From NCBI GenBank assembly GCA_016183805.1, contig JACPDX010000005.1:24813-88812 (forward strand): a DNA stretch of 64,000 nt, in the 5' to 3' direction. Of this stretch, positions 1-64,000 are shown in pieces. Each line of letters starts with the position of its first letter. Positions within the stretch are counted from its first letter, which is position 1. The stretch comes from Bacteroidota bacterium (GTDB lineage Bacteria; Bacteroidota; Bacteroidia; Flavobacteriales_E; Vicingaceae). The notes beneath the pieces are model-generated. The model was not told the origin of the DNA. It searched no databases and saw nothing but the letters and a program-made list of their open reading frames with translations. The translations under genes were made by a program, and so were the position numbers.

Positions 1-239
1 CAAATCATAATTTAGTAACTGATAGTGTATTCGCTGAGGCACACTTGATATTATGCAGAAATGTGCTTATTTATTTTGATAAAAACTTACAGAATAAAGT
101 GCAAAAACTTTTTTATAACAGTCTGATTAATGGCGGCATTTTATGTTTAGGATCTAAAGAAAGTTTGCGATTTACAGATTTGTATGATGAGTATACTGAT
201 GTGGATAATAAACAACGAATATTTAAAAAGAAATATTAA
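1..239 (+). CDS. CheR-type protein-glutamate methyltransferase, C-terminal fragment (5' end outside window)
   Basis: Open frame from the window edge, reading NHNLVTDSVFAEAHLILCRNVLIYFD...; the LILCRNVLIYFD motif is typical of CheR; directly upstream of cheB. Confidence 0.85.
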   Translation, partial: NHNLVTDSVFAEAHLILCRNVLIYFDKNLQNKVQKLFYNSLINGGILCLGSKESLRFTDLYDEYTDVDNKQRIFKKKY

Positions 240-242
240 TAA

Positions 243-842
243 ATGAATTACGAAGCAATTGTTATAGGGGTTTCTTCCGGTGGCATGAATGCAATGAAAA
301 TTTTGTTTTCTGCATTACCGGCAGATTTCAACATACCAATTACAATAGTACAGCATATCAGCCCACGTTCCGATAACCAATGGATAAAGCTTTTAAATGA
401 TAAAAGCAATCTCCATATAAAAGAAGCGGATGAAAAAGAAAAAATCGAACCAGGAAATATTTATATTTCTCCACCTAATTATCATTTGATGATTGAGAGA
501 GATAAGACCTTTTCCCTCACTATTGATGAGCGGGTAAATTTTGCTCGGCCATCAATTGATGTGCTTTTTGAATCGGCTGCCGAAGCATACAATAACAATT
601 TGATTGGAGTAGTACTTACAGGCTCCAATAATGATGGAACAAAAGGTATAAAACGAATAAAGGAATGCGGTGGTTTAGCCATTATCCAGAATCCGGAAAC
701 AGCTGAATCATCTTATATGCCTGCATCAGCTATTGCTGCTATAAAACCAGATTATATTTTATCTCTGGAGGATATAACAGAGTTGCTAATAAAAATTGAC
801 AAACAAAATAACAATCCTTATGAACTTAACAATCAAAAGTAA
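243..842 (+). CDS. CheB-type methylesterase, catalytic domain only (no receiver domain)
   Basis: GVSSGG nucleophile motif, VQHISP, GSNNDGTKG; 199 aa. Confidence 0.9.
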   Translation: MNYEAIVIGVSSGGMNAMKILFSALPADFNIPITIVQHISPRSDNQWIKLLNDKSNLHIKEADEKEKIEPGNIYISPPNYHLMIERDKTFSLTIDERVNFARPSIDVLFESAAEAYNNNLIGVVLTGSNNDGTKGIKRIKECGGLAIIQNPETAESSYMPASAIAAIKPDYILSLEDITELLIKIDKQNNNPYELNNQK

Positions 843-3800
843 ATTACTTGGAGGTTACATTATCATTTTAGTGTTACTCATTTCTACGGCATTTTTTATG
901 GCTGGTAAATTTTCCGAATCCAACGAACGGTTATTGAATATCGTTGATGTATCCTCAAAAAGGATAACCCTCTCCAATGAATTGATGATTGCTGTATTGG
1001 ATGCTACTAGACATGAAAAGAATATCATGTTAGAGAAAAATCCGATTCAAAAGGATTATTACAAAGACCGAATTTACAGCTCATTGGAAAGTATTGATAA
1101 AAAAACGAATGAGTTAGATGAATTGGTGGATGATAAAGGAAAAGTCATTTTGAATGAGTTTAAAAACACTTGGACCAGTTATAAATCCGATCTGAATCAG
1201 ATCATTTTATTGACGATGAAGAATGAAGATGAACAAGCATTTAGAATTTCCATTGATAGAGGTTTGAAAGTAAGAGATGCTGCCATTAGCCAATTAGAAA
1301 GACTTATTGTTAAGAATGAAAAGAGCATGGAGAATGATAAAATAGAAAACAATGCCAACTACAATGCTGCCTTAAATTTAATTATTGCTTTAATTATTGC
1401 AAGCATTATATTAGCGATCATTATTTCCTTCTGGATCATTCAAAGTATTACCAAACGTATTTCAGTAATAGCAAAAGAAGCCGAAAAAATTGCCAGTCGT
1501 GAGTTTACAAATGATAAACCGGAAGATAATACAAATGACGAATTAAAGCCAATATTCAATTCACTGATAAGTGTAAATGAAAGTTTCCGTGAGGTAACTG
1601 AAAGTGCAAACAATGTTGCTTCCGGAGATTATGAAGTTGATATAATACCACGTTCGGACAAAGATACCTTGGGTCATGCTTTAAAAAAAATGACTGGTTC
1701 ATTACGTGAAACAACTGCGGCAAACGAAAAACACAATTGGTTGACCGGAGGCCAAAATCAACTCAACGAAAAATTAGTTGGAGACCAAAGTATTGAAGAG
1801 CTGGCAACCAACACAATCGAATTTTTATGTACTTATCTGAAAGCAAACATAGGAGCTGTATACCTGTTTAATGCTAAAGATAATGAATTAGTGCTTAACG
1901 GACACTACGCCTTTACATCGCCTAAAGATATTAAAGATAAATTTACATTGAGTGAAGGGCTGATTGGCCAGGCAGCGCGGGGGAAAAAACAAATCTCTTT
2001 AACGGATATAACGGAAGAGCAAATACGAATCACTTCATCTGTTCTCAATACCAAACCAAAACAATTGCTCATTACTCCTTTTTTGTTTGAGGGTAAAACA
2101 TTGGGCGTAATAGAAATGGGCCGCCTTACTGATTTCAGCGAAACGGAAAAAGAATTCATCAATGCTTCTATGGAAAGTATTGCTATAAGTGTTAATTCGG
2201 CCATTGCAAGAAAACAAATACAGGAATTGCTTGAAGAAACAAAGGTTCAGAGTGAAGAACTTCAGATGCAGCAGGAAGAGCTGAAACAAGCGAATGAAGA
2301 ATTGGAAGAGCAGACACAAAATCTGAAACATCAACAGGAAGAACTGCAAATGACCAATGAGGAATTGGAAGAACAAACGATGTCATTGGAGGAAAAAAAT
2401 AAAGAAGTTGAATCAGCAAAATATGACATTGAACAAAAAACAAAGCAATTAGAAATAAGCAGCAAGTATAAATCAGAATTTCTTGCAAACATGTCGCATG
2501 AGTTAAGAACACCACTTAATAGCTTGCTCATCCTGTCAAAAGATTTATCTGAGAATAGAAATAAAAATCTGGATGATGACCAGGTTGAAAGTGCTGAAAT
2601 TATTTATAAGAGTGGCCATGATCTGCTTATTTTAATTAATGAAGTTCTTGACCTGTCCAAGATAGAAGCAGGAAAAATGTCGGTAAATATTGAAAGAGTA
2701 TCACTTAAGAATTTTACAGATGAGCTTGTTCGTAATTTTAAACATCAGGCTGAACAAAAAGGATTGAAGTTGACATTAAAACTGAATAAAGAATTGCCCG
2801 AATCCATCCGCACCGATTCGCAACGTTTGAATCAGATATTGAAAAATCTTTTATCCAATGCCATAAAATTCACGGAAAAAGGAAGTGTAAACATAGATAT
2901 TAACCGATATACGGAAAGTACGGTGATCATCTCCGTAACCGATACAGGTATTGGAATACCCGAAGACAAACAAATGGCCATCTTTGAAGCTTTTCAACAA
3001 GCAGATGGCGGCACTTCCAGAAAGTATGGTGGTACCGGCTTAGGCCTTTCCATTTCGCGTGAACTGGCAAAATTATTAGGAGCTGAAATAAAATTAAGCA
3101 GCAAATTAAACGAAGGATCTACTTTTTCAATCATTATTCCTCTGGAAATACATCACCAACAAGAACCTCTAAGAACAAACACATTAAAAGAGGAAATTTT
3201 ATATAAACCTCATTCCAATATCCATCAGGATGAAAAGGATACCAAATATTTGAATTATCCTTCCATTGAAGATGACAGAAATGCCATAACTAAAGATGAT
3301 AAAATAGTACTTATCATTGAAGACGATCTAAAATTTGCTGCTGTACTTTTAAAGCAAGCCAACAAAAAAGGATTCAAATGTTTGGCGGCAGCAACCGGAG
3401 AAGATGGTTTATTGCTGGCAACAAAATACAAACCTCAAGCTATTATTCTGGATATGGAACTTCCAGGTATCAATGGACATAAAGTGTTGCTTGAATTAAA
3501 AACAAATCCATCCGTACGGCATATACCGGTGCATATTATTTCGGCAATCGAACGTTCGCTTGAACCGATCAAAGAAGGAGCAATTGAGTATTTGATGAAA
3601 CCGGTAAATAAAAATGATCTGGAAGAAGCATTTAACAGAATTGAAAATTTTATCAGCAGGAAAATGAAAAACCTGCTCATTATTGAAGACGATGAAAATT
3701 CGAGAAAAGCCATGCGTAAGCTCATTGGTAACGGAGACGTAAAATGTTTTGAAGCAGGAACAGGCAAAGACGCTCTGTCTTTATATCAGCAGAATCACAT

Positions 3801-4470
3801 CGACTGTATTATTCTGGATATTGGCTTACCCGACATAACTGGATTTGATCTTATCTATAAACTGGAGAGTTTAAAAGACCATAACATTCCGCCTATTATT
3901 ATTTATACTGGTAAGGAACTTACAAAAGAAGAAAACAATGAATTACAAAAATATGCAGAAAGCATTATTATAAAAGGTGTAAAATCGGAAGAACGGTTGT
4001 TAGATGAAACCGCTCTTTTCCTTCACAGGACAATCAGTAATTTGCCGGAATCAAAACAAGTGATCATCAATAATTTGTATGATAAAGAAGCTGTTTTTCA
4101 TTCTAAAAAAATATTACTGGTGGATGATGATATGCGAAATGTATTTGCATTATCAAAAATATTAAAAGAACGTGGAATGGAAATAATAAAGGCAGAAAAC
4201 GGAAAAAATGCATTGGAGATGTTGGATAAACATGCTGACATTGATATGGTATTGATGGATATTATGATGCCGGAAATGGATGGTTATGAAGCAATGAAAC
4301 GAATACGATTACAAGTAAAGTATAGGGATTTACCTGTAATTGCACTCACAGCAAAAGCTATGAATGATGATAAACAAAAATGTATTGATGCAGGTGCCAA
4401 CGATTACATTGCAAAACCTGTTGATGTAGAACGACTGCTATCATTGATGCGTGTATGGCTAAGTAAATAA
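820..4470 (+). CDS. Hybrid sensor histidine kinase: TM-4HB/CHASE3-like sensor, HAMP, GAF, long coiled coil, HisKA, HATPase_c, three REC domains
   Basis: SHELRTPLNSLL H-box, GTGLGLSISRELAKLLG G-box, three receivers (LIIEDDLKF, LLIIEDDENS, ILLVDDDMRN). The ORF-track start at 796 is TTG; ATG at 820 (MNLTIKSKLLGGY) is preferred. Confidence 0.9.
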   Translation: MNLTIKSKLLGGYIIILVLLISTAFFMAGKFSESNERLLNIVDVSSKRITLSNELMIAVLDATRHEKNIMLEKNPIQKDYYKDRIYSSLESIDKKTNELDELVDDKGKVILNEFKNTWTSYKSDLNQIILLTMKNEDEQAFRISIDRGLKVRDAAISQLERLIVKNEKSMENDKIENNANYNAALNLIIALIIASIILAIIISFWIIQSITKRISVIAKEAEKIASREFTNDKPEDNTNDELKPIFNSLISVNESFREVTESANNVASGDYEVDIIPRSDKDTLGHALKKMTGSLRETTAANEKHNWLTGGQNQLNEKLVGDQSIEELATNTIEFLCTYLKANIGAVYLFNAKDNELVLNGHYAFTSPKDIKDKFTLSEGLIGQAARGKKQISLTDITEEQIRITSSVLNTKPKQLLITPFLFEGKTLGVIEMGRLTDFSETEKEFINASMESIAISVNSAIARKQIQELLEETKVQSEELQMQQEELKQANEELEEQTQNLKHQQEELQMTNEELEEQTMSLEEKNKEVESAKYDIEQKTKQLEISSKYKSEFLANMSHELRTPLNSLLILSKDLSENRNKNLDDDQVESAEIIYKSGHDLLILINEVLDLSKIEAGKMSVNIERVSLKNFTDELVRNFKHQAEQKGLKLTLKLNKELPESIRTDSQRLNQILKNLLSNAIKFTEKGSVNIDINRYTESTVIISVTDTGIGIPEDKQMAIFEAFQQADGGTSRKYGGTGLGLSISRELAKLLGAEIKLSSKLNEGSTFSIIIPLEIHHQQEPLRTNTLKEEILYKPHSNIHQDEKDTKYLNYPSIEDDRNAITKDDKIVLIIEDDLKFAAVLLKQANKKGFKCLAAATGEDGLLLATKYKPQAIILDMELPGINGHKVLLELKTNPSVRHIPVHIISAIERSLEPIKEGAIEYLMKPVNKNDLEEAFNRIENFISRKMKNLLIIEDDENSRKAMRKLIGNGDVKCFEAGTGKDALSLYQQNHIDCIILDIGLPDITGFDLIYKLESLKDHNIPPIIIYTGKELTKEENNELQKYAESIIIKGVKSEERLLDETALFLHRTISNLPESKQVIINNLYDKEAVFHSKKILLVDDDMRNVFALSKILKERGMEIIKAENGKNALEMLDKHADIDMVLMDIMMPEMDGYEAMKRIRLQVKYRDLPVIALTAKAMNDDKQKCIDAGANDYIAKPVDVERLLSLMRVWLSK

Positions 4471-4517
4471 GAGTTATAAATTAGAAGTTAAGTGTTATAA
4501 ATTTAAACCTATCAGTC

Positions 4518-5606
4518 ATGAATACAAAACCCAAAATACTAATTGTAGACGATAAGCCCGAAAATTTAAAAGCTTTAAGAAAAGTTCTTAAAGATCTTGA
4601 TATTGAACTTGTAGAAGCAACAAGTGGTAATGATGCACTTAAAGCTACCTTGTGCCATGATTTTGTTTTGGCATTATTAGATATTCAAATGCCGGGGATG
4701 GATGGTTATGAACTGGCCGGTATACTGCGTGAAGAAGAAAAAACAGCACATCTGCCTTTTATATTTATCTCCGCAGTTTATACTGATAATCTAAATGTTT
4801 TTAAAGGATATGAAAATGGTGCATTCAGCTTTATAACAAAACCTTTTCAGCCTGAAATATTAATTAATAAAGTTAAATTTTTTATTGACAAACATCAACA
4901 AGAGGTTGCCTTATATGAGTTGAATGAGGAGTTGAAAAATGCAAATAAAGAATTAGACGCATTCACTTATTCCGTTTCGCACGATTTACGTGCACCACTT
5001 CGTGCAGTAAACGGCTATGCCGAAATGCTTAATGAAGATTACGGAACCCATTTAGATGATGAAGGAAAACGTTTAATAGAAAACATCAATTATTATGCAA
5101 AAAAAATGGGGGCACTGATAGATGACCTGCTTGCGTTTTCGAGGCTTGGGCGAAAAGAAATTCAAGTATCGGAAATTGACATGAATGAAATGGTAGAAGG
5201 AGTTTTGATAGAAATGAACAAATCAATAACACATAACGCAAAAATAAAAATTGGCAAATTACATCAAGTAAATGCCGATTACGGATTGCTTCATCAGGTA
5301 ATGTTTAACCTTATTTCAAATGCAATTAAATATTCTTCAAAAAAAGAACACCCCATAATAGAAATATCATCGAATGAAAAAAACGGTAAAATAGTTTTTT
5401 CGATAAAAGATAATGGGGCAGGTTTTAATATGAAATATGCCGATAAACTATTTGGAGTGTTTCAGCGACTACATTCGCAAGAAGAATTTGAAGGAACAGG
5501 AGTTGGTTTGGCAATAGTACAACGGGTAATATCTAAGCATAAAGGTAACGTTTGGGCAGAAGGAAACATAAACGAAGGTGCAACATTTAATTTTTCATTA
5601 ACATAA
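4518..5606 (+). CDS. REC-HisKA-HATPase_c hybrid response regulator/histidine kinase
   Basis: KILIVDDKPENLKAL receiver; FTYSVSHDLRAPLRAVNGY H-box; GTGVGLAIVQRVISKHKG. Confidence 0.9.
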   Translation: MNTKPKILIVDDKPENLKALRKVLKDLDIELVEATSGNDALKATLCHDFVLALLDIQMPGMDGYELAGILREEEKTAHLPFIFISAVYTDNLNVFKGYENGAFSFITKPFQPEILINKVKFFIDKHQQEVALYELNEELKNANKELDAFTYSVSHDLRAPLRAVNGYAEMLNEDYGTHLDDEGKRLIENINYYAKKMGALIDDLLAFSRLGRKEIQVSEIDMNEMVEGVLIEMNKSITHNAKIKIGKLHQVNADYGLLHQVMFNLISNAIKYSSKKEHPIIEISSNEKNGKIVFSIKDNGAGFNMKYADKLFGVFQRLHSQEEFEGTGVGLAIVQRVISKHKGNVWAEGNINEGATFNFSLT

Positions 5607-5724
5607 CCACAAAAGGAATGAATGATGTAACTCTTTTTTTAATGGTGTAACACTACCTAATTTAATGGGAGTTATTTTTATATTTTTAAAAATCTCTTGA
5701 AACTAATAATTTAAAACTAAAGAC

Positions 5725-6162
5725 ATGGATTACGAAGTAGAAATTCTTATTGTAGAAGACAACATGAGTGATGCAGAAATGACCATTCGTGCACTAAAGA
5801 AAAATAATTTGACAAACAAATTATTACACCTAAAAGATGGTGCTGAGGCTCTGGATTTTATATTTGCAAGAGAAAATTATTCCGACCGTAAAATAGAAAA
5901 TATTCCTAAAGTAATATTGCTCGATTTAAAAATGCCCAAAGTAAACGGTATTCAAGTACTACAAGAATTAAAATCGGATGAACGTACCAAAAAAATACCT
6001 GTCGTAATACTTACCTCCTCCAAAGAAGACCCCGATATTCAGGAATGTTACTGCTTGGGAGCAAACAGTTATGTAGTTAAACCAGTACAGTTTGAAATGT
6101 TTGTTAAAGTTGTTTCCGAACTTGGATTATATTGGATGATATTAAATCAACCACCTAAATAA
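5725..6162 (+). CDS. Stand-alone response regulator (Rcp1-like)
   Basis: [19 protein letters not shown]...[12 protein letters not shown]...VILTSSKE...VVKPVQF. Confidence 0.88.
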
Positions 6163-7316
6163 TGGAAAATCTGTTGAACATATTATTGGTAGAAGATGAG
6201 GAAACAGATGCCGATTTGTTGATTAGGTTTCTGAAAAAAGAAATTAACCTTAGCTATTTAAGAGTATGGGATAGAGATATCTTTATAAAGGCATTAGAAG
6301 AAAATGAGTACGATTTAATTATTGCAGACCAAGTACTTCCACAGTTTAGTGGAATAGAAGCTTTTCGTATTTCAAAAACTAAAAATATTCCTTTCATTTT
6401 AATTACAGGCTCGGTGTCCGAAGCACTCTTAACTGAATATGCCAAAGAAGGAATTGATGATTACCTCCTGAAAAATAATTTACTGAGGTTACCCTCAGCA
6501 ATTAAAAATGTAATTAGCAAAAAGAAAATTGAACGTCTGCATCAGGAATTAAAAATTACTCATGAAAATATTAAGAATAGTATTAGTTACGCAAAAATAA
6601 TTCAGGAAGCCATGTTGCCGGAAGAATTAGTCTTGCGTAATAATTTTCCGGGATCTTTTATATTCTATAAGCCAAAAGACATTTTAAGTGGCGATTTTTA
6701 TTGGTTTAAAAAAGGAGAGGATGTTTTTTCTGTTGCTGTGGCCGATTGTACCGGACACGGCATACCGGGTGCATTGCTTTCTATGATGGGTTTTAATATC
6801 CTTTATGAAGCGGTTTCTACTAAAAAAATATCACAACCCTCAGATGTTTTAGACAGATTAAATAAACAAGTTCGAAGAATTCTTAAACACGGTGCTACCA
6901 CACTTAATGACGGAATGGATATAGCATTATGCACCATTGACCTAAAAAATAAAAATATGATGTATGCCGGAGCAAACCGGCCCTTATTTATTGAAAGAGA
7001 AAAGGAATTGATAGAATTTAAACCGGATAAAATTTCAATTGGCGGAATTGACAATAATGAGATTCAATTCACTAATCACTCTATCTCCTTACGAGCAGGC
7101 GACAGAATTTTTCTTTTTACAGATGGCTATACAGACCAGTTCTCTGGCAAAACCAATAAAAAAATTACGGTGAAACGATTAAGAGAGGTGCTTGTTCAAT
7201 CTGCCGATTTATCAGTCGAAGAGCAAAGGGACTTCATAATAAAATTTTTTGAAAATTGGAAAGATAAGGAAGAACAGACTGATGATGTATTAGTAATGTG
7301 TATTCAAATACCTTGA
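6162..7316 (+). CDS. Response regulator with SpoIIE/PP2C-type serine phosphatase output
   Basis: N-terminal REC (LLVEDEETDAD); C-terminal SGDFYWFKKGEDVFSVAVADCTGHGIPGALLSMMG PP2C motif; start overlaps upstream stop (TAATG). Confidence 0.9.
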   Translation: MENLLNILLVEDEETDADLLIRFLKKEINLSYLRVWDRDIFIKALEENEYDLIIADQVLPQFSGIEAFRISKTKNIPFILITGSVSEALLTEYAKEGIDDYLLKNNLLRLPSAIKNVISKKKIERLHQELKITHENIKNSISYAKIIQEAMLPEELVLRNNFPGSFIFYKPKDILSGDFYWFKKGEDVFSVAVADCTGHGIPGALLSMMGFNILYEAVSTKKISQPSDVLDRLNKQVRRILKHGATTLNDGMDIALCTIDLKNKNMMYAGANRPLFIEREKELIEFKPDKISIGGIDNNEIQFTNHSISLRAGDRIFLFTDGYTDQFSGKTNKKITVKRLREVLVQSADLSVEEQRDFIIKFFENWKDKEEQTDDVLVMCIQIP

Positions 7317-7320
7317 AATC

Positions 7321-8412
7321 ATGAGTAATAAAATAAAAATATTAATTCTTGAAGACAACCAAAGTGATGCTGAATTGCTTCAACGCGAATTAAAAAAGTC
7401 AGGATTGAGTTTTTCTTCAGAAATTGTTCAAACACAGCATGAGTTTATTGCTGCTCTTGACAGCTTTAAGCCCGATATAATATTATCCGACTATTCACTC
7501 CCATCCTTTGACGGAGTTACTGCTTTCCACATCAAACAGAAAAAGTATCCAGATACTCCTTTTATTATTGTTTCCGGAATCATTGGTGAAGAAAATGCCG
7601 TAGAACTTATTAAAAACGGTGTTACCGATTATGCACTGAAGAATAAATTATTTGCGTTAATTCCAAAAATTACCCGAGCGATAAAGGAGGAGAAAGAAAA
7701 GAAAGAAAAAAGGATTGTGAATAAAAAATTAAAAACAGAACATGAAAAACTTTTAAAATCAGAAGCACAGATAAGGAATTTTGCTAAACACTTAAATCAG
7801 GTAATGGAAGATGAACAAGCACGTATTGCCAGAGATCTACACGATGAACTTGGTCAACAGCTTGTAGGGATAAAAATGGGGATTAGGATGATTAAAGAGG
7901 ATAATTATACAGAGCAAAGTATGATTGATGAAAAAATAAATAAGCTGATGTCAGATGTTGACGCTACCATTCAATCGTTACGAAAAATTTCCTCACAACT
8001 TCGCCCTAGGATTATAGATACATTAGGCTTAATTCCATCCATTGAATTTCTGGTAACAGAATTTAAAAAAAAGACAACCATTAAATGTCATCTGGAATTA
8101 AATAACATAAGTGAAAAATTTGATAAAGATGTTTCAACCTGTTTTTTTCGTGTTTGTCAGGAATCATTAACAAATATTTTAAAACACGCAGAAGCCACTG
8201 AAATTGCTATTGAAATAAAAAAAGAGAACAAAAAATTGTCTCTTAAAATATCGGACAATGGTAAAGGAATAGCTAGTAGGATTTTAGAAAATCCGTTTTC
8301 GATGGGTTTACTCGGTATGCGAGAAAGAGCTAGTATTATAGGAGCTGACTTAAATATCACCAGTAAAAAAGATTTTGGCACAACCGTTCAATTAAAAGTA
8401 AAAATAAACTAA
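7321..8412 (+). CDS. REC-HisKA_3 histidine kinase (NarX/DegS-like)
   Basis: REC domain, then DEQARIARDLHDELGQQLVGIKMG HisKA_3 motif and GMGLLGMRERA-type ATPase domain. Confidence 0.88.
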   Translation: MSNKIKILILEDNQSDAELLQRELKKSGLSFSSEIVQTQHEFIAALDSFKPDIILSDYSLPSFDGVTAFHIKQKKYPDTPFIIVSGIIGEENAVELIKNGVTDYALKNKLFALIPKITRAIKEEKEKKEKRIVNKKLKTEHEKLLKSEAQIRNFAKHLNQVMEDEQARIARDLHDELGQQLVGIKMGIRMIKEDNYTEQSMIDEKINKLMSDVDATIQSLRKISSQLRPRIIDTLGLIPSIEFLVTEFKKKTTIKCHLELNNISEKFDKDVSTCFFRVCQESLTNILKHAEATEIAIEIKKENKKLSLKISDNGKGIASRILENPFSMGLLGMRERASIIGADLNITSKKDFGTTVQLKVKIN

Positions 8413-8439
8413 ACTATTATGGACTTCTAGTCTATAGGG

Positions 8440-8472
8440 TTAGTCAAAAAGAATGAAATTCTTTTTGACTAA
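8440..8472. terminator. Perfect 15-bp stem-loop downstream of the signalling cluster
   Basis: TTAGTCAAAAAGAAT-GAA-ATTCTTTTTGACTAA. Confidence 0.55.
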
Positions 8473-8484
8473 TGATAATATAAC

Positions 8485-8513
8485 CGTCATTGCAAGGAAC
8501 TAAGCAATCTTCA
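8485..8513. repeat. Fragment of a GTCATTGC...AAGCAATC dispersed intergenic repeat
   Basis: CGTCATTGCAAGGAACTAAGCAATCTTC; compare 39563-39663. Confidence 0.45.
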
Positions 8514-8525
8514 TAATAGTATCGA

Positions 8526-8606
8526 ATCAAAAACGACAATTGTGTTTTTGTGGCTGTTGATGGTTCTAAAGTTATTGGTTGGATTCACGGTAAACAATTG
8601 GCTTGA
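8526..8606 (+). pseudogene. Remnant of a GNAT-type N-acetyltransferase
   Basis: In-frame IKNDNCVFVAVDGSKVIGWIHGKQLA*; resembles the GNAT core VxGWIH segment; no start and no rest of domain. Confidence 0.4.
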
Positions 8607-8863
8607 AAATAATCAACTCACTCGACTTTCTAATGTCTAAAGAGTAAACAACAACTTTTCCAATAAATCTTTATATACTAATTATTACCTATCATCATGG
8701 TATGTAATAGGTAAAATCATCTTTTTATTGAATAAATCTTAGGTGTTTCTACGGATTAAAAAATACTTGGATTCTACGTAAATTTTGGGGGTAACAACTG
8801 TCGCACAGGGTATTGAACGCATCTAACTTTACCCTATAATTTAATCACCTAAAACAAAGTGTC

Positions 8864-9334
8864 ATGAAAAATTTAATCTTAATTCCTATTATTCTAATAA
8901 TGACTAATAGTATTTCTGCCGAAAAAACTCGTTCAGAAAAACAACAACAAGCTCGTCTTGATTATGAAGAATGTATCCAACTTTATGGAGTTGATGACAC
9001 AAGTATTGCCATTATAAATGTATATTTTGATAAGCGATATTCTGTAGGTGTTGGTCAACTATCTTTTTTACCTGCAACTGCAGTCCTAACTTTTTTTACT
9101 CCTCCAATAGGAGTGGCATTAATGATTGTTTCTTCTCCTATGTATATTAATGGAGCAATAAAATTTAATAAATACAGTCAAAAAAACATGATAAAAGCAC
9201 TAAACAACTATCATGATAACAATATCTTGACTGAAAAAATTAGAGATAAAGTAACCAATTATATAATGGATGAAAAAATGGATAGTGATAACTTGATGGA
9301 AGAAAATATTGCTCTTTTAAAGCTAAAAAACTAG
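8864..9334 (+). CDS. Hypothetical protein with N-terminal signal/TM segment
   Basis: 156-aa ORF, MKNLILIPIILIMTNSISA leader, hydrophobic central segment. Confidence 0.6.
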   Translation: MKNLILIPIILIMTNSISAEKTRSEKQQQARLDYEECIQLYGVDDTSIAIINVYFDKRYSVGVGQLSFLPATAVLTFFTPPIGVALMIVSSPMYINGAIKFNKYSQKNMIKALNNYHDNNILTEKIRDKVTNYIMDEKMDSDNLMEENIALLKLKN

Positions 9335-9404
9335 ACAGTTAATATTGTTAGGCAATGTTAACTTGGAGATAAAAAATTTGTTACTACTTAGCTACTCCAC
9401 TTTG

Positions 9405-9453
9405 ACACGAATTAATACCGCCACACCAAAAGCGTGGCGGTATTAATTCGTGT
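9405..9453. terminator. 20-bp perfect inverted repeat between convergent genes; also shares a dispersed ATTCGTGTAATTCGTGTC motif
   Basis: ACACGAATTAATACCGCCAC-N9-GTGGCGGTATTAATTCGTGT. Confidence 0.5.
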
Positions 9454-9538
9454 AATTCGTGTCCATTTTTTGCTAACCACTTGATAAATGTAATGTTGCT
9501 AAAAAAGTGACACTAGAGGGGTAACAAAAAGTTTAAAA

Positions 9539-10180
9539 TTAATTTGTAAGATTATGCTCAATGGCATACCGAATCATTTCGGCTGTGTTTTTAAAATCAA
9601 GTTTGTCCAAAATATTTCTTCTGTGCGATTCAACTGTTCGGGCACTAATAAATAATTTTTCACCAGCTTCTTTATTGGTTAATCCAGCGGCAATTAAACT
9701 TAATATCTCCATTTCTCTTACTGACAATTCGTTGCCTTTGTCTTTACATTTTTTGTGCAACGAATTAATTATTGTAATAGATACTTCATGGCTATAAAAT
9801 TTCTTGCCCAAAGCAATGTTTTCAATTGCTTGTGTAATTTCGTATATATCGGCTTGTTTTAAAATATATCCCGTAGCACCAGCATCAATCATGCTTGTAA
9901 TGTATACTTCTTCATCGTGCATAGAAAGAGCTAATATTTTGATGTTACTATACTTGTTTGTAATAATTCTTGTAGCGTCAATTCCATTAACTCCTGACAT
10001 GTCAATATCCATCAGAATAACATCTATATCGTTAGGATTATTATCAATGTAATCAATGGCTTCTTGTCCCGAACTTACTTCTGCCACTATTTTATATTTG
10101 GGGTTTTTATTCAGCATTAATTTAAGACCATTTCTGATAATGATGTGGTCATCGGCAATTAATAATCGTATCGATTCCAT
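9539..10180 (-). CDS. LuxR/NarL-family response regulator
   Basis: REC (LLIADDHIIIRNGLKLML) plus LSVREMEILSLIAAGLTNKEAGEKLFISARTVESHRRNI HTH. Confidence 0.93.
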   Translation of the reverse strand: MESIRLLIADDHIIIRNGLKLMLNKNPKYKIVAEVSSGQEAIDYIDNNPNDIDVILMDIDMSGVNGIDATRIITNKYSNIKILALSMHDEEVYITSMIDAGATGYILKQADIYEITQAIENIALGKKFYSHEVSITIINSLHKKCKDKGNELSVREMEILSLIAAGLTNKEAGEKLFISARTVESHRRNILDKLDFKNTAEMIRYAIEHNLTN

Positions 10181-10351
10181 GCAAAAAATTTTAAAAAATT
10201 AATTAAAAATACTACTGTTACTGCAAAATTCAAAGTTTTTAAAGATACTATTATTTCAGCATTATTTTTCTCATTCTACTTTTTAAATAACCAACTGTTA
10301 TTTTTTAACCAAAAAAAGATAATGAGTTACACATTTTAAAAATTAAAAGTC

Positions 10352-10378
10352 AAAGCCTCTCACACTGAGAGGCTTTTT
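10352..10378. terminator. Hairpin with T-tract in a long ORF-poor gap
   Basis: AAAGCCTCTCA-CAC-TGAGAGGCTTTTT. Confidence 0.5.
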
Positions 10379-10961
10379 GCATATACCACATTTCTAATTG
10401 CTTCAAGAAGCTCTCCGTTATGCATTACGGACAACTCTGGTGAGTCCAATTCAATAGTGAGCATATTTGTATGTATCTATCGTGTCGGTATTTCTAGGAA
10501 GATTAAATCATAATCTAACAAATACATAAATTTATAATTGTATTGACTTGTAATAACCTTAGTCGGATGGAAGGTGATGGGAGTATTGAAAACCCGATGG
10601 TCACTGGGTTTTAAATCCAAAATTCTGGAAAATTATAAAAAAAACTATTAGGATGGCTGATGATAGTTTTACAAGGGGATCTCCAAACTAAAATCATACA
10701 GTTTGTAGTTTTAGTGGTGGTTGATATATCCTGAGCGAAGTCCTATAAAAGATAATAGAAGGTTTCGTTGAGTTCCTTATGTTCGTTCAATAACTGTAAA
10801 AAATTATTAATAGGGTCGTCTTAACACTTTTGACAACTTTAATAAAGGTGAATTTTTTGCCCTACTGAAACATTGCCATTTACTGAAACATTATTGAAAC
10901 ATTTTGGGTGTTATTTGCACTTATTTGGGCACAATTGACAATTGGAACCCTTGTAAAACGT

Positions 10962-10998
10962 AAGAACCGCTTGATTCTTGCGAATTGAAGCGGTTCTT
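10962..10998 (-). terminator. Inverted repeat just downstream of the tRNA-Glu gene
   Basis: AAGAACCGCTT...AAGCGGTTCTT, 11-bp perfect arms. Confidence 0.5.
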
Positions 10999-11000
10999 TG

Positions 11001-11072
11001 CAGCCCGTAGGGGAATCGAACCCCTGTTTCCAGGATGAAAACCTGGCGTCCTAACCCCTAGACGAACGGGCC
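11001..11072 (-). tRNA. tRNA-Glu (anticodon TTC)
   Basis: Reverse complement GGCCCGTTCGTCTAGGGGTTAGGACGCCAGGTTTTCATCCTGGAAACAGGGGTTCGATTCCCCTACGGGCTG folds as a cloverleaf; anticodon loop TTTTCAT; GGTTCGATTCC T-arm. Confidence 0.95.
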
Positions 11073-11146
11073 AAATGGTTTCCCCTATATTTTTAGGAGT
11101 GCAAATGTAAATTTTTTTATCATGTATTCAAATAATTTTAAATAAA

Positions 11147-11839
11147 TTATTCGAAATTATTGATATCTGACTGAAACTTAAAGCCTAAACGTTTGCCTGT
11201 TTTAATGTTTGCGGCATTGGTTACTTCAATAATATCCATAACACTAATTTCGTTTACGGTATTGTATGGTGGAGTAAGCAAATCAAAATCAATAGAATAT
11301 AGTATGGTTGACTCAACAATTTTTCTTATTTTAGTAGTATCAATCGTTTCGTGAATAAAATCGTTGTACAAAAATCCTAGTTGTTTTTTTCCTTCTACAA
11401 AGTAATGCAGTTCGTTGTTTACAAAAAATCGGGCAACCAAATAACCAATATCGTTTATTCTATTGTATTTAAGCGAGTCGGCTAAAAAATTATACACGTT
11501 TATCATTCCACAATACGACCGAAGTTCATCTTCTTTAACATAAGAACTTTGCCATATTTGGTGATTTTTTGGGAAATCAAATATGTTGGTATGCATAAAA
11601 AACACTAAAATATCGCCACCAAACTTGATGTGAAATTCATAATCACCTTTTAGATAATATTCAAGAGCAACATTATCGTCCACTTTTTTCATTTCAACCC
11701 GTAACTCTCCTACAAGTTTTTCAGCTTCTGTTTTAAACTCGTCAAAAACTTGTATGGTTTTTTTAAAAAGACATTGTTTAAGACAAGCCTTTTTCTTTAA
11801 AATATCTAAAATAAGTTCTTTGGTTGGTTTTTCTGCCAT
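11147..11839 (-). CDS. Conserved hypothetical protein
   Basis: ORF 11147..11872; likely start MAEKPTKELILDILKKK at 11839, avoiding overlap with proS. Confidence 0.65.
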   Translation of the reverse strand: MAEKPTKELILDILKKKACLKQCLFKKTIQVFDEFKTEAEKLVGELRVEMKKVDDNVALEYYLKGDYEFHIKFGGDILVFFMHTNIFDFPKNHQIWQSSYVKEDELRSYCGMINVYNFLADSLKYNRINDIGYLVARFFVNNELHYFVEGKKQLGFLYNDFIHETIDTTKIRKIVESTILYSIDFDLLTPPYNTVNEISVMDIIEVTNAANIKTGKRLGFKFQSDINNFE

Positions 11840-11855
11840 TGGTTTAGGTTTTAGC

Positions 11856-13328
11856 TTAATAAGCTCTAGCAAAAATTACTCGTTGCGTAGAGGGGTTTCC
11901 AGTTAAAATACATTTTCCTTGTTCTTGTTTATTGTTTAAAGGAATGCAGCGGATGGTTGCTTTGGTGAGTTCTTTAATTTTATCTTCAGTTTCTGAGGTT
12001 CCATCCCAATGGGCTGAAATAAATCCACCTTTATCCAAAAGTTTTTCAAACTCTTCCCAACTATCTGCTTTATTGGTATTTTCTGCTCTAAAGTCAACTG
12101 CTTTTTGATATAAATTAACTTGAATATTTTTTAATAAATGTTCAATTTTGGTAGCAATGTCTTGTTGTTGTAAAGTCTCTTTTTCTTTTGTATCCCTACG
12201 AGCTACTTCAACAGTGCCATTTTCCAAATCCCTTGGTCCAATTGCTATTCTCACAGGGACACCTTTAAACTCGTATTCAGCAAATTTGAATCCTGGCTTT
12301 TGAGTATCTCTATCATCGTATTTTACAGAAATTCCTTTAGCTTCAATGGCTGCTTTGATTTTTAATGCTTGTACAGAAATTTCAGCCAATTGTTCTTCGC
12401 CTTTATAAATAGGAACAATTACCACTTGAATTGGAGCTAGGTTTGGAGGCAATACCAAACCTTCATCGTCAGAGTGAGTCATGATTAAAGCACCCATCAA
12501 ACGCGTTGAAACTCCCCAGGAAGTTGCCCAAACATATTCTTGTTTTCCTTCTTTTGTTGCAAATTTTACATCAAAAGCTTTAGCAAAATTCTGACCTAAA
12601 AAATGTGATGTTCCTGCTTGTAACGCTTTTCCATCTTGCATTAAAGCTTCAATGCAATAGGTTTCTAAAGCACCGGCAAAACGTTCATTTTTAGTTTTCA
12701 CGCCTTTTATTACAGGCATTGCCATAAAGTTTTCTGCAAAAGTGGTGTAAACATCCAACATTCTTTCCGATTCTTCTATAGCTTCTTCTTGACTGGCGTG
12801 AGCGGTATGACCTTCTTGCCAAAGAAATTCAGCAGTTCGTAAAAATAAACGAGTACGCATTTCCCACCGAACCACATTTGCCCATTGGTTAATTAACAAA
12901 GGCAAATCTCTGTAAGATTGTATCCAGCCTCTATAAGTGTTCCAAATAATGGTTTCCGAGGTAGGTCTAATAATTAATTCTTCTTCCAGTTTAGCCTCTG
13001 GGTCAACAACAACACCACTTCCATCTTCAGCATTTTTTAACCTATAATGAGTTACTACGGCACATTCTTTGGCAAAACCCTCAACGTGGTCGGCTTCTTT
13101 ACTTAAATATGATTTTGGGATTAAAAGCGGAAAATAGGCATTCACATGCCCGGTTTCTTTAAACATTTTATCGAGTTGTGCTTGAATTTTTTCCCAAATA
13201 GCATATCCATAAGGCTTAATTACCATACAACCTCTAACAGCAGAGTGATCGGCTAAATCTGCTTTTACTACTAATTCATTGTACCATTGCGAATAATCTT
13301 CACTTCTTGTTGTAAAATCTTTTGCCAT
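11856..13328 (-). CDS. proS: Prolyl-tRNA synthetase
   Basis: [57 protein letters not shown] class II aaRS motifs; short proS type. Confidence 0.97.
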
Positions 13329-13424
13329 TTATTTTTTGGGTATAATTATTGATTGCTGTTAATTAAAGTCATAAATTTAATGAGTCGGTAAATTTAAGCG
13401 AATTTTACCTAAAAAAAAGGTGTT

Positions 13425-13769
13425 ATGAAAACAAATCTATTTTATTTGGCTGTGTTATTTTTTCTTGTTTTAAACAACAATGTAGTTGCTCAAGATGAGT
13501 TTTATAATGACAAAAATACTTCAGAAACAAAATCGGTTAAGGCGGATAGTGTAGATATAAGTTCGTATTCAACCGCAGAAGATTATTATGAAGTTGGAGG
13601 AGTTGTTAAAGAAAATAACACGAATGAACAAGTTGATCCCGATAATTATCAGGATGAAGATACTCGCTCCGAAAAAAGAAGGAAAAGTGAGAAAAACGAG
13701 TTTGTTGCTAATGTGATGATGGATGTTTTTATCAATGTAGTGTTTATTGTTGCAACGTTTTGGCATTAG
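13425..13769 (+). CDS. Secreted hypothetical protein, shares N-terminal motif with next gene
   Basis: Signal peptide, AQDEFYNDKN...YSTAEDYYEV. Confidence 0.6.
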   Translation: MKTNLFYLAVLFFLVLNNNVVAQDEFYNDKNTSETKSVKADSVDISSYSTAEDYYEVGGVVKENNTNEQVDPDNYQDEDTRSEKRRKSEKNEFVANVMMDVFINVVFIVATFWH

Positions 13770-13838
13770 TTTATGGCATGGTATTTGTCTTTTTTAGTTC
13801 GTTAACAAATGTCCAAGTAAAATATAGGAGGAATTATT

Positions 13839-15221
13839 ATGAAAACACTATTGAAAATAATGGTTACAATGGCAGCGATAGTTGCTATTACCAACGTTTA
13901 TGCTCAAGATGATTTTTATCCGTCAAAAAATAAAAAAACAAAAGAAGCTCCGATAACTATTCAATCTGATGATGAAAAAATTAACGATAGCCAATATTCT
14001 ACGGCTACTGATTATTATATCGACCAAAAACAGGTAGAGCGTGAAGCTCAATACAATCAACAAATGGGTATTACTGATAGCACTACCTATTATGAAGATG
14101 AAAATGGTAATACTAGAATTACCAATAATTATTACAATGGCGATAATTACGATTACGATAATGAGTACTACGACTACGAGTATTCATCAAGAATAAGAAG
14201 ATTTCATAGACCTTATTCTGGTTATGGATATTACGATAATTGTTATACCAATTACTATTGGTATGATTACAATCCTTATAATTATGGAGTAAGTGTTTAT
14301 ACCAGTTATGGATGGTGGTATCCTCGTCCTTGGGGTTGGAATGTGGGTTGGTCGTGGGGTTCTGGCTGGTATGCTGGTTGGGGAATTGGATGGGGTATGG
14401 GCTGGGGAGGTGGTTATTATGGTAGCTCTTATTGGTCAGGATATAATCATGGATATAATCACGGTTATAATGATGGATATTATGCTGGAAATTATTACAA
14501 CAGTTACGATAAAAACAGTTATTATTACGGACATCGTGGAAATACATCTTCAGGTTATGGAGGATATGGACATGGAACTCGACCAAGTGGTTCGTCGATG
14601 GCTTCTATGAACAATAGTATTCCAAAAACTGTTGCTCCTGTAAAAACTTTTGGAGAAAAATACGAAATGGCTGTAAGAAATAACACCATTAACAATGTAA
14701 ATGGTAATTCAAGTGGACCAAGAACTATAAATGAAGGTAATAACAATAATGTTTCGCCAAGGTCAACTTCTGTTCAACCAAACGTTGGGGGCTCTCAACC
14801 TAGACCAAATCCTTATATAAACCCGAAAAGTAATGTAATTCCTAGAACATCTACCGAACCTAATGGCGTTGGTGTTGGTCCAAAACCTAGAACTACATCA
14901 GAACCAAACGGATATACACCATCTCCAAGAAATAATTCTGAACCAAATGTAATACCTCCTAAACCAAGGACTACAAATCCGAATACACCTTCTAGTCAGC
15001 CGACTTATAATCAGCCTAGAAATCCGAACCAAGGGGGTGGAGGTGTAACTCCTAAACCGAGAACATATTCGAAACCTACCACACAACCAAATTATTCTAA
15101 ACCCAGCAATCAGAATTATAACAAGCCAAGTAATTCTTATAGCAGACCGTCTGGAAATAGTTATAATAGAGGTGGGTCAGCTCCAAGTGGCGGAGGTGGT
15201 GGTGGAAGAAAACCTAGATAA
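13839..15221 (+). CDS. Secreted low-complexity protein (Tyr/Gly/Trp-rich core, Pro/Asn/Ser-rich tail)
   Basis: Signal peptide, AQDDFYPSKN...YSTATDYY; WGWNVGWSWGSGWYAGWGIGWGMGWGGGYY; tail repeats of PRTxSEPN and KPRT. Confidence 0.75.
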   Translation: MKTLLKIMVTMAAIVAITNVYAQDDFYPSKNKKTKEAPITIQSDDEKINDSQYSTATDYYIDQKQVEREAQYNQQMGITDSTTYYEDENGNTRITNNYYNGDNYDYDNEYYDYEYSSRIRRFHRPYSGYGYYDNCYTNYYWYDYNPYNYGVSVYTSYGWWYPRPWGWNVGWSWGSGWYAGWGIGWGMGWGGGYYGSSYWSGYNHGYNHGYNDGYYAGNYYNSYDKNSYYYGHRGNTSSGYGGYGHGTRPSGSSMASMNNSIPKTVAPVKTFGEKYEMAVRNNTINNVNGNSSGPRTINEGNNNNVSPRSTSVQPNVGGSQPRPNPYINPKSNVIPRTSTEPNGVGVGPKPRTTSEPNGYTPSPRNNSEPNVIPPKPRTTNPNTPSSQPTYNQPRNPNQGGGGVTPKPRTYSKPTTQPNYSKPSNQNYNKPSNSYSRPSGNSYNRGGSAPSGGGGGGRKPR

Positions 15222-15294
15222 TGTGTAGATGTTTGGATGTGAGAATTACTTTAATACTGTGAACCGATAACTGATAACGATTAACTCATTTCTA

Positions 15295-16764
15295 ATGAAA
15301 AAGATAACCATACTTATACTTTCAGTAGTTTTTAGCATACAATTTTTGTCTGCCCAAAATGAGTTTGATGCACTTCGATATTCTAATTTAGAGTTTTACG
15401 GTGATGCACGATTTAATGCGATGGGTGGTTCGTTTGGGGCATTGGGTGCAAACATGTCTTCGATAAGTGTAAACCCATCAGGTATAGGGGTTTATCAAAG
15501 TTCTGATTTTTCTTTTACTCCTGCTTTTCATTATAATTATACTGACACAAAACTTGATGGTAATAATTTGAGTGATGGTAAGCTTAATTTTCATTTTTCA
15601 AACATTGGTATTGTTGGAAATTTTGGTGGTGGTGGAAATTGGGAGAGTGTAAGTTTTGGGATGGGTTACAATAGAACTTCAAATTTTAATACCAGTATTT
15701 CTGCAAAAGGTACAACTGACAATACCATGTTAAATAAGTATAATAATGAATTGAATGTAAATGGAGGAACTTATGATGGAGATATTGAGTCGTTGTTTCC
15801 ATATAGTTCGAACTTGGCTTATCAAACTTATTTAGTTAATCCAACTTTAGCAGATTCATTGCAATATGATAATGTATTTCAAAATTCAAAAAATATAACG
15901 CAAACAACTAATTATGAAACTAGAGGAGGAAGCGGTGAAATATTTTTTTCGTTTGGTGGTAATTATAACGATAAATGGTATCTAGGGGCTTCAATGGGAA
16001 TTCCAACAGTTCGATACATCTACGATAGAAATTATACCGAAAAATCTGCTCTTGATGATACGCTTACTGATGTAAAATCTTTTACTATACACGATAATGT
16101 AAAAACCACTGGAGCAGGTTTTAATTTTAAATTGGGAATGATTTATAAGGTAACGGATTGGGTTAGATTGGGTGTTGCTTTTCATACGCCCACCATTTAT
16201 GGATTAACCGATGATTATCAAACTACCATGAAATCGGAAATGAAAGATGGTTCTACTTATGACAATTCTTCACCTTATGGTAATTATAGTTATTTACTTA
16301 CCACTCCTTATCGATTTATAAGCAGTATAGCATTTGTGATTGGTGAGCATGGTGTAATTAATGCTGATTACGAAATGGTTGATTATTCAACTGCAAGATT
16401 AAAAAGTGACAACAGCCAAGGTTACGATGGTTATGATTTTTCTACTGAAAACCAAAATATTCGAAACAATTTTGAACTTACTCAAAATGTTAGAGTAGGT
16501 ACAGAATGGAGGTTGGATCCATTTAGATTAAGAGCTGGATATCGTTATCAAGGAAACCCAATAAGTAGTAATTTTAATACAAATCAGCAAGCATCAACCT
16601 ATTCTTTAGGTTTCGGTATAAAAGAAGAAGGGTATTATTTTGATGTTGCCTATGCACTAAAAATGTACAATAATCAAACTGTGATAGTTGCCGAAAACAA
16701 TGATTTTGCTACTTCCGAGTTAAAAGATTATTACATTACTTTTACCTTAGGGTTTAGGTTTTGA
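15295..16764 (+). CDS. Outer membrane beta-barrel protein (OmpP1/FadL-like)
   Basis: Signal peptide; FNAMGGSFGALGANMSSISVNPSGIGVYQSSDFSFTPAF; terminal aromatic ITFTLGFRF. Confidence 0.75.
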   Translation: MKKITILILSVVFSIQFLSAQNEFDALRYSNLEFYGDARFNAMGGSFGALGANMSSISVNPSGIGVYQSSDFSFTPAFHYNYTDTKLDGNNLSDGKLNFHFSNIGIVGNFGGGGNWESVSFGMGYNRTSNFNTSISAKGTTDNTMLNKYNNELNVNGGTYDGDIESLFPYSSNLAYQTYLVNPTLADSLQYDNVFQNSKNITQTTNYETRGGSGEIFFSFGGNYNDKWYLGASMGIPTVRYIYDRNYTEKSALDDTLTDVKSFTIHDNVKTTGAGFNFKLGMIYKVTDWVRLGVAFHTPTIYGLTDDYQTTMKSEMKDGSTYDNSSPYGNYSYLLTTPYRFISSIAFVIGEHGVINADYEMVDYSTARLKSDNSQGYDGYDFSTENQNIRNNFELTQNVRVGTEWRLDPFRLRAGYRYQGNPISSNFNTNQQASTYSLGFGIKEEGYYFDVAYALKMYNNQTVIVAENNDFATSELKDYYITFTLGFRF

Positions 16765-17083
16765 AAAAGCCAATAATTGCTAAGGTTAACACAGCTATTG
16801 CAACCAAATAAACAGCTATCCGAAGTGGTTTAAATGGTATAGTAGGCTTTCTGAATTTAGCATTTACCAAGTAATTTAGTTGTTGAACTTTTTTGAAATC
16901 ACTATTTTTTACTCCATAAAAATAGGTTGTTTTGCTTGGTGTTTCTTCAACATCCGATTCATGCCAAATTTGTTGCTCTTTTAATAGATTTTCAAAATAT
17001 GTAGCTCTTTCGGGGTTAAAAAAATGAAAAATAGTATACGCTTTTCGAGTCGGATGTTCGTTGTAATTGGTAATGTTTAACAT
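16754..17083 (-). CDS. Hypothetical protein with C-terminal TM segment
   Basis: 109-aa ORF, 3' end overlaps the convergent OMP gene by 11 bp; 2-nt gap from M23 gene. Confidence 0.6.
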   Translation of the reverse strand: MLNITNYNEHPTRKAYTIFHFFNPERATYFENLLKEQQIWHESDVEETPSKTTYFYGVKNSDFKKVQQLNYLVNAKFRKPTIPFKPLRIAVYLVAIAVLTLAIIGFFKT

Positions 17084-17085
17084 GA

Positions 17086-18111
17086 TTATTTTATCCTAAT
17101 TTGTTTACCAACCCTAAGAATAGAACTTTTTTTCATGTCGTTTAAATCACATAAATCTTTTATCGTAATACCATATCTGATGGCAATTTTTTGCATATAA
17201 TCACCTCTTTCAATGGTATGGAATTCAACTCCAGTAGGAATAGCTGCATAACTGTATTTTTGTTTGCGAAGTTCTAACGATTCGCTTATTAGTTTATTTT
17301 CTTTAAATGAAATAATGTGTTTAGGATTTAATGGTTTTCCTTTAAAACGTAATTCATAATGGAGATGACTACCGGTTGATCTTCCTGAACTTCCTCCAAG
17401 TCCGATAATCTGCCCTGCTTCAACAATATCTCCGGGTTTAACCTTTAAACGATGAAGATGGGCATATATGGTTTCTAAGCCGTTGTAATGACGAATAACA
17501 ACAACCCGACCGAAACTAGGATGTTTTAATGCAATACGAATCATACCGTCAAATGAGGCTACAACAGGATCCCAAACCTGTAAATCTAAATCGATTCCAT
17601 TGTGATTTCTTCCGCTTCTATATCCATAATTTGATGTTATGACCGGATTTTGGATAGGCATAACAAAATCACACAGGTTTTCAATATCTACTAGTGTTAA
17701 AAATATGTTGGTATCGTTTGCCGATAGTTCATCATCGTAAGGCGAAATGTGTTCGGTGTTCCAGTTTCTGTACATCGAGTTGGAAGGAATTGGGGTGTCT
17801 TCATAAAAATTAGTCAGTGTAATATAATAATCGTGTTCATTTAATCTGTTTTCCGCATAATCATTTAGTTCCTTCAGAAGGCTTTTTGATATTAATTGTT
17901 GATCTAATAATGAATCAATCATGTTAATAATTTCATCACCGCTTAAAGTTGATAAATCATCATAAAATGGGTTGGTTGTTGAGATTACCAATGCACTAAC
18001 TGTATCTTTTTTTGTGGTATTTTCTTCTTCAATACCGAAACAAAAACCATAGGTAAAATTCCATGCTATCAGGCAGAAAATAAACGTAATTTTTGTTATA
18101 GGTTGTTTCAT
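17086..18111 (-). CDS. M23 family metallopeptidase with C-terminal LysM
   Basis: ITSNYGYRSGRNHNGIDLDL...GSSGRSTGSHLHYELRFKGKPLNP; LysM HTIERGDYMQKIAIRYGITIKDLCDLN. Confidence 0.9.
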   Translation of the reverse strand: MKQPITKITFIFCLIAWNFTYGFCFGIEEENTTKKDTVSALVISTTNPFYDDLSTLSGDEIINMIDSLLDQQLISKSLLKELNDYAENRLNEHDYYITLTNFYEDTPIPSNSMYRNWNTEHISPYDDELSANDTNIFLTLVDIENLCDFVMPIQNPVITSNYGYRSGRNHNGIDLDLQVWDPVVASFDGMIRIALKHPSFGRVVVIRHYNGLETIYAHLHRLKVKPGDIVEAGQIIGLGGSSGRSTGSHLHYELRFKGKPLNPKHIISFKENKLISESLELRKQKYSYAAIPTGVEFHTIERGDYMQKIAIRYGITIKDLCDLNDMKKSSILRVGKQIRIK

Positions 18112-18235
18112 TTTTTTTTGAAAAAGGAAGCCAATTTATGAAAAAATATTAGAACTAGCACTATTTTAAAATAAGAGTTGCATTTTCTTTTGGTTAAATC
18201 AGTTAAAACACTACTTTTATAAACCTTAATTTTAA

Positions 18236-19258
18236 TTGTTACTTATGAGTTTTTTAAAGCGGTTTTTGTTAATAATTTTGATAGTAATTATCTGTTTAGT
18301 TATTTTTTCATTTTTACTTCCTTCTACCGTTAAAGTTGAAAAAAAAGTCAATATTGAAGCTTCATCAGAACTTGTTTTTAATCAAATAAATGAATTAAAA
18401 AATTGGAAAAATTGGGCTGTTTGGGCTGAAAAAGACTCCTCAATTTATCTAAATCTGAGTGCTTATTCAAAACCATCAGAAGGTGTTGGTGCAACCTTTA
18501 AATGGGAAAGTGAAAACGATGAGGTTGGCGAAGGGCAATTAAAAATCATCAAATCACAACCTTTTGATGCAATTGAAGCAATGTTAGATTTTGGTTCAGG
18601 AGATGCTCTTTCGTATTGGAATTTTCAGCAAAAAGAAGAGATGATAGAAGTAACTTGGGGTATTAATTTAGATTTAGGGTTTAATCCGATTTCCAAATGG
18701 TTTGGTCTTTTTATAGAGGATTATATTACCAATGATATTGAAAAAGGATTAGAAAAACTCAAAAAATATTCAGAAAATTTACCTCGTATAAATAGTGGAA
18801 TTGTAACCAAACAATTTATTGGCAAACCACAATGGTTTCTGTCAATCAGAGATACTGTTGACGGAAGTAAAATAGGCACCATACATGCTAAACTTTTTTC
18901 AGAAATAGGTTCGTTTATGGAACAAAATAACATCGTTGATGATTTGCCTCCGTTAGTTATTTATCATTTTTGGTCAGATACATTAGTTGATATGGAGGCA
19001 GGATTGTTACTTACAGATTCTACAAGAATAACCAATAATCGTATTAAATTAAATAAAATTAATATGGGAAATGTGGTTACGGCAACACATTATGGCTCGT
19101 ATGACAGAATTCCTGAAACCTATTTTAGTATTAACGAATGGATGAGAAATAATGAGGTTCAGGTGATTGGCTCACCTTGGGAAGTTTATGTTATTGATCC
19201 ATCAATAGAGGAAAACCCCGATAAATGGGTAACAGAAATATATTTCCCAATTAAATAA
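18236..19258 (+). CDS. SRPBCC-type domain plus GyrI-like effector-binding domain protein
   Basis: VEKKVNIEASSELVFNQINELKNWKNWAVWAEKD; C-terminal GNVVTATHYGSYDRIPETYFSINEWM. Alternative ATG start a few codons into the ORF (MSFLKRFLLI). Confidence 0.7.
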   Translation: MLLMSFLKRFLLIILIVIICLVIFSFLLPSTVKVEKKVNIEASSELVFNQINELKNWKNWAVWAEKDSSIYLNLSAYSKPSEGVGATFKWESENDEVGEGQLKIIKSQPFDAIEAMLDFGSGDALSYWNFQQKEEMIEVTWGINLDLGFNPISKWFGLFIEDYITNDIEKGLEKLKKYSENLPRINSGIVTKQFIGKPQWFLSIRDTVDGSKIGTIHAKLFSEIGSFMEQNNIVDDLPPLVIYHFWSDTLVDMEAGLLLTDSTRITNNRIKLNKINMGNVVTATHYGSYDRIPETYFSINEWMRNNEVQVIGSPWEVYVIDPSIEENPDKWVTEIYFPIK

Positions 19259-19273
19259 ATATCTTTGTCTTAT

Positions 19274-19324
19274 TGAAATAGCCACGTGCAAAAACTCACA
19301 CCAACGAAGTTAGCAGCGAAACAA
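19274..19324 (+). repeat. Copy A of a dispersed repeat (TGAAATAGCCAC...CACCAACGAAGTTAGCAGCGAAACAA)
   Basis: 26-27 nt identical to the reverse complement of 25861-25920. Confidence 0.7.
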
Positions 19325-19347
19325 ATTAAAAAAATAAATACCTACAC

Positions 19348-19731
19348 ATGAAAAAAATTATCAGTTCAATCGTACTTATCGGATTTTTTATAGTCTCATT
19401 ACCAAATTTAATAGCTCAAGAGCCAATAAATATTGTTGGGAAATTAAAAAGCTTAACCAAAAAAGGAGATTACGCCATTTTAGAGGTTAGACTGAATAAT
19501 GAAGATGAATTTAGAACCATAGAAGGTAGTAATTCCAGTTTAGCTAGATTAGCACTTTTTACCGGAAACAATGAAGGAGCCGAACTTTTGTTGAAAGGTT
19601 TTGAAGGTATGAATTCTATTGTTTCAATTCTGAATGATTTAAAATCAAATGGGTTTCATCTTATTAATGTTTATACCATTAAAGGAGAATCTTTGATTAT
19701 TACTCATTATATTATTGAACGAAAAAAATAA
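19348..19731 (+). CDS. Secreted hypothetical protein
   Basis: 127-aa ORF with signal peptide MKKIISSIVLIGFFIVSLPNLIAQ. Confidence 0.6.
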   Translation: MKKIISSIVLIGFFIVSLPNLIAQEPINIVGKLKSLTKKGDYAILEVRLNNEDEFRTIEGSNSSLARLALFTGNNEGAELLLKGFEGMNSIVSILNDLKSNGFHLINVYTIKGESLIITHYIIERKK

Positions 19732-19816
19732 AAACTTAGGAATGCAACTTTAATATAAAGTAGTTAGTCTTGGTTTATTATAATAAGTTTATTTTTATTT
19801 TGTAATAAATTGTTTT

Positions 19817-22800
19817 ATGAAATTTTTAATTAAGGGTTTACTACTTCTTGTAGTGATTCTTTTCAGTCAAACGTTGAGTTCTCAAATACTTATTAACGAG
19901 TATTCGTGTGCCAATGCAACTAGTGCCGGAGATCCCGATTTTTATGGACAAATGGAAGATTGGGTTGAATTATACAATCCCACTGCTGCTGCAATTAATC
20001 TAAATGGATACTACCTAAGCGACAAAGCTGGTAACCCAACAAAATTTCAAATTCCAGGTTCAATAACTATTCCCGCAGGGGGATATATGATGGTTTATGC
20101 TTCTGGTAGAGCAACGATAGCCGGAGGAACAGAAATCCATACCAATTTTAAACTTACTCAAACCAAATTCGAAAAAATTATTCTTTCTAATCCAGGTGGA
20201 ACAGTAATAGACATTTTAACTATTAAAACTCATCAATTGTTACATTCTCGGGGAAGAACAACATCAGGAGCAGGAACATGGAGTGTATTTACCAATCCAA
20301 CACCAAACGGACCAAATACAGGGGCAATGTTGGAATATGCCACTACTCCGATATTTAATGTTGCTCCCGGATTCTACAGTTCAACACAGTCCGTCTCTAT
20401 TACTTCACCAGACGTTGGCGTAACTATTCGATATACGACAGACGGTACAGAGCCTACTGCTTCTTCAATAGCCTACACAGGCCCGATAAATGTATCTACT
20501 ACACAAGTTATAAGAGCTAGGTCATTTAGTTCTAATCCTAATATACCACCTAGCTTTATTGAAACTAATACTTATTTTATAAATAGTAATCATACGGTTC
20601 CTGTTATTTCGATTTGTGGAGATAATATATTGAATTTATTGAATGGTTCACAAATTGAACCTATGGGTGCTTTAGAGTTTTTTGATAGGGCTGGTGTAAT
20701 GAAAACTGAAGTTACAGGAGATTTTAATAAACATGGTAACGATTCATGGGCATATGACCAAAGAGGATTAGATTTTATTTCTAGAGACCAACACGGTTAT
20801 AATCATGCATTAACTCATCAATTATTTCCCCAAAAATCAAGAGATGAATTTCAGAGAATAATATTAAAACCTGGTGCAAGTGATAATTATCCTTTCGAAA
20901 ATGGCGGAGCACACATTAGAGACCCATTTGTACATACTTTGTCTCAGCTTGGTGATTTAAAACTTGATGAAAGAACCTATGATGCTTGTGTACTTTATGT
21001 GAATGGACAATATTGGGGAGTTTATGAAACTAGAGAAAAAGTTGATGACAGTGATTTTACAAGTTATTATTATGACCAAGAAGAGCAATATCGAAATAGT
21101 CCCAACTATATTCAATATTTAAGTACTTGGGGAGGCACAAATACCGAGTATGGAGCTCCAAATGCCCAACCAAATTGGGATAGCTTTGTTAATTTTGTAA
21201 CTACCAATAACATGGCTATTCCTGCCAATTTTAATTATGTGGATAGTGTTTACAATTGGCAAAGTTTGATCGATTATTTTTGTTTAAATTCATACATAGT
21301 TAATAAAGATTGGTTAAACTGGAATACATCCTGGTGGAGAGGTCTTAATCCTGCAGGGGATAAGAAAAAATGGAGATATTCGTTATGGGATATGGATGCT
21401 ACTTTTGGACATTATACCAATTATACAGGAATACCTGATGTTTCTGCAAATGCTGACCCTTGTAATGTCGAAAATTTACCTAATCCAGGCGGTGAAGGAC
21501 ATACAGAAATTATGGTTGCATTGATGGATAACCCAATCTTCGAACAATATTATATCTCTAGATACATTGATTTAGGAAATACAGTTTTTAGTTGCGACAA
21601 CATGATTCCACTCTTGGATAGTTTAGTTGGAATGATAGCTCCAGAAATGCCCGGACAGGTAGCTCGTTGGGGAGGTTCGGTTGCTCAATGGCAAAATAAT
21701 GTACAAGCTATGCGGGACTTTATCCTAGATAGATGTGTCGCCATTGATGATGGATTGGTCGATTGTTATAATTTATCAGGTCCTTATCCGGTTAAATTTA
21801 ATGTTAATCCTACCGGTGGTGGAAACATCAAAATAAATTCAACAATCCCACCAAATTATGTTTTCACAGGAGATTATTTTGGAGGCATAGACATCTTATT
21901 AAAAGCTATTCCTGATAGTGGCTATATGTTTAGTCATTGGGAAATTTTTAACCATACGTTAGATTCTGCTTTAACAAATGATGAAAACTCTTTACAAATA
22001 ACTCAAGCAGATAGTATTATTGCTCATTTTATTGTGATTGATTCTACTAGGCTTGTCTTTAATGTTTTTCCGGCTGCTTCAGGTAATATTTCTATTGATG
22101 GATATACTCCTCCAACCTATAGTTATTCGGATTATTTTACAACAACAAGTACCATCAACTTGATAGCAACACCTCAGCCGGGTTATATTTTTGACCATTG
22201 GGAATCATTATCAACAGCATTTGCTCCGGATCAATTTAATGATACCGTTCAAATCACAGCTAATTTAGCTGATAGTATTGTTGCTCATTTTGTTGTATTC
22301 CAAACGTTTGATGTAAAGTTTAATGTAACACCCGTTGGTGGTGGAAATATAGCTATTGATGGAGTTACTCCTGCGACATACGTTCATACACAAAACTATA
22401 CTACTAACAGTATAATTAATTTAATAGCAACACCTTTACCGGGTTATGTTTTTGACCATTGGACATCGTTATCAACAGCATTTATTCCAGATACCTTAAA
22501 TGATACTGTTCAAATTACCGTTAATATGGCTGATAGTATTGTTGCTCATTTTGTAGTATTTCAAACTTTTGATATAAAGTTTAATGTAACACCCGTTGGT
22601 GGTGGAAATATAGCCATTGATGGAGTTACTCCTGCAACTTACGTTCATACACAAAACTATACTACTAACAGTATAATTAATTTAATCGCAACACCTTTAC
22701 CTGGATACGTTTTTGACCATTGGGAATCGTTATCAACAGCATTTGTTCCAAATCAATTAAATGATACTGTTCAGGTTACCGTTAATACGGCTGATAGTAT

Positions 22801-23638
22801 TGTAGCATATTTTGTATTGATACAAACTTTTGACTTAAAGTTTAATGTAAATCCTATTGGAGGAGGAAATATTTCAATCAATGGAGTTACTCCTGCAACT
22901 TATGTTCATACTCAAAATAATATCATAAACGACGAATTAAACCTAGTTGCGACACCACTAAGTGGATATATTTTTGACCATTGGGAATCAACAACATTAG
23001 GTTTTTCTCCTTCAACTCTTGCATCAACGGTAAGCATAACAGTAACCGCTTCAGATAGCATTATTGCTCATTTTACTTATATAGATACTTTTGATATTAC
23101 CTATAATGTAATGCCAATTGGTGCAGGAGATATAGCAATAAACACCGTAGTACCTATAGGATATCCTCACACTGAAAGCTATATTGAAAATACCACAGTA
23201 AATCTTAAACAATTTGAACTGTTGCCGGAGACATACTCATTTGATCATTGGGAATCGATTCATCATACCTTATCACCATCAACCAGCTCTTCCACAGTAA
23301 CTTTTCAAGCTCTTTCGGATGATACCATAATAGCAGTTTACATAGATGTTCCTCCTCCACCAACTAAAGGAGCTCAACTGCCTGCTGCTTTTTCTCCAAA
23401 CGGAGATGGTAATAACGATATGTTATTTGTATATGGAGGTCAAATTGTAAAACTATCATTAAGTATTTACGACCGTTGGGGAGAATTGGTTTTTGAAACA
23501 TCTAGTCAGGATAATGGTTGGGATGGGACTTATAAAGGAAAAGAGGCAAGTTCAGGGGTTTATGTATATAAGTTAGAAGTTGTTTATGCTGATAAAGAAA
23601 AAGAAACCAAATCAGGGAATATTACTTTGATTAGATAA
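19817..23638 (+). CDS. Secreted CotH-kinase family protein: lamin-tail domain, chitobiase-type C-terminal domain, CotH, InlB B-repeat-like repeats, T9SS type B (CHU_C) C-terminal domain
   Basis: ILINEYSCANA...DWVELYNPT lamin-tail; ITIRYTTDGTEPTASS; RIILKPGASDNYPFENGGAHIRD and SLWDMDATFG; repeated GGGNIAIDGVTPATYVHTQNYTTNS...FDHW; terminal AFSPNGDGNNDMLFVYG...IYDRWGELVFET...WDGTYKGKEASSGVYVYKLEV. Confidence 0.85.
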   Translation: MKFLIKGLLLLVVILFSQTLSSQILINEYSCANATSAGDPDFYGQMEDWVELYNPTAAAINLNGYYLSDKAGNPTKFQIPGSITIPAGGYMMVYASGRATIAGGTEIHTNFKLTQTKFEKIILSNPGGTVIDILTIKTHQLLHSRGRTTSGAGTWSVFTNPTPNGPNTGAMLEYATTPIFNVAPGFYSSTQSVSITSPDVGVTIRYTTDGTEPTASSIAYTGPINVSTTQVIRARSFSSNPNIPPSFIETNTYFINSNHTVPVISICGDNILNLLNGSQIEPMGALEFFDRAGVMKTEVTGDFNKHGNDSWAYDQRGLDFISRDQHGYNHALTHQLFPQKSRDEFQRIILKPGASDNYPFENGGAHIRDPFVHTLSQLGDLKLDERTYDACVLYVNGQYWGVYETREKVDDSDFTSYYYDQEEQYRNSPNYIQYLSTWGGTNTEYGAPNAQPNWDSFVNFVTTNNMAIPANFNYVDSVYNWQSLIDYFCLNSYIVNKDWLNWNTSWWRGLNPAGDKKKWRYSLWDMDATFGHYTNYTGIPDVSANADPCNVENLPNPGGEGHTEIMVALMDNPIFEQYYISRYIDLGNTVFSCDNMIPLLDSLVGMIAPEMPGQVARWGGSVAQWQNNVQAMRDFILDRCVAIDDGLVDCYNLSGPYPVKFNVNPTGGGNIKINSTIPPNYVFTGDYFGGIDILLKAIPDSGYMFSHWEIFNHTLDSALTNDENSLQITQADSIIAHFIVIDSTRLVFNVFPAASGNISIDGYTPPTYSYSDYFTTTSTINLIATPQPGYIFDHWESLSTAFAPDQFNDTVQITANLADSIVAHFVVFQTFDVKFNVTPVGGGNIAIDGVTPATYVHTQNYTTNSIINLIATPLPGYVFDHWTSLSTAFIPDTLNDTVQITVNMADSIVAHFVVFQTFDIKFNVTPVGGGNIAIDGVTPATYVHTQNYTTNSIINLIATPLPGYVFDHWESLSTAFVPNQLNDTVQVTVNTADSIVAYFVLIQTFDLKFNVNPIGGGNISINGVTPATYVHTQNNIINDELNLVATPLSGYIFDHWESTTLGFSPSTLASTVSITVTASDSIIAHFTYIDTFDITYNVMPIGAGDIAINTVVPIGYPHTESYIENTTVNLKQFELLPETYSFDHWESIHHTLSPSTSSSTVTFQALSDDTIIAVYIDVPPPPTKGAQLPAAFSPNGDGNNDMLFVYGGQIVKLSLSIYDRWGELVFETSSQDNGWDGTYKGKEASSGVYVYKLEVVYADKEKETKSGNITLIR
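21790..23345 (+). repeat. Tandem repeat domains within the CotH protein, period ~261 bp (87 aa)
   Basis: CAAAC(G/T)TTTGA anchors at 22301, 22562 and 22823 (261-bp spacing); middle copies nearly identical at DNA level. Confidence 0.85.
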
Positions 23639-23640
23639 TT

Positions 23641-24675
23641 GTGAAAATAAAAAGCGACATATTTCTATTAGGATTTGTTTTACTAACAAGGATGGCATTT
23701 GCTCAAGATGTTCATTTCTCGCAATTTGTGCAAACCCCACAATTAATAAATCCAGGTGCGGCAGGTTCTTTTATTGGAACTTTTAGAGGTATTTTGAACT
23801 ACAAAACGCAATGGAGTGCTTTTGGTTCACCCTACAAAACCTATGCAGCATCGTTTGATATGCCTATTGCTAAGGGTAAAGGGAAAAAAGCATATTTGGG
23901 ATTAGGTGGAAATTTTTATAAAGATGTAGCAGGCGATGCAAATTTCGGAAATTTTTTAGGTGGGGTTTCGTTGGCAGGTATTCTTCCAATTTCAGATTAT
24001 CATCATTTTTCAGTTGGTATTCATGTTGGGTTAGGTCAGTATTCAGCGGAATTATCAAGTTTAACTTGGGGCAATCAATTTGATGGCGAAAAATTTGATA
24101 CTAAAATTAATTCTAATGAAGTAACCAATTTAAACTCAAAATTGTATCCTGATGTTGGAGCTGGTTTGTATTATGAATATAAGAATTCAACAAATTTTTT
24201 TCTTGGAAGCGAATTAAGAAGTTTTAATATTGGTGTTGCAGCTTATCACATCAACGAGCCTAAACAAGAATTTTTAGGTGTTACCGAAGATGCACTTAAA
24301 ATGAAAATGATTGGTCAGTTTTCTGGAACATTTGATATTTCTAATTCAAAAGTAGCAATAGTTCCATCTATGTTTTATGCTCAACAATTAAAATACCAAG
24401 AAATTACAGCAGGTATGCTTATTAAATTAAGGTTTGGAGAAGAAACAAAATACACCGGAATTTTTAAACAATCAGCTTTTTATTTTGGAGCACATTATCG
24501 TTTCAATGATGCTATAATACCTCAAGTTTATTTTGAATTTTTAGATTATATGGTTGGAGTGTCGTACGACTATAATATTTCCGATTTATCAGAGGCTACA
24601 GGAGGCAATGGAGGTTTTGAAATATCCTTAAAGTACGTAAATAAGCCAAAAGCTATTCAGAGAAGTTCTTTTTAA
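23641..24675 (+). CDS. PorP/SprF family type IX secretion system membrane protein
   Basis: AQDVHFSQFVQTPQLINPGAAGSFIGTFRGILNYKTQWSAFGSPYKTYAASFDMP. Confidence 0.9.
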   Translation: MKIKSDIFLLGFVLLTRMAFAQDVHFSQFVQTPQLINPGAAGSFIGTFRGILNYKTQWSAFGSPYKTYAASFDMPIAKGKGKKAYLGLGGNFYKDVAGDANFGNFLGGVSLAGILPISDYHHFSVGIHVGLGQYSAELSSLTWGNQFDGEKFDTKINSNEVTNLNSKLYPDVGAGLYYEYKNSTNFFLGSELRSFNIGVAAYHINEPKQEFLGVTEDALKMKMIGQFSGTFDISNSKVAIVPSMFYAQQLKYQEITAGMLIKLRFGEETKYTGIFKQSAFYFGAHYRFNDAIIPQVYFEFLDYMVGVSYDYNISDLSEATGGNGGFEISLKYVNKPKAIQRSSF

Positions 24676-24688
24676 GTACTTTTGTAGC

Positions 24689-25228
24689 GTGTCAAAAATA
24701 GCTGCTTTCATATTTAAATTATTTGGTTGGAAAATTGTTGGGGAACTTCCCGATTTTAAAAAATTTGTTATTATAGGTGCTCCACACACCAGCAATTGGG
24801 ATTTTTTTATTGGCAGATTATACTTTTTTATTTATAAAATTCCAGTACAATTTTTTATTAAAAAAGAATGGTTCTTTTTTCCGATGAACTTACTTTTAAA
24901 GGCTCTAGGAGCGATACCTGTTAACAGAAGCAAGAATACAAGGTTAACCGAAGAAATTGTAAAAACTTTTCGTGAAAGAGAAGAATTAGTGATGTTGGTT
25001 ACACCAGAGGGTACGAGAAAATATGTTCCGGAATGGAAAAAAGGCTTTTACTACATTGCTTTGAGTGCAAAAGTACCTATTGTTATGGGGTTTGTTGATT
25101 ATTCTACAAAAACTGCAGGAATTGGTCCATACTTGTACCCATCAGGTAATATTGAAGAAGACATGAAAACCATTATGGATTTTTATAGAACCAAAAAAGG
25201 TCGTTTTCCTGAAAATGGAGTGAGGTAA
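24689..25228 (+). CDS. 1-acyl-sn-glycerol-3-phosphate acyltransferase-like protein
   Basis: GAPHTSNWDFFIGRLYF, GAIPVNRSKN, VTPEGTRK PlsC-type motifs; GTG start. Confidence 0.8.
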   Translation: MSKIAAFIFKLFGWKIVGELPDFKKFVIIGAPHTSNWDFFIGRLYFFIYKIPVQFFIKKEWFFFPMNLLLKALGAIPVNRSKNTRLTEEIVKTFREREELVMLVTPEGTRKYVPEWKKGFYYIALSAKVPIVMGFVDYSTKTAGIGPYLYPSGNIEEDMKTIMDFYRTKKGRFPENGVR

Positions 25229-25230
25229 AA

Positions 25231-25270
25231 AAAACGTAGCCCACGATTTAAATCGTGGGCTATGTTTTTT
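25231..25270. terminator. Bidirectional rho-independent terminator between convergent genes
   Basis: A-tract, perfect palindrome TAGCCCACGATTTAAATCGTGGGCTA (25237-25262), T-tract. Confidence 0.85.
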
Positions 25271-25776
25271 TAATTGGTTCTGTACTTGTAGTTAAAACTT
25301 GCCAATTCTTCATTTGCTTTTACCATTTTTGTTTTTAAGTTGTTTTTGTAAGCAACCGTTTTTTGATAAATGGTTTCATAGCCAGTTCCTATCATTTGTG
25401 TGGCTAAAATAGCAGCATTTAAAGCTCCATCTACGGCAACTGTGGCAACAGGAATTCCGGGTGGCATTTGTACAATTGCCAAAAGGGCATCCAAACCATC
25501 AAAACTAGCATTAATTGGAACGCCAATAACTGGTAGCGGAGTTAAAGCAGCAACAACTCCAGGTAAATGTGCCGCCATACCAGCAGCAGCAATAATTACT
25601 TTAACGCCATTTTGTTTAGCGTTTTTAGCAAATTTTTCAACTTCATCAGGAGTTCGGTGTGCCGATAAAGCATTTACTTCAAACGGAATTTCCATTTCAT
25701 CAAAAAAATCAGCAGCCTTTTGCATCACTTTCCAGTCGTTAGTGCTTCCCATTATTATACTTACCAGTGGTTTCAT
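25270..25776 (-). CDS. purE: 5-(carboxyamino)imidazole ribonucleotide mutase
   Basis: VSIIMGSTNDWKVMQKAADFFDEMEIPFEVNALSAHRTPDEV...AAGMAAHLPGVVAA. Confidence 0.95.
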   Translation of the reverse strand: MKPLVSIIMGSTNDWKVMQKAADFFDEMEIPFEVNALSAHRTPDEVEKFAKNAKQNGVKVIIAAAGMAAHLPGVVAALTPLPVIGVPINASFDGLDALLAIVQMPPGIPVATVAVDGALNAAILATQMIGTGYETIYQKTVAYKNNLKTKMVKANEELASFNYKYRTN

Positions 25777-25860
25777 ATGTAGATATTTAATGTTTTTTAT
25801 ATGTCATATGGAATAGCCAATCTTCATCGGTGTTTAGCTCAAAATTATATTGTTTAGCTA

Positions 25861-25920
25861 TTGTTTCGCTGCTAACTTCGTTGGTGTTTGCAACAAACTC
25901 GTCGTTAGTGGCTATTTCAT
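25861..25920 (-). repeat. Copy B of the dispersed repeat found at 19274-19324
   Basis: Reverse complement TGAAATAGCCACTAACGACGAGTTTGTTGCAAACACCAACGAAGTTAGCAGCGAAACAA. Confidence 0.7.
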
Positions 25921-26014
25921 GTTTAAAAATTAAGTTTGCCCAAAAATACGGAATATGAGCAGTATTCTCAAAAACATTGGTTAAAATAACTACATTTGCA
26001 GTCCAATTTTTTTT

Positions 26015-26479
26015 ATGGCAACAATCAAAATAAAAGATTTATCGTTTAAACCGTTTATTAACGAAGATGAGTTACAGCCACTCATTAAAAAGGTAGCTAA
26101 TCAAATTAACAAAGAATATGCAGGTAAATCGCCATTATTTTTGTTTGTTAAATTGGCTTCGTACGAAGGAACAGAAAGTAAAGGCACAGTAAATGAACTG
26201 ATAGGTTTAAACGAAAGCCTGGAAGGAAGAGATGTGATAATTGTTGAAGACATTGTTGATACAGGAAATACGTTGGAAAAATTATATCAAATTATTCTTG
26301 ATAAGAATCCAAAAAGCTTAAAAATAGCTACATTGTTATACAAACCAGAGGCATACAAAAAAGACTTTAATATCGATTTTGTTGCCAAAGAAATACCAAA
26401 CAATTTTGTTGTCGGATATGGTTTGGATTATGATGGGTTTGGAAGAAACTTAAGTTCAATTTATGTGTTAAATCAATAA
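26015..26479 (+). CDS. hpt: Hypoxanthine phosphoribosyltransferase-like protein, apparently lacking an internal segment
   Basis: FVKLASYEGTESKGTVNELIGLNESLEGRDVIIVEDIVDTGNTL and FVVGYGLDYDGFGRNL; 154 aa; PLFL joined directly to FVKLASY. Confidence 0.85.
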   Translation: MATIKIKDLSFKPFINEDELQPLIKKVANQINKEYAGKSPLFLFVKLASYEGTESKGTVNELIGLNESLEGRDVIIVEDIVDTGNTLEKLYQIILDKNPKSLKIATLLYKPEAYKKDFNIDFVAKEIPNNFVVGYGLDYDGFGRNLSSIYVLNQ

Positions 26480-26490
26480 ATAGTAAGTCT

Positions 26491-27081
26491 ATGTTGAATA
26501 TCGTATTATTTGGCCCTCCGGGGGCAGGAAAAGGAACTCAGGCAGAAAAACTTATTGCTAAATACAATTTGTGTCATCTTTCGACAGGTGATATTTTTAG
26601 AGCAAACATTAAAGGCGAAACCGAATTAGGTAAACTTGCAAAAAGTTACATGGATAAAGGAGAATTAGTTCCTGATTCGGTAACCATTGCCATGTTAGAA
26701 TCGGAAGTAAATAAAAATCCAACAGCACAAGGTTTTATTTTTGATGGGTTTCCAAGAACCACCCCACAAGCCGAAGCATTAGCAGCATTTTTGAATTCAA
26801 AAGCAACCGATGTTTCTGTAATGTTGGCTTTAGATGTTGAAGAACAAGAATTAATCAATAGATTATTGTTACGAGGGAAAAATAGCGGAAGAGCCGACGA
26901 TAGCGATGAATCAATTATTGCGAATAGAATAAAAGTTTACAACGAACAAACTGCTGTAGTTGCCGATTTTTATGCAGCTCAAGGAAAATTTGAAAAAATT
27001 GTAGGTAAAGGTGGGATTGAGGCTGTTTTTGATAAATTGTGTAAAGCTATTGATAAATATAAACAGGTAACTAGTAATTAG
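26491..27081 (+). CDS. adk: Adenylate kinase
   Basis: MLNIVLFGPPGAGKGTQAEKL...LSTGDIFRANI...FDGFPRTTPQAEAL. Confidence 0.97.
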   Translation: MLNIVLFGPPGAGKGTQAEKLIAKYNLCHLSTGDIFRANIKGETELGKLAKSYMDKGELVPDSVTIAMLESEVNKNPTAQGFIFDGFPRTTPQAEALAAFLNSKATDVSVMLALDVEEQELINRLLLRGKNSGRADDSDESIIANRIKVYNEQTAVVADFYAAQGKFEKIVGKGGIEAVFDKLCKAIDKYKQVTSN

Positions 27082-27121
27082 TCTTCAGTCAACAAGAAAC
27101 TTCAAATCGTAAATCCAAAAC

Positions 27122-28111
27122 ATGGCAAGCACCAACTTTATCGACTACGTAAAAATACATTGCCGTTCAGGTAAAGGTGGAGCCGGTTCACGACATTTTC
27201 GTAGAGAAAAATATGAAGCTAAAGGTGGTCCAGATGGTGGTGATGGTGGTCGTGGTGGGCATATTATTTTAAGAGGTGATAAAAATTTATGGACACTTTT
27301 ACACCTAAAGTATAAACGACACGTTAAAGCGGGGCATGGCGAATCTGGTGGAGAATCGAGAAGCACAGGAGCCGAAGGTGAAGATACTTACGTTGATGTA
27401 CCGTTGGGTACTATTGCTAAGGATCCTGAAACAGGAGAGGTATTGTTTGAAATTACCGAACACGGTGAAGAACACATTTTAATTGCAGGTGGTAGAGGAG
27501 GAAAAGGAAACGACCATTTTAAATCGGCAACCAACCAAGCTCCTATGTACGCTCAACCTGGTGGCGATAGTGAAGAAGGTTGGAGAGTTTTAGAACTTAA
27601 AGTGTTGGCTGATGTTGGTTTGGTTGGATTTCCAAATGCCGGTAAATCAACTTTACTTTCGGTTATATCGGCTGCAAAACCAGAAATTGCCGATTATCCG
27701 TTTACTACCATTGTTCCAAATTTGGGTATGGTTCCGTATCGCGATTACCGTTCGTTTGTAATGGCTGATATTCCCGGTATTATTGAAGGTGCTCACGAAG
27801 GTAAAGGTTTAGGAATTCGATTTTTGAGACACATTGAGCGTAATGCTGTGTTGCTTTTTATGATTGCTGCCGATAGCGATGATATTAATAAGGAATACCA
27901 AACCTTGCTTAATGAAATAACCCAGTTTAATCCGGAATTATTAGATAAAAATAGAATATTAGCTATTTCTAAATCCGATTTATTGGATGATGAACTAAAA
28001 GCTGAAATTGAAAAAGACTTGCCAAAAATCCCATACTTGTTTATTTCATCAGTAGCCGAACAAGGTTTGATGGAATTGAAAGATTTGCTTTGGGAAAAAA
28101 TTAACGAGTAA
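27122..28111 (+). CDS. obgE: GTPase Obg/CgtA
   Basis: Gly-rich N-terminal Obg fold; [32 protein letters not shown]...[17 protein letters not shown]. Confidence 0.97.
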
Positions 28112-28117
28112 ATTTAT

Positions 28118-29266
28118 TTACTGCTCCAAAGCAAAATCAATATAAGTATAGAGGTCGCTTGGGTTGTTGTTTACAAACTCTTTTGAGCGTTGTTTTCCTA
28201 AACGAACAATTACTAGATTTTTTTCGGGTATCACAATGGTGTATTGCCCTTTAATGCCTCTAAAAAAGAAAATATCCAAGTCTTTGTAATAGGTAGTCCA
28301 AATGTGAAAACCATAATAATCTACCAAATTGCCTTTGCCATCTTTTAAATAATAAGCAGGGCACGTACTTTCTGTTACATAATCTTCAGAAATCACTCGT
28401 TGGTCGTTCCACAAACCTTTGTTGAGGTAAAGTTTACCAATTCGGGCAAAATCGCGAGCATTAGAGTAAAAGCAACAATAGGCTTTTTCTTTACCATCTT
28501 TGTGGTCGAGGTTCCACAAAGCAGGGTTAACAGCACCAATTCGTTGCCACACTTTTTCGCTCATGTATTGCGAAATGGTTTGCCCGGTAACTTTTTCTAA
28601 AATAAAAGAAAGGATGATGGTGTTACCACCTAAATACCTGAAAATTTCGCCGGGAGTTTCGGTAACGGTGTATTTTTCATTTAATTTTTCGATGTCTTTG
28701 CCGTAATACGCTTTTGCCATGTGACCTAAAGGGTTTTCGTAACTTTCGTCGAAGTTGATTCCTGAACTCATGGTTAATAAATGTTGAATAGTTAATTCAG
28801 GATGGTTGGCATATTGTGGTAAGTAATTGGCAACCGGATCGTCGATACTGTTTATTTTACCTTCATCTAAAGCAATGCCAATCAACATTCCGATATAACT
28901 TTTTGCCATCGAAAACGAATTGGTTAGGGAGTTTTCGCTGTATGCGTCCCAATATTCTTCATAAATTAAAGAATCGTTTTTTGCAATTAAAAAAGCTGCC
29001 GGTTTTAAGGCTTCAATTTCTTGGTGTAACTTTTCGTTGTTTTTTTTGTTATAATTTTTGCTAATCAGCCATGGTTGAGGGTCGCCAACTTCAACGGTTC
29101 TGTTTTCAAAAATATCATACTCGTCAATACTTGGCCCAGTTTTCCCAACCAAATAAGTGGTGGCAACGGCTTTAAACAAATGTTGGTTACCCGTTAAAAA
29201 AGCTAAAGCAGAGGCTAAAGCTAAAAATAAAACGAAGCCGACAATGATTTTTTTTAGGGTTTTCAT
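28118..29266 (-). CDS. Serine hydrolase, class C beta-lactamase-like
   Basis: NSFSMAKSYIGMLIGIALDEGKI (SxxK), TMSSGINFDESY, FRYLGGNT; N-terminal TM. Confidence 0.85.
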   Translation of the reverse strand: MKTLKKIIVGFVLFLALASALAFLTGNQHLFKAVATTYLVGKTGPSIDEYDIFENRTVEVGDPQPWLISKNYNKKNNEKLHQEIEALKPAAFLIAKNDSLIYEEYWDAYSENSLTNSFSMAKSYIGMLIGIALDEGKINSIDDPVANYLPQYANHPELTIQHLLTMSSGINFDESYENPLGHMAKAYYGKDIEKLNEKYTVTETPGEIFRYLGGNTIILSFILEKVTGQTISQYMSEKVWQRIGAVNPALWNLDHKDGKEKAYCCFYSNARDFARIGKLYLNKGLWNDQRVISEDYVTESTCPAYYLKDGKGNLVDYYGFHIWTTYYKDLDIFFFRGIKGQYTIVIPEKNLVIVRLGKQRSKEFVNNNPSDLYTYIDFALEQ

Positions 29267-29296
29267 GTTATAGTTTTAGGTATAAAGGTTAAACGA

Positions 29297-30001
29297 TTAT
29301 TGTTTAACAAACGTTGCATCAAATAGTTGGCAAAAATGTTTTTTTAATTTTTCTTTTACCTCGTTTACGTCAACTTCACGATTAAGTTCTTTTTGTAACG
29401 AAGTTACTTGTTTGTCGGTTATTCCACAAGGTACAATGTTGTTGAAGTAATCTAAATGGGTATTGATGTTAAAAGCAAAACCATGCATGGTTACCCAACG
29501 ACTGCAACGAACACCCATGGCACAAATTTTACGTGCTTTAAGTGGTTTATCGGCATCTAACCAAACACCGGTGTAACCTTCATATCTTGCAGCTTCAATA
29601 CCATATTCGGCTAAGGTTAAAATAATTATTTCTTCCAAAAAACGAAGGTATTTGTGTATGTCGGTAAAAAAAAAATCTAAATCTAAAATGGGATAACCTA
29701 CAATTTGTCCGGGACCGTGATAGGTAATATCACCACCTCTGTTTATTTTGTAGTAAGTTGCTCCTTTTTGCTGGAGCATGGCTTCCGACAAAAGCAAGTG
29801 GGTTTCATCGCCACTTTTACCAAGCGTGTAAACGTGTGGATGTTCGCAAAAAATTAAATAATTTTTGGTTGGAATTACTGTTTTGTCAGCTCTTCGGTTT
29901 TCAATTTTAGCATCAACATTGGCTTTAAAAAGCTCTTCTTGATAATCCCAAGCCTCTTTGTAATCGATTAATCCTAAATCCTGAAAATATACTTCCGGCA
30001 T
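29297..30001 (-). CDS. lipB: Octanoyltransferase (lipoate biosynthesis)
   Basis: INRGGDITYHGPGQIVGYPILDL...KICAMGVRCSRWVTMHGFAFNI. Confidence 0.95.
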   Translation of the reverse strand: MPEVYFQDLGLIDYKEAWDYQEELFKANVDAKIENRRADKTVIPTKNYLIFCEHPHVYTLGKSGDETHLLLSEAMLQQKGATYYKINRGGDITYHGPGQIVGYPILDLDFFFTDIHKYLRFLEEIIILTLAEYGIEAARYEGYTGVWLDADKPLKARKICAMGVRCSRWVTMHGFAFNINTHLDYFNNIVPCGITDKQVTSLQKELNREVDVNEVKEKLKKHFCQLFDATFVKQ

Positions 30002-30984
30002 TATATTTTTGACAACTCGTTTTTTAAGTGTGTAATTACATTCACCTCTGTTACGTCAACACCATTTTTTTCCGCAAGAAAATAAGAAATCCAGTCACCC
30101 AAGTGAATCAAATAAAGTGATTGTTCTAATCTTGAAGTTCCTTTTGAATAAGCTTCAACAATAGTAGAGGTATATTTTTCAATGATCGATTTGTTTATTT
30201 CCATTCGTTTTTGGGTACGGAAATAATCATCAGAGTTTCTAAAAATAATTACTGCAAGGTTGTCATTTTTCTCTGTCCAACCCACTAACTCGTTGTGGTT
30301 CATTTCTGGAATAACATGATGCCAGCACAACATTTTTGCGTTTTCATTAACTTGCTGACGGAAACGTATGCTTACTCCTTCAAACCAAGCATCGGAATAG
30401 ATTACAGGGATTTTTTTGTATAATTTTTCGGTAATTTTTTTAGCTTCTGTAATCATATTTTGTTCGTCGGCATTAATGTTAGTAATACTTGTAGCAAATT
30501 GAGCAAAATAATTTACGCTAGTTACTTTGTAATGATTTAGAAAAGCAAAAAGTGTAGGAAAAGCTAAACCAAAGGCCGCTCGTGGTGGATGACCACTAGG
30601 AATAGTAATCAAATTATAATTTTTTGTTTTAGCTGTTTCTTCTAATTTTCCGCCAGATGTAACACAGGCAATTTCAGCACCTTTTGCTTCGGCTAAAGCT
30701 AACATTTCCAATGTTTCTTCAGTATTTCCTGAATAAGAGCTACAAATCACCAAGGTGTTTTGGTTTACAAATGCCGGAATTTTATAATCTTTATTGATAG
30801 TAATAGGGGTTTTTGCATCATTTGCAACAATTTGTGAAACAACTGTTCCTCCAATACCTGAACCTCCTAATCCGCATATTAATACCGATTCAATTTTTTT
30901 GTTGCAAGGTTTTAGCACAGTTTTATTACAAATCTCAATAGATTTGGCTAAATGGCTTGTAAAATCTTCGATTAATCCTTTCAT
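30001..30984 (-). CDS. Bifunctional phosphoglucose/phosphomannose isomerase, SIS-domain
   Basis: ICGLGGSGIGGTVVSQI...CSSYSGNTEETLEML; MNHNELVGW. Confidence 0.85.
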   Translation of the reverse strand: MKGLIEDFTSHLAKSIEICNKTVLKPCNKKIESVLICGLGGSGIGGTVVSQIVANDAKTPITINKDYKIPAFVNQNTLVICSSYSGNTEETLEMLALAEAKGAEIACVTSGGKLEETAKTKNYNLITIPSGHPPRAAFGLAFPTLFAFLNHYKVTSVNYFAQFATSITNINADEQNMITEAKKITEKLYKKIPVIYSDAWFEGVSIRFRQQVNENAKMLCWHHVIPEMNHNELVGWTEKNDNLAVIIFRNSDDYFRTQKRMEINKSIIEKYTSTIVEAYSKGTSRLEQSLYLIHLGDWISYFLAEKNGVDVTEVNVITHLKNELSKI

Positions 30985-31073
30985 TCTTTGTTAGTCATTT
31001 AAAGTCAAAAGGTAAAAGTAATAAAAAGTAGATTGTTAGCCAATTGGTTTATATCACTATCTTTGTTTTTTTA

Positions 31074-32078
31074 ATGCAAGAAAAAGTTAAAATATTAATT
31101 ATTCGGTTTAGTTCAATAGGTGATATTGTACTTACAACGCCTGTTGTCAGGTGTTTACATCAACAATTAGATGGCGATGTGGAAATTCATTTTTTAACCA
31201 AAAATCAATACAAAAGTATTTTAAGTTCAAACCCAAGAATTGTTAAAGTGTATGGCATTGAAAAATCAACCAACGAAATTGTTGAAGATTTAAAACTTGA
31301 GCAATACGATTACATCATTGATTTACACAAGAATTTACGTTCGAAACGAGTGATTAGAAAATTAAAAGTGTTGTCGTTTGCTTTCGAAAAATTGAATTAC
31401 CAAAAGTGGTTACTTACTACTTTTAAAATAAATAAGTTACCAAAAATTCATATTGTTGAACGTTATTTGAATGCTGTAAAATCACTAGGGATTAAAAATG
31501 ACGGCTTAGGGTTGGAGTACTACATTCCTGAAAATGATGTGATTGATTTAAGAAAATTACCTGTAACTCATCAAAACGGATATGTAAGTTTTGCTATTGG
31601 GGCACAACACAACACTAAACGATTACCCATCGAAAAAATGTGCAAAATTCTTCAACAATTGAATTTGCCGGTAGTATTATTGGGAGGAAAAGAGGATGTT
31701 GAAGAAGCTGAAAAAATTAAAAAATCGGTTGGAGATTTGGTTTACATTGGTTGTGGAAAATACAATTTGAATCAGTCGGCATCATTGGTTCAACAGAGTA
31801 AGGTTTTACTAACTCACGATACAGGTTTAATGCACATTGGTGCTGCGTTGGGTGTTTCTATCGTTTCGGTTTGGGGCAATACCATTCCAGCATTCGGCAT
31901 GTACCCGTACTACCCGAAAAACCCTGAAAAATTCGTCATTATTGAGAACAATGAGCTGAGTTGCAGACCTTGCTCAAAAATAGGCTATGATAAATGCCCA
32001 AAAAAACATTTTAATTGTATGAATGAGCTTGATAATAAGGAGATTGTGAAAAATATTATAGAAATTAGAAATTGTTGA
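31074..32078 (+). CDS. Glycosyltransferase family 9 (heptosyltransferase-like)
   Basis: VKILIIRFSSIGDIVLTTPVVRCL; LLTHDTGLMHIGAALGVSIVSVWGNT; start set to MQEKVKILI. Confidence 0.9.
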   Translation: MQEKVKILIIRFSSIGDIVLTTPVVRCLHQQLDGDVEIHFLTKNQYKSILSSNPRIVKVYGIEKSTNEIVEDLKLEQYDYIIDLHKNLRSKRVIRKLKVLSFAFEKLNYQKWLLTTFKINKLPKIHIVERYLNAVKSLGIKNDGLGLEYYIPENDVIDLRKLPVTHQNGYVSFAIGAQHNTKRLPIEKMCKILQQLNLPVVLLGGKEDVEEAEKIKKSVGDLVYIGCGKYNLNQSASLVQQSKVLLTHDTGLMHIGAALGVSIVSVWGNTIPAFGMYPYYPKNPEKFVIIENNELSCRPCSKIGYDKCPKKHFNCMNELDNKEIVKNIIEIRNC

Positions 32079-32136
32079 TTGTAGATTTTGGATTTACGAT
32101 TTTGGATTTGTGAACTGATAACTGATAACTGTCAAC

Positions 32137-32802
32137 CTACCCCCACTCATTCAACTTCGCTTCCCTAACCAATACTTCCTTTGGAATATCATGGGATCCA
32201 TCGAACGTAATAATTTTACAATCGACGGTACTATTTGCTAATTGCTTTTTAACGGAAGCAACTCTTTCTTCGGTTAAAAATTCATCTTTTGTACCGTAAA
32301 CTAAAAACACTTTTGTAGTTTTTTGAATAGCATTAAAATCGACGTCTTCTGGAAAAACACTTGCCCACAAAATTAAATTGGTACAATATATTTTTTTTGT
32401 TGCAAACCATCGACAGGCTGTCGCTCCACCTTGCGAAAAACCAACAATGTTAACTTTAGTATTTTTATTGATATTTTCAAAAATTACTGTTTCAAATAAC
32501 AATTGGAGATAATTGGTGTAATCAATAATTTCATCTTCCCGTTGATGTTTGGTCATCCAACTTGCACCAACTCTTCCATCAACGCCAACCCCATTAAGAT
32601 AAAACTTCGATAGGGCTTCCGGGGCAATAATACAGGTTTCGTTATTGACAATAGGTTCAAATTTTTTGATAAAAAACTCGGCTAAATACCCATAACCATG
32701 TAAAACAATCCAAATGGTTTTGGCGGTTTTAACATTACCAATAGTATAATAGTTAGCAGTTTTAGGAACAGTAATGTTATGTCTTACGCTCATATTTTTC
32801 AA
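32137..32802 (-). CDS. Alpha/beta hydrolase (phospholipase/carboxylesterase-like)
   Basis: WIVLHGYGYLAEFF, VNIVGFSQGGATACRW, FDGSHDIP. Confidence 0.8.
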   Translation of the reverse strand: MKNMSVRHNITVPKTANYYTIGNVKTAKTIWIVLHGYGYLAEFFIKKFEPIVNNETCIIAPEALSKFYLNGVGVDGRVGASWMTKHQREDEIIDYTNYLQLLFETVIFENINKNTKVNIVGFSQGGATACRWFATKKIYCTNLILWASVFPEDVDFNAIQKTTKVFLVYGTKDEFLTEERVASVKKQLANSTVDCKIITFDGSHDIPKEVLVREAKLNEWG

Positions 32803-33166
32803 TGGCTTTTGGGTCGTATTTTATCATTAAAGCAATCCATATAGACCTTGACACTTTAAAAACATAAGGTAAGGCAACTAAAAGGACAATAAAATCCAAT
32901 AATAAGAAAAGTTCAATAGAAAATAGATTAAAAACGACTAATGCAGTAAATACTGCAACAATTAAAGCAATGGTTATAGCATAACTCACATACATTGCCC
33001 CATAATAAAAGCCGGTTTCAATTTGAAAATCTTGTCCGCATTTTGGGCATTTTTTTGGCATGTCAAAAAAACCTTTGTATTGGTAGGTCTTTTTATTGCA
33101 AAATAAATCTCCTTGTCGGCATTTTGGACATTTTAAACGGAGAACACTAGAAATTGTGTTAGACAT
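32777..33166 (-). CDS. DUF983 family membrane protein
   Basis: LRLKCPKCRQGDLF...MPKKCPKCGQDFQIETGFYYGAMYVSYA; ORF-track start at 33205 is TTG, ATG at 33166 preferred. Confidence 0.85.
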   Translation of the reverse strand: MSNTISSVLRLKCPKCRQGDLFCNKKTYQYKGFFDMPKKCPKCGQDFQIETGFYYGAMYVSYAITIALIVAVFTALVVFNLFSIELFLLLDFIVLLVALPYVFKVSRSIWIALMIKYDPKAIEKYERKT

Positions 33167-33257
33167 AATTAATGTGTTATTTCTAATAATAGCAAAGTTA
33201 GACAATCATCGCAGTAAAACCATTTTAAATCAACTAACTTTTCACTAATTTCGCGGC

Positions 33258-35189
33258 ATGGTAGGAATTAATGAATTAACGGTAAATTTTGGTGAACGGT
33301 ACTTATTTAATAAGGTATCTTTTTTAATTAATAAGCAGGACAGGATTGGTTTGGTGGGTAAAAACGGAGCAGGAAAATCTACCATGCTAAAGATTATTGC
33401 CGGAGAAAATCAGCCAGATGGAGGAAATGTGTCGTATCCAGTCGATTTTACTTTTGGTTATTTACCTCAGGACATGGATTTTGGTCATGGTAAAACGGTG
33501 TTGGAGGAAACCAAATCCGTATTTAAAGAAGTAAATCAAATTAATGCTAAAATCGACAACATCAATCATCAGTTAGAAACAAGGACGGATTATCATTCGG
33601 ACGAATACATGGATTTGTTAAATCATTTAAACGAATACAATCAACGTTTATCAATGATTGGTGGATTTACGGTGGATGCCGATGTAGAAACCATTTTAAA
33701 AGGGTTGGGTTTTACACCAAAAGATTTTGTCCGTCAAACCGACGAATTTAGTGGTGGATGGAGAATGCGAATTGAGTTGGCTAAAATTTTATTGACAAAA
33801 TCCGATTTGTTGTTGCTCGATGAGCCTACCAATCACTTGGATATTGAATCGATACAGTGGTTAGAAGATTTTTTAAAAGTTTATTCTGGTGCGGTGGTGT
33901 TGATTTCGCACGATAAAGCATTTTTGGATCATGTTACGACAAGAACCATAGAAATATCACTAGGAAAAATATACGATTACAAAACCTATTATTCTAAATA
34001 TTTAGAACAACGTCAGGAGCGTAGAGAGCAACAATTGGCAGCTTTTACCAATCAACAAAAGCAAATTGCCGACACCGAAAAGTTTATTGAACGTTTTCGC
34101 TCAAAAGCAACTAAAGCAGTACAAGTACAAAGTAGAATAAAACAGCTCGACAAAATAGATAGGATTGAAATTGACGAAGAAGATACGGCATCGATGCGGT
34201 TTTATTTTCCTCCGGCACCACGCTCGGGTAAAGTAGTTGTTGAGGCAAATGGTGTTGGAAAATCGTTTGGAGATAAAATGGTTTTTAACGATGCCAATTT
34301 TTTTATCGAATCGGGTAAAAAAATTGCGTTTGTTGGTAAAAATGGCGAGGGTAAAACCACGATGACCAAAATAATTGTGGGTGAACTAGAGCACGAAGGC
34401 GAGTTAAAAATCGGACATAATGTGAAGTTATCTTATTTTGCCCAAAATCAGGCAGAAGAATTGGATAAAGAATTGACTGTTTTTGAAGCAATTGATAAAT
34501 GTGCTCATGGCGAAATTCGTAAACAAGTACGGAATTTATTAGGAGCATTTATGTTTGGTGGCGAAGAAGCCGACAAAAAAATTAAAGTGCTTTCGGGCGG
34601 CGAACGGGCAAGGGTGGCGTTGTGTAAATTGATGTTAGAACCTGTAAATTTATTGGTGTTGGATGAGCCGACCAATCACTTGGACATCCGTTCGAAAGAA
34701 GTGTTAAAAAATGCGTTGAAAAGATACGATGGAACGTTAGTAGTAATTTCTCACGACAGGGATTTTTTAGATGGATTGGTGGAAGAAATGTATGAATTTA
34801 AGGAAGGGAAAGTAAAACAATTCTTAGGTGGAGTTTATGATTTCTTAAAATCTAAAAAAGTAGATAGCATTAGAGAGTTTGAGCAAAAAGATAAAGTTAT
34901 TACCAAAGTTGAAAAATCGGTTTCCGATAACAAATTAAGTTTTGAAGAGAAAAAACAACTGGAAAAAGACATCAAACGTGTTCAAAATAAAATCAATAAC
35001 TTGGAAAAGGAAATTGAGAATCTTGAAAATAGCCTTGAAGATTTGAGTATTAAATTAATGAATACCGGTACCTATTCTGATGATTTGTTGGTTCAATATA
35101 ACCATGCCAAAGTAGCTTTAGAAAAAGCCATGAACGAGTGGGAAGAAAATCAGTTGTTGGAAGAAGAGTTAAAAGGAAAGTTGGGGTAA
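33258..35189 (+). CDS. ABC-F family ATP-binding protein
   Basis: Two Walker A (GLVGKNGAGKSTML, AFVGKNGEGKTTMT) and two ABC signatures with LLLLDEPTNHLDIESI; C-terminal coiled coil. Confidence 0.95.
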   Translation: MVGINELTVNFGERYLFNKVSFLINKQDRIGLVGKNGAGKSTMLKIIAGENQPDGGNVSYPVDFTFGYLPQDMDFGHGKTVLEETKSVFKEVNQINAKIDNINHQLETRTDYHSDEYMDLLNHLNEYNQRLSMIGGFTVDADVETILKGLGFTPKDFVRQTDEFSGGWRMRIELAKILLTKSDLLLLDEPTNHLDIESIQWLEDFLKVYSGAVVLISHDKAFLDHVTTRTIEISLGKIYDYKTYYSKYLEQRQERREQQLAAFTNQQKQIADTEKFIERFRSKATKAVQVQSRIKQLDKIDRIEIDEEDTASMRFYFPPAPRSGKVVVEANGVGKSFGDKMVFNDANFFIESGKKIAFVGKNGEGKTTMTKIIVGELEHEGELKIGHNVKLSYFAQNQAEELDKELTVFEAIDKCAHGEIRKQVRNLLGAFMFGGEEADKKIKVLSGGERARVALCKLMLEPVNLLVLDEPTNHLDIRSKEVLKNALKRYDGTLVVISHDRDFLDGLVEEMYEFKEGKVKQFLGGVYDFLKSKKVDSIREFEQKDKVITKVEKSVSDNKLSFEEKKQLEKDIKRVQNKINNLEKEIENLENSLEDLSIKLMNTGTYSDDLLVQYNHAKVALEKAMNEWEENQLLEEELKGKLG

Positions 35190-35212
35190 TTATCCCAGTA
35201 ATACGAGTGGGG

Positions 35213-36073
35213 TTAGTGCGTCTTAGTCATCGACTCAGGTGTAGCAATAATAAAATGTGCGATGCTTTTGTTTTCTTCGGCTAACGAATCAATTTTTGAC
35301 TGTTCTACGCTACTTATGGTAAGTATTTTTAAATCAGGATTGGCACGTTTTAAATACCACATAATTCCTTCAAAGTTGTTGGAATGGTAAGCTCCATTAA
35401 AATGGATAAATATTCTTCCTTTAGTCCAATTTTTTAAGATAAAATGAGCCATGGTAGCATCTTTTAGTGCCTGCGATTTTGGTAAATTATCACCACCATG
35501 ACCTTGAGCCATTTTTTTCATTTCTACATAACCGGGTAATTTTTCGTCGTACAAAAATGGTATGGGAACCATAAATTTCTTAGCCTCATCGGTTAAGTTG
35601 TTAAAAGCTTTAAAACCTTCTTTATAAACCATGTTTGCATACCTACGAGGAACATTAGTAGCAATAAAAGAGAGCTGATTCGAAACAGCAAAATCTAACA
35701 AGGGTTGGTAGTCGGTAGTGTTGTTTGGCCAAATTTTTGCTTCTTTTTTAAAGATATCGTAATTGTAATGTCCTCCTAAATATTCATTAATAATCAATTG
35801 ATTATCAGCTTCAAACATTTCTGCACCTAAAACAATATTTTCGTTTACTTGTTCAAAAATATCTTTGGTTAATTCGTATTGCAACCAGTGTATAATAGGG
35901 TTGTTGTGTAATTCGCCAAACAAAATAATATCAGCTTCTTCGGCTTTTTTCAAAATCTTTTTGTAGCTCGATTTTTTTCCTAAATCATCAAATACTTGAT
36001 AAGCTTGCTTTTCAGGGCAAAAAGAAAATAAAAATAGGGCTGAAAACAGCACCAAAAATTTTGTAAAGTTCAT
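35213..36073 (-). CDS. ChaN-like haem-binding uptake lipoprotein
   Basis: ADIILFGELHNNPIIHWLQYELTKDIF; HFNGAYHSNNFEGIMWYL; lipobox-like FLFSFC. Confidence 0.8.
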   Translation of the reverse strand: MNFTKFLVLFSALFLFSFCPEKQAYQVFDDLGKKSSYKKILKKAEEADIILFGELHNNPIIHWLQYELTKDIFEQVNENIVLGAEMFEADNQLIINEYLGGHYNYDIFKKEAKIWPNNTTDYQPLLDFAVSNQLSFIATNVPRRYANMVYKEGFKAFNNLTDEAKKFMVPIPFLYDEKLPGYVEMKKMAQGHGGDNLPKSQALKDATMAHFILKNWTKGRIFIHFNGAYHSNNFEGIMWYLKRANPDLKILTISSVEQSKIDSLAEENKSIAHFIIATPESMTKTH

Positions 36074-36225
36074 TGTATATTAGGTTGTTAGTTGCAATGC
36101 AAATGTAAATTTTCTTTGGCTTAATGTCCAAAAAAAATTATTGTGGAGTTATGAACATTGGGAATGTCTTTTTGTGAAACGTATAAATTAAATTTATCCA
36201 GAGTAGGATGCAGAAATTTTTGTTG

Positions 36226-37134
36226 TCAATCAATTACATCTGAATTAATTATGTGCTCTTGATGTTTCTTAAATAGTTTTGACTTTTGCCATTTTTCAAG
36301 TAAATCCCTATTTCCAAAAACAATCTCAATTGATGAATTTTTTATAGTTCTTTTCTTGAACTCTTTGTATAAAAAAAAAGAAATACCTTTACGTAGGGAA
36401 CAGATTTTATTATCGGGAACTTTTCTTTTAAGATTGATTTCAAGAAGTAAATCAGGAGCAAGAGGTAAAAGGATGTGAAAAGGTCTTATTAATACAGGGT
36501 TGTCTGATAATGGGAATTTTTCATTATTTACTTTATATAACTTCCAAGCAGATGAGACAAAAGGTGAAATCAAATTCATTAATCTATCAGAATTACTTAA
36601 GGTATGTCTCATATCTAATAGAACTTCAAAATAAGCTTGGTTGTTTATCGAAAAGTAATTTTTAGCCATTTTAAGGTGGTTGTGATTCCTTATAATTTGA
36701 ATCAATATGAAAAAAGATAGAATAGTCTTTTCTTCAATAGTTTCTATTTTTTGTTTTGTAATAACATTTTCTAGGTGATCTTTATAAAGGTTTTCGTATG
36801 CTGTAAAATGGTTTTCAAAATCAATAAAATAAGAAGACTCAGGATGTTCTTCATAATATGATTTAATATTGTCATACATCTCAGTAGAAGTCCTTTTACA
36901 ATAATCTAGTCCTTCTTTTTGGTTAATAGAAGCTAAATTTGCTTTTTTTTGATAGAAAACGTTTTGAGTTTTACTTGGAAGTAACTTTCCACTCTTAAGG
37001 TTTAAAGAATATATTTCTTGTTCTCTAGGTTTTTTGTTTGGCTTTTTATTGGCTCTTTTTTGATTTAAATATGAAGTGTTCCAAAATGCTGTCCAAAAGC
37101 ATGGATTATAATGATTATTTATTGTTACACTCAA
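36226..37134 (-). CDS. DUF4238-like protein
   Basis: N-terminal VTINNHYNPCFWTAFWN, central YKVNNEKFPLSDNPVLIRP. Confidence 0.6.
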   Translation of the reverse strand: MSVTINNHYNPCFWTAFWNTSYLNQKRANKKPNKKPREQEIYSLNLKSGKLLPSKTQNVFYQKKANLASINQKEGLDYCKRTSTEMYDNIKSYYEEHPESSYFIDFENHFTAYENLYKDHLENVITKQKIETIEEKTILSFFILIQIIRNHNHLKMAKNYFSINNQAYFEVLLDMRHTLSNSDRLMNLISPFVSSAWKLYKVNNEKFPLSDNPVLIRPFHILLPLAPDLLLEINLKRKVPDNKICSLRKGISFFLYKEFKKRTIKNSSIEIVFGNRDLLEKWQKSKLFKKHQEHIINSDVID

Positions 37135-37137
37135 AAT

Positions 37138-38175
37138 CTACTTCCTTGTATATTCATGAACAAACTTACAAAGTTGTTTTACGTTTTCGACTGGAGTACC
37201 GGGTAAAATTCCGTGTCCTAAATTAAAAATGTGCCCTGGTTTTCCTTTTACCGAATCTAATAATTTTTTAGTTTTAGCTTCAATGATACTCCAATCTGCA
37301 AACAAAGCGGTTGGGTCTAAATTTCCTTGAACAGCAAATTTGTAGTCCATGTCTTTCCATACTTTTGCCAAATCGGTTTTCCAATCGATGGCAATTACAT
37401 CCGGTTTGGCTTTTATTAAACTCGGTATTAAATGCGATGAATTTACCCCCATAGAAATAATTGGAATTGTGGGATGTTTTTCACGAATAATATGAATCAT
37501 TTTCTCAACGTGAGTATAAACGTATTCGTTGTAATCGTCGATGTCTAAAGCACCAACCCAACTGTCGAATATTTGTACCACCATAGCACCGCTCTCAATT
37601 TGAAAGTTGAGGTAGTTAGCCATAACCGTTGCCAATTTATCCATTAACAAATGCCAAGCTTTAGGCTCGTTGTACATAAAAGCTTTCATTTTTTCGTAGT
37701 TCTTCGATGGACCGCCTTCAATCATGTAGCTTGCTAACGTAAATGGAGCACCAACAAAACCAATACAAGGCACATTCAATTCTCCTTTAAGAATGGTTAA
37801 TGCTTTACCGGTATACCACATTTCGGTTGCAGGGTCAACCACTTTCAGTTTTTCTACATCCGAAACTGTAGTTATAGGGTTGTGAATTAAAGGTCCGTAG
37901 CCTTTTTTGTACTCAAAGCTAATTCCCATCGGTCCAAGTGGAATCAAAATATCAGAAAAAATAATGGCAGAATCCAATTCAAATTGATTGATAGGAAGCA
38001 TTGTAACCTCTGCACTTACTTCAGGAATGGTACTGATTTCAATAATACTGTACTTTTCTTTTATTTTCATGTACTCTTTTTGGTAACGACCGGCTTGTCG
38101 GGCCAACCAAAGTGGAGTATATTCTGTTTCTTGCATTCTACAAGCTCTTAAGAAACTATCGTTGAATTTTGTCAT
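37138..38175 (-). CDS. hemE: Uroporphyrinogen decarboxylase
   Basis: NDSFLRACRMQETEYTPLWLARQAGRYQKEY; IFDSWVGALD; FNLGHGILPGTPVENV. Confidence 0.97.
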   Translation of the reverse strand: MTKFNDSFLRACRMQETEYTPLWLARQAGRYQKEYMKIKEKYSIIEISTIPEVSAEVTMLPINQFELDSAIIFSDILIPLGPMGISFEYKKGYGPLIHNPITTVSDVEKLKVVDPATEMWYTGKALTILKGELNVPCIGFVGAPFTLASYMIEGGPSKNYEKMKAFMYNEPKAWHLLMDKLATVMANYLNFQIESGAMVVQIFDSWVGALDIDDYNEYVYTHVEKMIHIIREKHPTIPIISMGVNSSHLIPSLIKAKPDVIAIDWKTDLAKVWKDMDYKFAVQGNLDPTALFADWSIIEAKTKKLLDSVKGKPGHIFNLGHGILPGTPVENVKQLCKFVHEYTRK

Positions 38176-38189
38176 TGTTTTTTATTTTT

Positions 38190-38255
38190 TGTAGAGACGG
38201 ATGATTATCCGTCTCTCTGTTTTTTTTTTCAGAAGGACAATCGTCCGTCTCTACA
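38190..38255. repeat. Inverted pair of GTAGAGACGGA(C/T)GATT(A/G)TCC-type dispersed repeat
   Basis: GTAGAGACGGATGATTATCCGTCTCT and AGAAGGACAATCGTCCGTCTCTAC. Confidence 0.7.
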
Positions 38256-38261
38256 GCGTGA

Positions 38262-39548
38262 TTAATTATTAATTTTTTTCATTGCATTATTAATTCCTTT
38301 TATTAATCGTTTCATATCCTCGTCAGAAATCACAGAACATAAAAACCATGCTTCAAACTGACTTGGCGGAATGTAAATGCCGTTTTCAATCAAACCCCAG
38401 AAGAACTTGGTAAACTGTTCGGTATTGCATTCTTGTGCTTCGGTAAAATTGGTGATTTTCTTACTTGAGAAAAATGGATTAAACATCGAACCAAATCTAT
38501 TTACTGTTAATTCAATTTCATTTTCGGCTGCTGCATTGAGCAATGCTTTTTCCAGAATTTCAGCTTGTTTATTAAATTTATCGTAAGGATTTTGAGCTTT
38601 TAATTCGGTTAACGTAGAAATTCCGGCAACCATAGCCACAGGATTTCCTGATAAAGTTCCAGCCTGATAAACATCACCCAAAGGAGAAACTCGATTCATT
38701 ATTTCATTTCTGGCACCATAAGCCCCAACCGGAAAACCACCACCAATCACTTTCCCTAAACAGGTAATGTCTCCTTCAATTTCTAACAATTCCTGAGCGC
38801 CACCAAACTTCGAACGGAATCCAGTCATTACTTCATCCACCACCAATAAAATACCTGCATCTTTGGTGATTTTTCTTAGTTCTTTAATAAAAGCATCGGT
38901 TGGTAAAACAACCCCCATGTTACCCGCAATAGGTTCAATAAAAACTGCTGCAATGTCATTACATTCAGCAATATGTTTCTTTACCGAATCAATATTATTG
39001 TACTCAGCAATTAAGGTGTTTTTAACTGCGTCGTTTGGTACACCAGCACTTCCAGGTAAACTGTAAGTAACCAAGCCAGAACCTGCAGCAACTAAAAGTG
39101 CATCGGAATGACCGTGGTAACAACCGGCAAATTTTATGATGTGGTTTTTATTGGTAAAAGCTCTCGCCAATCGAATAGCACTTAAAATAGCTTCGGTGCC
39201 TGAGTTTACAAAACGAACTTTATCCATTCCAGGAAAAGCTTCGCAAACCATTTGGGCCAAAATAATTTCATTTTCGGTACTTGCACCAAAACTAAAACCG
39301 GTACAAACTTGTCGTTGAACGGCTTCAATAACTTTGTTGTTGCCATGACCTATAATCATAGGTCCATAAGAAAGTACCAAATCAATGTATTCATTACCGT
39401 CAACATCGTAAATTTTTGAGCCGTGTGCTCGTGCCATAAACAAAGGGTTTCCGCCAACCGATTTAAATGCACGAACAGGAGAATTTACCGCTCCAACCAT
39501 GTGTTTTAGTCCTTTGTTGTATAATTCTTGTGATTTTGTGTTATTCAT
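38262..39548 (-). CDS. hemL: Glutamate-1-semialdehyde 2,1-aminomutase
   Basis: GAVNSPVRAFKSVGGNPLFM; PLP motif VDEVMTGFRSKFGGAQEL, CLGKVIGGGFPVGAYG; start at MNNTKSQELYNKG, because the ORF extension to 39611 runs into a repeat. Confidence 0.97.
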   Translation of the reverse strand: MNNTKSQELYNKGLKHMVGAVNSPVRAFKSVGGNPLFMARAHGSKIYDVDGNEYIDLVLSYGPMIIGHGNNKVIEAVQRQVCTGFSFGASTENEIILAQMVCEAFPGMDKVRFVNSGTEAILSAIRLARAFTNKNHIIKFAGCYHGHSDALLVAAGSGLVTYSLPGSAGVPNDAVKNTLIAEYNNIDSVKKHIAECNDIAAVFIEPIAGNMGVVLPTDAFIKELRKITKDAGILLVVDEVMTGFRSKFGGAQELLEIEGDITCLGKVIGGGFPVGAYGARNEIMNRVSPLGDVYQAGTLSGNPVAMVAGISTLTELKAQNPYDKFNKQAEILEKALLNAAAENEIELTVNRFGSMFNPFFSSKKITNFTEAQECNTEQFTKFFWGLIENGIYIPPSQFEAWFLCSVISDEDMKRLIKGINNAMKKINN

Positions 39549-39562
39549 CTTTTTATTCTTTT

Positions 39563-39663
39563 CGTCATTGCGAAGCCTAAGCGTTGGAATTGAGCGTGGG
39601 AGCTGAAGCAATCTGTCCTTCAGGCAGATTGCTTTGCTCCACTGCGTTCCGCTCGCAATGACG
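39563..39663. repeat. ~101-bp palindromic GTCATTGCGA-type intergenic repeat
   Basis: CGTCATTGCGAAGC... ...GCTCGCAATGACG ends inverted; internal AGCAATCTGTCCTTCAGGCAGATTGCT. Confidence 0.8.
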
Positions 39664-40653
39664 TTATTTGTTTATTTTCAATTGTTTCGCTGCATCTTTA
39701 GCAAAATAAGTAATAATAATATCTGCACCAGCTCTTTTTATAGAAAGTAAGGTTTCCATCATTACTTTGGTTTCGTCAATCCAGCCGTTTTTGCCGGCAG
39801 CTTTTATCATAGCATATTCACCACTCACATTATAAGCGGCTAATGGTAAGTTGAATTTATTTTTTACTTCTCTAATCACATCCAAATAGGCCAAAGCAGG
39901 TTTTACCATTAAAATGGCAGCACCTTCATCTACATCCGCTTGAGCTTCTTTTATGGCTTCCAATCTGTTTGCAGAATCCATTTGATACGTTCTTCTATCT
40001 CCAAAACTTGGGGCAGAATCGGCAGCATCTCTAAACGGACCATAATAAGACGATGAGTATTTTACTGAGTATCCCATTACTGGAATATGTTGAAATCCAT
40101 TTTTGTCCAGTTCATCTCTGATTTCACGCACCACAAAATCCATCATGCCAGAAGGAGCAACCATATCAACTCCGGCTTTTGCCTGAGCCAATACTTGTTT
40201 TCGGGTGTTGATTAAGGTTAAGGTATTGTCAACATCATGACCGCACAACACACCGCAATGCCCATGACTAGTATATTCGCAAAAGCAAACATCAGCAATT
40301 ACTTGAAGAGTTGGGAAATTCTTTTTTATGTAACGAATGGCTACTTGAATAACTCCTTTTTCGTTCCAACTTTCAGAACCTTCAGCATCTTTGTGTAAAG
40401 GAATTCCAAAAAGAATAACCGATTTTATGCCTAAATCAACCACTTCTTGTAATTCAGCATCAATCTGGTCTATAGAATAACGAAAAATGCCCGGCATCGA
40501 AACAATTTCTTTTTTGATGTTTGTTCCTTCTTCAATAAACAAGGGATAAATAAAGTCAGAAACCTTCAAATGAGTTTCTCTTACAGCATCTCTAATTTCG
40601 GCAGTTTTTCGGTTTTCTCGAAGTCCTAATTCCATAGTAATATTTTTTTGCAA
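39664..40653 (-). CDS. hemB: Delta-aminolevulinic acid dehydratase (porphobilinogen synthase)
   Basis: [50 protein letters not shown]. Start may be ATG at 40635. Confidence 0.97.
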
Positions 40654-40726
40654 ATGTAAGCTTGTTGATTGAAGTTAGAAAGTTAAAAGTGCATAAAGTT
40701 GGAAAGTCGTTCTTACTTTTGAAAAA

Positions 40727-41125
40727 ATGTTAAACCAAAACAATATCATACTTTTTGATGGTGAATGTAATTTTTGTAATTACTGGGTAAATTTTGTGTT
40801 GAAAAGAGATAAACAGAAGGTGTTTAAGTTCGCCTCTTTAAATTCCGAAACAGGAAATAAGCTAAAATTACAACATCAAATACCCGCTACAATAGATTCG
40901 ATTGTTTTGATTAAAAATGACCATGTTTTTATCAAGTCTCAGGCTGCTTTAGAAATAGCAAAAAACTTAAGTGGAGGATGGTTTATGATGGCTGGTTTTA
41001 AAATAATTCCAACATTTGTTAGAGATGCAGTTTATGATGTGGTGGCAAAAAACCGTTACCGTTGGTTTGGAAAATCGGTTTGTGAGTTGCCTCAAGAAAT
41101 AGGTTGTAAAGACAGGTTTTTATAA
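40727..41125 (+). CDS. DUF393 / thiol-disulfide oxidoreductase DCC family protein
   Basis: IILFDGECNFCNYWVNFVLKRDK; NRYRWFGK. Confidence 0.88.
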   Translation: MLNQNNIILFDGECNFCNYWVNFVLKRDKQKVFKFASLNSETGNKLKLQHQIPATIDSIVLIKNDHVFIKSQAALEIAKNLSGGWFMMAGFKIIPTFVRDAVYDVVAKNRYRWFGKSVCELPQEIGCKDRFL

Positions 41126-41160
41126 AAATAGAAACCAATTAATCAAATACATATTTTTTT

Positions 41161-41302
41161 ACCACATAGAAACATAGGTTTTTGTTTGTTTCTAAAGCTC
41201 ATGTTTATAGTTTAACAAAAGTTTTTTCTCCGATATATCGGAGAACTATGTTTGATTTATGTAGTCTTTTTTCTTTAAAATAAACTATGTGTCTATGTGT
41301 TT
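41161..41302. repeat. TIR element copy 1 (~140 bp)
   Basis: Ends ACCACATAGAAACATAGG / CTATGTGTCTATGTGTTT; internal palindrome TTCTCCGATATATCGGAGAA at 41226-41245. Confidence 0.75.
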
Positions 41303-41341
41303 AAAATTTATATTCACCTCAAAATAATTACCTTTGTCAAA

Positions 41342-41893
41342 GTGTACGCCATTATCGATATCGAAACATCAGGAGGAAACCATAAAAATGGTAAAATAAC
41401 TGAAATTGCCATTTACAAACATGATGGGAATAAAGTTGTTGATGAATTTGTTACGTTAATTAATCCGGGAATGAAGATTGATTGGTATGTGAAGAAACTT
41501 ACCGGTATTAACGATGAAATGGTTTCTACAGCTCCAAAATTTCATGAAGTTGCTAAACGAATTGTAAACATTACCCGAGGTTGTATTTTTATTGCTCATA
41601 ATGTCGATTTCGATTATGAATTTGTTCGTGCTGAGTTTCGTTCGCTAGGATTTAACTACAAACGATCGAAGTTATGTACTGTTAAATTGAGCAGAGTATT
41701 ATTGCCTGGAAAAGCTTCGTATAGTTTAGGTAAATTGTGTGATGAGCTTGGAATTACGGTTGAAGACCGACACCGAGCTTCGGGTGATGCTTTGGCTACC
41801 GTTAAATTATTTGAGTTGCTGTTGCAAGCAGATAAAGCTCAAAAACTAATACCACGACCTGTGGTAGATGAAAATCAGACGAAGTTGTTTTAG
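41342..41893 (+). CDS. 3'-5' exonuclease, DNA polymerase III epsilon-like
   Basis: YAIIDIETSGGNHKNGKITEIAIY; FIAHNVDFDYEFVRAEF; HRASGDALATVKLFELL; GTG start at 41342 preferred, since the upstream extension enters a repeat. Confidence 0.88.
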   Translation: MYAIIDIETSGGNHKNGKITEIAIYKHDGNKVVDEFVTLINPGMKIDWYVKKLTGINDEMVSTAPKFHEVAKRIVNITRGCIFIAHNVDFDYEFVRAEFRSLGFNYKRSKLCTVKLSRVLLPGKASYSLGKLCDELGITVEDRHRASGDALATVKLFELLLQADKAQKLIPRPVVDENQTKLF

Positions 41894-41949
41894 TTAGTTG
41901 ACTTCCGATAGCTATCAGGGTCAGTTCATAGTCTTCAGTCTTTCCAACA

Positions 41950-43422
41950 CTATTCCGAAACAATCAATTTTTGCGTTACTTGTTGTTTGTTTTCAAAAGT
42001 GATTTTTACAAAATACAACCCTTTTGGTAAACTAGTTTTTATTTTGGTTTTGGGTTGATTAATGATTTGTGTAAACACTGTTTTACCATCAATACTCACC
42101 AATTCAATAGATTTTACTAACTCACTTTCTAAAACAAAATTTCCAGATTGGCTTGGGTTGGGGTAGATTTTAATGTTTGGATTGTTTTCAAAATTATTAA
42201 TACCTGTAACTAAAGTTGACCACAAAACTCCTTCTTGTATTCCGTTGATGGTTGAGCCGATGATATCCCATGAAGTCATAAACCAACCGGCATCAAGAGA
42301 ATGGGAAAACCCAAACTTGGTGTTATATTGGAGAGCAATTTCCGTATCTGTTATTTGGCCAATTCCACAAGTAGTTGTATCAAGCTGAAAGCCCAAATAA
42401 TCTACTTCTCTATTGATAATATTATTTGTTGAACGAAAAATCGGATAACTATCCCATAAATCCATATAACCACTAAATGAATAGATTGAAGCATCAACAA
42501 AAATAGAGGTTGGTTTGTTTAACCATTCAAAATCTCTTCTCAAATATTTGTTATTAAATATCGAAGTAGAACCATTAGTTTGTTCTCGTTTAATATTGTA
42601 ATAAACAGAATCTGTAGAAAGAAAAGATGTTGTGATAGAGTCTTTGTAGAATTTGGTATAATTAGGATTCATTATATCTCCTTGAAAATCTTCCCTCCAA
42701 ATAACAATATCACCGACATTGAGATGAAAATAATCAGTAAAATCAGGGTAATAAAAACCTTCTTGTGTTGAATTATTTTCTAACCCATTTAGAATTAATG
42801 GTGACTGAAATTCTCCATTAAAAACAACCATTTGTTGATACCCAAAGTTTTTTGAAAGAATAATTTTTTGATTGTCAAATACTGATGTAACTGGTGTGGT
42901 GTTATCAAATGCTTTGATGGAAATTATTTTTAATGAATCGGTAATATTTCCAACAACTGTGTCGAAATACACGCTGTCGCACGTAAACTGAAGTTTGTTA
43001 ATGGTTGCACTTATATAAATTGTTGAATACCAAGATTCTCCAACAGTGCTTTTTGGTAAAAATAACATTGAGTTATTGGCAAAGAAGAAAAAAATAGAAT
43101 CGTTGTTGATGGTTATAGTATCTGGTCTTACACGATTTAGGTAATAGTTAGTTTGTGAAAAAGGTCCTTGATTGGGATTGAAATATACATTACTGTAACA
43201 ATTACCAAAATTTTCATCATTATAACTAAAAAACATGGTTTGAAAATTTCCACGGTCGAATAAAGTATCATAGTGTAATACTACAATATTAGTATCAGAG
43301 CCATTAAATGTAATTTCGTTTGTTTCAAAGAAACTAGTTTGCCCCAAAGGAAAAGGCTGCCAATCTTGTGCAAAACTTAAAAGTGAAGAGCAAAGCAACA
43401 AAGAGAGTAAAAGTTTTTTCAT
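41950..43422 (-). CDS. Secreted protein with T9SS type A sorting domain, paralog 1
   Basis: Signal peptide MKKLLLSLLLCSSLLSFAQ; C-terminal IKIYPNPSQSGNFVLES...GLYFVKITFENKQQVTQKLIVSE. Confidence 0.85.
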   Translation of the reverse strand: MKKLLLSLLLCSSLLSFAQDWQPFPLGQTSFFETNEITFNGSDTNIVVLHYDTLFDRGNFQTMFFSYNDENFGNCYSNVYFNPNQGPFSQTNYYLNRVRPDTITINNDSIFFFFANNSMLFLPKSTVGESWYSTIYISATINKLQFTCDSVYFDTVVGNITDSLKIISIKAFDNTTPVTSVFDNQKIILSKNFGYQQMVVFNGEFQSPLILNGLENNSTQEGFYYPDFTDYFHLNVGDIVIWREDFQGDIMNPNYTKFYKDSITTSFLSTDSVYYNIKREQTNGSTSIFNNKYLRRDFEWLNKPTSIFVDASIYSFSGYMDLWDSYPIFRSTNNIINREVDYLGFQLDTTTCGIGQITDTEIALQYNTKFGFSHSLDAGWFMTSWDIIGSTINGIQEGVLWSTLVTGINNFENNPNIKIYPNPSQSGNFVLESELVKSIELVSIDGKTVFTQIINQPKTKIKTSLPKGLYFVKITFENKQQVTQKLIVSE

Positions 43423-43432
43423 AAAGTTTATT

Positions 43433-44905
43433 TTAATCCGTAACAATCAGTTTTTGTACGGATTGTTTTTTGTTTTCAAAAGTGATTTTTACAAAATACA
43501 ACCCTTTTGGTAAACCAGTTTTTAGTTCGGTTTTGGGTTGATTAATGATTTGTGTAAACACTGTTTTACCATCAATGCATACTAATTCTATAAAATCAAC
43601 ATATTCACTTTCTAAAATAAAATTTCCCGATTGGCTTGGGTTGGGATAGATTTTAACCTTGCTGGTGTTTTCAAAGTTATCAATACCTGTTACTAAAGTT
43701 GACCACAAAACTCCTTCTTGAATTCCATTAATGGTTGAGCCGATAATATTCCATTGAGTTGATTGATCCATATAAGCATTACCATATTGATAAACACCAT
43801 ATTTAGTGTTAAAGTTTTCCCAACTTCCATAGTCCATTATCATTGTTGGTGTACAGTTATTGCCATAAGGGTCTAGATATTTGAATTCATTTATCTTGCT
43901 TTTATGAACGACACCGTTATTAATGTAATAAGGGGACACTTCATCTAAATCAATATTGCCAAAATTTGGCATTAATATTTTTGGAGCTAAGGTCGAGGTG
44001 CCTACCGAAAAAACTACATCATCAATAATTCTATACCGAGTACTTCCAGTATTATAAGTTGTTAAATCATTTTTTGTTCTAAAAATACCATAAGAAATGG
44101 TATCGAAGTTATTATAAACACTAGTTATAGAGTCTTTATAATATTTTATATAACTTGGAGGATTACCAGGATAAGGGGGAGCACTAAATTTTTCTTCCCA
44201 AATTATCACATCACCAATGTTTAAATGATAGTAATCTTCAAAAACGGGTGGGCTAAATCCTTCTTGTTCGGTATTGTTTTTAATTCCCATCAATGGAAAA
44301 TTCTTAAAAGATTTAAAACCATGGTTTTTTGACAGGAAATATTTATCTTGATTAATCACATCAGAAACAGGTATTCCATTGTTTAAAGCTTGTACAGAGA
44401 AAATTTTTATAGAATCTGAAATTGTTCCGAAAAAAGTATCATAAAAAATACTATCACACGTAATTTTTAGCTGATTAAATCCATTTCCATTGTAAGTGAA
44501 AATCCAGGAACTATCCTTTTGAATTAAAGGTTTGAAAACAAAAGTGTTTTGAAATGTTAGATAGTAATCGTAAAAATAAAAGGTGTATTCGCTATTTGAT
44601 ACAGTAATGGAATCAGGTCTTTCATTATCATGGAAATAGTATAAAAAATTAAAATTGCTGCTTATTATTGTACTATAACAATTCCCAATATTTGGAGTTG
44701 TAAAATTGAAATACATGGTTTGCGAACTTCCATAATCTCGTAAACTGTCAACACAAAACTCGTTCATCAAAGTGTCAGTACTATAAAAGCCTTGTATGTT
44801 ATCATGCATAAAATAACTCTTCTGCCCCAAACGAAAAGGATTCCAATCTTGAGCAAAATTTAAAAGTGAAGAGCAAATTAAAAAAGAGAGTAAAAGTTTT
44901 TTCAT
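43433..44905 (-). CDS. Secreted protein with T9SS type A sorting domain, paralog 2
   Basis: MKKLLLSFLICSSLLNFAQDWNPFRLGQ; same C-terminal sorting domain and IIGSTINGIQEGVLWSTLVTGI segment as paralog 1. Confidence 0.85.
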   Translation of the reverse strand: MKKLLLSFLICSSLLNFAQDWNPFRLGQKSYFMHDNIQGFYSTDTLMNEFCVDSLRDYGSSQTMYFNFTTPNIGNCYSTIISSNFNFLYYFHDNERPDSITVSNSEYTFYFYDYYLTFQNTFVFKPLIQKDSSWIFTYNGNGFNQLKITCDSIFYDTFFGTISDSIKIFSVQALNNGIPVSDVINQDKYFLSKNHGFKSFKNFPLMGIKNNTEQEGFSPPVFEDYYHLNIGDVIIWEEKFSAPPYPGNPPSYIKYYKDSITSVYNNFDTISYGIFRTKNDLTTYNTGSTRYRIIDDVVFSVGTSTLAPKILMPNFGNIDLDEVSPYYINNGVVHKSKINEFKYLDPYGNNCTPTMIMDYGSWENFNTKYGVYQYGNAYMDQSTQWNIIGSTINGIQEGVLWSTLVTGIDNFENTSKVKIYPNPSQSGNFILESEYVDFIELVCIDGKTVFTQIINQPKTELKTGLPKGLYFVKITFENKKQSVQKLIVTD

Positions 44906-45015
44906 AACCCAAAGTTTACAATTCAACTATAAAGGTAAACTATAATTTGGGGCAAAAAACCGATGTATCTATTTATTTTTTTAACGGTCGTTTTTTGCAT
45001 TGTTTTGTGCAAAAA

Positions 45016-46284
45016 TCAAAACATTTCCAATTTGTTTTGATTTACAACACCATAAACTTTACCCATTAGTTTTTTGCCAACCAGCGGAGTATTTTTCGAT
45101 TTGGAAACCAAATCGGTAGTTTCAAAAGTGGTTGTTGTGGTTGGGCTAAACAAGGTAAGATTTGCCATTTCGCCCACTTCTAGTTTTGGAACATCTAGTT
45201 TTAAAATATTTCGTGGGTTGGTGGTAATTGTAGAAATTATTTCTGCTAAAGTAACTTTTCCATTTAAAGCCGTGTTCATAGCCGAAAAAGAAGTTTGAAG
45301 GTTTATCATGCCAAATTTTGCGTGATCAAATTCACATTGTTTGTTTTCGATGTCTTGTGGAGTGTGGTCGGAGCAAATGACATCAATCACGCCTTCTTTT
45401 ATTCCTTTTATCAAAGCTTTAATGTCTTCTTTGGTGCGTAACGGAGGTAAAACTTTTAGGTTGCTGTCGAAAGTCTCCAATTCGGTTTCGTCTAAAAGCA
45501 AGTGGTAAGAGTTGGTGTCGGCAGTAACTTTTAGTCCTTTGGCTTTGGCTTCTTTTATCAGTTGAACTGATTTTTTGGTGGTAATGTTGGTTAAATGTAT
45601 GGCAGCGTTGCAATATTCCGCCAAAAACAAATCACGGATAACCATCAATTCTTCGGCTATGGCAGGAATTCCTTTTAATCCCAAACGGGTGCTGGTAATG
45701 CCTTCGTTTATTTGTCCGTTGTTAAACAAACTTTTATCGTTCGGAAAATCCATAACTAAACCATTAAAACTTTGGTTGTATAACAATGCTCTGGTTAATA
45801 ATCCCGGGTTGTTCAGCGATTTTTTATTGTCGGTAAATGCCAGAGCTCCTGCCGAGTGCATGTCGTACATTTCAGCCATTTCGTTTCCTTCGCATTTTAC
45901 CGACAAAGCTCCGGCAGGATAAGCATTTACAATGTTGTTTTTTGTTTTGTTAATGATGTATTCAATTCCAGATTTGGTATCTATAACCGGATATGTTGAT
46001 GGCATAACCAAAACTCCCGTAAAACCACCTTTGGCAGCAGCTTTTAGTCCGCTGTTTAAATCTTCTTTGTATTCAAAACCTGGGTCGCAGAAATTTGCTC
46101 TAAAATCGAACCAACCAATAGAAACGTGTAAATACTTCGCCTTTATTTCTTGAAAATTCTCGGAATTTTTTATAGAAGTTGCTATTTTTTTAATAATTCC
46201 TTTTTCTATCAATATATCAACCGTTTTACCATTAAAAGTAGAGTTTTCGTTGATTATTGTTGCCGATTTAATTAGAGCATTCAT
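45016..46284 (-). CDS. pyrC: Dihydroorotase
   Basis: HVSIGWFDFRANFCDPGFEYKEDLNSGLKAAAKGGFTGVLVMP; VICSDHTPQDIE; NPRNILKLDVPKLEVGEMANLTLF. Confidence 0.9.
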   Translation of the reverse strand: MNALIKSATIINENSTFNGKTVDILIEKGIIKKIATSIKNSENFQEIKAKYLHVSIGWFDFRANFCDPGFEYKEDLNSGLKAAAKGGFTGVLVMPSTYPVIDTKSGIEYIINKTKNNIVNAYPAGALSVKCEGNEMAEMYDMHSAGALAFTDNKKSLNNPGLLTRALLYNQSFNGLVMDFPNDKSLFNNGQINEGITSTRLGLKGIPAIAEELMVIRDLFLAEYCNAAIHLTNITTKKSVQLIKEAKAKGLKVTADTNSYHLLLDETELETFDSNLKVLPPLRTKEDIKALIKGIKEGVIDVICSDHTPQDIENKQCEFDHAKFGMINLQTSFSAMNTALNGKVTLAEIISTITTNPRNILKLDVPKLEVGEMANLTLFSPTTTTTFETTDLVSKSKNTPLVGKKLMGKVYGVVNQNKLEMF

Positions 46285-46304
46285 ATTTCGTCATTTTTTA
46301 TTTT

Positions 46305-46444
46305 ACCACATAGACACATAGGTTTGTTGATGTATTAAAGAAGAAGATAGAAGCCTAGCTTTTCACATAGAATACTATGGTTTAAAAATTTATTTTCTAT
46401 CCCTTTCCTTTTGCATTTGTTATTTTCTATGTTACTATGTGGTT
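46305..46444. repeat. TIR element copy 2 (~140 bp)
   Basis: Ends ACCACATAGACACATAGG / CTATGTTACTATGTGGT. Confidence 0.75.
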
Positions 46445-46454
46445 TAAATCTTTT

Positions 46455-48485
46455 TTATTTAAAAAGTTTAATTAGTGCAATTTCAATAGCCAAAAATAGC
46501 AAGGCTAAAATAATACATAATTTCCAATATTTCTTACCATTTTTTATCTCGTTAAAAGCCGATTTTATAGATGCCGAATTGGTGTCAACAATCGAACTGT
46601 TTAAGGAATAATTAATAGCTTGATCTTTTAATTCGTCTAAACTAAACGTGTTTAAATCCGATTCTAATCGATTGTAATTGTATGATAAACCAAACTTCGA
46701 GGTATTAGATTCCAACAAGTAATTTCCGGCTAACGATATTCCCTCTGTTACAAAAATAGAAGTGTTGTCAGCATCAGTTTTTATTCTAGGAATTAATTCA
46801 AAATCGGTTTGTTTAATTTTTAACGAACCTTCTTTTTCAATCGTGTTTAAAGTCAACACATCATTTTTTCCGATGGTGTAAAACAAAGGATAATTCAATT
46901 GGCTTAACAATGCCATGTTGTATAATGTTGGAACAAAAATAGCGTGTTTAGAAAAATTTCCGGCATCATCGTCTAAACTTCCGTTGATGAGGTAAACGGT
47001 GCCTTTTTTAATCTTGTATTCGGTTAAAAATGGGTCATTATTTTTCAATTTTAGCAATACATTTTTGAAGGAGGTAGCATTTAACGATTGTTTATAGTGT
47101 TTAGTTATTTTTGGTAAATTAATATTGTTTTCAGGTTTACCTTCAAAAACCGTTGAATAAAGTGGGTGAGTGTAATTAACTTCACTAATTTTTAGAGAAG
47201 AAGTATCCAGTTCAGTGAAGGAATTGATTTGTAATAGTACCGCAAAAGTTTGATAGCTTGTAAAATCAATTTCTTTAGATGGGATAATGGTTAATGAACC
47301 ACCATTTTCTACATAACTTTTTAAACTAGCAGCCAAGCCCGAAGAAATGTCTTTTAAGCTGTTCAACACGATTAAATTGCTTTGTTTTATTTTTGAATAA
47401 TCCACTTGGTTTACCGAAGAACTGGTTAACAAAAACAAACTGTCGGAAGAAAAAATGGCTTTAATGTTTGACCCGGCATCATCGCCAACAATTTCCATGA
47501 TGTTGATACTCTCAGAAATTATATATGAAAAGTAAAAAGCATCATCCATAGTAACCGGTGCATCAGTCAATTCAATTTTTCCAGCTTGAATTCCTTTGGT
47601 GTGGTTTTGATAATTGAGTTCTACAATACTGTTGTCGTTGGCTTTTACCGAAAAACTTGCCGGTGAAATTAAATTATCGTTGATGAATAATTTTAGTGGA
47701 ATGTTTTCTAAATCTTGGTCAGCATTGTTTTTTATTCGAACCAACAATTTTTCCTGTTGGAGTAGGAGGTGAGTGGGATTTTCGAACCAACAACTGTCCA
47801 CATATAAATTATTCTTTTTGGTTGAAACAATAGGCAAAAGGAAAGCATGAATAAGCGTATCATTTTTTATTTCAGCAAAATCGTTCGTAGTTTTTTGAAA
47901 ATCGGAAAGTATCACGATAGATTTGTTGGTTTTCTCCGTACTGTTACTATTCAACGCTTCTTGTAATCTTGAATATACCGTTGAAATCATTCGGCTCTCA
48001 GGAGTAATTCCAATGTTTTCAATTTTTGTGATGGCTTCCTCATTGCTCAATAAACGCTGACTTCCTGCACTAAATTTATTATCACAAATAACAAAATGGT
48101 CAGTTTTTTGGTAAGAATTTATTAGTTCCGTTGCTTTAGCTTTTGCTTCATCCAAAAGACTCCCGTTTTCACCGACATTCTCCATGCTAAAAGAATTGTC
48201 GATGTAAATGCCAATAATGTTGTTGATGTTTTGGTTCGAATTTGCCGAAGGAATAAACGGTTGAGCAAAAGCTAATACTAAAAAGGTAATAGCTAAAATC
48301 CGAGAAAATAAAATAAGTAAGTGTTTAAGTTTTGATTTCGATTGACTTTCTTTTTTTACTTCACGCAAAAAACTCACGTTCGAAAAGTAAATTTTTTTAA
48401 ATTTTCTGAAATTAAATAAATGAATAATGATGGGTATCGCTATAGCGAAAAGAGCAAATAAGAATTCTGGATATGCAAATTTCAT
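46455..48485 (-). CDS. BatA/vWA-type membrane protein
   Basis: MKFAYPEFLFALFAIAIPIIIHLFNFRKFKKIYFSNVSFLREVKKESQSKSKLKHLLILFSRILAI BatA N-terminus; IGIYIDNSFSMENVG. Confidence 0.88.
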   Translation of the reverse strand: MKFAYPEFLFALFAIAIPIIIHLFNFRKFKKIYFSNVSFLREVKKESQSKSKLKHLLILFSRILAITFLVLAFAQPFIPSANSNQNINNIIGIYIDNSFSMENVGENGSLLDEAKAKATELINSYQKTDHFVICDNKFSAGSQRLLSNEEAITKIENIGITPESRMISTVYSRLQEALNSNSTEKTNKSIVILSDFQKTTNDFAEIKNDTLIHAFLLPIVSTKKNNLYVDSCWFENPTHLLLQQEKLLVRIKNNADQDLENIPLKLFINDNLISPASFSVKANDNSIVELNYQNHTKGIQAGKIELTDAPVTMDDAFYFSYIISESINIMEIVGDDAGSNIKAIFSSDSLFLLTSSSVNQVDYSKIKQSNLIVLNSLKDISSGLAASLKSYVENGGSLTIIPSKEIDFTSYQTFAVLLQINSFTELDTSSLKISEVNYTHPLYSTVFEGKPENNINLPKITKHYKQSLNATSFKNVLLKLKNNDPFLTEYKIKKGTVYLINGSLDDDAGNFSKHAIFVPTLYNMALLSQLNYPLFYTIGKNDVLTLNTIEKEGSLKIKQTDFELIPRIKTDADNTSIFVTEGISLAGNYLLESNTSKFGLSYNYNRLESDLNTFSLDELKDQAINYSLNSSIVDTNSASIKSAFNEIKNGKKYWKLCIILALLFLAIEIALIKLFK

Positions 48486-48514
48486 TAAAGTACAAATATA
48501 ATCTAATAATTTGT

Positions 48515-48530
48515 CCCGATAGCTATCGGG
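48515..48530. repeat. Palindromic CCCGATAGCTATCGGG repeat
   Basis: Perfect 16-bp palindrome; imperfect copy TTCCGATAGCTATCAGGG at about 41903-41920. Confidence 0.7.
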
Positions 48531-48573
48531 GTTAAAAATATAATCTAACTCAAATTTTCAAGACACTAAATCT

Positions 48574-50085
48574 TTACTCGTTCAAATTAGTATCTAATAT
48601 TTTATAAATATGATACCTTTCAAATTTGTTGTTATTTGGATTCATTTTATGAAGAATTAAATCCAAATAACTGGCTTCAACTGTTTTTAAGTGTTTGATG
48701 TTAGGGTATGTTTTCATAATTCTTGCTTTTCTTTCTTCGAGCATGTCATCTTCAACAAATACAATATAATTGGCTTCAACATAGCTAGTATTCTGTAATA
48801 CAAGTTCTACCTCACTATTTTTTACTATTATAAAATGTTTATCCCATCTTTCGGCATAAAATCTTGGGGGGAGTATATAATCGTCTTTATGAGCACAATC
48901 CCAAATATAGTTGGTCATGTCTTTTTGATCGGCTAAAAAGGTCATGGTTTCAACTTTACTCTTTTTGGTATAAGCTGTAGAAATTACTAACAAAAGAACA
49001 CTGTTTACCACCCAAAAAAATGCCCATATTCCATTATGTAATTTGTTAAACTTAGTCCAAAATTTGGACTTGCTTTTAAACTCCATCCAACCCATGTAAC
49101 CCAAAATAATTACAAAAGGAATCATAGGGGCAATAAATCGCTCTTGTTTGTTTGGAAAATAGCTATGGAACGCAAAAAATAGAAATGACGGAATAAAAAT
49201 AAAAGCATGTTTTTTCCAGTTTTTAAAATATCCAAAAAGTAAAAACAAACCTACCGGACCAAACATTCCAGCCAAGGTTAGTAAATACAGATAGAAAGGT
49301 TGATTATAATAACTGGTTGAATTAATGATATTATAAGAAATGTACTCGCCTAGTTCAGCAAAAGGTTTTCCCCAAATAAAAAGATCTGAAACCTGAGTTA
49401 GAAAAAACGAAGCAAATGAAATTAAGGTGAAAACTACTAACGAAATATACTGTCGTTTTATTAAGAAAGTTAATCCAAACCCAAAAAGGAAAAATATAGT
49501 TTGATAGCGAATACCTACAGCAAGACCGGCAACAAACGCACCAAGTATAACAATTTTTAGAGGTGGTTTGGAGTCGTGTTTTATAAACAACCAAGCAGCA
49601 TACATGAGTGGAGGAACACAAACGTATTCAACCATATTATGCACACTTAGCCATGGTAAAAACCATGTAATTGCTAATAAAAGACCAACATATTTAGCAA
49701 TGGTTATATCGGCTAATTTTTTTGCAATTTTAAATCCAAGAACGACTATCGACATAGAATAAGCACCATGAATGAGTCGTACCAAAAACATTTTAAATTG
49801 AGCATCGGTAATGTGAACCCAGTCTAAAAAACTAAAAAATAAATAATGTAATCCCACATAAAAGAAACTATGACCAGAGGGAATAGAATTTTCATCATTA
49901 TTTAACCAATTGTTTTGGTCGAAATTATGAACCCAACCTTCTGCTGGTTCAATAACCAAAAAGTGATCGTCTTGCATGCCGTATCCTTTTGAAAAAATGG
50001 CAGCAATTAACCGAATTAATGAACCAACTATTATGATAACAACAAAAGGATTGTTATTCCAGTAATCTTTGATTTTTTCTAACAT
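48574..50085 (-). CDS. GT-C type multi-TM glycosyltransferase (Alg9/GPI mannosyltransferase-like)
   Basis: Polytopic; IRLIAAIFSKGYGMQDDHFLVIEPAEGW; FHSYFPNKQERFIAPMIPFVIILGYMGW. Confidence 0.75.
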   Translation of the reverse strand: MLEKIKDYWNNNPFVVIIIVGSLIRLIAAIFSKGYGMQDDHFLVIEPAEGWVHNFDQNNWLNNDENSIPSGHSFFYVGLHYLFFSFLDWVHITDAQFKMFLVRLIHGAYSMSIVVLGFKIAKKLADITIAKYVGLLLAITWFLPWLSVHNMVEYVCVPPLMYAAWLFIKHDSKPPLKIVILGAFVAGLAVGIRYQTIFFLFGFGLTFLIKRQYISLVVFTLISFASFFLTQVSDLFIWGKPFAELGEYISYNIINSTSYYNQPFYLYLLTLAGMFGPVGLFLLFGYFKNWKKHAFIFIPSFLFFAFHSYFPNKQERFIAPMIPFVIILGYMGWMEFKSKSKFWTKFNKLHNGIWAFFWVVNSVLLLVISTAYTKKSKVETMTFLADQKDMTNYIWDCAHKDDYILPPRFYAERWDKHFIIVKNSEVELVLQNTSYVEANYIVFVEDDMLEERKARIMKTYPNIKHLKTVEASYLDLILHKMNPNNNKFERYHIYKILDTNLNE

Positions 50086-50180
50086 ATATATATTTGTTTA
50101 CACAAAAGTAAAGAGAATAAAATGAACTTTAAATTATCAATCACATTTCCTATCTTTAACCCCTATTAAAAGATACAAGA

Positions 50181-51662
50181 ATGAACAAAATATTAATAGC
50201 CAACAGAGGAGAAATTGCATTACGAATTATGCGAACTTGTAGGGAAATGGGAATAAAAACAGTTGCCATTTTTTCTGAAGCCGATAGAAATGCACCTTTT
50301 GTGAGGTATGCTGATGAAGCTGTTTGTGTAGGACCACCTCCATCAAACCAATCGTATTTACAAGTAGATAAAATTATACAGATTTGTAAAGATTTAAAAG
50401 TAGATGGTTTGCATCCTGGGTATGGATTTTTGTCGGAAAATGCAACAGCTACAAGAAAAATTACGGAAGCAGGTATCAATTTTATTGGACCTTCGCCTGA
50501 AGCTATGGAATTGATGGGTAGTAAATTGGCTGCAAAAGCTGCTGTAAAAAAATATAACATTCCGATGGTTCCGGGAACTGATGAAGCCATTGACGATATT
50601 AATGCCGCAAAACAAATTGCGTTAGAAATAGGTTTTCCTATTTTAATAAAAGCTTCTGCTGGTGGTGGTGGTAAAGGAATGCGTGTGGTGGAGAATGCAG
50701 CCGAATTCGAAGAGCAAATGAATAGAGCGGTAAGCGAAGCTCAGTCGTCGTTTGGCGATGGTTCAGTTTTTATCGAAAAATATGTGGGTTCGCCACGCCA
50801 TATCGAAATTCAAGTAATGGCTGACAAGCACGGAAACATTGTGTATTTGTTCGAAAGAGAATGTTCTATTCAACGAAGACACCAAAAAGTAATTGAAGAA
50901 GCACCTTCGGCAGTGCTAACCCCCGAAATACGAAAAGCGATGGGCGAATGTGCTGTAAATGTTGCTCGAGCTTGTAATTATGTGGGTGCTGGAACAGTTG
51001 AATTTTTGTTGGAAAACAACAAAGATTTCTACTTTTTGGAAATGAATACTCGTTTGCAGGTGGAACATCCGGTTACCGAAATGATTACTGGAAAAGACTT
51101 GGTGAAAGAGCAAATTAATGTGGCTCGTGGTGAGAAATTGAGTTTCACACAAGACGAATTAAAAATATTAGGTCATTCGTTTGAAGTACGTGTATATGCC
51201 GAAGATCCAACCAATAATTTTTTACCAGATATTGGTCGATTAAATACCTACCAACGACCAGAAGGTATGGGCATAAGAGTGGATGATGGTTTTGAAGAAG
51301 GCATGGATATTCCAATTTACTATGACCCGATGATTTCTAAATTAATTACACACGGAAAAGATAGGGAAGAAGCAAGAAACAGAATGTTAAGAGCTATTGC
51401 CGATTATAAAATTAGCGGAGTAGAAACCACTTTGCCATTTTGCAAATTTGCTTTAGAACACGAAGCGTTTGTTAGCGGAAACTTTGATACCCATTTTGTG
51501 GGTAAATATTTTACTCCCGAAGTGTTGATGGAGAAAGATGATGAGTTGCAAGAAGTAGCTGCATTGTTTGCTGCAAAAATGCATTTAGAAAGTGGAAAAA
51601 CTGCTGCTCCAACAACTGAAGCTGTTGTTTCAAAATCAAAATGGAAATTAAATAGACTTTAA
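50181..51662 (+). CDS. accC: Biotin carboxylase (acetyl-CoA carboxylase subunit)
   Basis: KILIANRGEIALRIMRTCREMGIKTVAIFSEADR; ASAGGGGKGMRVV; MNTRLQVEHPVTEM. Confidence 0.93.
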   Translation: MNKILIANRGEIALRIMRTCREMGIKTVAIFSEADRNAPFVRYADEAVCVGPPPSNQSYLQVDKIIQICKDLKVDGLHPGYGFLSENATATRKITEAGINFIGPSPEAMELMGSKLAAKAAVKKYNIPMVPGTDEAIDDINAAKQIALEIGFPILIKASAGGGGKGMRVVENAAEFEEQMNRAVSEAQSSFGDGSVFIEKYVGSPRHIEIQVMADKHGNIVYLFERECSIQRRHQKVIEEAPSAVLTPEIRKAMGECAVNVARACNYVGAGTVEFLLENNKDFYFLEMNTRLQVEHPVTEMITGKDLVKEQINVARGEKLSFTQDELKILGHSFEVRVYAEDPTNNFLPDIGRLNTYQRPEGMGIRVDDGFEEGMDIPIYYDPMISKLITHGKDREEARNRMLRAIADYKISGVETTLPFCKFALEHEAFVSGNFDTHFVGKYFTPEVLMEKDDELQEVAALFAAKMHLESGKTAAPTTEAVVSKSKWKLNRL

Positions 51663-51664
51663 AA

Positions 51665-51727
51665 TCCCCTCCCGAACCTCCCCGAAGGGGAGGAGAACTT
51701 CCCCTCTTGAGAGGGGTTAGGGGTGTG
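51665..51727. repeat. CCCCTCTTGAGAGGGGTTAGGGGTGTG dispersed repeat, copy 1
   Basis: CCCCTCCCGAACCTCCCCGAAGGGGAGGAGAACTTCCCCTCTTGAGAGGGGTTAGGGGTGTG. Confidence 0.8.
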
Positions 51728-51745
51728 TTTAAATACAAGAAAATC

Positions 51746-52522
51746 ATGAGCAATATAAAATTCAACATAGAAAACGGAGTAGGTATAATTACCTTAAACC
51801 GACCAGATAAGTTCAACAGTTTTGTGCGTCAGATGGCATTTGATTTACAAGCTCGTTTGGATGAATGTGAAAAAAATAGCGAAGTAAGAGCAATTTATTT
51901 AACTGCCGAAGGAAAAGCATTTTGTGCCGGACAAGATTTGGCAGAAGCCATTGATCCAAAACAAACCGAACTGACCAAAATAGTGGAGGAACATTACAAT
52001 CCTATTATTGAACGATTAAGAAAAATTGAAAAACCGATTGTTTGTGCAGTTAACGGCGTAGCTGCTGGTGCAGGAGCAAATATTGCCTTAGCTTGTGATA
52101 TTACTTTAGCAGCAAAATCGGCTAGTTTTATACAAGCGTTTAGTAAAATTGGATTAATACCAGATAGTGGTGGAACCTATTATTTGCCTCGTTTAATTGG
52201 AATGCAGAAAGCTACTGCATTGATGTTTTTAGGCGATAAAGTAATGGCTGAAGATGCCGAAAAAATGGGCATGATTTATAAAGCGGTGGCTGATGAAAAC
52301 TTACAGGAAGAAGCCATGAAAATAGCTCAAACTTTAGCCAAAATGCCTACCAAAGGAATTGGATTAACCAAACGATTATTAAACGAATCGTTCAACAATA
52401 CGTTAACCCAGCAATTAAATTTAGAAGGTGATTTGCAAACTATTGCTGGCTCAACATACGATTACAACGAAGGGGTAAACGCATTTTTAGAAAAACGTCA
52501 ACCGGTTTTTAAAGGAGAATAA
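51746..52522 (+). CDS. paaG: Enoyl-CoA hydratase/isomerase, PaaG-like
   Basis: GVGIITLNRPDKFNSFVRQM; GKAFCAGQDLAEAI; GAGANIALACDITLAA; start after the intergenic repeat. Confidence 0.88.
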   Translation: MSNIKFNIENGVGIITLNRPDKFNSFVRQMAFDLQARLDECEKNSEVRAIYLTAEGKAFCAGQDLAEAIDPKQTELTKIVEEHYNPIIERLRKIEKPIVCAVNGVAAGAGANIALACDITLAAKSASFIQAFSKIGLIPDSGGTYYLPRLIGMQKATALMFLGDKVMAEDAEKMGMIYKAVADENLQEEAMKIAQTLAKMPTKGIGLTKRLLNESFNNTLTQQLNLEGDLQTIAGSTYDYNEGVNAFLEKRQPVFKGE

Positions 52523-52523
52523 C

Positions 52524-53647
52524 ATGGAAAACATAAAAGTTGGAGTATTAGGAGCAGGTTCAATGGGCTCCGGAATTGTACAAATTGCTGCAACACAAAA
52601 ACACCAAACGGTGTTGGTCGATTTGAATGAGGAAGCGTTAAACAAAGCCGCCGCTAATTTGAAGAACATTTTAGCAAGATTGGTGGAGAAAGATAAAATT
52701 GACCAGGCTACAGCAGATGTAATTATGGGAAGAATCACGTTCTCTAAAAACATTGCTGATTTTAAGGAGTGCGACATGGTTATCGAAGCCATTGTAGAAA
52801 ACTTAGAAGTAAAAAAGAAAGTTTTTGCTCAACTAGAAAGCATAGTTTCTCCCGATTGTATTTTAGCGAGTAATACTTCTTCGTTATCCATTGCTTCTAT
52901 TGCGTCGGCGTGCAAAAAAGCCGAACGAGTAATTGGCATCCACTTTTTTAATCCGGCACCCTTGATGCCATTGGTGGAAATTATTCCTGCGGTGCAAACG
53001 TCGGAAGCAACTACTACCAATTCAAGAACATTAGTCGATAGTTGGAAAAAAGTAACGGTTTTAGCTAAAGACACTCCTGGTTTTATTGTAAATCGAGTGG
53101 CTCGTCCGTTTTATGGCGAAGCACTAAAAATATACGAAGAAGGAGTTGCCGATTTTGCAACCATCGATTGGGCAATGACCGAAATAGGTGGTTTTAAAAT
53201 GGGTCCATTTACGTTGATGGATTACATTGGTAACGACATCAACTATACGGTAACCGAATCGGTATTTGCAGCTTTTTATTACGACCCACGCTACAAACCA
53301 TCGTTTACGCAAAAACGTCGTACCGAAGCGGGTTGGTTTGGACGAAAAACAGGTAGAGGTTATTACAACTAAAAGACGAAAAACTTGGTAAAGAAATTTG
53401 CGATAGAATATTGGTAATGTTGATGAATGAAGCTATTGATGCCTTGTTTTTAAATATTGCCAGCAGAGAGGATATCGATTTAGCCATGACCAAAGGAGTA
53501 AATTACCCGAAAGGTTTATTGGCTTGGGCTGATGAAATGGGTTTAGCAAACGTATTGGCAAAACTCGAACACCTTTTTGCAGAATATGGCGAAGACCGCT
53601 ATCGACCAAGTGTATTGTTGAGAAGAATGGTAAAATCCCATCCCTAA
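52524..53647 (+). pseudogene. paaH: 3-hydroxyacyl-CoA dehydrogenase (PaaH-like), split into two frames
   Basis: ORF 52524..53372 (NAD-binding and first C-terminal domain, ends GRGYYN*) followed in another frame by KDEKLGKEICDRILVMLMNEAIDALFLNIASREDIDLAMTKGVNYPKGLLAWADEMG (second C-terminal domain) through 53647. Confidence 0.85.
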
Positions 53648-53692
53648 CCCTTCCCGAAGGGAATTTCCCCTCTTGAGAGGGGTAGGGGTGTG
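53634..53692. repeat. CCCCTCTTGAGAGGGG dispersed repeat, copy 2, overlapping the 3' end of paaH
   Basis: AATCCCATCCCTAACCCTTCCCGAAGGGAATTTCCCCTCTTGAGAGGGGTAGGGGTGTG. Confidence 0.8.
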
Positions 53693-53705
53693 AAAAACAA
53701 CTGAT

Positions 53706-53847
53706 AACCACATAGAAACATAGCTTATTATGATTCAAAAAAACATAAACCAAACATAGTTTTCTCCGATTTATTGGAGAAGTGGCTATTGTGAAATTAT
53801 TCAAATTGAGCTTTGGTAAAACAGTTAAACCTATTTGTCTATGTGTT
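53706..53847. repeat. TIR element copy 3 (~140 bp)
   Basis: Ends AACCACATAGAAACATAG / CTATTTGTCTATGTGTT; internal TTCTCCGATTTATTGGAGAA at 53762-53781. Confidence 0.75.
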
Positions 53848-53887
53848 AAAAAAAGTTTAGTTTGATGTTTAAATTAAAAACCATACA

Positions 53888-54286
53888 ATGACAGCAATTG
53901 TAGATAAAATGATGAAAACTGACGCTTTTAGTCAGTGGTTGGGTATAAAAATTTTGGCATCAGCAAAAGGCTCTTGCAAATTGCAAATGCAAGTGCGACC
54001 AGAAATGTGCAACGGTTTTGGAATTATACACGGCGGCATTACTTTTTCGTTAGCCGATAGTGCATTGGCTTTTGCTTCTAATGCACATGGCAGGTTAAGT
54101 GTGGCGTTAGAATGTTCCATTTCTTACCCTAATGCGGTAAATGTTGGCGATGTATTAATTGCCGAAGCAACCGAAGTAAGTTTAACCAACAAAATAGGCA
54201 TTTACAACATATCTGTTACCAACCAAAAAGGCGACATAGTGGGTGTTTTTAAAGGTTCGGTGTATCGAACAAGTAAGGAGTGGTAA
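53888..54286 (+). CDS. paaI: Hotdog-fold thioesterase, PaaI-like
   Basis: MCNGFGIIHGGITFSLADSALAFASNAHG; clustered with paaG/paaH-like genes. Confidence 0.88.
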   Translation: MTAIVDKMMKTDAFSQWLGIKILASAKGSCKLQMQVRPEMCNGFGIIHGGITFSLADSALAFASNAHGRLSVALECSISYPNAVNVGDVLIAEATEVSLTNKIGIYNISVTNQKGDIVGVFKGSVYRTSKEW

Positions 54287-54300
54287 AATTTGGAATAACA

Positions 54301-54324
54301 AAATCCCCGCAATTGCGGGGATTT
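54301..54324. terminator. Palindromic terminator after paaI
   Basis: AAATCCCCGCAATTGCGGGGATTT perfect palindrome. Confidence 0.8.
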
Positions 54325-54440
54325 CTATTGAAACCTGTTTAGTTAGTGCAAAGTTTCATTTTATGTAGGGTACTAAATTAAGTATGTAGGTTTTGGAAAA
54401 CAATACTTCAATGGTGTTAAATCGTGGAATCCCATTTTTT

Positions 54441-54532
54441 TGTCATTATGAGCGAAGTGAAACGAAGTTGAATAATCTTCTTTGATTGGAACTAGAAATT
54501 AGAGGATACCTCCACTTCGGTCGGTATGACAA
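54441..54532. repeat. TGTCAT...ATGACA-ended intergenic repeat
   Basis: TGTCATTATGAGCGAAGTGAAACGAAGTTGAATAATCTTC...CCTCCACTTCGGTCGGTATGACA. Confidence 0.6.
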
Positions 54533-54538
54533 AAGGTG

Positions 54539-55687
54539 TTAAAACACAAAACTCTCAATGGTGTTTCTCAAATTGTAATTGCTGGCCATTACTTCGCCGT
54601 AAGCACCAGCGGTTCTTATGGCAATAATGTCGCCACGTTTAGTTGTAGGAAACAACAATGCTTTTGCAAAACAGTCCGACGATTCACAAATGGGTCCAAC
54701 CACATCGTAGCGTTCATTTTCGGTTGAGGTGGTGGTTAAATTCTCTATTTTGTGGGTAGCTTGGTATAAAGCAGGGCGTAACAAATCGGTCATGCCTGCA
54801 TCTACAATAGCAAAATTGGTGTTTACGCCTTTTTTAACGTAAAGCACTTTGGTAATTAAATTTCCGCATTGGGCAACTATAGAACGACCTAGTTCAAAAT
54901 GTAATTGCTGTTGAGGTCGTAGTGCCAAAAACTGTTGAAATTGTTCAAAATAACCCTTAAAATCAGGAATTAAATTGCTATCGGGGTTTTCGTAATCAAC
55001 ACCCAAACCACCTCCAACATTAATGTGTTCAACAATAATGTGATGTTGGTAAAACCATTCTTGTATTTCGTTGATACGTAAACACAGGCTTCTAAAAATT
55101 TCCAGGTCGGTAATTTGCGAACCAATATGAAAATGCAAGCCAATGAGTTTAAGGTTGCCAAGTTTTTTAATAGCAGGAATAACTTCTGCCATTTCCCACA
55201 TGTTTATTCCAAATTTGTTTTCTTCTAAACCAGTGGTAATGTAGTGGTGCGTTTTGGCATTAATGTTTGGGTTGATGCGAAGGGCAATGTTTGCAACCTT
55301 GTTTTTTTTCTCTGCAAGTTCATTAATTACTTTCATTTCGGGTAATGATTCGCAGTTGAAACAAAAAATATCGTTGTCCAACGCAAAATTTATTTCTTCG
55401 TCAGTTTTTCCAACACCTGCAAAAACAATGTTTCCATTACCGAAACCTGTTTCTAATGCTTTTTTTACTTCATTTCCACTCACACAGTCGGCACCCAGTT
55501 GGTAATTTTTTATGGTTTCCAAAACAGCATCATTTACATTTGCTTTTAAAGCATAGTGTACGTGATAGCCGTATCGGTTCGATTCTGCGGTAAGTAAATC
55601 GAGTGTTTGCTTTAAAATCCCCAAATTGTAATGATAAAAAGGAGTTTTTAGTTTTTTGTATTGTTCTATATGTTGAGGTGTAATCAT
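54539..55687 (-). CDS. lysA: Diaminopimelate decarboxylase
   Basis: VHYALKANVNDAVLETIKNY; HFHIGSQITDLE; VGPICESSDCFAK. Confidence 0.95.
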   Translation of the reverse strand: MITPQHIEQYKKLKTPFYHYNLGILKQTLDLLTAESNRYGYHVHYALKANVNDAVLETIKNYQLGADCVSGNEVKKALETGFGNGNIVFAGVGKTDEEINFALDNDIFCFNCESLPEMKVINELAEKKNKVANIALRINPNINAKTHHYITTGLEENKFGINMWEMAEVIPAIKKLGNLKLIGLHFHIGSQITDLEIFRSLCLRINEIQEWFYQHHIIVEHINVGGGLGVDYENPDSNLIPDFKGYFEQFQQFLALRPQQQLHFELGRSIVAQCGNLITKVLYVKKGVNTNFAIVDAGMTDLLRPALYQATHKIENLTTTSTENERYDVVGPICESSDCFAKALLFPTTKRGDIIAIRTAGAYGEVMASNYNLRNTIESFVF

Positions 55688-56997
55688 TTAAAAAGTTTGT
55701 TGTTTAACGAAACCAATGCTTCTTTTTTGTCGGACATGTTTACCAACAAAGATACGTTATGTAAACTTCCTCCGTAAGAAATCATTCGAATAGGAATGTG
55801 TTGCAAGGCATCAAAAATTTGTAAAGCATAACCTTTGCTTTCGGCAATAAAATCGCCAACAATACAAACAATGGTAAGGTTGGTGTCTATTTCTACCGAA
55901 CCATATTTTTTGAGTTCGTTAATAATTTCATTCAAATATTTTGTTTCATCAATGGTTACCGAAACAGCTACTTCCGAAGTGGTAATCATGTCGATAGGTG
56001 TTTTGTAAGCTTCAAAAATTTCGAATACTTTACGTAAGAAACCATACGCCAACAACATTCGCCCCGATTTAATTTTTATGGCGGTAATGTTGTCTTTTGC
56101 AGCAATGGCTTTAATTCCAACGCCACTCGATTCTGTATTTATGAGCGTTCCCGGAGCTTTGGGCTGCATGGTATTTTTTAGTCGAACAGGAATGTTGCTC
56201 ATTTTTGCCGGCAACACGCTCGATGGATGTAAAATTTTTGCACCAAAGTAAGCCAACTCGGCTGCTTCGTCAAACGAAAGTTGTGCAATAGGATGTGTTT
56301 TATCTACAATACGTGGGTCATTGTTGTGCATGCCGTCAATATCGGTCCAAATTTGAATTTCGCTGGCATTTACTGCTGCTCCAACCAATGATGCGGTGTA
56401 ATCGCTACCACCTCGTTTTAAATTGTCGATTTCTCCAAAAGAGTTTCGGCAAATGTAACCTTGCGTGATAAACAAGTTGCAGTTTTGGTGTGGTTCAAGT
56501 TCTCTTGCAATGTTTTCTTTAATAAAAGCAGCATCAGGTTCCTCGTCTTCGTTAATTCGCATAAAATTTAATGCAGGAAGCAATACCGATTTCACCCCAA
56601 TTTCATTCAAATAGAAATTGAAAAGTGCAGTGGATAGCAATTCGCCCTGAGCCAATATAGCACGTTCTTCAAACATGGTAAATTGGTCTTTGGTAAACGC
56701 TCTGATGTAACTAAAGTGCGAATCGATTAAATCGTTGGCTTGTTGTTTATATTCAGCAGTAGAAAATAATTCAGCAAGGATTTGTTTGTATTTCTTTTCG
56801 AGGTTTAAAATGGTTTCTAAAGCCCCTTCGTTGTTTTTATTGTATAAATAGTTGGCAATTTCTACCAAGGTATTGGTTGTGCCCGACATGGCAGATAATA
56901 CCACAATTTTTGGTGTGTCGTTTACCACTAAAGCGGTTAATGCTTTAATTCGCTCTACCGAGCCTACTGATGTTCCTCCAAATTTTACTACTAACAT
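55684..56997 (-). CDS. lysC: Aspartate kinase
   Basis: MLVVKFGGTSVGSVERI; RGGSDYTASLVGAAVNASEIQIWTDIDGMHNNDPRIV; 4-bp overlap with lysA. Confidence 0.95.
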   Translation of the reverse strand: MLVVKFGGTSVGSVERIKALTALVVNDTPKIVVLSAMSGTTNTLVEIANYLYNKNNEGALETILNLEKKYKQILAELFSTAEYKQQANDLIDSHFSYIRAFTKDQFTMFEERAILAQGELLSTALFNFYLNEIGVKSVLLPALNFMRINEDEEPDAAFIKENIARELEPHQNCNLFITQGYICRNSFGEIDNLKRGGSDYTASLVGAAVNASEIQIWTDIDGMHNNDPRIVDKTHPIAQLSFDEAAELAYFGAKILHPSSVLPAKMSNIPVRLKNTMQPKAPGTLINTESSGVGIKAIAAKDNITAIKIKSGRMLLAYGFLRKVFEIFEAYKTPIDMITTSEVAVSVTIDETKYLNEIINELKKYGSVEIDTNLTIVCIVGDFIAESKGYALQIFDALQHIPIRMISYGGSLHNVSLLVNMSDKKEALVSLNNKLFK

Positions 56998-57285
56998 TTT
57001 TTAATCATTTTTTACAAAAGTAATGAAGCAAGTTTAAATATTTAAAAAATTGTTAAAAATTTAACAAATCATTTTCTAATCATACAATAGAAAGATTTTT
57101 TAACTTCTAAAATTGACACGAATTACACGAATTAGTGTTAATACTTTTTAATTTGTGAAATTAGTTTCAAAACGCTACTATTTTATTCTAAAAGTTAAAA
57201 AATGTTACAAACCTCAAACTTTAAATTGTAAACGTTTAACTCCAAACTAAAAAATGTTATTTTTGAACCTCGTAATTAAAAATAC

Positions 57286-58017
57286 ATGTTTGCACTTATC
57301 AATAAGGAAATAAGGAGTTTTTTAGGGTCGTTAATAGGTTATATTGTTATAGCTGTATTTTTGACAACAATAGGTTTGTTTTTGTGGATTTTCCCGGGAG
57401 AAACCAATATTTTAGATGCCGGTTATTCAAGCATTGGAGGATTGTTTTATATCGCCCCATGGGTTTTTATGTTTTTGATTCCTGCCATTACCATGCGGTT
57501 GTTTTCTGAAGAAAGTAGAACAGGAACTATAGAATTATTGTTAACCAAACCACTTACCGATTTTCAAATAGTTTTTGCAAAATACATCTCTGGATTTTTG
57601 TTGGTGTTGTTTGCTTTACTTCCAACTTTAGTTTATTTTTATTCGGTCTATCAGTTAGGCTCTCCGGTTGGTAATATTGATGTTGGTGGAACAATTGGCT
57701 CGTACTTTGGTTTACTATTTTTAGGAAGTGTATTTGTTGCCATTGGCTTATTTTCTAGTGCTATTACCAACAATCAAATTATTTCTTTTATTGTTGCGGT
57801 ATTCCTTTGTTTTTTCTCCTATGTGGGTTTCGAATCCATCAGTTCATTACAATTGTTTGGACCAATTGATGATATCATTATCAATTTAGGCATTAATACT
57901 CATTATTTATCTATGAGTAGAGGCGTTATTGATACCCGTGATGTAATTTATTTTTTAGGAATTATTTTTCTTTTTTTATTGTTTACTAAAACGGTGTTGG
58001 GGAGTAGGAAATGGTAG
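57286..58017 (+). CDS. gldF: Gliding motility-associated ABC transporter permease GldF
   Basis: NKEIRSFLGSLIGYIVIAVFL...TRLFSEESRTGTIELLLTKPL; adjacent gldG. Confidence 0.9.
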   Translation: MFALINKEIRSFLGSLIGYIVIAVFLTTIGLFLWIFPGETNILDAGYSSIGGLFYIAPWVFMFLIPAITMRLFSEESRTGTIELLLTKPLTDFQIVFAKYISGFLLVLFALLPTLVYFYSVYQLGSPVGNIDVGGTIGSYFGLLFLGSVFVAIGLFSSAITNNQIISFIVAVFLCFFSYVGFESISSLQLFGPIDDIIINLGINTHYLSMSRGVIDTRDVIYFLGIIFLFLLFTKTVLGSRKW

Positions 58018-59750
58018 AAAAAAATGTAAATAAAAAGAGAGATTTAACTACACTTTTGGCTGGTGTAATCATTATCATTTTAATCAATTACATTGGTTCA
58101 TTTGCTTTTGAACGATTTGATTTAACTTCCGAAAAACGTTATACACTTTCTGATAACAGTAAACAATTAGCATCCAACTTAGAGGATATTGTTTATGTAA
58201 AAGTTTATTTGGAAGGAGAATTTCCTGCCGGGTTTAAACGGTTACGTGACGAAACTCGTGAAATGTTGAATGAATTTAGAGCCTATTCAAATGGTAATAT
58301 CGAATATGAATTCATCAATCCTTCCGAAAGTACTGATGAAAAAATAAGAGAAGAAATTTACAAACAATTGTATAAAGACGGACTTCGCCCAACCGACTTA
58401 AATGTAAAAGACGAAGATGGACAAACCAATAAAATAATTTGGCCCGGAGCCATTTTTTCATACAGAGGAAAAGATGTGCCTGTTCAATTATTAAAAAGTC
58501 AAATGGGAATGTCATCGGAGATGATGTTAAACAGTTCCATTGAAGCTATGGAGTACGAAGTGGCAAATGCTATCAGAAATCTAATTATTCCGGTAAAACC
58601 TAAAATTGCTTTGATTGAAGGACATGGAGAATTAGATAAAGTGGAAACAGCTTCGTTGGCAACCATGTTGGCTGAGTTTTATGTGGTTGACAGGATTGCA
58701 ATTAATGAGCAATTGTACAGTCTGACTGAGCGAGTGATGGTTGATAGCTTGAAAGCTTTTAAAGTGAAAACCAAATATGACGTAATTATTATTGCAAAAC
58801 CTACTCAACCTTTTTCTGAAAAAGACAAATTTATTATCGACCAATATGTAATGTATGGTGGTAAAGTGTTTTGGCTAATCGACCCTGTTTTTGCAAGTAT
58901 GGATAGCCTTCAAAATGCTGACGTAACGATGGCTATTCCGCAAGATGTTAATTTAGACGACCAGTTATTTACTTATGGTGTACGATTAAATACCGATTTA
59001 ATTTTGGATATTCAATCAGCTCCAATACCTGTGGTAACCGGTAGAGTTGGAAATCAACCAAAAACACAACTTTTTCCGTGGTTCTTTTTTCCTTTATTAA
59101 CCCAAGCAAATACACATCCTATTGTAAATAATTTAAATGCCGTAAAAGGTGAGTTTGTAAGTACTATTGATACCATTGCCCGACCAAACATTCATAAAAC
59201 AGGATTATTAAAATCTTCTATTTATACCAAAGTAAGTAAAACACCAACCCGAATAAGTTTAGGAATGTTACGGGTTGAACCCGACCAATCACAGTTTACT
59301 GATGGAAACAAAGTGGCTGCAGTTTTATTGGAAGGTAAGTTTGAATCGGTGTTTAAAAATCGTATAAACCCTGAAATTTCAACCAGCAACGAAATCAACT
59401 TTAAAGCAGAAAGCGATTTTAATAAAATGGTGGTGGTTGCCGATGGCGATATTGCCAAAAATTACGTAAATGTAAAAACCAGTCAATACTATCAATTGGG
59501 ATTTGATAGATTTACCAACCAACAATTTGGTAACGATGATTTTATGTTAAACGTGGTAAATTATTTGTGTGATGATACCGGATTAATGGGTGTTCGTTCA
59601 AAAAAACTAACCATTCGGTTAATGGATAAAACGATACTTAAAAAAGATAAATTTAAATGGCAAATTATCAATACCGTTTTACCCATTGGTTTAATCTTAA
59701 TTTTTGGAATTGCTCATTATTACGATAGAAAAAAGAAATATACGAAGTAG
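58011..59750 (+). CDS. gldG: Gliding motility-associated ABC transporter substrate-binding protein GldG
   Basis: FERFDLTSEKRYTLSDNSKQLASNLEDIVYVKVYLEGEFPAGFKRL; 7-bp overlap with gldF. Confidence 0.93.
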   Translation: MVEKNVNKKRDLTTLLAGVIIIILINYIGSFAFERFDLTSEKRYTLSDNSKQLASNLEDIVYVKVYLEGEFPAGFKRLRDETREMLNEFRAYSNGNIEYEFINPSESTDEKIREEIYKQLYKDGLRPTDLNVKDEDGQTNKIIWPGAIFSYRGKDVPVQLLKSQMGMSSEMMLNSSIEAMEYEVANAIRNLIIPVKPKIALIEGHGELDKVETASLATMLAEFYVVDRIAINEQLYSLTERVMVDSLKAFKVKTKYDVIIIAKPTQPFSEKDKFIIDQYVMYGGKVFWLIDPVFASMDSLQNADVTMAIPQDVNLDDQLFTYGVRLNTDLILDIQSAPIPVVTGRVGNQPKTQLFPWFFFPLLTQANTHPIVNNLNAVKGEFVSTIDTIARPNIHKTGLLKSSIYTKVSKTPTRISLGMLRVEPDQSQFTDGNKVAAVLLEGKFESVFKNRINPEISTSNEINFKAESDFNKMVVVADGDIAKNYVNVKTSQYYQLGFDRFTNQQFGNDDFMLNVVNYLCDDTGLMGVRSKKLTIRLMDKTILKKDKFKWQIINTVLPIGLILIFGIAHYYDRKKKYTK

Positions 59751-59799
59751 GTTAATGTGAAAATGTAACAATGTGATAATGTGGGTAGCGAGTTTGGAA

Positions 59800-59828
59800 T
59801 TCCCCTCTTGATAGGGGTTAGGGGAGTG
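59800..59828. repeat. CCCCTCTTGATAGGGGTTAGGGGAGTG dispersed repeat, copy 3
   Basis: Matches copies at 51665 and 53634. Confidence 0.75.
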
Positions 59829-59859
59829 AAAAATATGTTTAAATACTAAAAATTTACAA

Positions 59860-60876
59860 ATGAAAAACAACAAATTTCTAATCATAACATTATTAGTTTT
59901 AGTAGCTATAGCTTCTTATTTTTTTATTTCTAAAAGCAGTGGGACTTTAAAAAATGAACTTAAAGATTTTGCTATTGAAGACACTGCCAGTATTGATAAG
60001 ATTTTTATTTCGGATTTTACAGGCGAGAAAGTAACACTTACCCGTGGTGATAAATACTGGGTAGTTGATGGTGCACATAAAGCCAGACCGGAAAGCATAG
60101 AAGTTATAATGAATACTTTTTATCGTATAGCAGTTAAATCTCCTGTAGCAAAAGCGGCAATGAATAATGTGATTAAAGATATTGCTACAAAAACAATAAA
60201 AGTTGAGATTTATCTGGGAAAAGATAAACCTAGTAAAGTTTATTATATTGGCGGACCAACTCAGGATCAAATGGGAACTTATATGGTGTTGGAAAATGAT
60301 GGAGAAAAATCTTCTGTCCCATTTATTATGCACATACCCGGTTTTTCGGGGTATTTATCCTCAAGGTTTTTTGCTAACCCTCTGCAGTGGAGAGATGCTG
60401 CTATTTTTACCTATCAACCTGAAGAAATAAAATCTATTGAAGTTACTTATCATGAAAAATCTGAGGAGAGTTTTAAAATTGAAAAAAACTTAAATACAAT
60501 CCATCTTATTGATGGGCAAACTTTTCAATCTATCCAAAAATTTGATACCAATAAAGTGTATCAATATTTGACAAATTATGAAAAAATTTATTATGAAATG
60601 ATTGTTTTAGATGAAGTGAAGCCCGAAAAACAAGATTCAATTCGAAAAATCAATCCATTTTTTACCATCAAAGTTGAAGATGTTTATGGTAAATCAACCA
60701 AAATTGTAGCTTTACACATGCCAAACTATAAACAAACTTTAGACGATAAAGGTAATCCTTATCCTTATGACGTAGATAGAATGTATGCCATATTAAATGA
60801 TGATGTTTTCTTGATTTATATTCAGTTTTATACGTTTGATAAAATCACTTATCCGAAACAGTTTTTTTTGAAATAA
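59860..60876 (+). CDS. DUF4340-like membrane-anchored protein downstream of gldFG
   Basis: N-terminal TM; IDKIFISDFTGEKVTLTRGDKYWVVDGAHKARPESIEVIMNTFYRIAVKSPV. Confidence 0.7.
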   Translation: MKNNKFLIITLLVLVAIASYFFISKSSGTLKNELKDFAIEDTASIDKIFISDFTGEKVTLTRGDKYWVVDGAHKARPESIEVIMNTFYRIAVKSPVAKAAMNNVIKDIATKTIKVEIYLGKDKPSKVYYIGGPTQDQMGTYMVLENDGEKSSVPFIMHIPGFSGYLSSRFFANPLQWRDAAIFTYQPEEIKSIEVTYHEKSEESFKIEKNLNTIHLIDGQTFQSIQKFDTNKVYQYLTNYEKIYYEMIVLDEVKPEKQDSIRKINPFFTIKVEDVYGKSTKIVALHMPNYKQTLDDKGNPYPYDVDRMYAILNDDVFLIYIQFYTFDKITYPKQFFLK

Positions 60877-60888
60877 ATTATAGTTCTC

Positions 60889-60930
60889 GTCATTCCGTCC
60901 GTCGGCTGACGGATGGAATCTGTTAATTAA
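60889..60930. repeat. CGTCATTCCGTCCGTCGGCTGACGGATGGAATC palindromic intergenic repeat
   Basis: Imperfect hairpin downstream of the DUF4340-like gene. Confidence 0.6.
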
Positions 60931-61123
60931 CAACACTACTTTTTTGAGTTTATGTGTCAACCCACAATGATGGTGCTTAATATATTTTTGTTAAATTTTT
61001 AACAAGAATATAGAATAATATATTTTTTTCAATTCAAGGCTTCCATTTTCAATAAGTTGCGTCTATCGATTTGTTATGCAATAAAAAAATGTTTAGCTTT
61101 ATTCAATTAATAATTTGTTTTTT

Positions 61124-64000
61124 ATGAAAAGATTATTACAGAAGATATTAGTTCTTGCCTTATTGGTTAGTTCAATGAATGTGTTTGCACAAAGTAATTC
61201 TGTCTTTGAACAAAAATTTTTAACGGTAAGTGATATTATTAATAACAAAAGTTATGTCACTGAAATTAAAGAAACAATCTTAAAACTCAGTATTAATAAT
61301 ATTTTAATCGATGAAAATCAAAAATATAATTTTCGTAATTATTATAAAAAAAATCTAAATAACTACAAGCAGGTATTCGTTGATTTTTTTACTAAGAATA
61401 ATGTAGTTACCGGTTCGGTTTTAAAAAATGAAACTACAAAGATATCAAATCTGATGCTAGATGATTTTCTTAAATTAGAAACAGATAAAGGGTTTAAAAT
61501 GGAAAATTTTGTTTTTTATCCACCTGTTTCTTTAAATAAATTGCATGAAAATAATGACCATGACGGTACAATGGGAGCTGGTGAACCATGTAATAATATG
61601 GGTATTGAAAATTGTAACTTTACCGCTTGGAATCTAACGAAAGGAGAAGTTGATGGGGCAAATCCATATAGTTTTATTAATCCTGTTCCGACAACAAATT
61701 GGGGAAATGGATCTGTAATTGGTTTTGCGGGTATTAACTCATCTGGTACTGATCAGCATTTTATTGTAAATCCAGGAATAGATCCTAATGTGCCGATTCA
61801 AATGGTAAATCCACTAAATGGGGGTTCGTGTACAGCGTTGTTAGGGGATGGTAATGGAACTGGCTATATGGCTGCAAAAATGTCGCAAACATTTTTGGTA
61901 GATACAAGTAACGCGAATTTTTCATATAGTTACGCAGCGGTTATGCAAGATCCTGGGCATTCGTTAGCACAACAACCCTATTTTAAAGCAAGGGTTCTAG
62001 ATCAATTTAATAATCAAATTTTTTGTGGTGATTATAGTGCCTATGCTGGTGATGGCTCCGCTGGTTGGATTCCTACTACTCTTGCAGGAGAAAATGGACA
62101 ATATAAAGATTGGTCAACTGTTATCGTTCCATTAGGTGCCTATATAGGTACAAATGTAACCATTGAATTTACAACTGGAGATTGTGGAGCGGGAGGTCAT
62201 TTTGGATATGCTTATGTTGAAGCATCTTGCGATCCGTTGCAGATAGTTCCGTCAGATACCGTTGTTTGTGGGGCTCCTGTTACACTGAATGCCCCTTCTC
62301 CTTTTAATGGTACGTATTTATGGAGTACAGGGGAAACGACCGCATCTATTACAACTAATACACCAGGTTTATATACGGTAGATTTGATAACAAAACCAGG
62401 TTGTTTCATTACCTTGGAGATTAATTTGGTTGCTGATAGTATGGAATATAAGGCAGACTTTATAGCTGATACAGTATGTCAAGGTATTGCGACTTCTTTT
62501 ACCGATTTATCTACAATATCAACAGGTACGATAAGTGCATGGTCCTGGGATTTTCAGGGAGACGGAACAGTAGATAATACTTCTCAAAATCCAACATTTA
62601 TATATCCGATGTCAGGTACTTTTTCAGCAAACCTTTCTATAGGTTCTGGTGTTTGTGGTCATGATACAACAATAAATGTAACTGTTTTACCTGCTACTAC
62701 AGCTAATTTTACCGCTCCGTCGGTTTGCCAAGGAGTTGCAACAAGTTTTACCAATACATCTACTCCTGCTGCGAGTATAACCAATTGGAATTGGGATTTT
62801 GATAACGATGGTTCTTACGATAACACCAATCAAAATCCAAACAGTACTTTTGCTACAGCCGGAACTTATCCTGTTAATTTACAAGTTACTTTAGCAGGAG
62901 GTTCATGTCCAAAAGATACTACTATAAATGTAGTGGTAAACCCTAATCCTGTAGCAAATTTTACGGGAACAAATGAGTGTTTAACTACTGCTACAACTTT
63001 TTCTGATGGGTCTTCTGTTTCATCAGGCTCTATAACCGGATGGGCTTGGGATTTTGATAATAACACAACAACCGATAATACTACTCAAAACCCTACAAAT
63101 ACTTACACAACTGCCGGTACACATACCATTAATTTAACGGTTACCACAGACAGTAGTTGTACAGCTTTATTTAGTACAACTGTTCAGGTTTACAATAATC
63201 CGGTGGCTAATTTCTCAACTGATACGGCTTGTAATACCTATGCAACATCTTTTACAGATTTAACAGCAATAGGTAATTTTGGTATCCAAACATGGAATTG
63301 GGATTATGACAACAATGGAAGTGCAGATGCAAATGAACAAAATCCGAGTTTTATATTTTCTGGAGCAGGCACTTACCCCGTAAACTTAGCGGTAATCGAT
63401 ACTTTTGGCTGTGTACATGATACTACCATAGATGTAACAGTATCAGAAAATCCGATTGCAGCCTTTACTTTTAGTGATGAATGTTTTGGAGTCTCAACTT
63501 CATTTGCCAATCAATCTAATGATAATGGTGGTACTACACCAATTGATACTTGGGAGTGGGATTTTGAAAATGATGGTACAGTTGATGATTTGAATCAAAA
63601 CCCCACAAATTTATATGGTGCTGAAGGAAATTATACTGTGGAGTTGATAGTTACTTCTGTTTTGGGTTGTAAGGACTCAACAACAGTTAATGTAGATGTT
63701 GATGCGATACCTGTAGCTAACTTTGGTGGCACCAATGAATGTTTAGGTAATGTAACTACCTTTACGGATAGCTCTTCAACCACTATTGGTAATGTTGTTT
63801 CGTGGGATTGGGATTTTGAAACAGATGCAACTATAGATGACAATAACCAAAACCCAACATTTGTTTATCCATCAGTTGGAATTCATAATGTTACATTGAC
63901 AGTAACAACTGATAGTGGTTGTACACATACGTTTAACACCAATGTAGAAGTTTATGCCAATCCGATAGCTAATTTTTCAACAGATACAGCATGTAATACC
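61124..64000 (+). CDS. Large secreted PKD-repeat protein (3' end outside window)
   Basis: No stop seen from ATG at 61124 to window end; signal peptide MKRLLQKILVLALLVSSMNVFAQ; jelly-roll-like N-terminal half, then repeats with WxWDFDNDGxxDNxxQNPTxxYxxxGxYxVxL. Missing from the ORF track because the frame stays open. Confidence 0.88.
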   Translation, partial: MKRLLQKILVLALLVSSMNVFAQSNSVFEQKFLTVSDIINNKSYVTEIKETILKLSINNILIDENQKYNFRNYYKKNLNNYKQVFVDFFTKNNVVTGSVLKNETTKISNLMLDDFLKLETDKGFKMENFVFYPPVSLNKLHENNDHDGTMGAGEPCNNMGIENCNFTAWNLTKGEVDGANPYSFINPVPTTNWGNGSVIGFAGINSSGTDQHFIVNPGIDPNVPIQMVNPLNGGSCTALLGDGNGTGYMAAKMSQTFLVDTSNANFSYSYAAVMQDPGHSLAQQPYFKARVLDQFNNQIFCGDYSAYAGDGSAGWIPTTLAGENGQYKDWSTVIVPLGAYIGTNVTIEFTTGDCGAGGHFGYAYVEASCDPLQIVPSDTVVCGAPVTLNAPSPFNGTYLWSTGETTASITTNTPGLYTVDLITKPGCFITLEINLVADSMEYKADFIADTVCQGIATSFTDLSTISTGTISAWSWDFQGDGTVDNTSQNPTFIYPMSGTFSANLSIGSGVCGHDTTINVTVLPATTANFTAPSVCQGVATSFTNTSTPAASITNWNWDFDNDGSYDNTNQNPNSTFATAGTYPVNLQVTLAGGSCPKDTTINVVVNPNPVANFTGTNECLTTATTFSDGSSVSSGSITGWAWDFDNNTTTDNTTQNPTNTYTTAGTHTINLTVTTDSSCTALFSTTVQVYNNPVANFSTDTACNTYATSFTDLTAIGNFGIQTWNWDYDNNGSADANEQNPSFIFSGAGTYPVNLAVIDTFGCVHDTTIDVTVSENPIAAFTFSDECFGVSTSFANQSNDNGGTTPIDTWEWDFENDGTVDDLNQNPTNLYGAEGNYTVELIVTSVLGCKDSTTVNVDVDAIPVANFGGTNECLGNVTTFTDSSSTTIGNVVSWDWDFETDATIDDNNQNPTFVYPSVGIHNVTLTVTTDSGCTHTFNTNVEVYANPIANFSTDTACNT
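62440..64000 (+). repeat. PKD repeat array with ~85-aa units and a 762-bp higher-order period
   Basis: GTNECL-type unit at 62951 and 63713, STDTACNT-type unit at 63201 and 63963; both pairs spaced 762 bp. Confidence 0.85.

Follow-up and report, generated by a model that had tools for sequence, protein, structure and literature searches.

The window analysed here, meaning the whole stretch of 64,000 nucleotides taken from the Bacteroidota bacterium assembly GCA_016183805.1 (contig JACPDX010000005.1, positions 24,813 to 88,812 of the forward strand), contains an hpt gene (HPRT) with conserved, intact neighbours (Table 1). As assembled, the gene translates to KEYAGKSPLFLFVKLASYEGTESKG. Compared with the orthologues in the other three members of its genus, each of 178 residues, exactly 24 residues (72 nt) are absent and the reading frame is kept; the missing block falls between PLFL and FVKLASY and spans from the last part of a core strand, through the LNG of PPi loop I and helix 2, to the beginning of the strand that follows. 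In an alignment of 47 sequences, the block includes the nearly invariant columns L, N, G, F, F, D, and L. Since it holds these columns and is kept in the 39 other hpt genes of the family, the missing block is more than chance variation. The flanking parts of the protein (residues 1-43 and 44-154) are retained, with the PRPP motif EDIVDTG and the C-terminal GYGLDYDG kept at their invariant positions and the SY of the flexible loop also intact. A sequence-only reading had described an hpt lacking about 24 residues including LNG and otherwise in frame through VGYGLDYDG; the genus comparison and the alignment bear out both statements. Among the few odd residues outside the gap is SKG at window positions 26177-26185, where relatives have the flexible-loop (S/T)TG.

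Table 1. Features of the hpt locus and of the other affected sites (window coordinates unless a contig of the same genome, G000, is named)
Feature	Position	Strand	Remarks
purE	25270..25776	-	conserved neighbour, intact
hpt (HPRT) ORF, as assembled	26015..26479	+	154 aa, ATG start; TIGR01203 and PF00156 matches
Join in hpt	26143..26144 (about)	+	72 nt missing; the 24 residues are found in all relatives; no N in assembly
adk	26491..27081	+	conserved neighbour, intact
obg-type GTPase gene	27122..28111	+	conserved neighbour, intact; 84-94% identity to same-genus genomes; name from sequence reading
Loss in 3-hydroxyacyl-CoA dehydrogenase gene (about 52524-53647)	53370..53371	+	no N; frameshift splits the gene, which is one ORF in G002 and G003
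rpoC (L142)	G000:C86, about 65087		frameshift in invariant core motif
Thiolase, 3-oxoadipyl-CoA type (L139)	G000:C86, near 13.76 kb		frameshift, no N
porG, T9SS (type IX secretion) (L134)	G000:C29, near 29.5 kb		in frame, no N
N run, 64 nt	G000:C29:8401
N run, 35 nt	G000:C29:43217		interrupts a gene
N run, 21 nt	G000:C57:33684
N run, 7 nt	G000:C42:27346

Outside the missing block, the protein resembles known bacterial HPRTs. It matches the Pfam PRT domain PF00156, and its nearest solved structures are HPRTs (for example, PDB 4qri, 4rqa, and 2geb), with which and with the NCBIfam HPRT family TIGR01203 it shares residues 1-43 and 44-154, EDIVDTGNT, GYGLDYDG, and the gene order purE-hpt-adk-obg; as assembled, it differs from them by the lack of 24 residues, with which PPi loop I, helix 2, and segments of two core strands are gone. 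Against TIGR01203 it scores 132.9 bits, below the cut-off of 150, with the best stretch covering profile positions 57-166 of 167, and this low score is most likely due to the loss of the 24 residues. In HPRTs, PRPP or PPi is bound by a non-proline cis peptide in this loop (PMC5081515), and the cis-peptide loop has been called essential across PRTs (PMC12102755). It is missing from the assembled hpt, although its L, N, and G are nearly invariant in relatives, and we think its absence most likely reflects loss in assembly.

AlphaFold2 predicts a recognisable PRT fold for the short protein (mean pLDDT 86). In the model of a full-length sister protein, the lost part runs from the last residues of strand 41-45 through the LNG loop and helix 50-59 into the beginning of strand 65-75, and the short model is without a whole strand-helix element that is confidently predicted in the full-length one. 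Foldseek comparisons to HPRTs give target-normalised TM-scores of 0.59-0.74 for the short form and 0.76-0.92 for the full-length form. As predicted, the short form is still HPRT-like, and the models leave the question undecided.

By gene order and sequence, the window gene is the syntenic orthologue of the genus copies: the order purE-hpt-adk-obg is collinear with G001 and G003. There are nine PRT-domain matches in the genome (hpt, PyrR, a PyrR-like protein, OPRT, APT, UPRT, PRPP synthetase, a ComF-like protein, and one further PRT), and none of them is a second HPRT, an XPRT, or a GPT. A search of the genome with the full-length sister protein, down to E = 10, did not recover the missing piece elsewhere. 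The possibility raised earlier that the gene is a repurposed paralogue is therefore rejected on the conserved gene order, the orthology to the genus copies, and the lack of the second full-length hpt that the same reading had proposed to look for.

We aligned the gene with its relatives, as had also been suggested, and none shares the short form. An hpt gene is present in 40 of 46 genomes of the family, and all 39 others match at full length and in one piece, including those of all three other members of the genus. In a sample of the phylum, 355 of 393 genomes have hpt; no other short hpt occurs among the matches listed for these 355 genomes, about 200 of which are known only as one match per genome, leaving a short form among them possible. 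A two-piece match is found only in the window genome and in G265, where the gene is cut by contig ends, so G265 is not a second short form. An ancestral short form can likewise be dismissed, with none found in the family or among the phylum matches listed. In the hpt of the Bacteroidales MAG Prado082 (L056:258-707), about 28 residues are absent in frame after LNGVF up to STG; this is a different break from that of the window gene and, being MAG-derived, a candidate only.

What remains of the window gene evolves as an ordinary hpt would. Its branch length is 0.145 compared with 0.149 in the sister genome, while the adk and purE branches are longer here than in the sister, and outside the gap a single column conserved at 93% departs from the consensus, by a conservative change from Y to F. 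No relaxed selection on the remnant is seen in branch lengths or conserved columns; codon-based dN/dS is uninformative because synonymous sites are saturated. Given the normal evolution of the remnant, the gap must be very recent if it is real at all; that a remnant so ordinary had lost an essential catalytic loop led us to search for base losses across the assembly.

We compared 431 kb of the window genome with 1.2 Mb from G002, a genome of the same genus, through 126 pairs of reciprocal best protein matches (40,770 aligned amino acids). In the window genome, five conserved genes show losses that carry no N, ranging from 31 to 117 nt: 31 in the dehydrogenase, 35 in rpoC, 47 in the thiolase, 72 in hpt, and 117 in porG. 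In the reverse direction, none of the 126 pairs shows a loss of more than 10 residues in G002. The loss in rpoC removes NRAPTLHRLGIQ immediately before the catalytic NADFDGD motif; the lost stretch is intact in five relatives, at 95-100% identity, and the genome has no further copy of rpoC. RpoC is indispensable to cells. Since a cell with a broken single-copy rpoC could not live, the rpoC loss is an assembly error and not biological, and the dehydrogenase loss is probably an assembly error of the same kind. The losses in hpt and porG are multiples of three, and those of 31, 35, and 47 nt are not; two in-frame losses out of five are what chance would give, and the retention of the frame in hpt therefore needs no selection. 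The same 431 kb contains four short runs of N, marking it as a scaffolded draft in which gap sizes are estimated. Control genomes also show split ORFs, but judging by where they lie, such as opposite a long ORF, these seem to be shadow ORFs or natural variants rather than broken conserved genes.

We consider it highly probable that the hpt gap is an assembly artefact, in which draft building dropped 72 nt from the middle of an otherwise ordinary hpt. This reading is favoured by the absence of the short form from close relatives and, above all, by the four comparable losses, one of them in single-copy rpoC, which the hpt gap matches in size, kind, and cleanness. Two pieces would have been joined across a stretch that was left out, without an N to mark it; we infer that the hpt gap shares its origin with the other losses, probably a scaffold join at which the gap was estimated as zero or less. 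In the organism itself, HPRT is very probably normal, with a length of about 178 residues. Several losses of tens of bases without N, an indispensable gene included, resemble the gap-closure and small indel errors of drafts and MAGs; the hpt loss differs in being in frame, so that gene callers give an intact-looking ORF. That the gap is in frame and leaves a tidy ORF is a point against an artefact, as is the fact that hpt can be dispensed with, as rpoC cannot: several relatives with nearly complete genomes do without it. Alternatively, a true and recent in-frame deletion, in the strain or in part of its population, could have inactivated HPRT, with hypoxanthine and guanine salvage lost and purines made de novo. 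Such a loss would be survivable, as the absence of hpt from relatives (no match in G015, G042, or G047, which are 97-100% complete) and the presence of de novo purine genes indicate (purE in the window, purH, and a PurF-like gene that scores below its family cut-off here and in all relatives compared); HPRT seems to have been lost repeatedly in this class. The normal rate in the remaining hpt suits a very recent event, and the different 28-residue gap in the unrelated MAG L056 offers a parallel, though one that is likewise MAG-derived. A real deletion would nevertheless leave four other losses of like kind that are implausible as biology, that in rpoC above all. It also lacks the T/G-rich microhomology at the join that had been proposed in its favour: in eight intact relatives, used as a stand-in for the sequence before deletion, the two breakpoints have only 0-1 nt in common, which speaks against a microhomology- or repeat-mediated event, and the end similarity at offset 72 is unremarkable, ranking 23rd to 111th of the 140 offsets from 20 to 159. 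Nothing sets the T/G-rich string apart from ordinary AT-rich coding sequence. On this balance, we regard a true deletion as improbable.

It is very unlikely that the short protein is a working HPRT, or a repurposed paralogue, in which the loop is not needed. The ORF is open, the other active-site parts (SY, EDIVDTG, and GYGLDYDG) are intact, and a PRT fold is predicted with the confidence given above; however, the gene is the only hpt of the genome and a syntenic orthologue rather than a paralogue, no relative in the family or among the phylum matches listed has this form, PRPP or PPi is bound by a cis peptide within the lost loop, a part described as essential in PRTs (PMC12102755; PMC5081515), and the model is without a whole strand-helix element. 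We give hardly any credence to a variant in which a natural HPRT has lost the loop and helix 2 by in-frame deletion but the protein is still kept, perhaps because it serves as a subunit that binds nucleotides without catalysis or poisons dimers. Among the three options that the sequence-only reading had left side by side, an assembly artefact is thus the best supported; the paralogue is rejected, and deletion through microhomology has lost both its microhomology and, with similar blocks dropped elsewhere in the assembly, its singularity. Because an in-frame loss of this kind leaves an intact-looking ORF, it goes unflagged by annotation and completeness checks and may pass for a striking enzyme variant; seeing whether the same breakage affects an indispensable gene, in this case rpoC, allows artefact to be told from biology without reads.

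Two further observations concern the surroundings of hpt and its superfamily. The hpt and adk genes, separate in the window, are fused in several genera of the family (L015, L025, and L027-L031), where the single ORF measures about 380-406 aa; such a bifunctional HGPRT/adenylate kinase is known from Zobellia galactanivorans (PMC7326950). The PyrR-like protein of the window genome (L074:1429-1992, on G000:C9) is a divergent second PyrR-like phosphoribosyltransferase, scoring 88.7 bits where the PyrR cut-off is 138.
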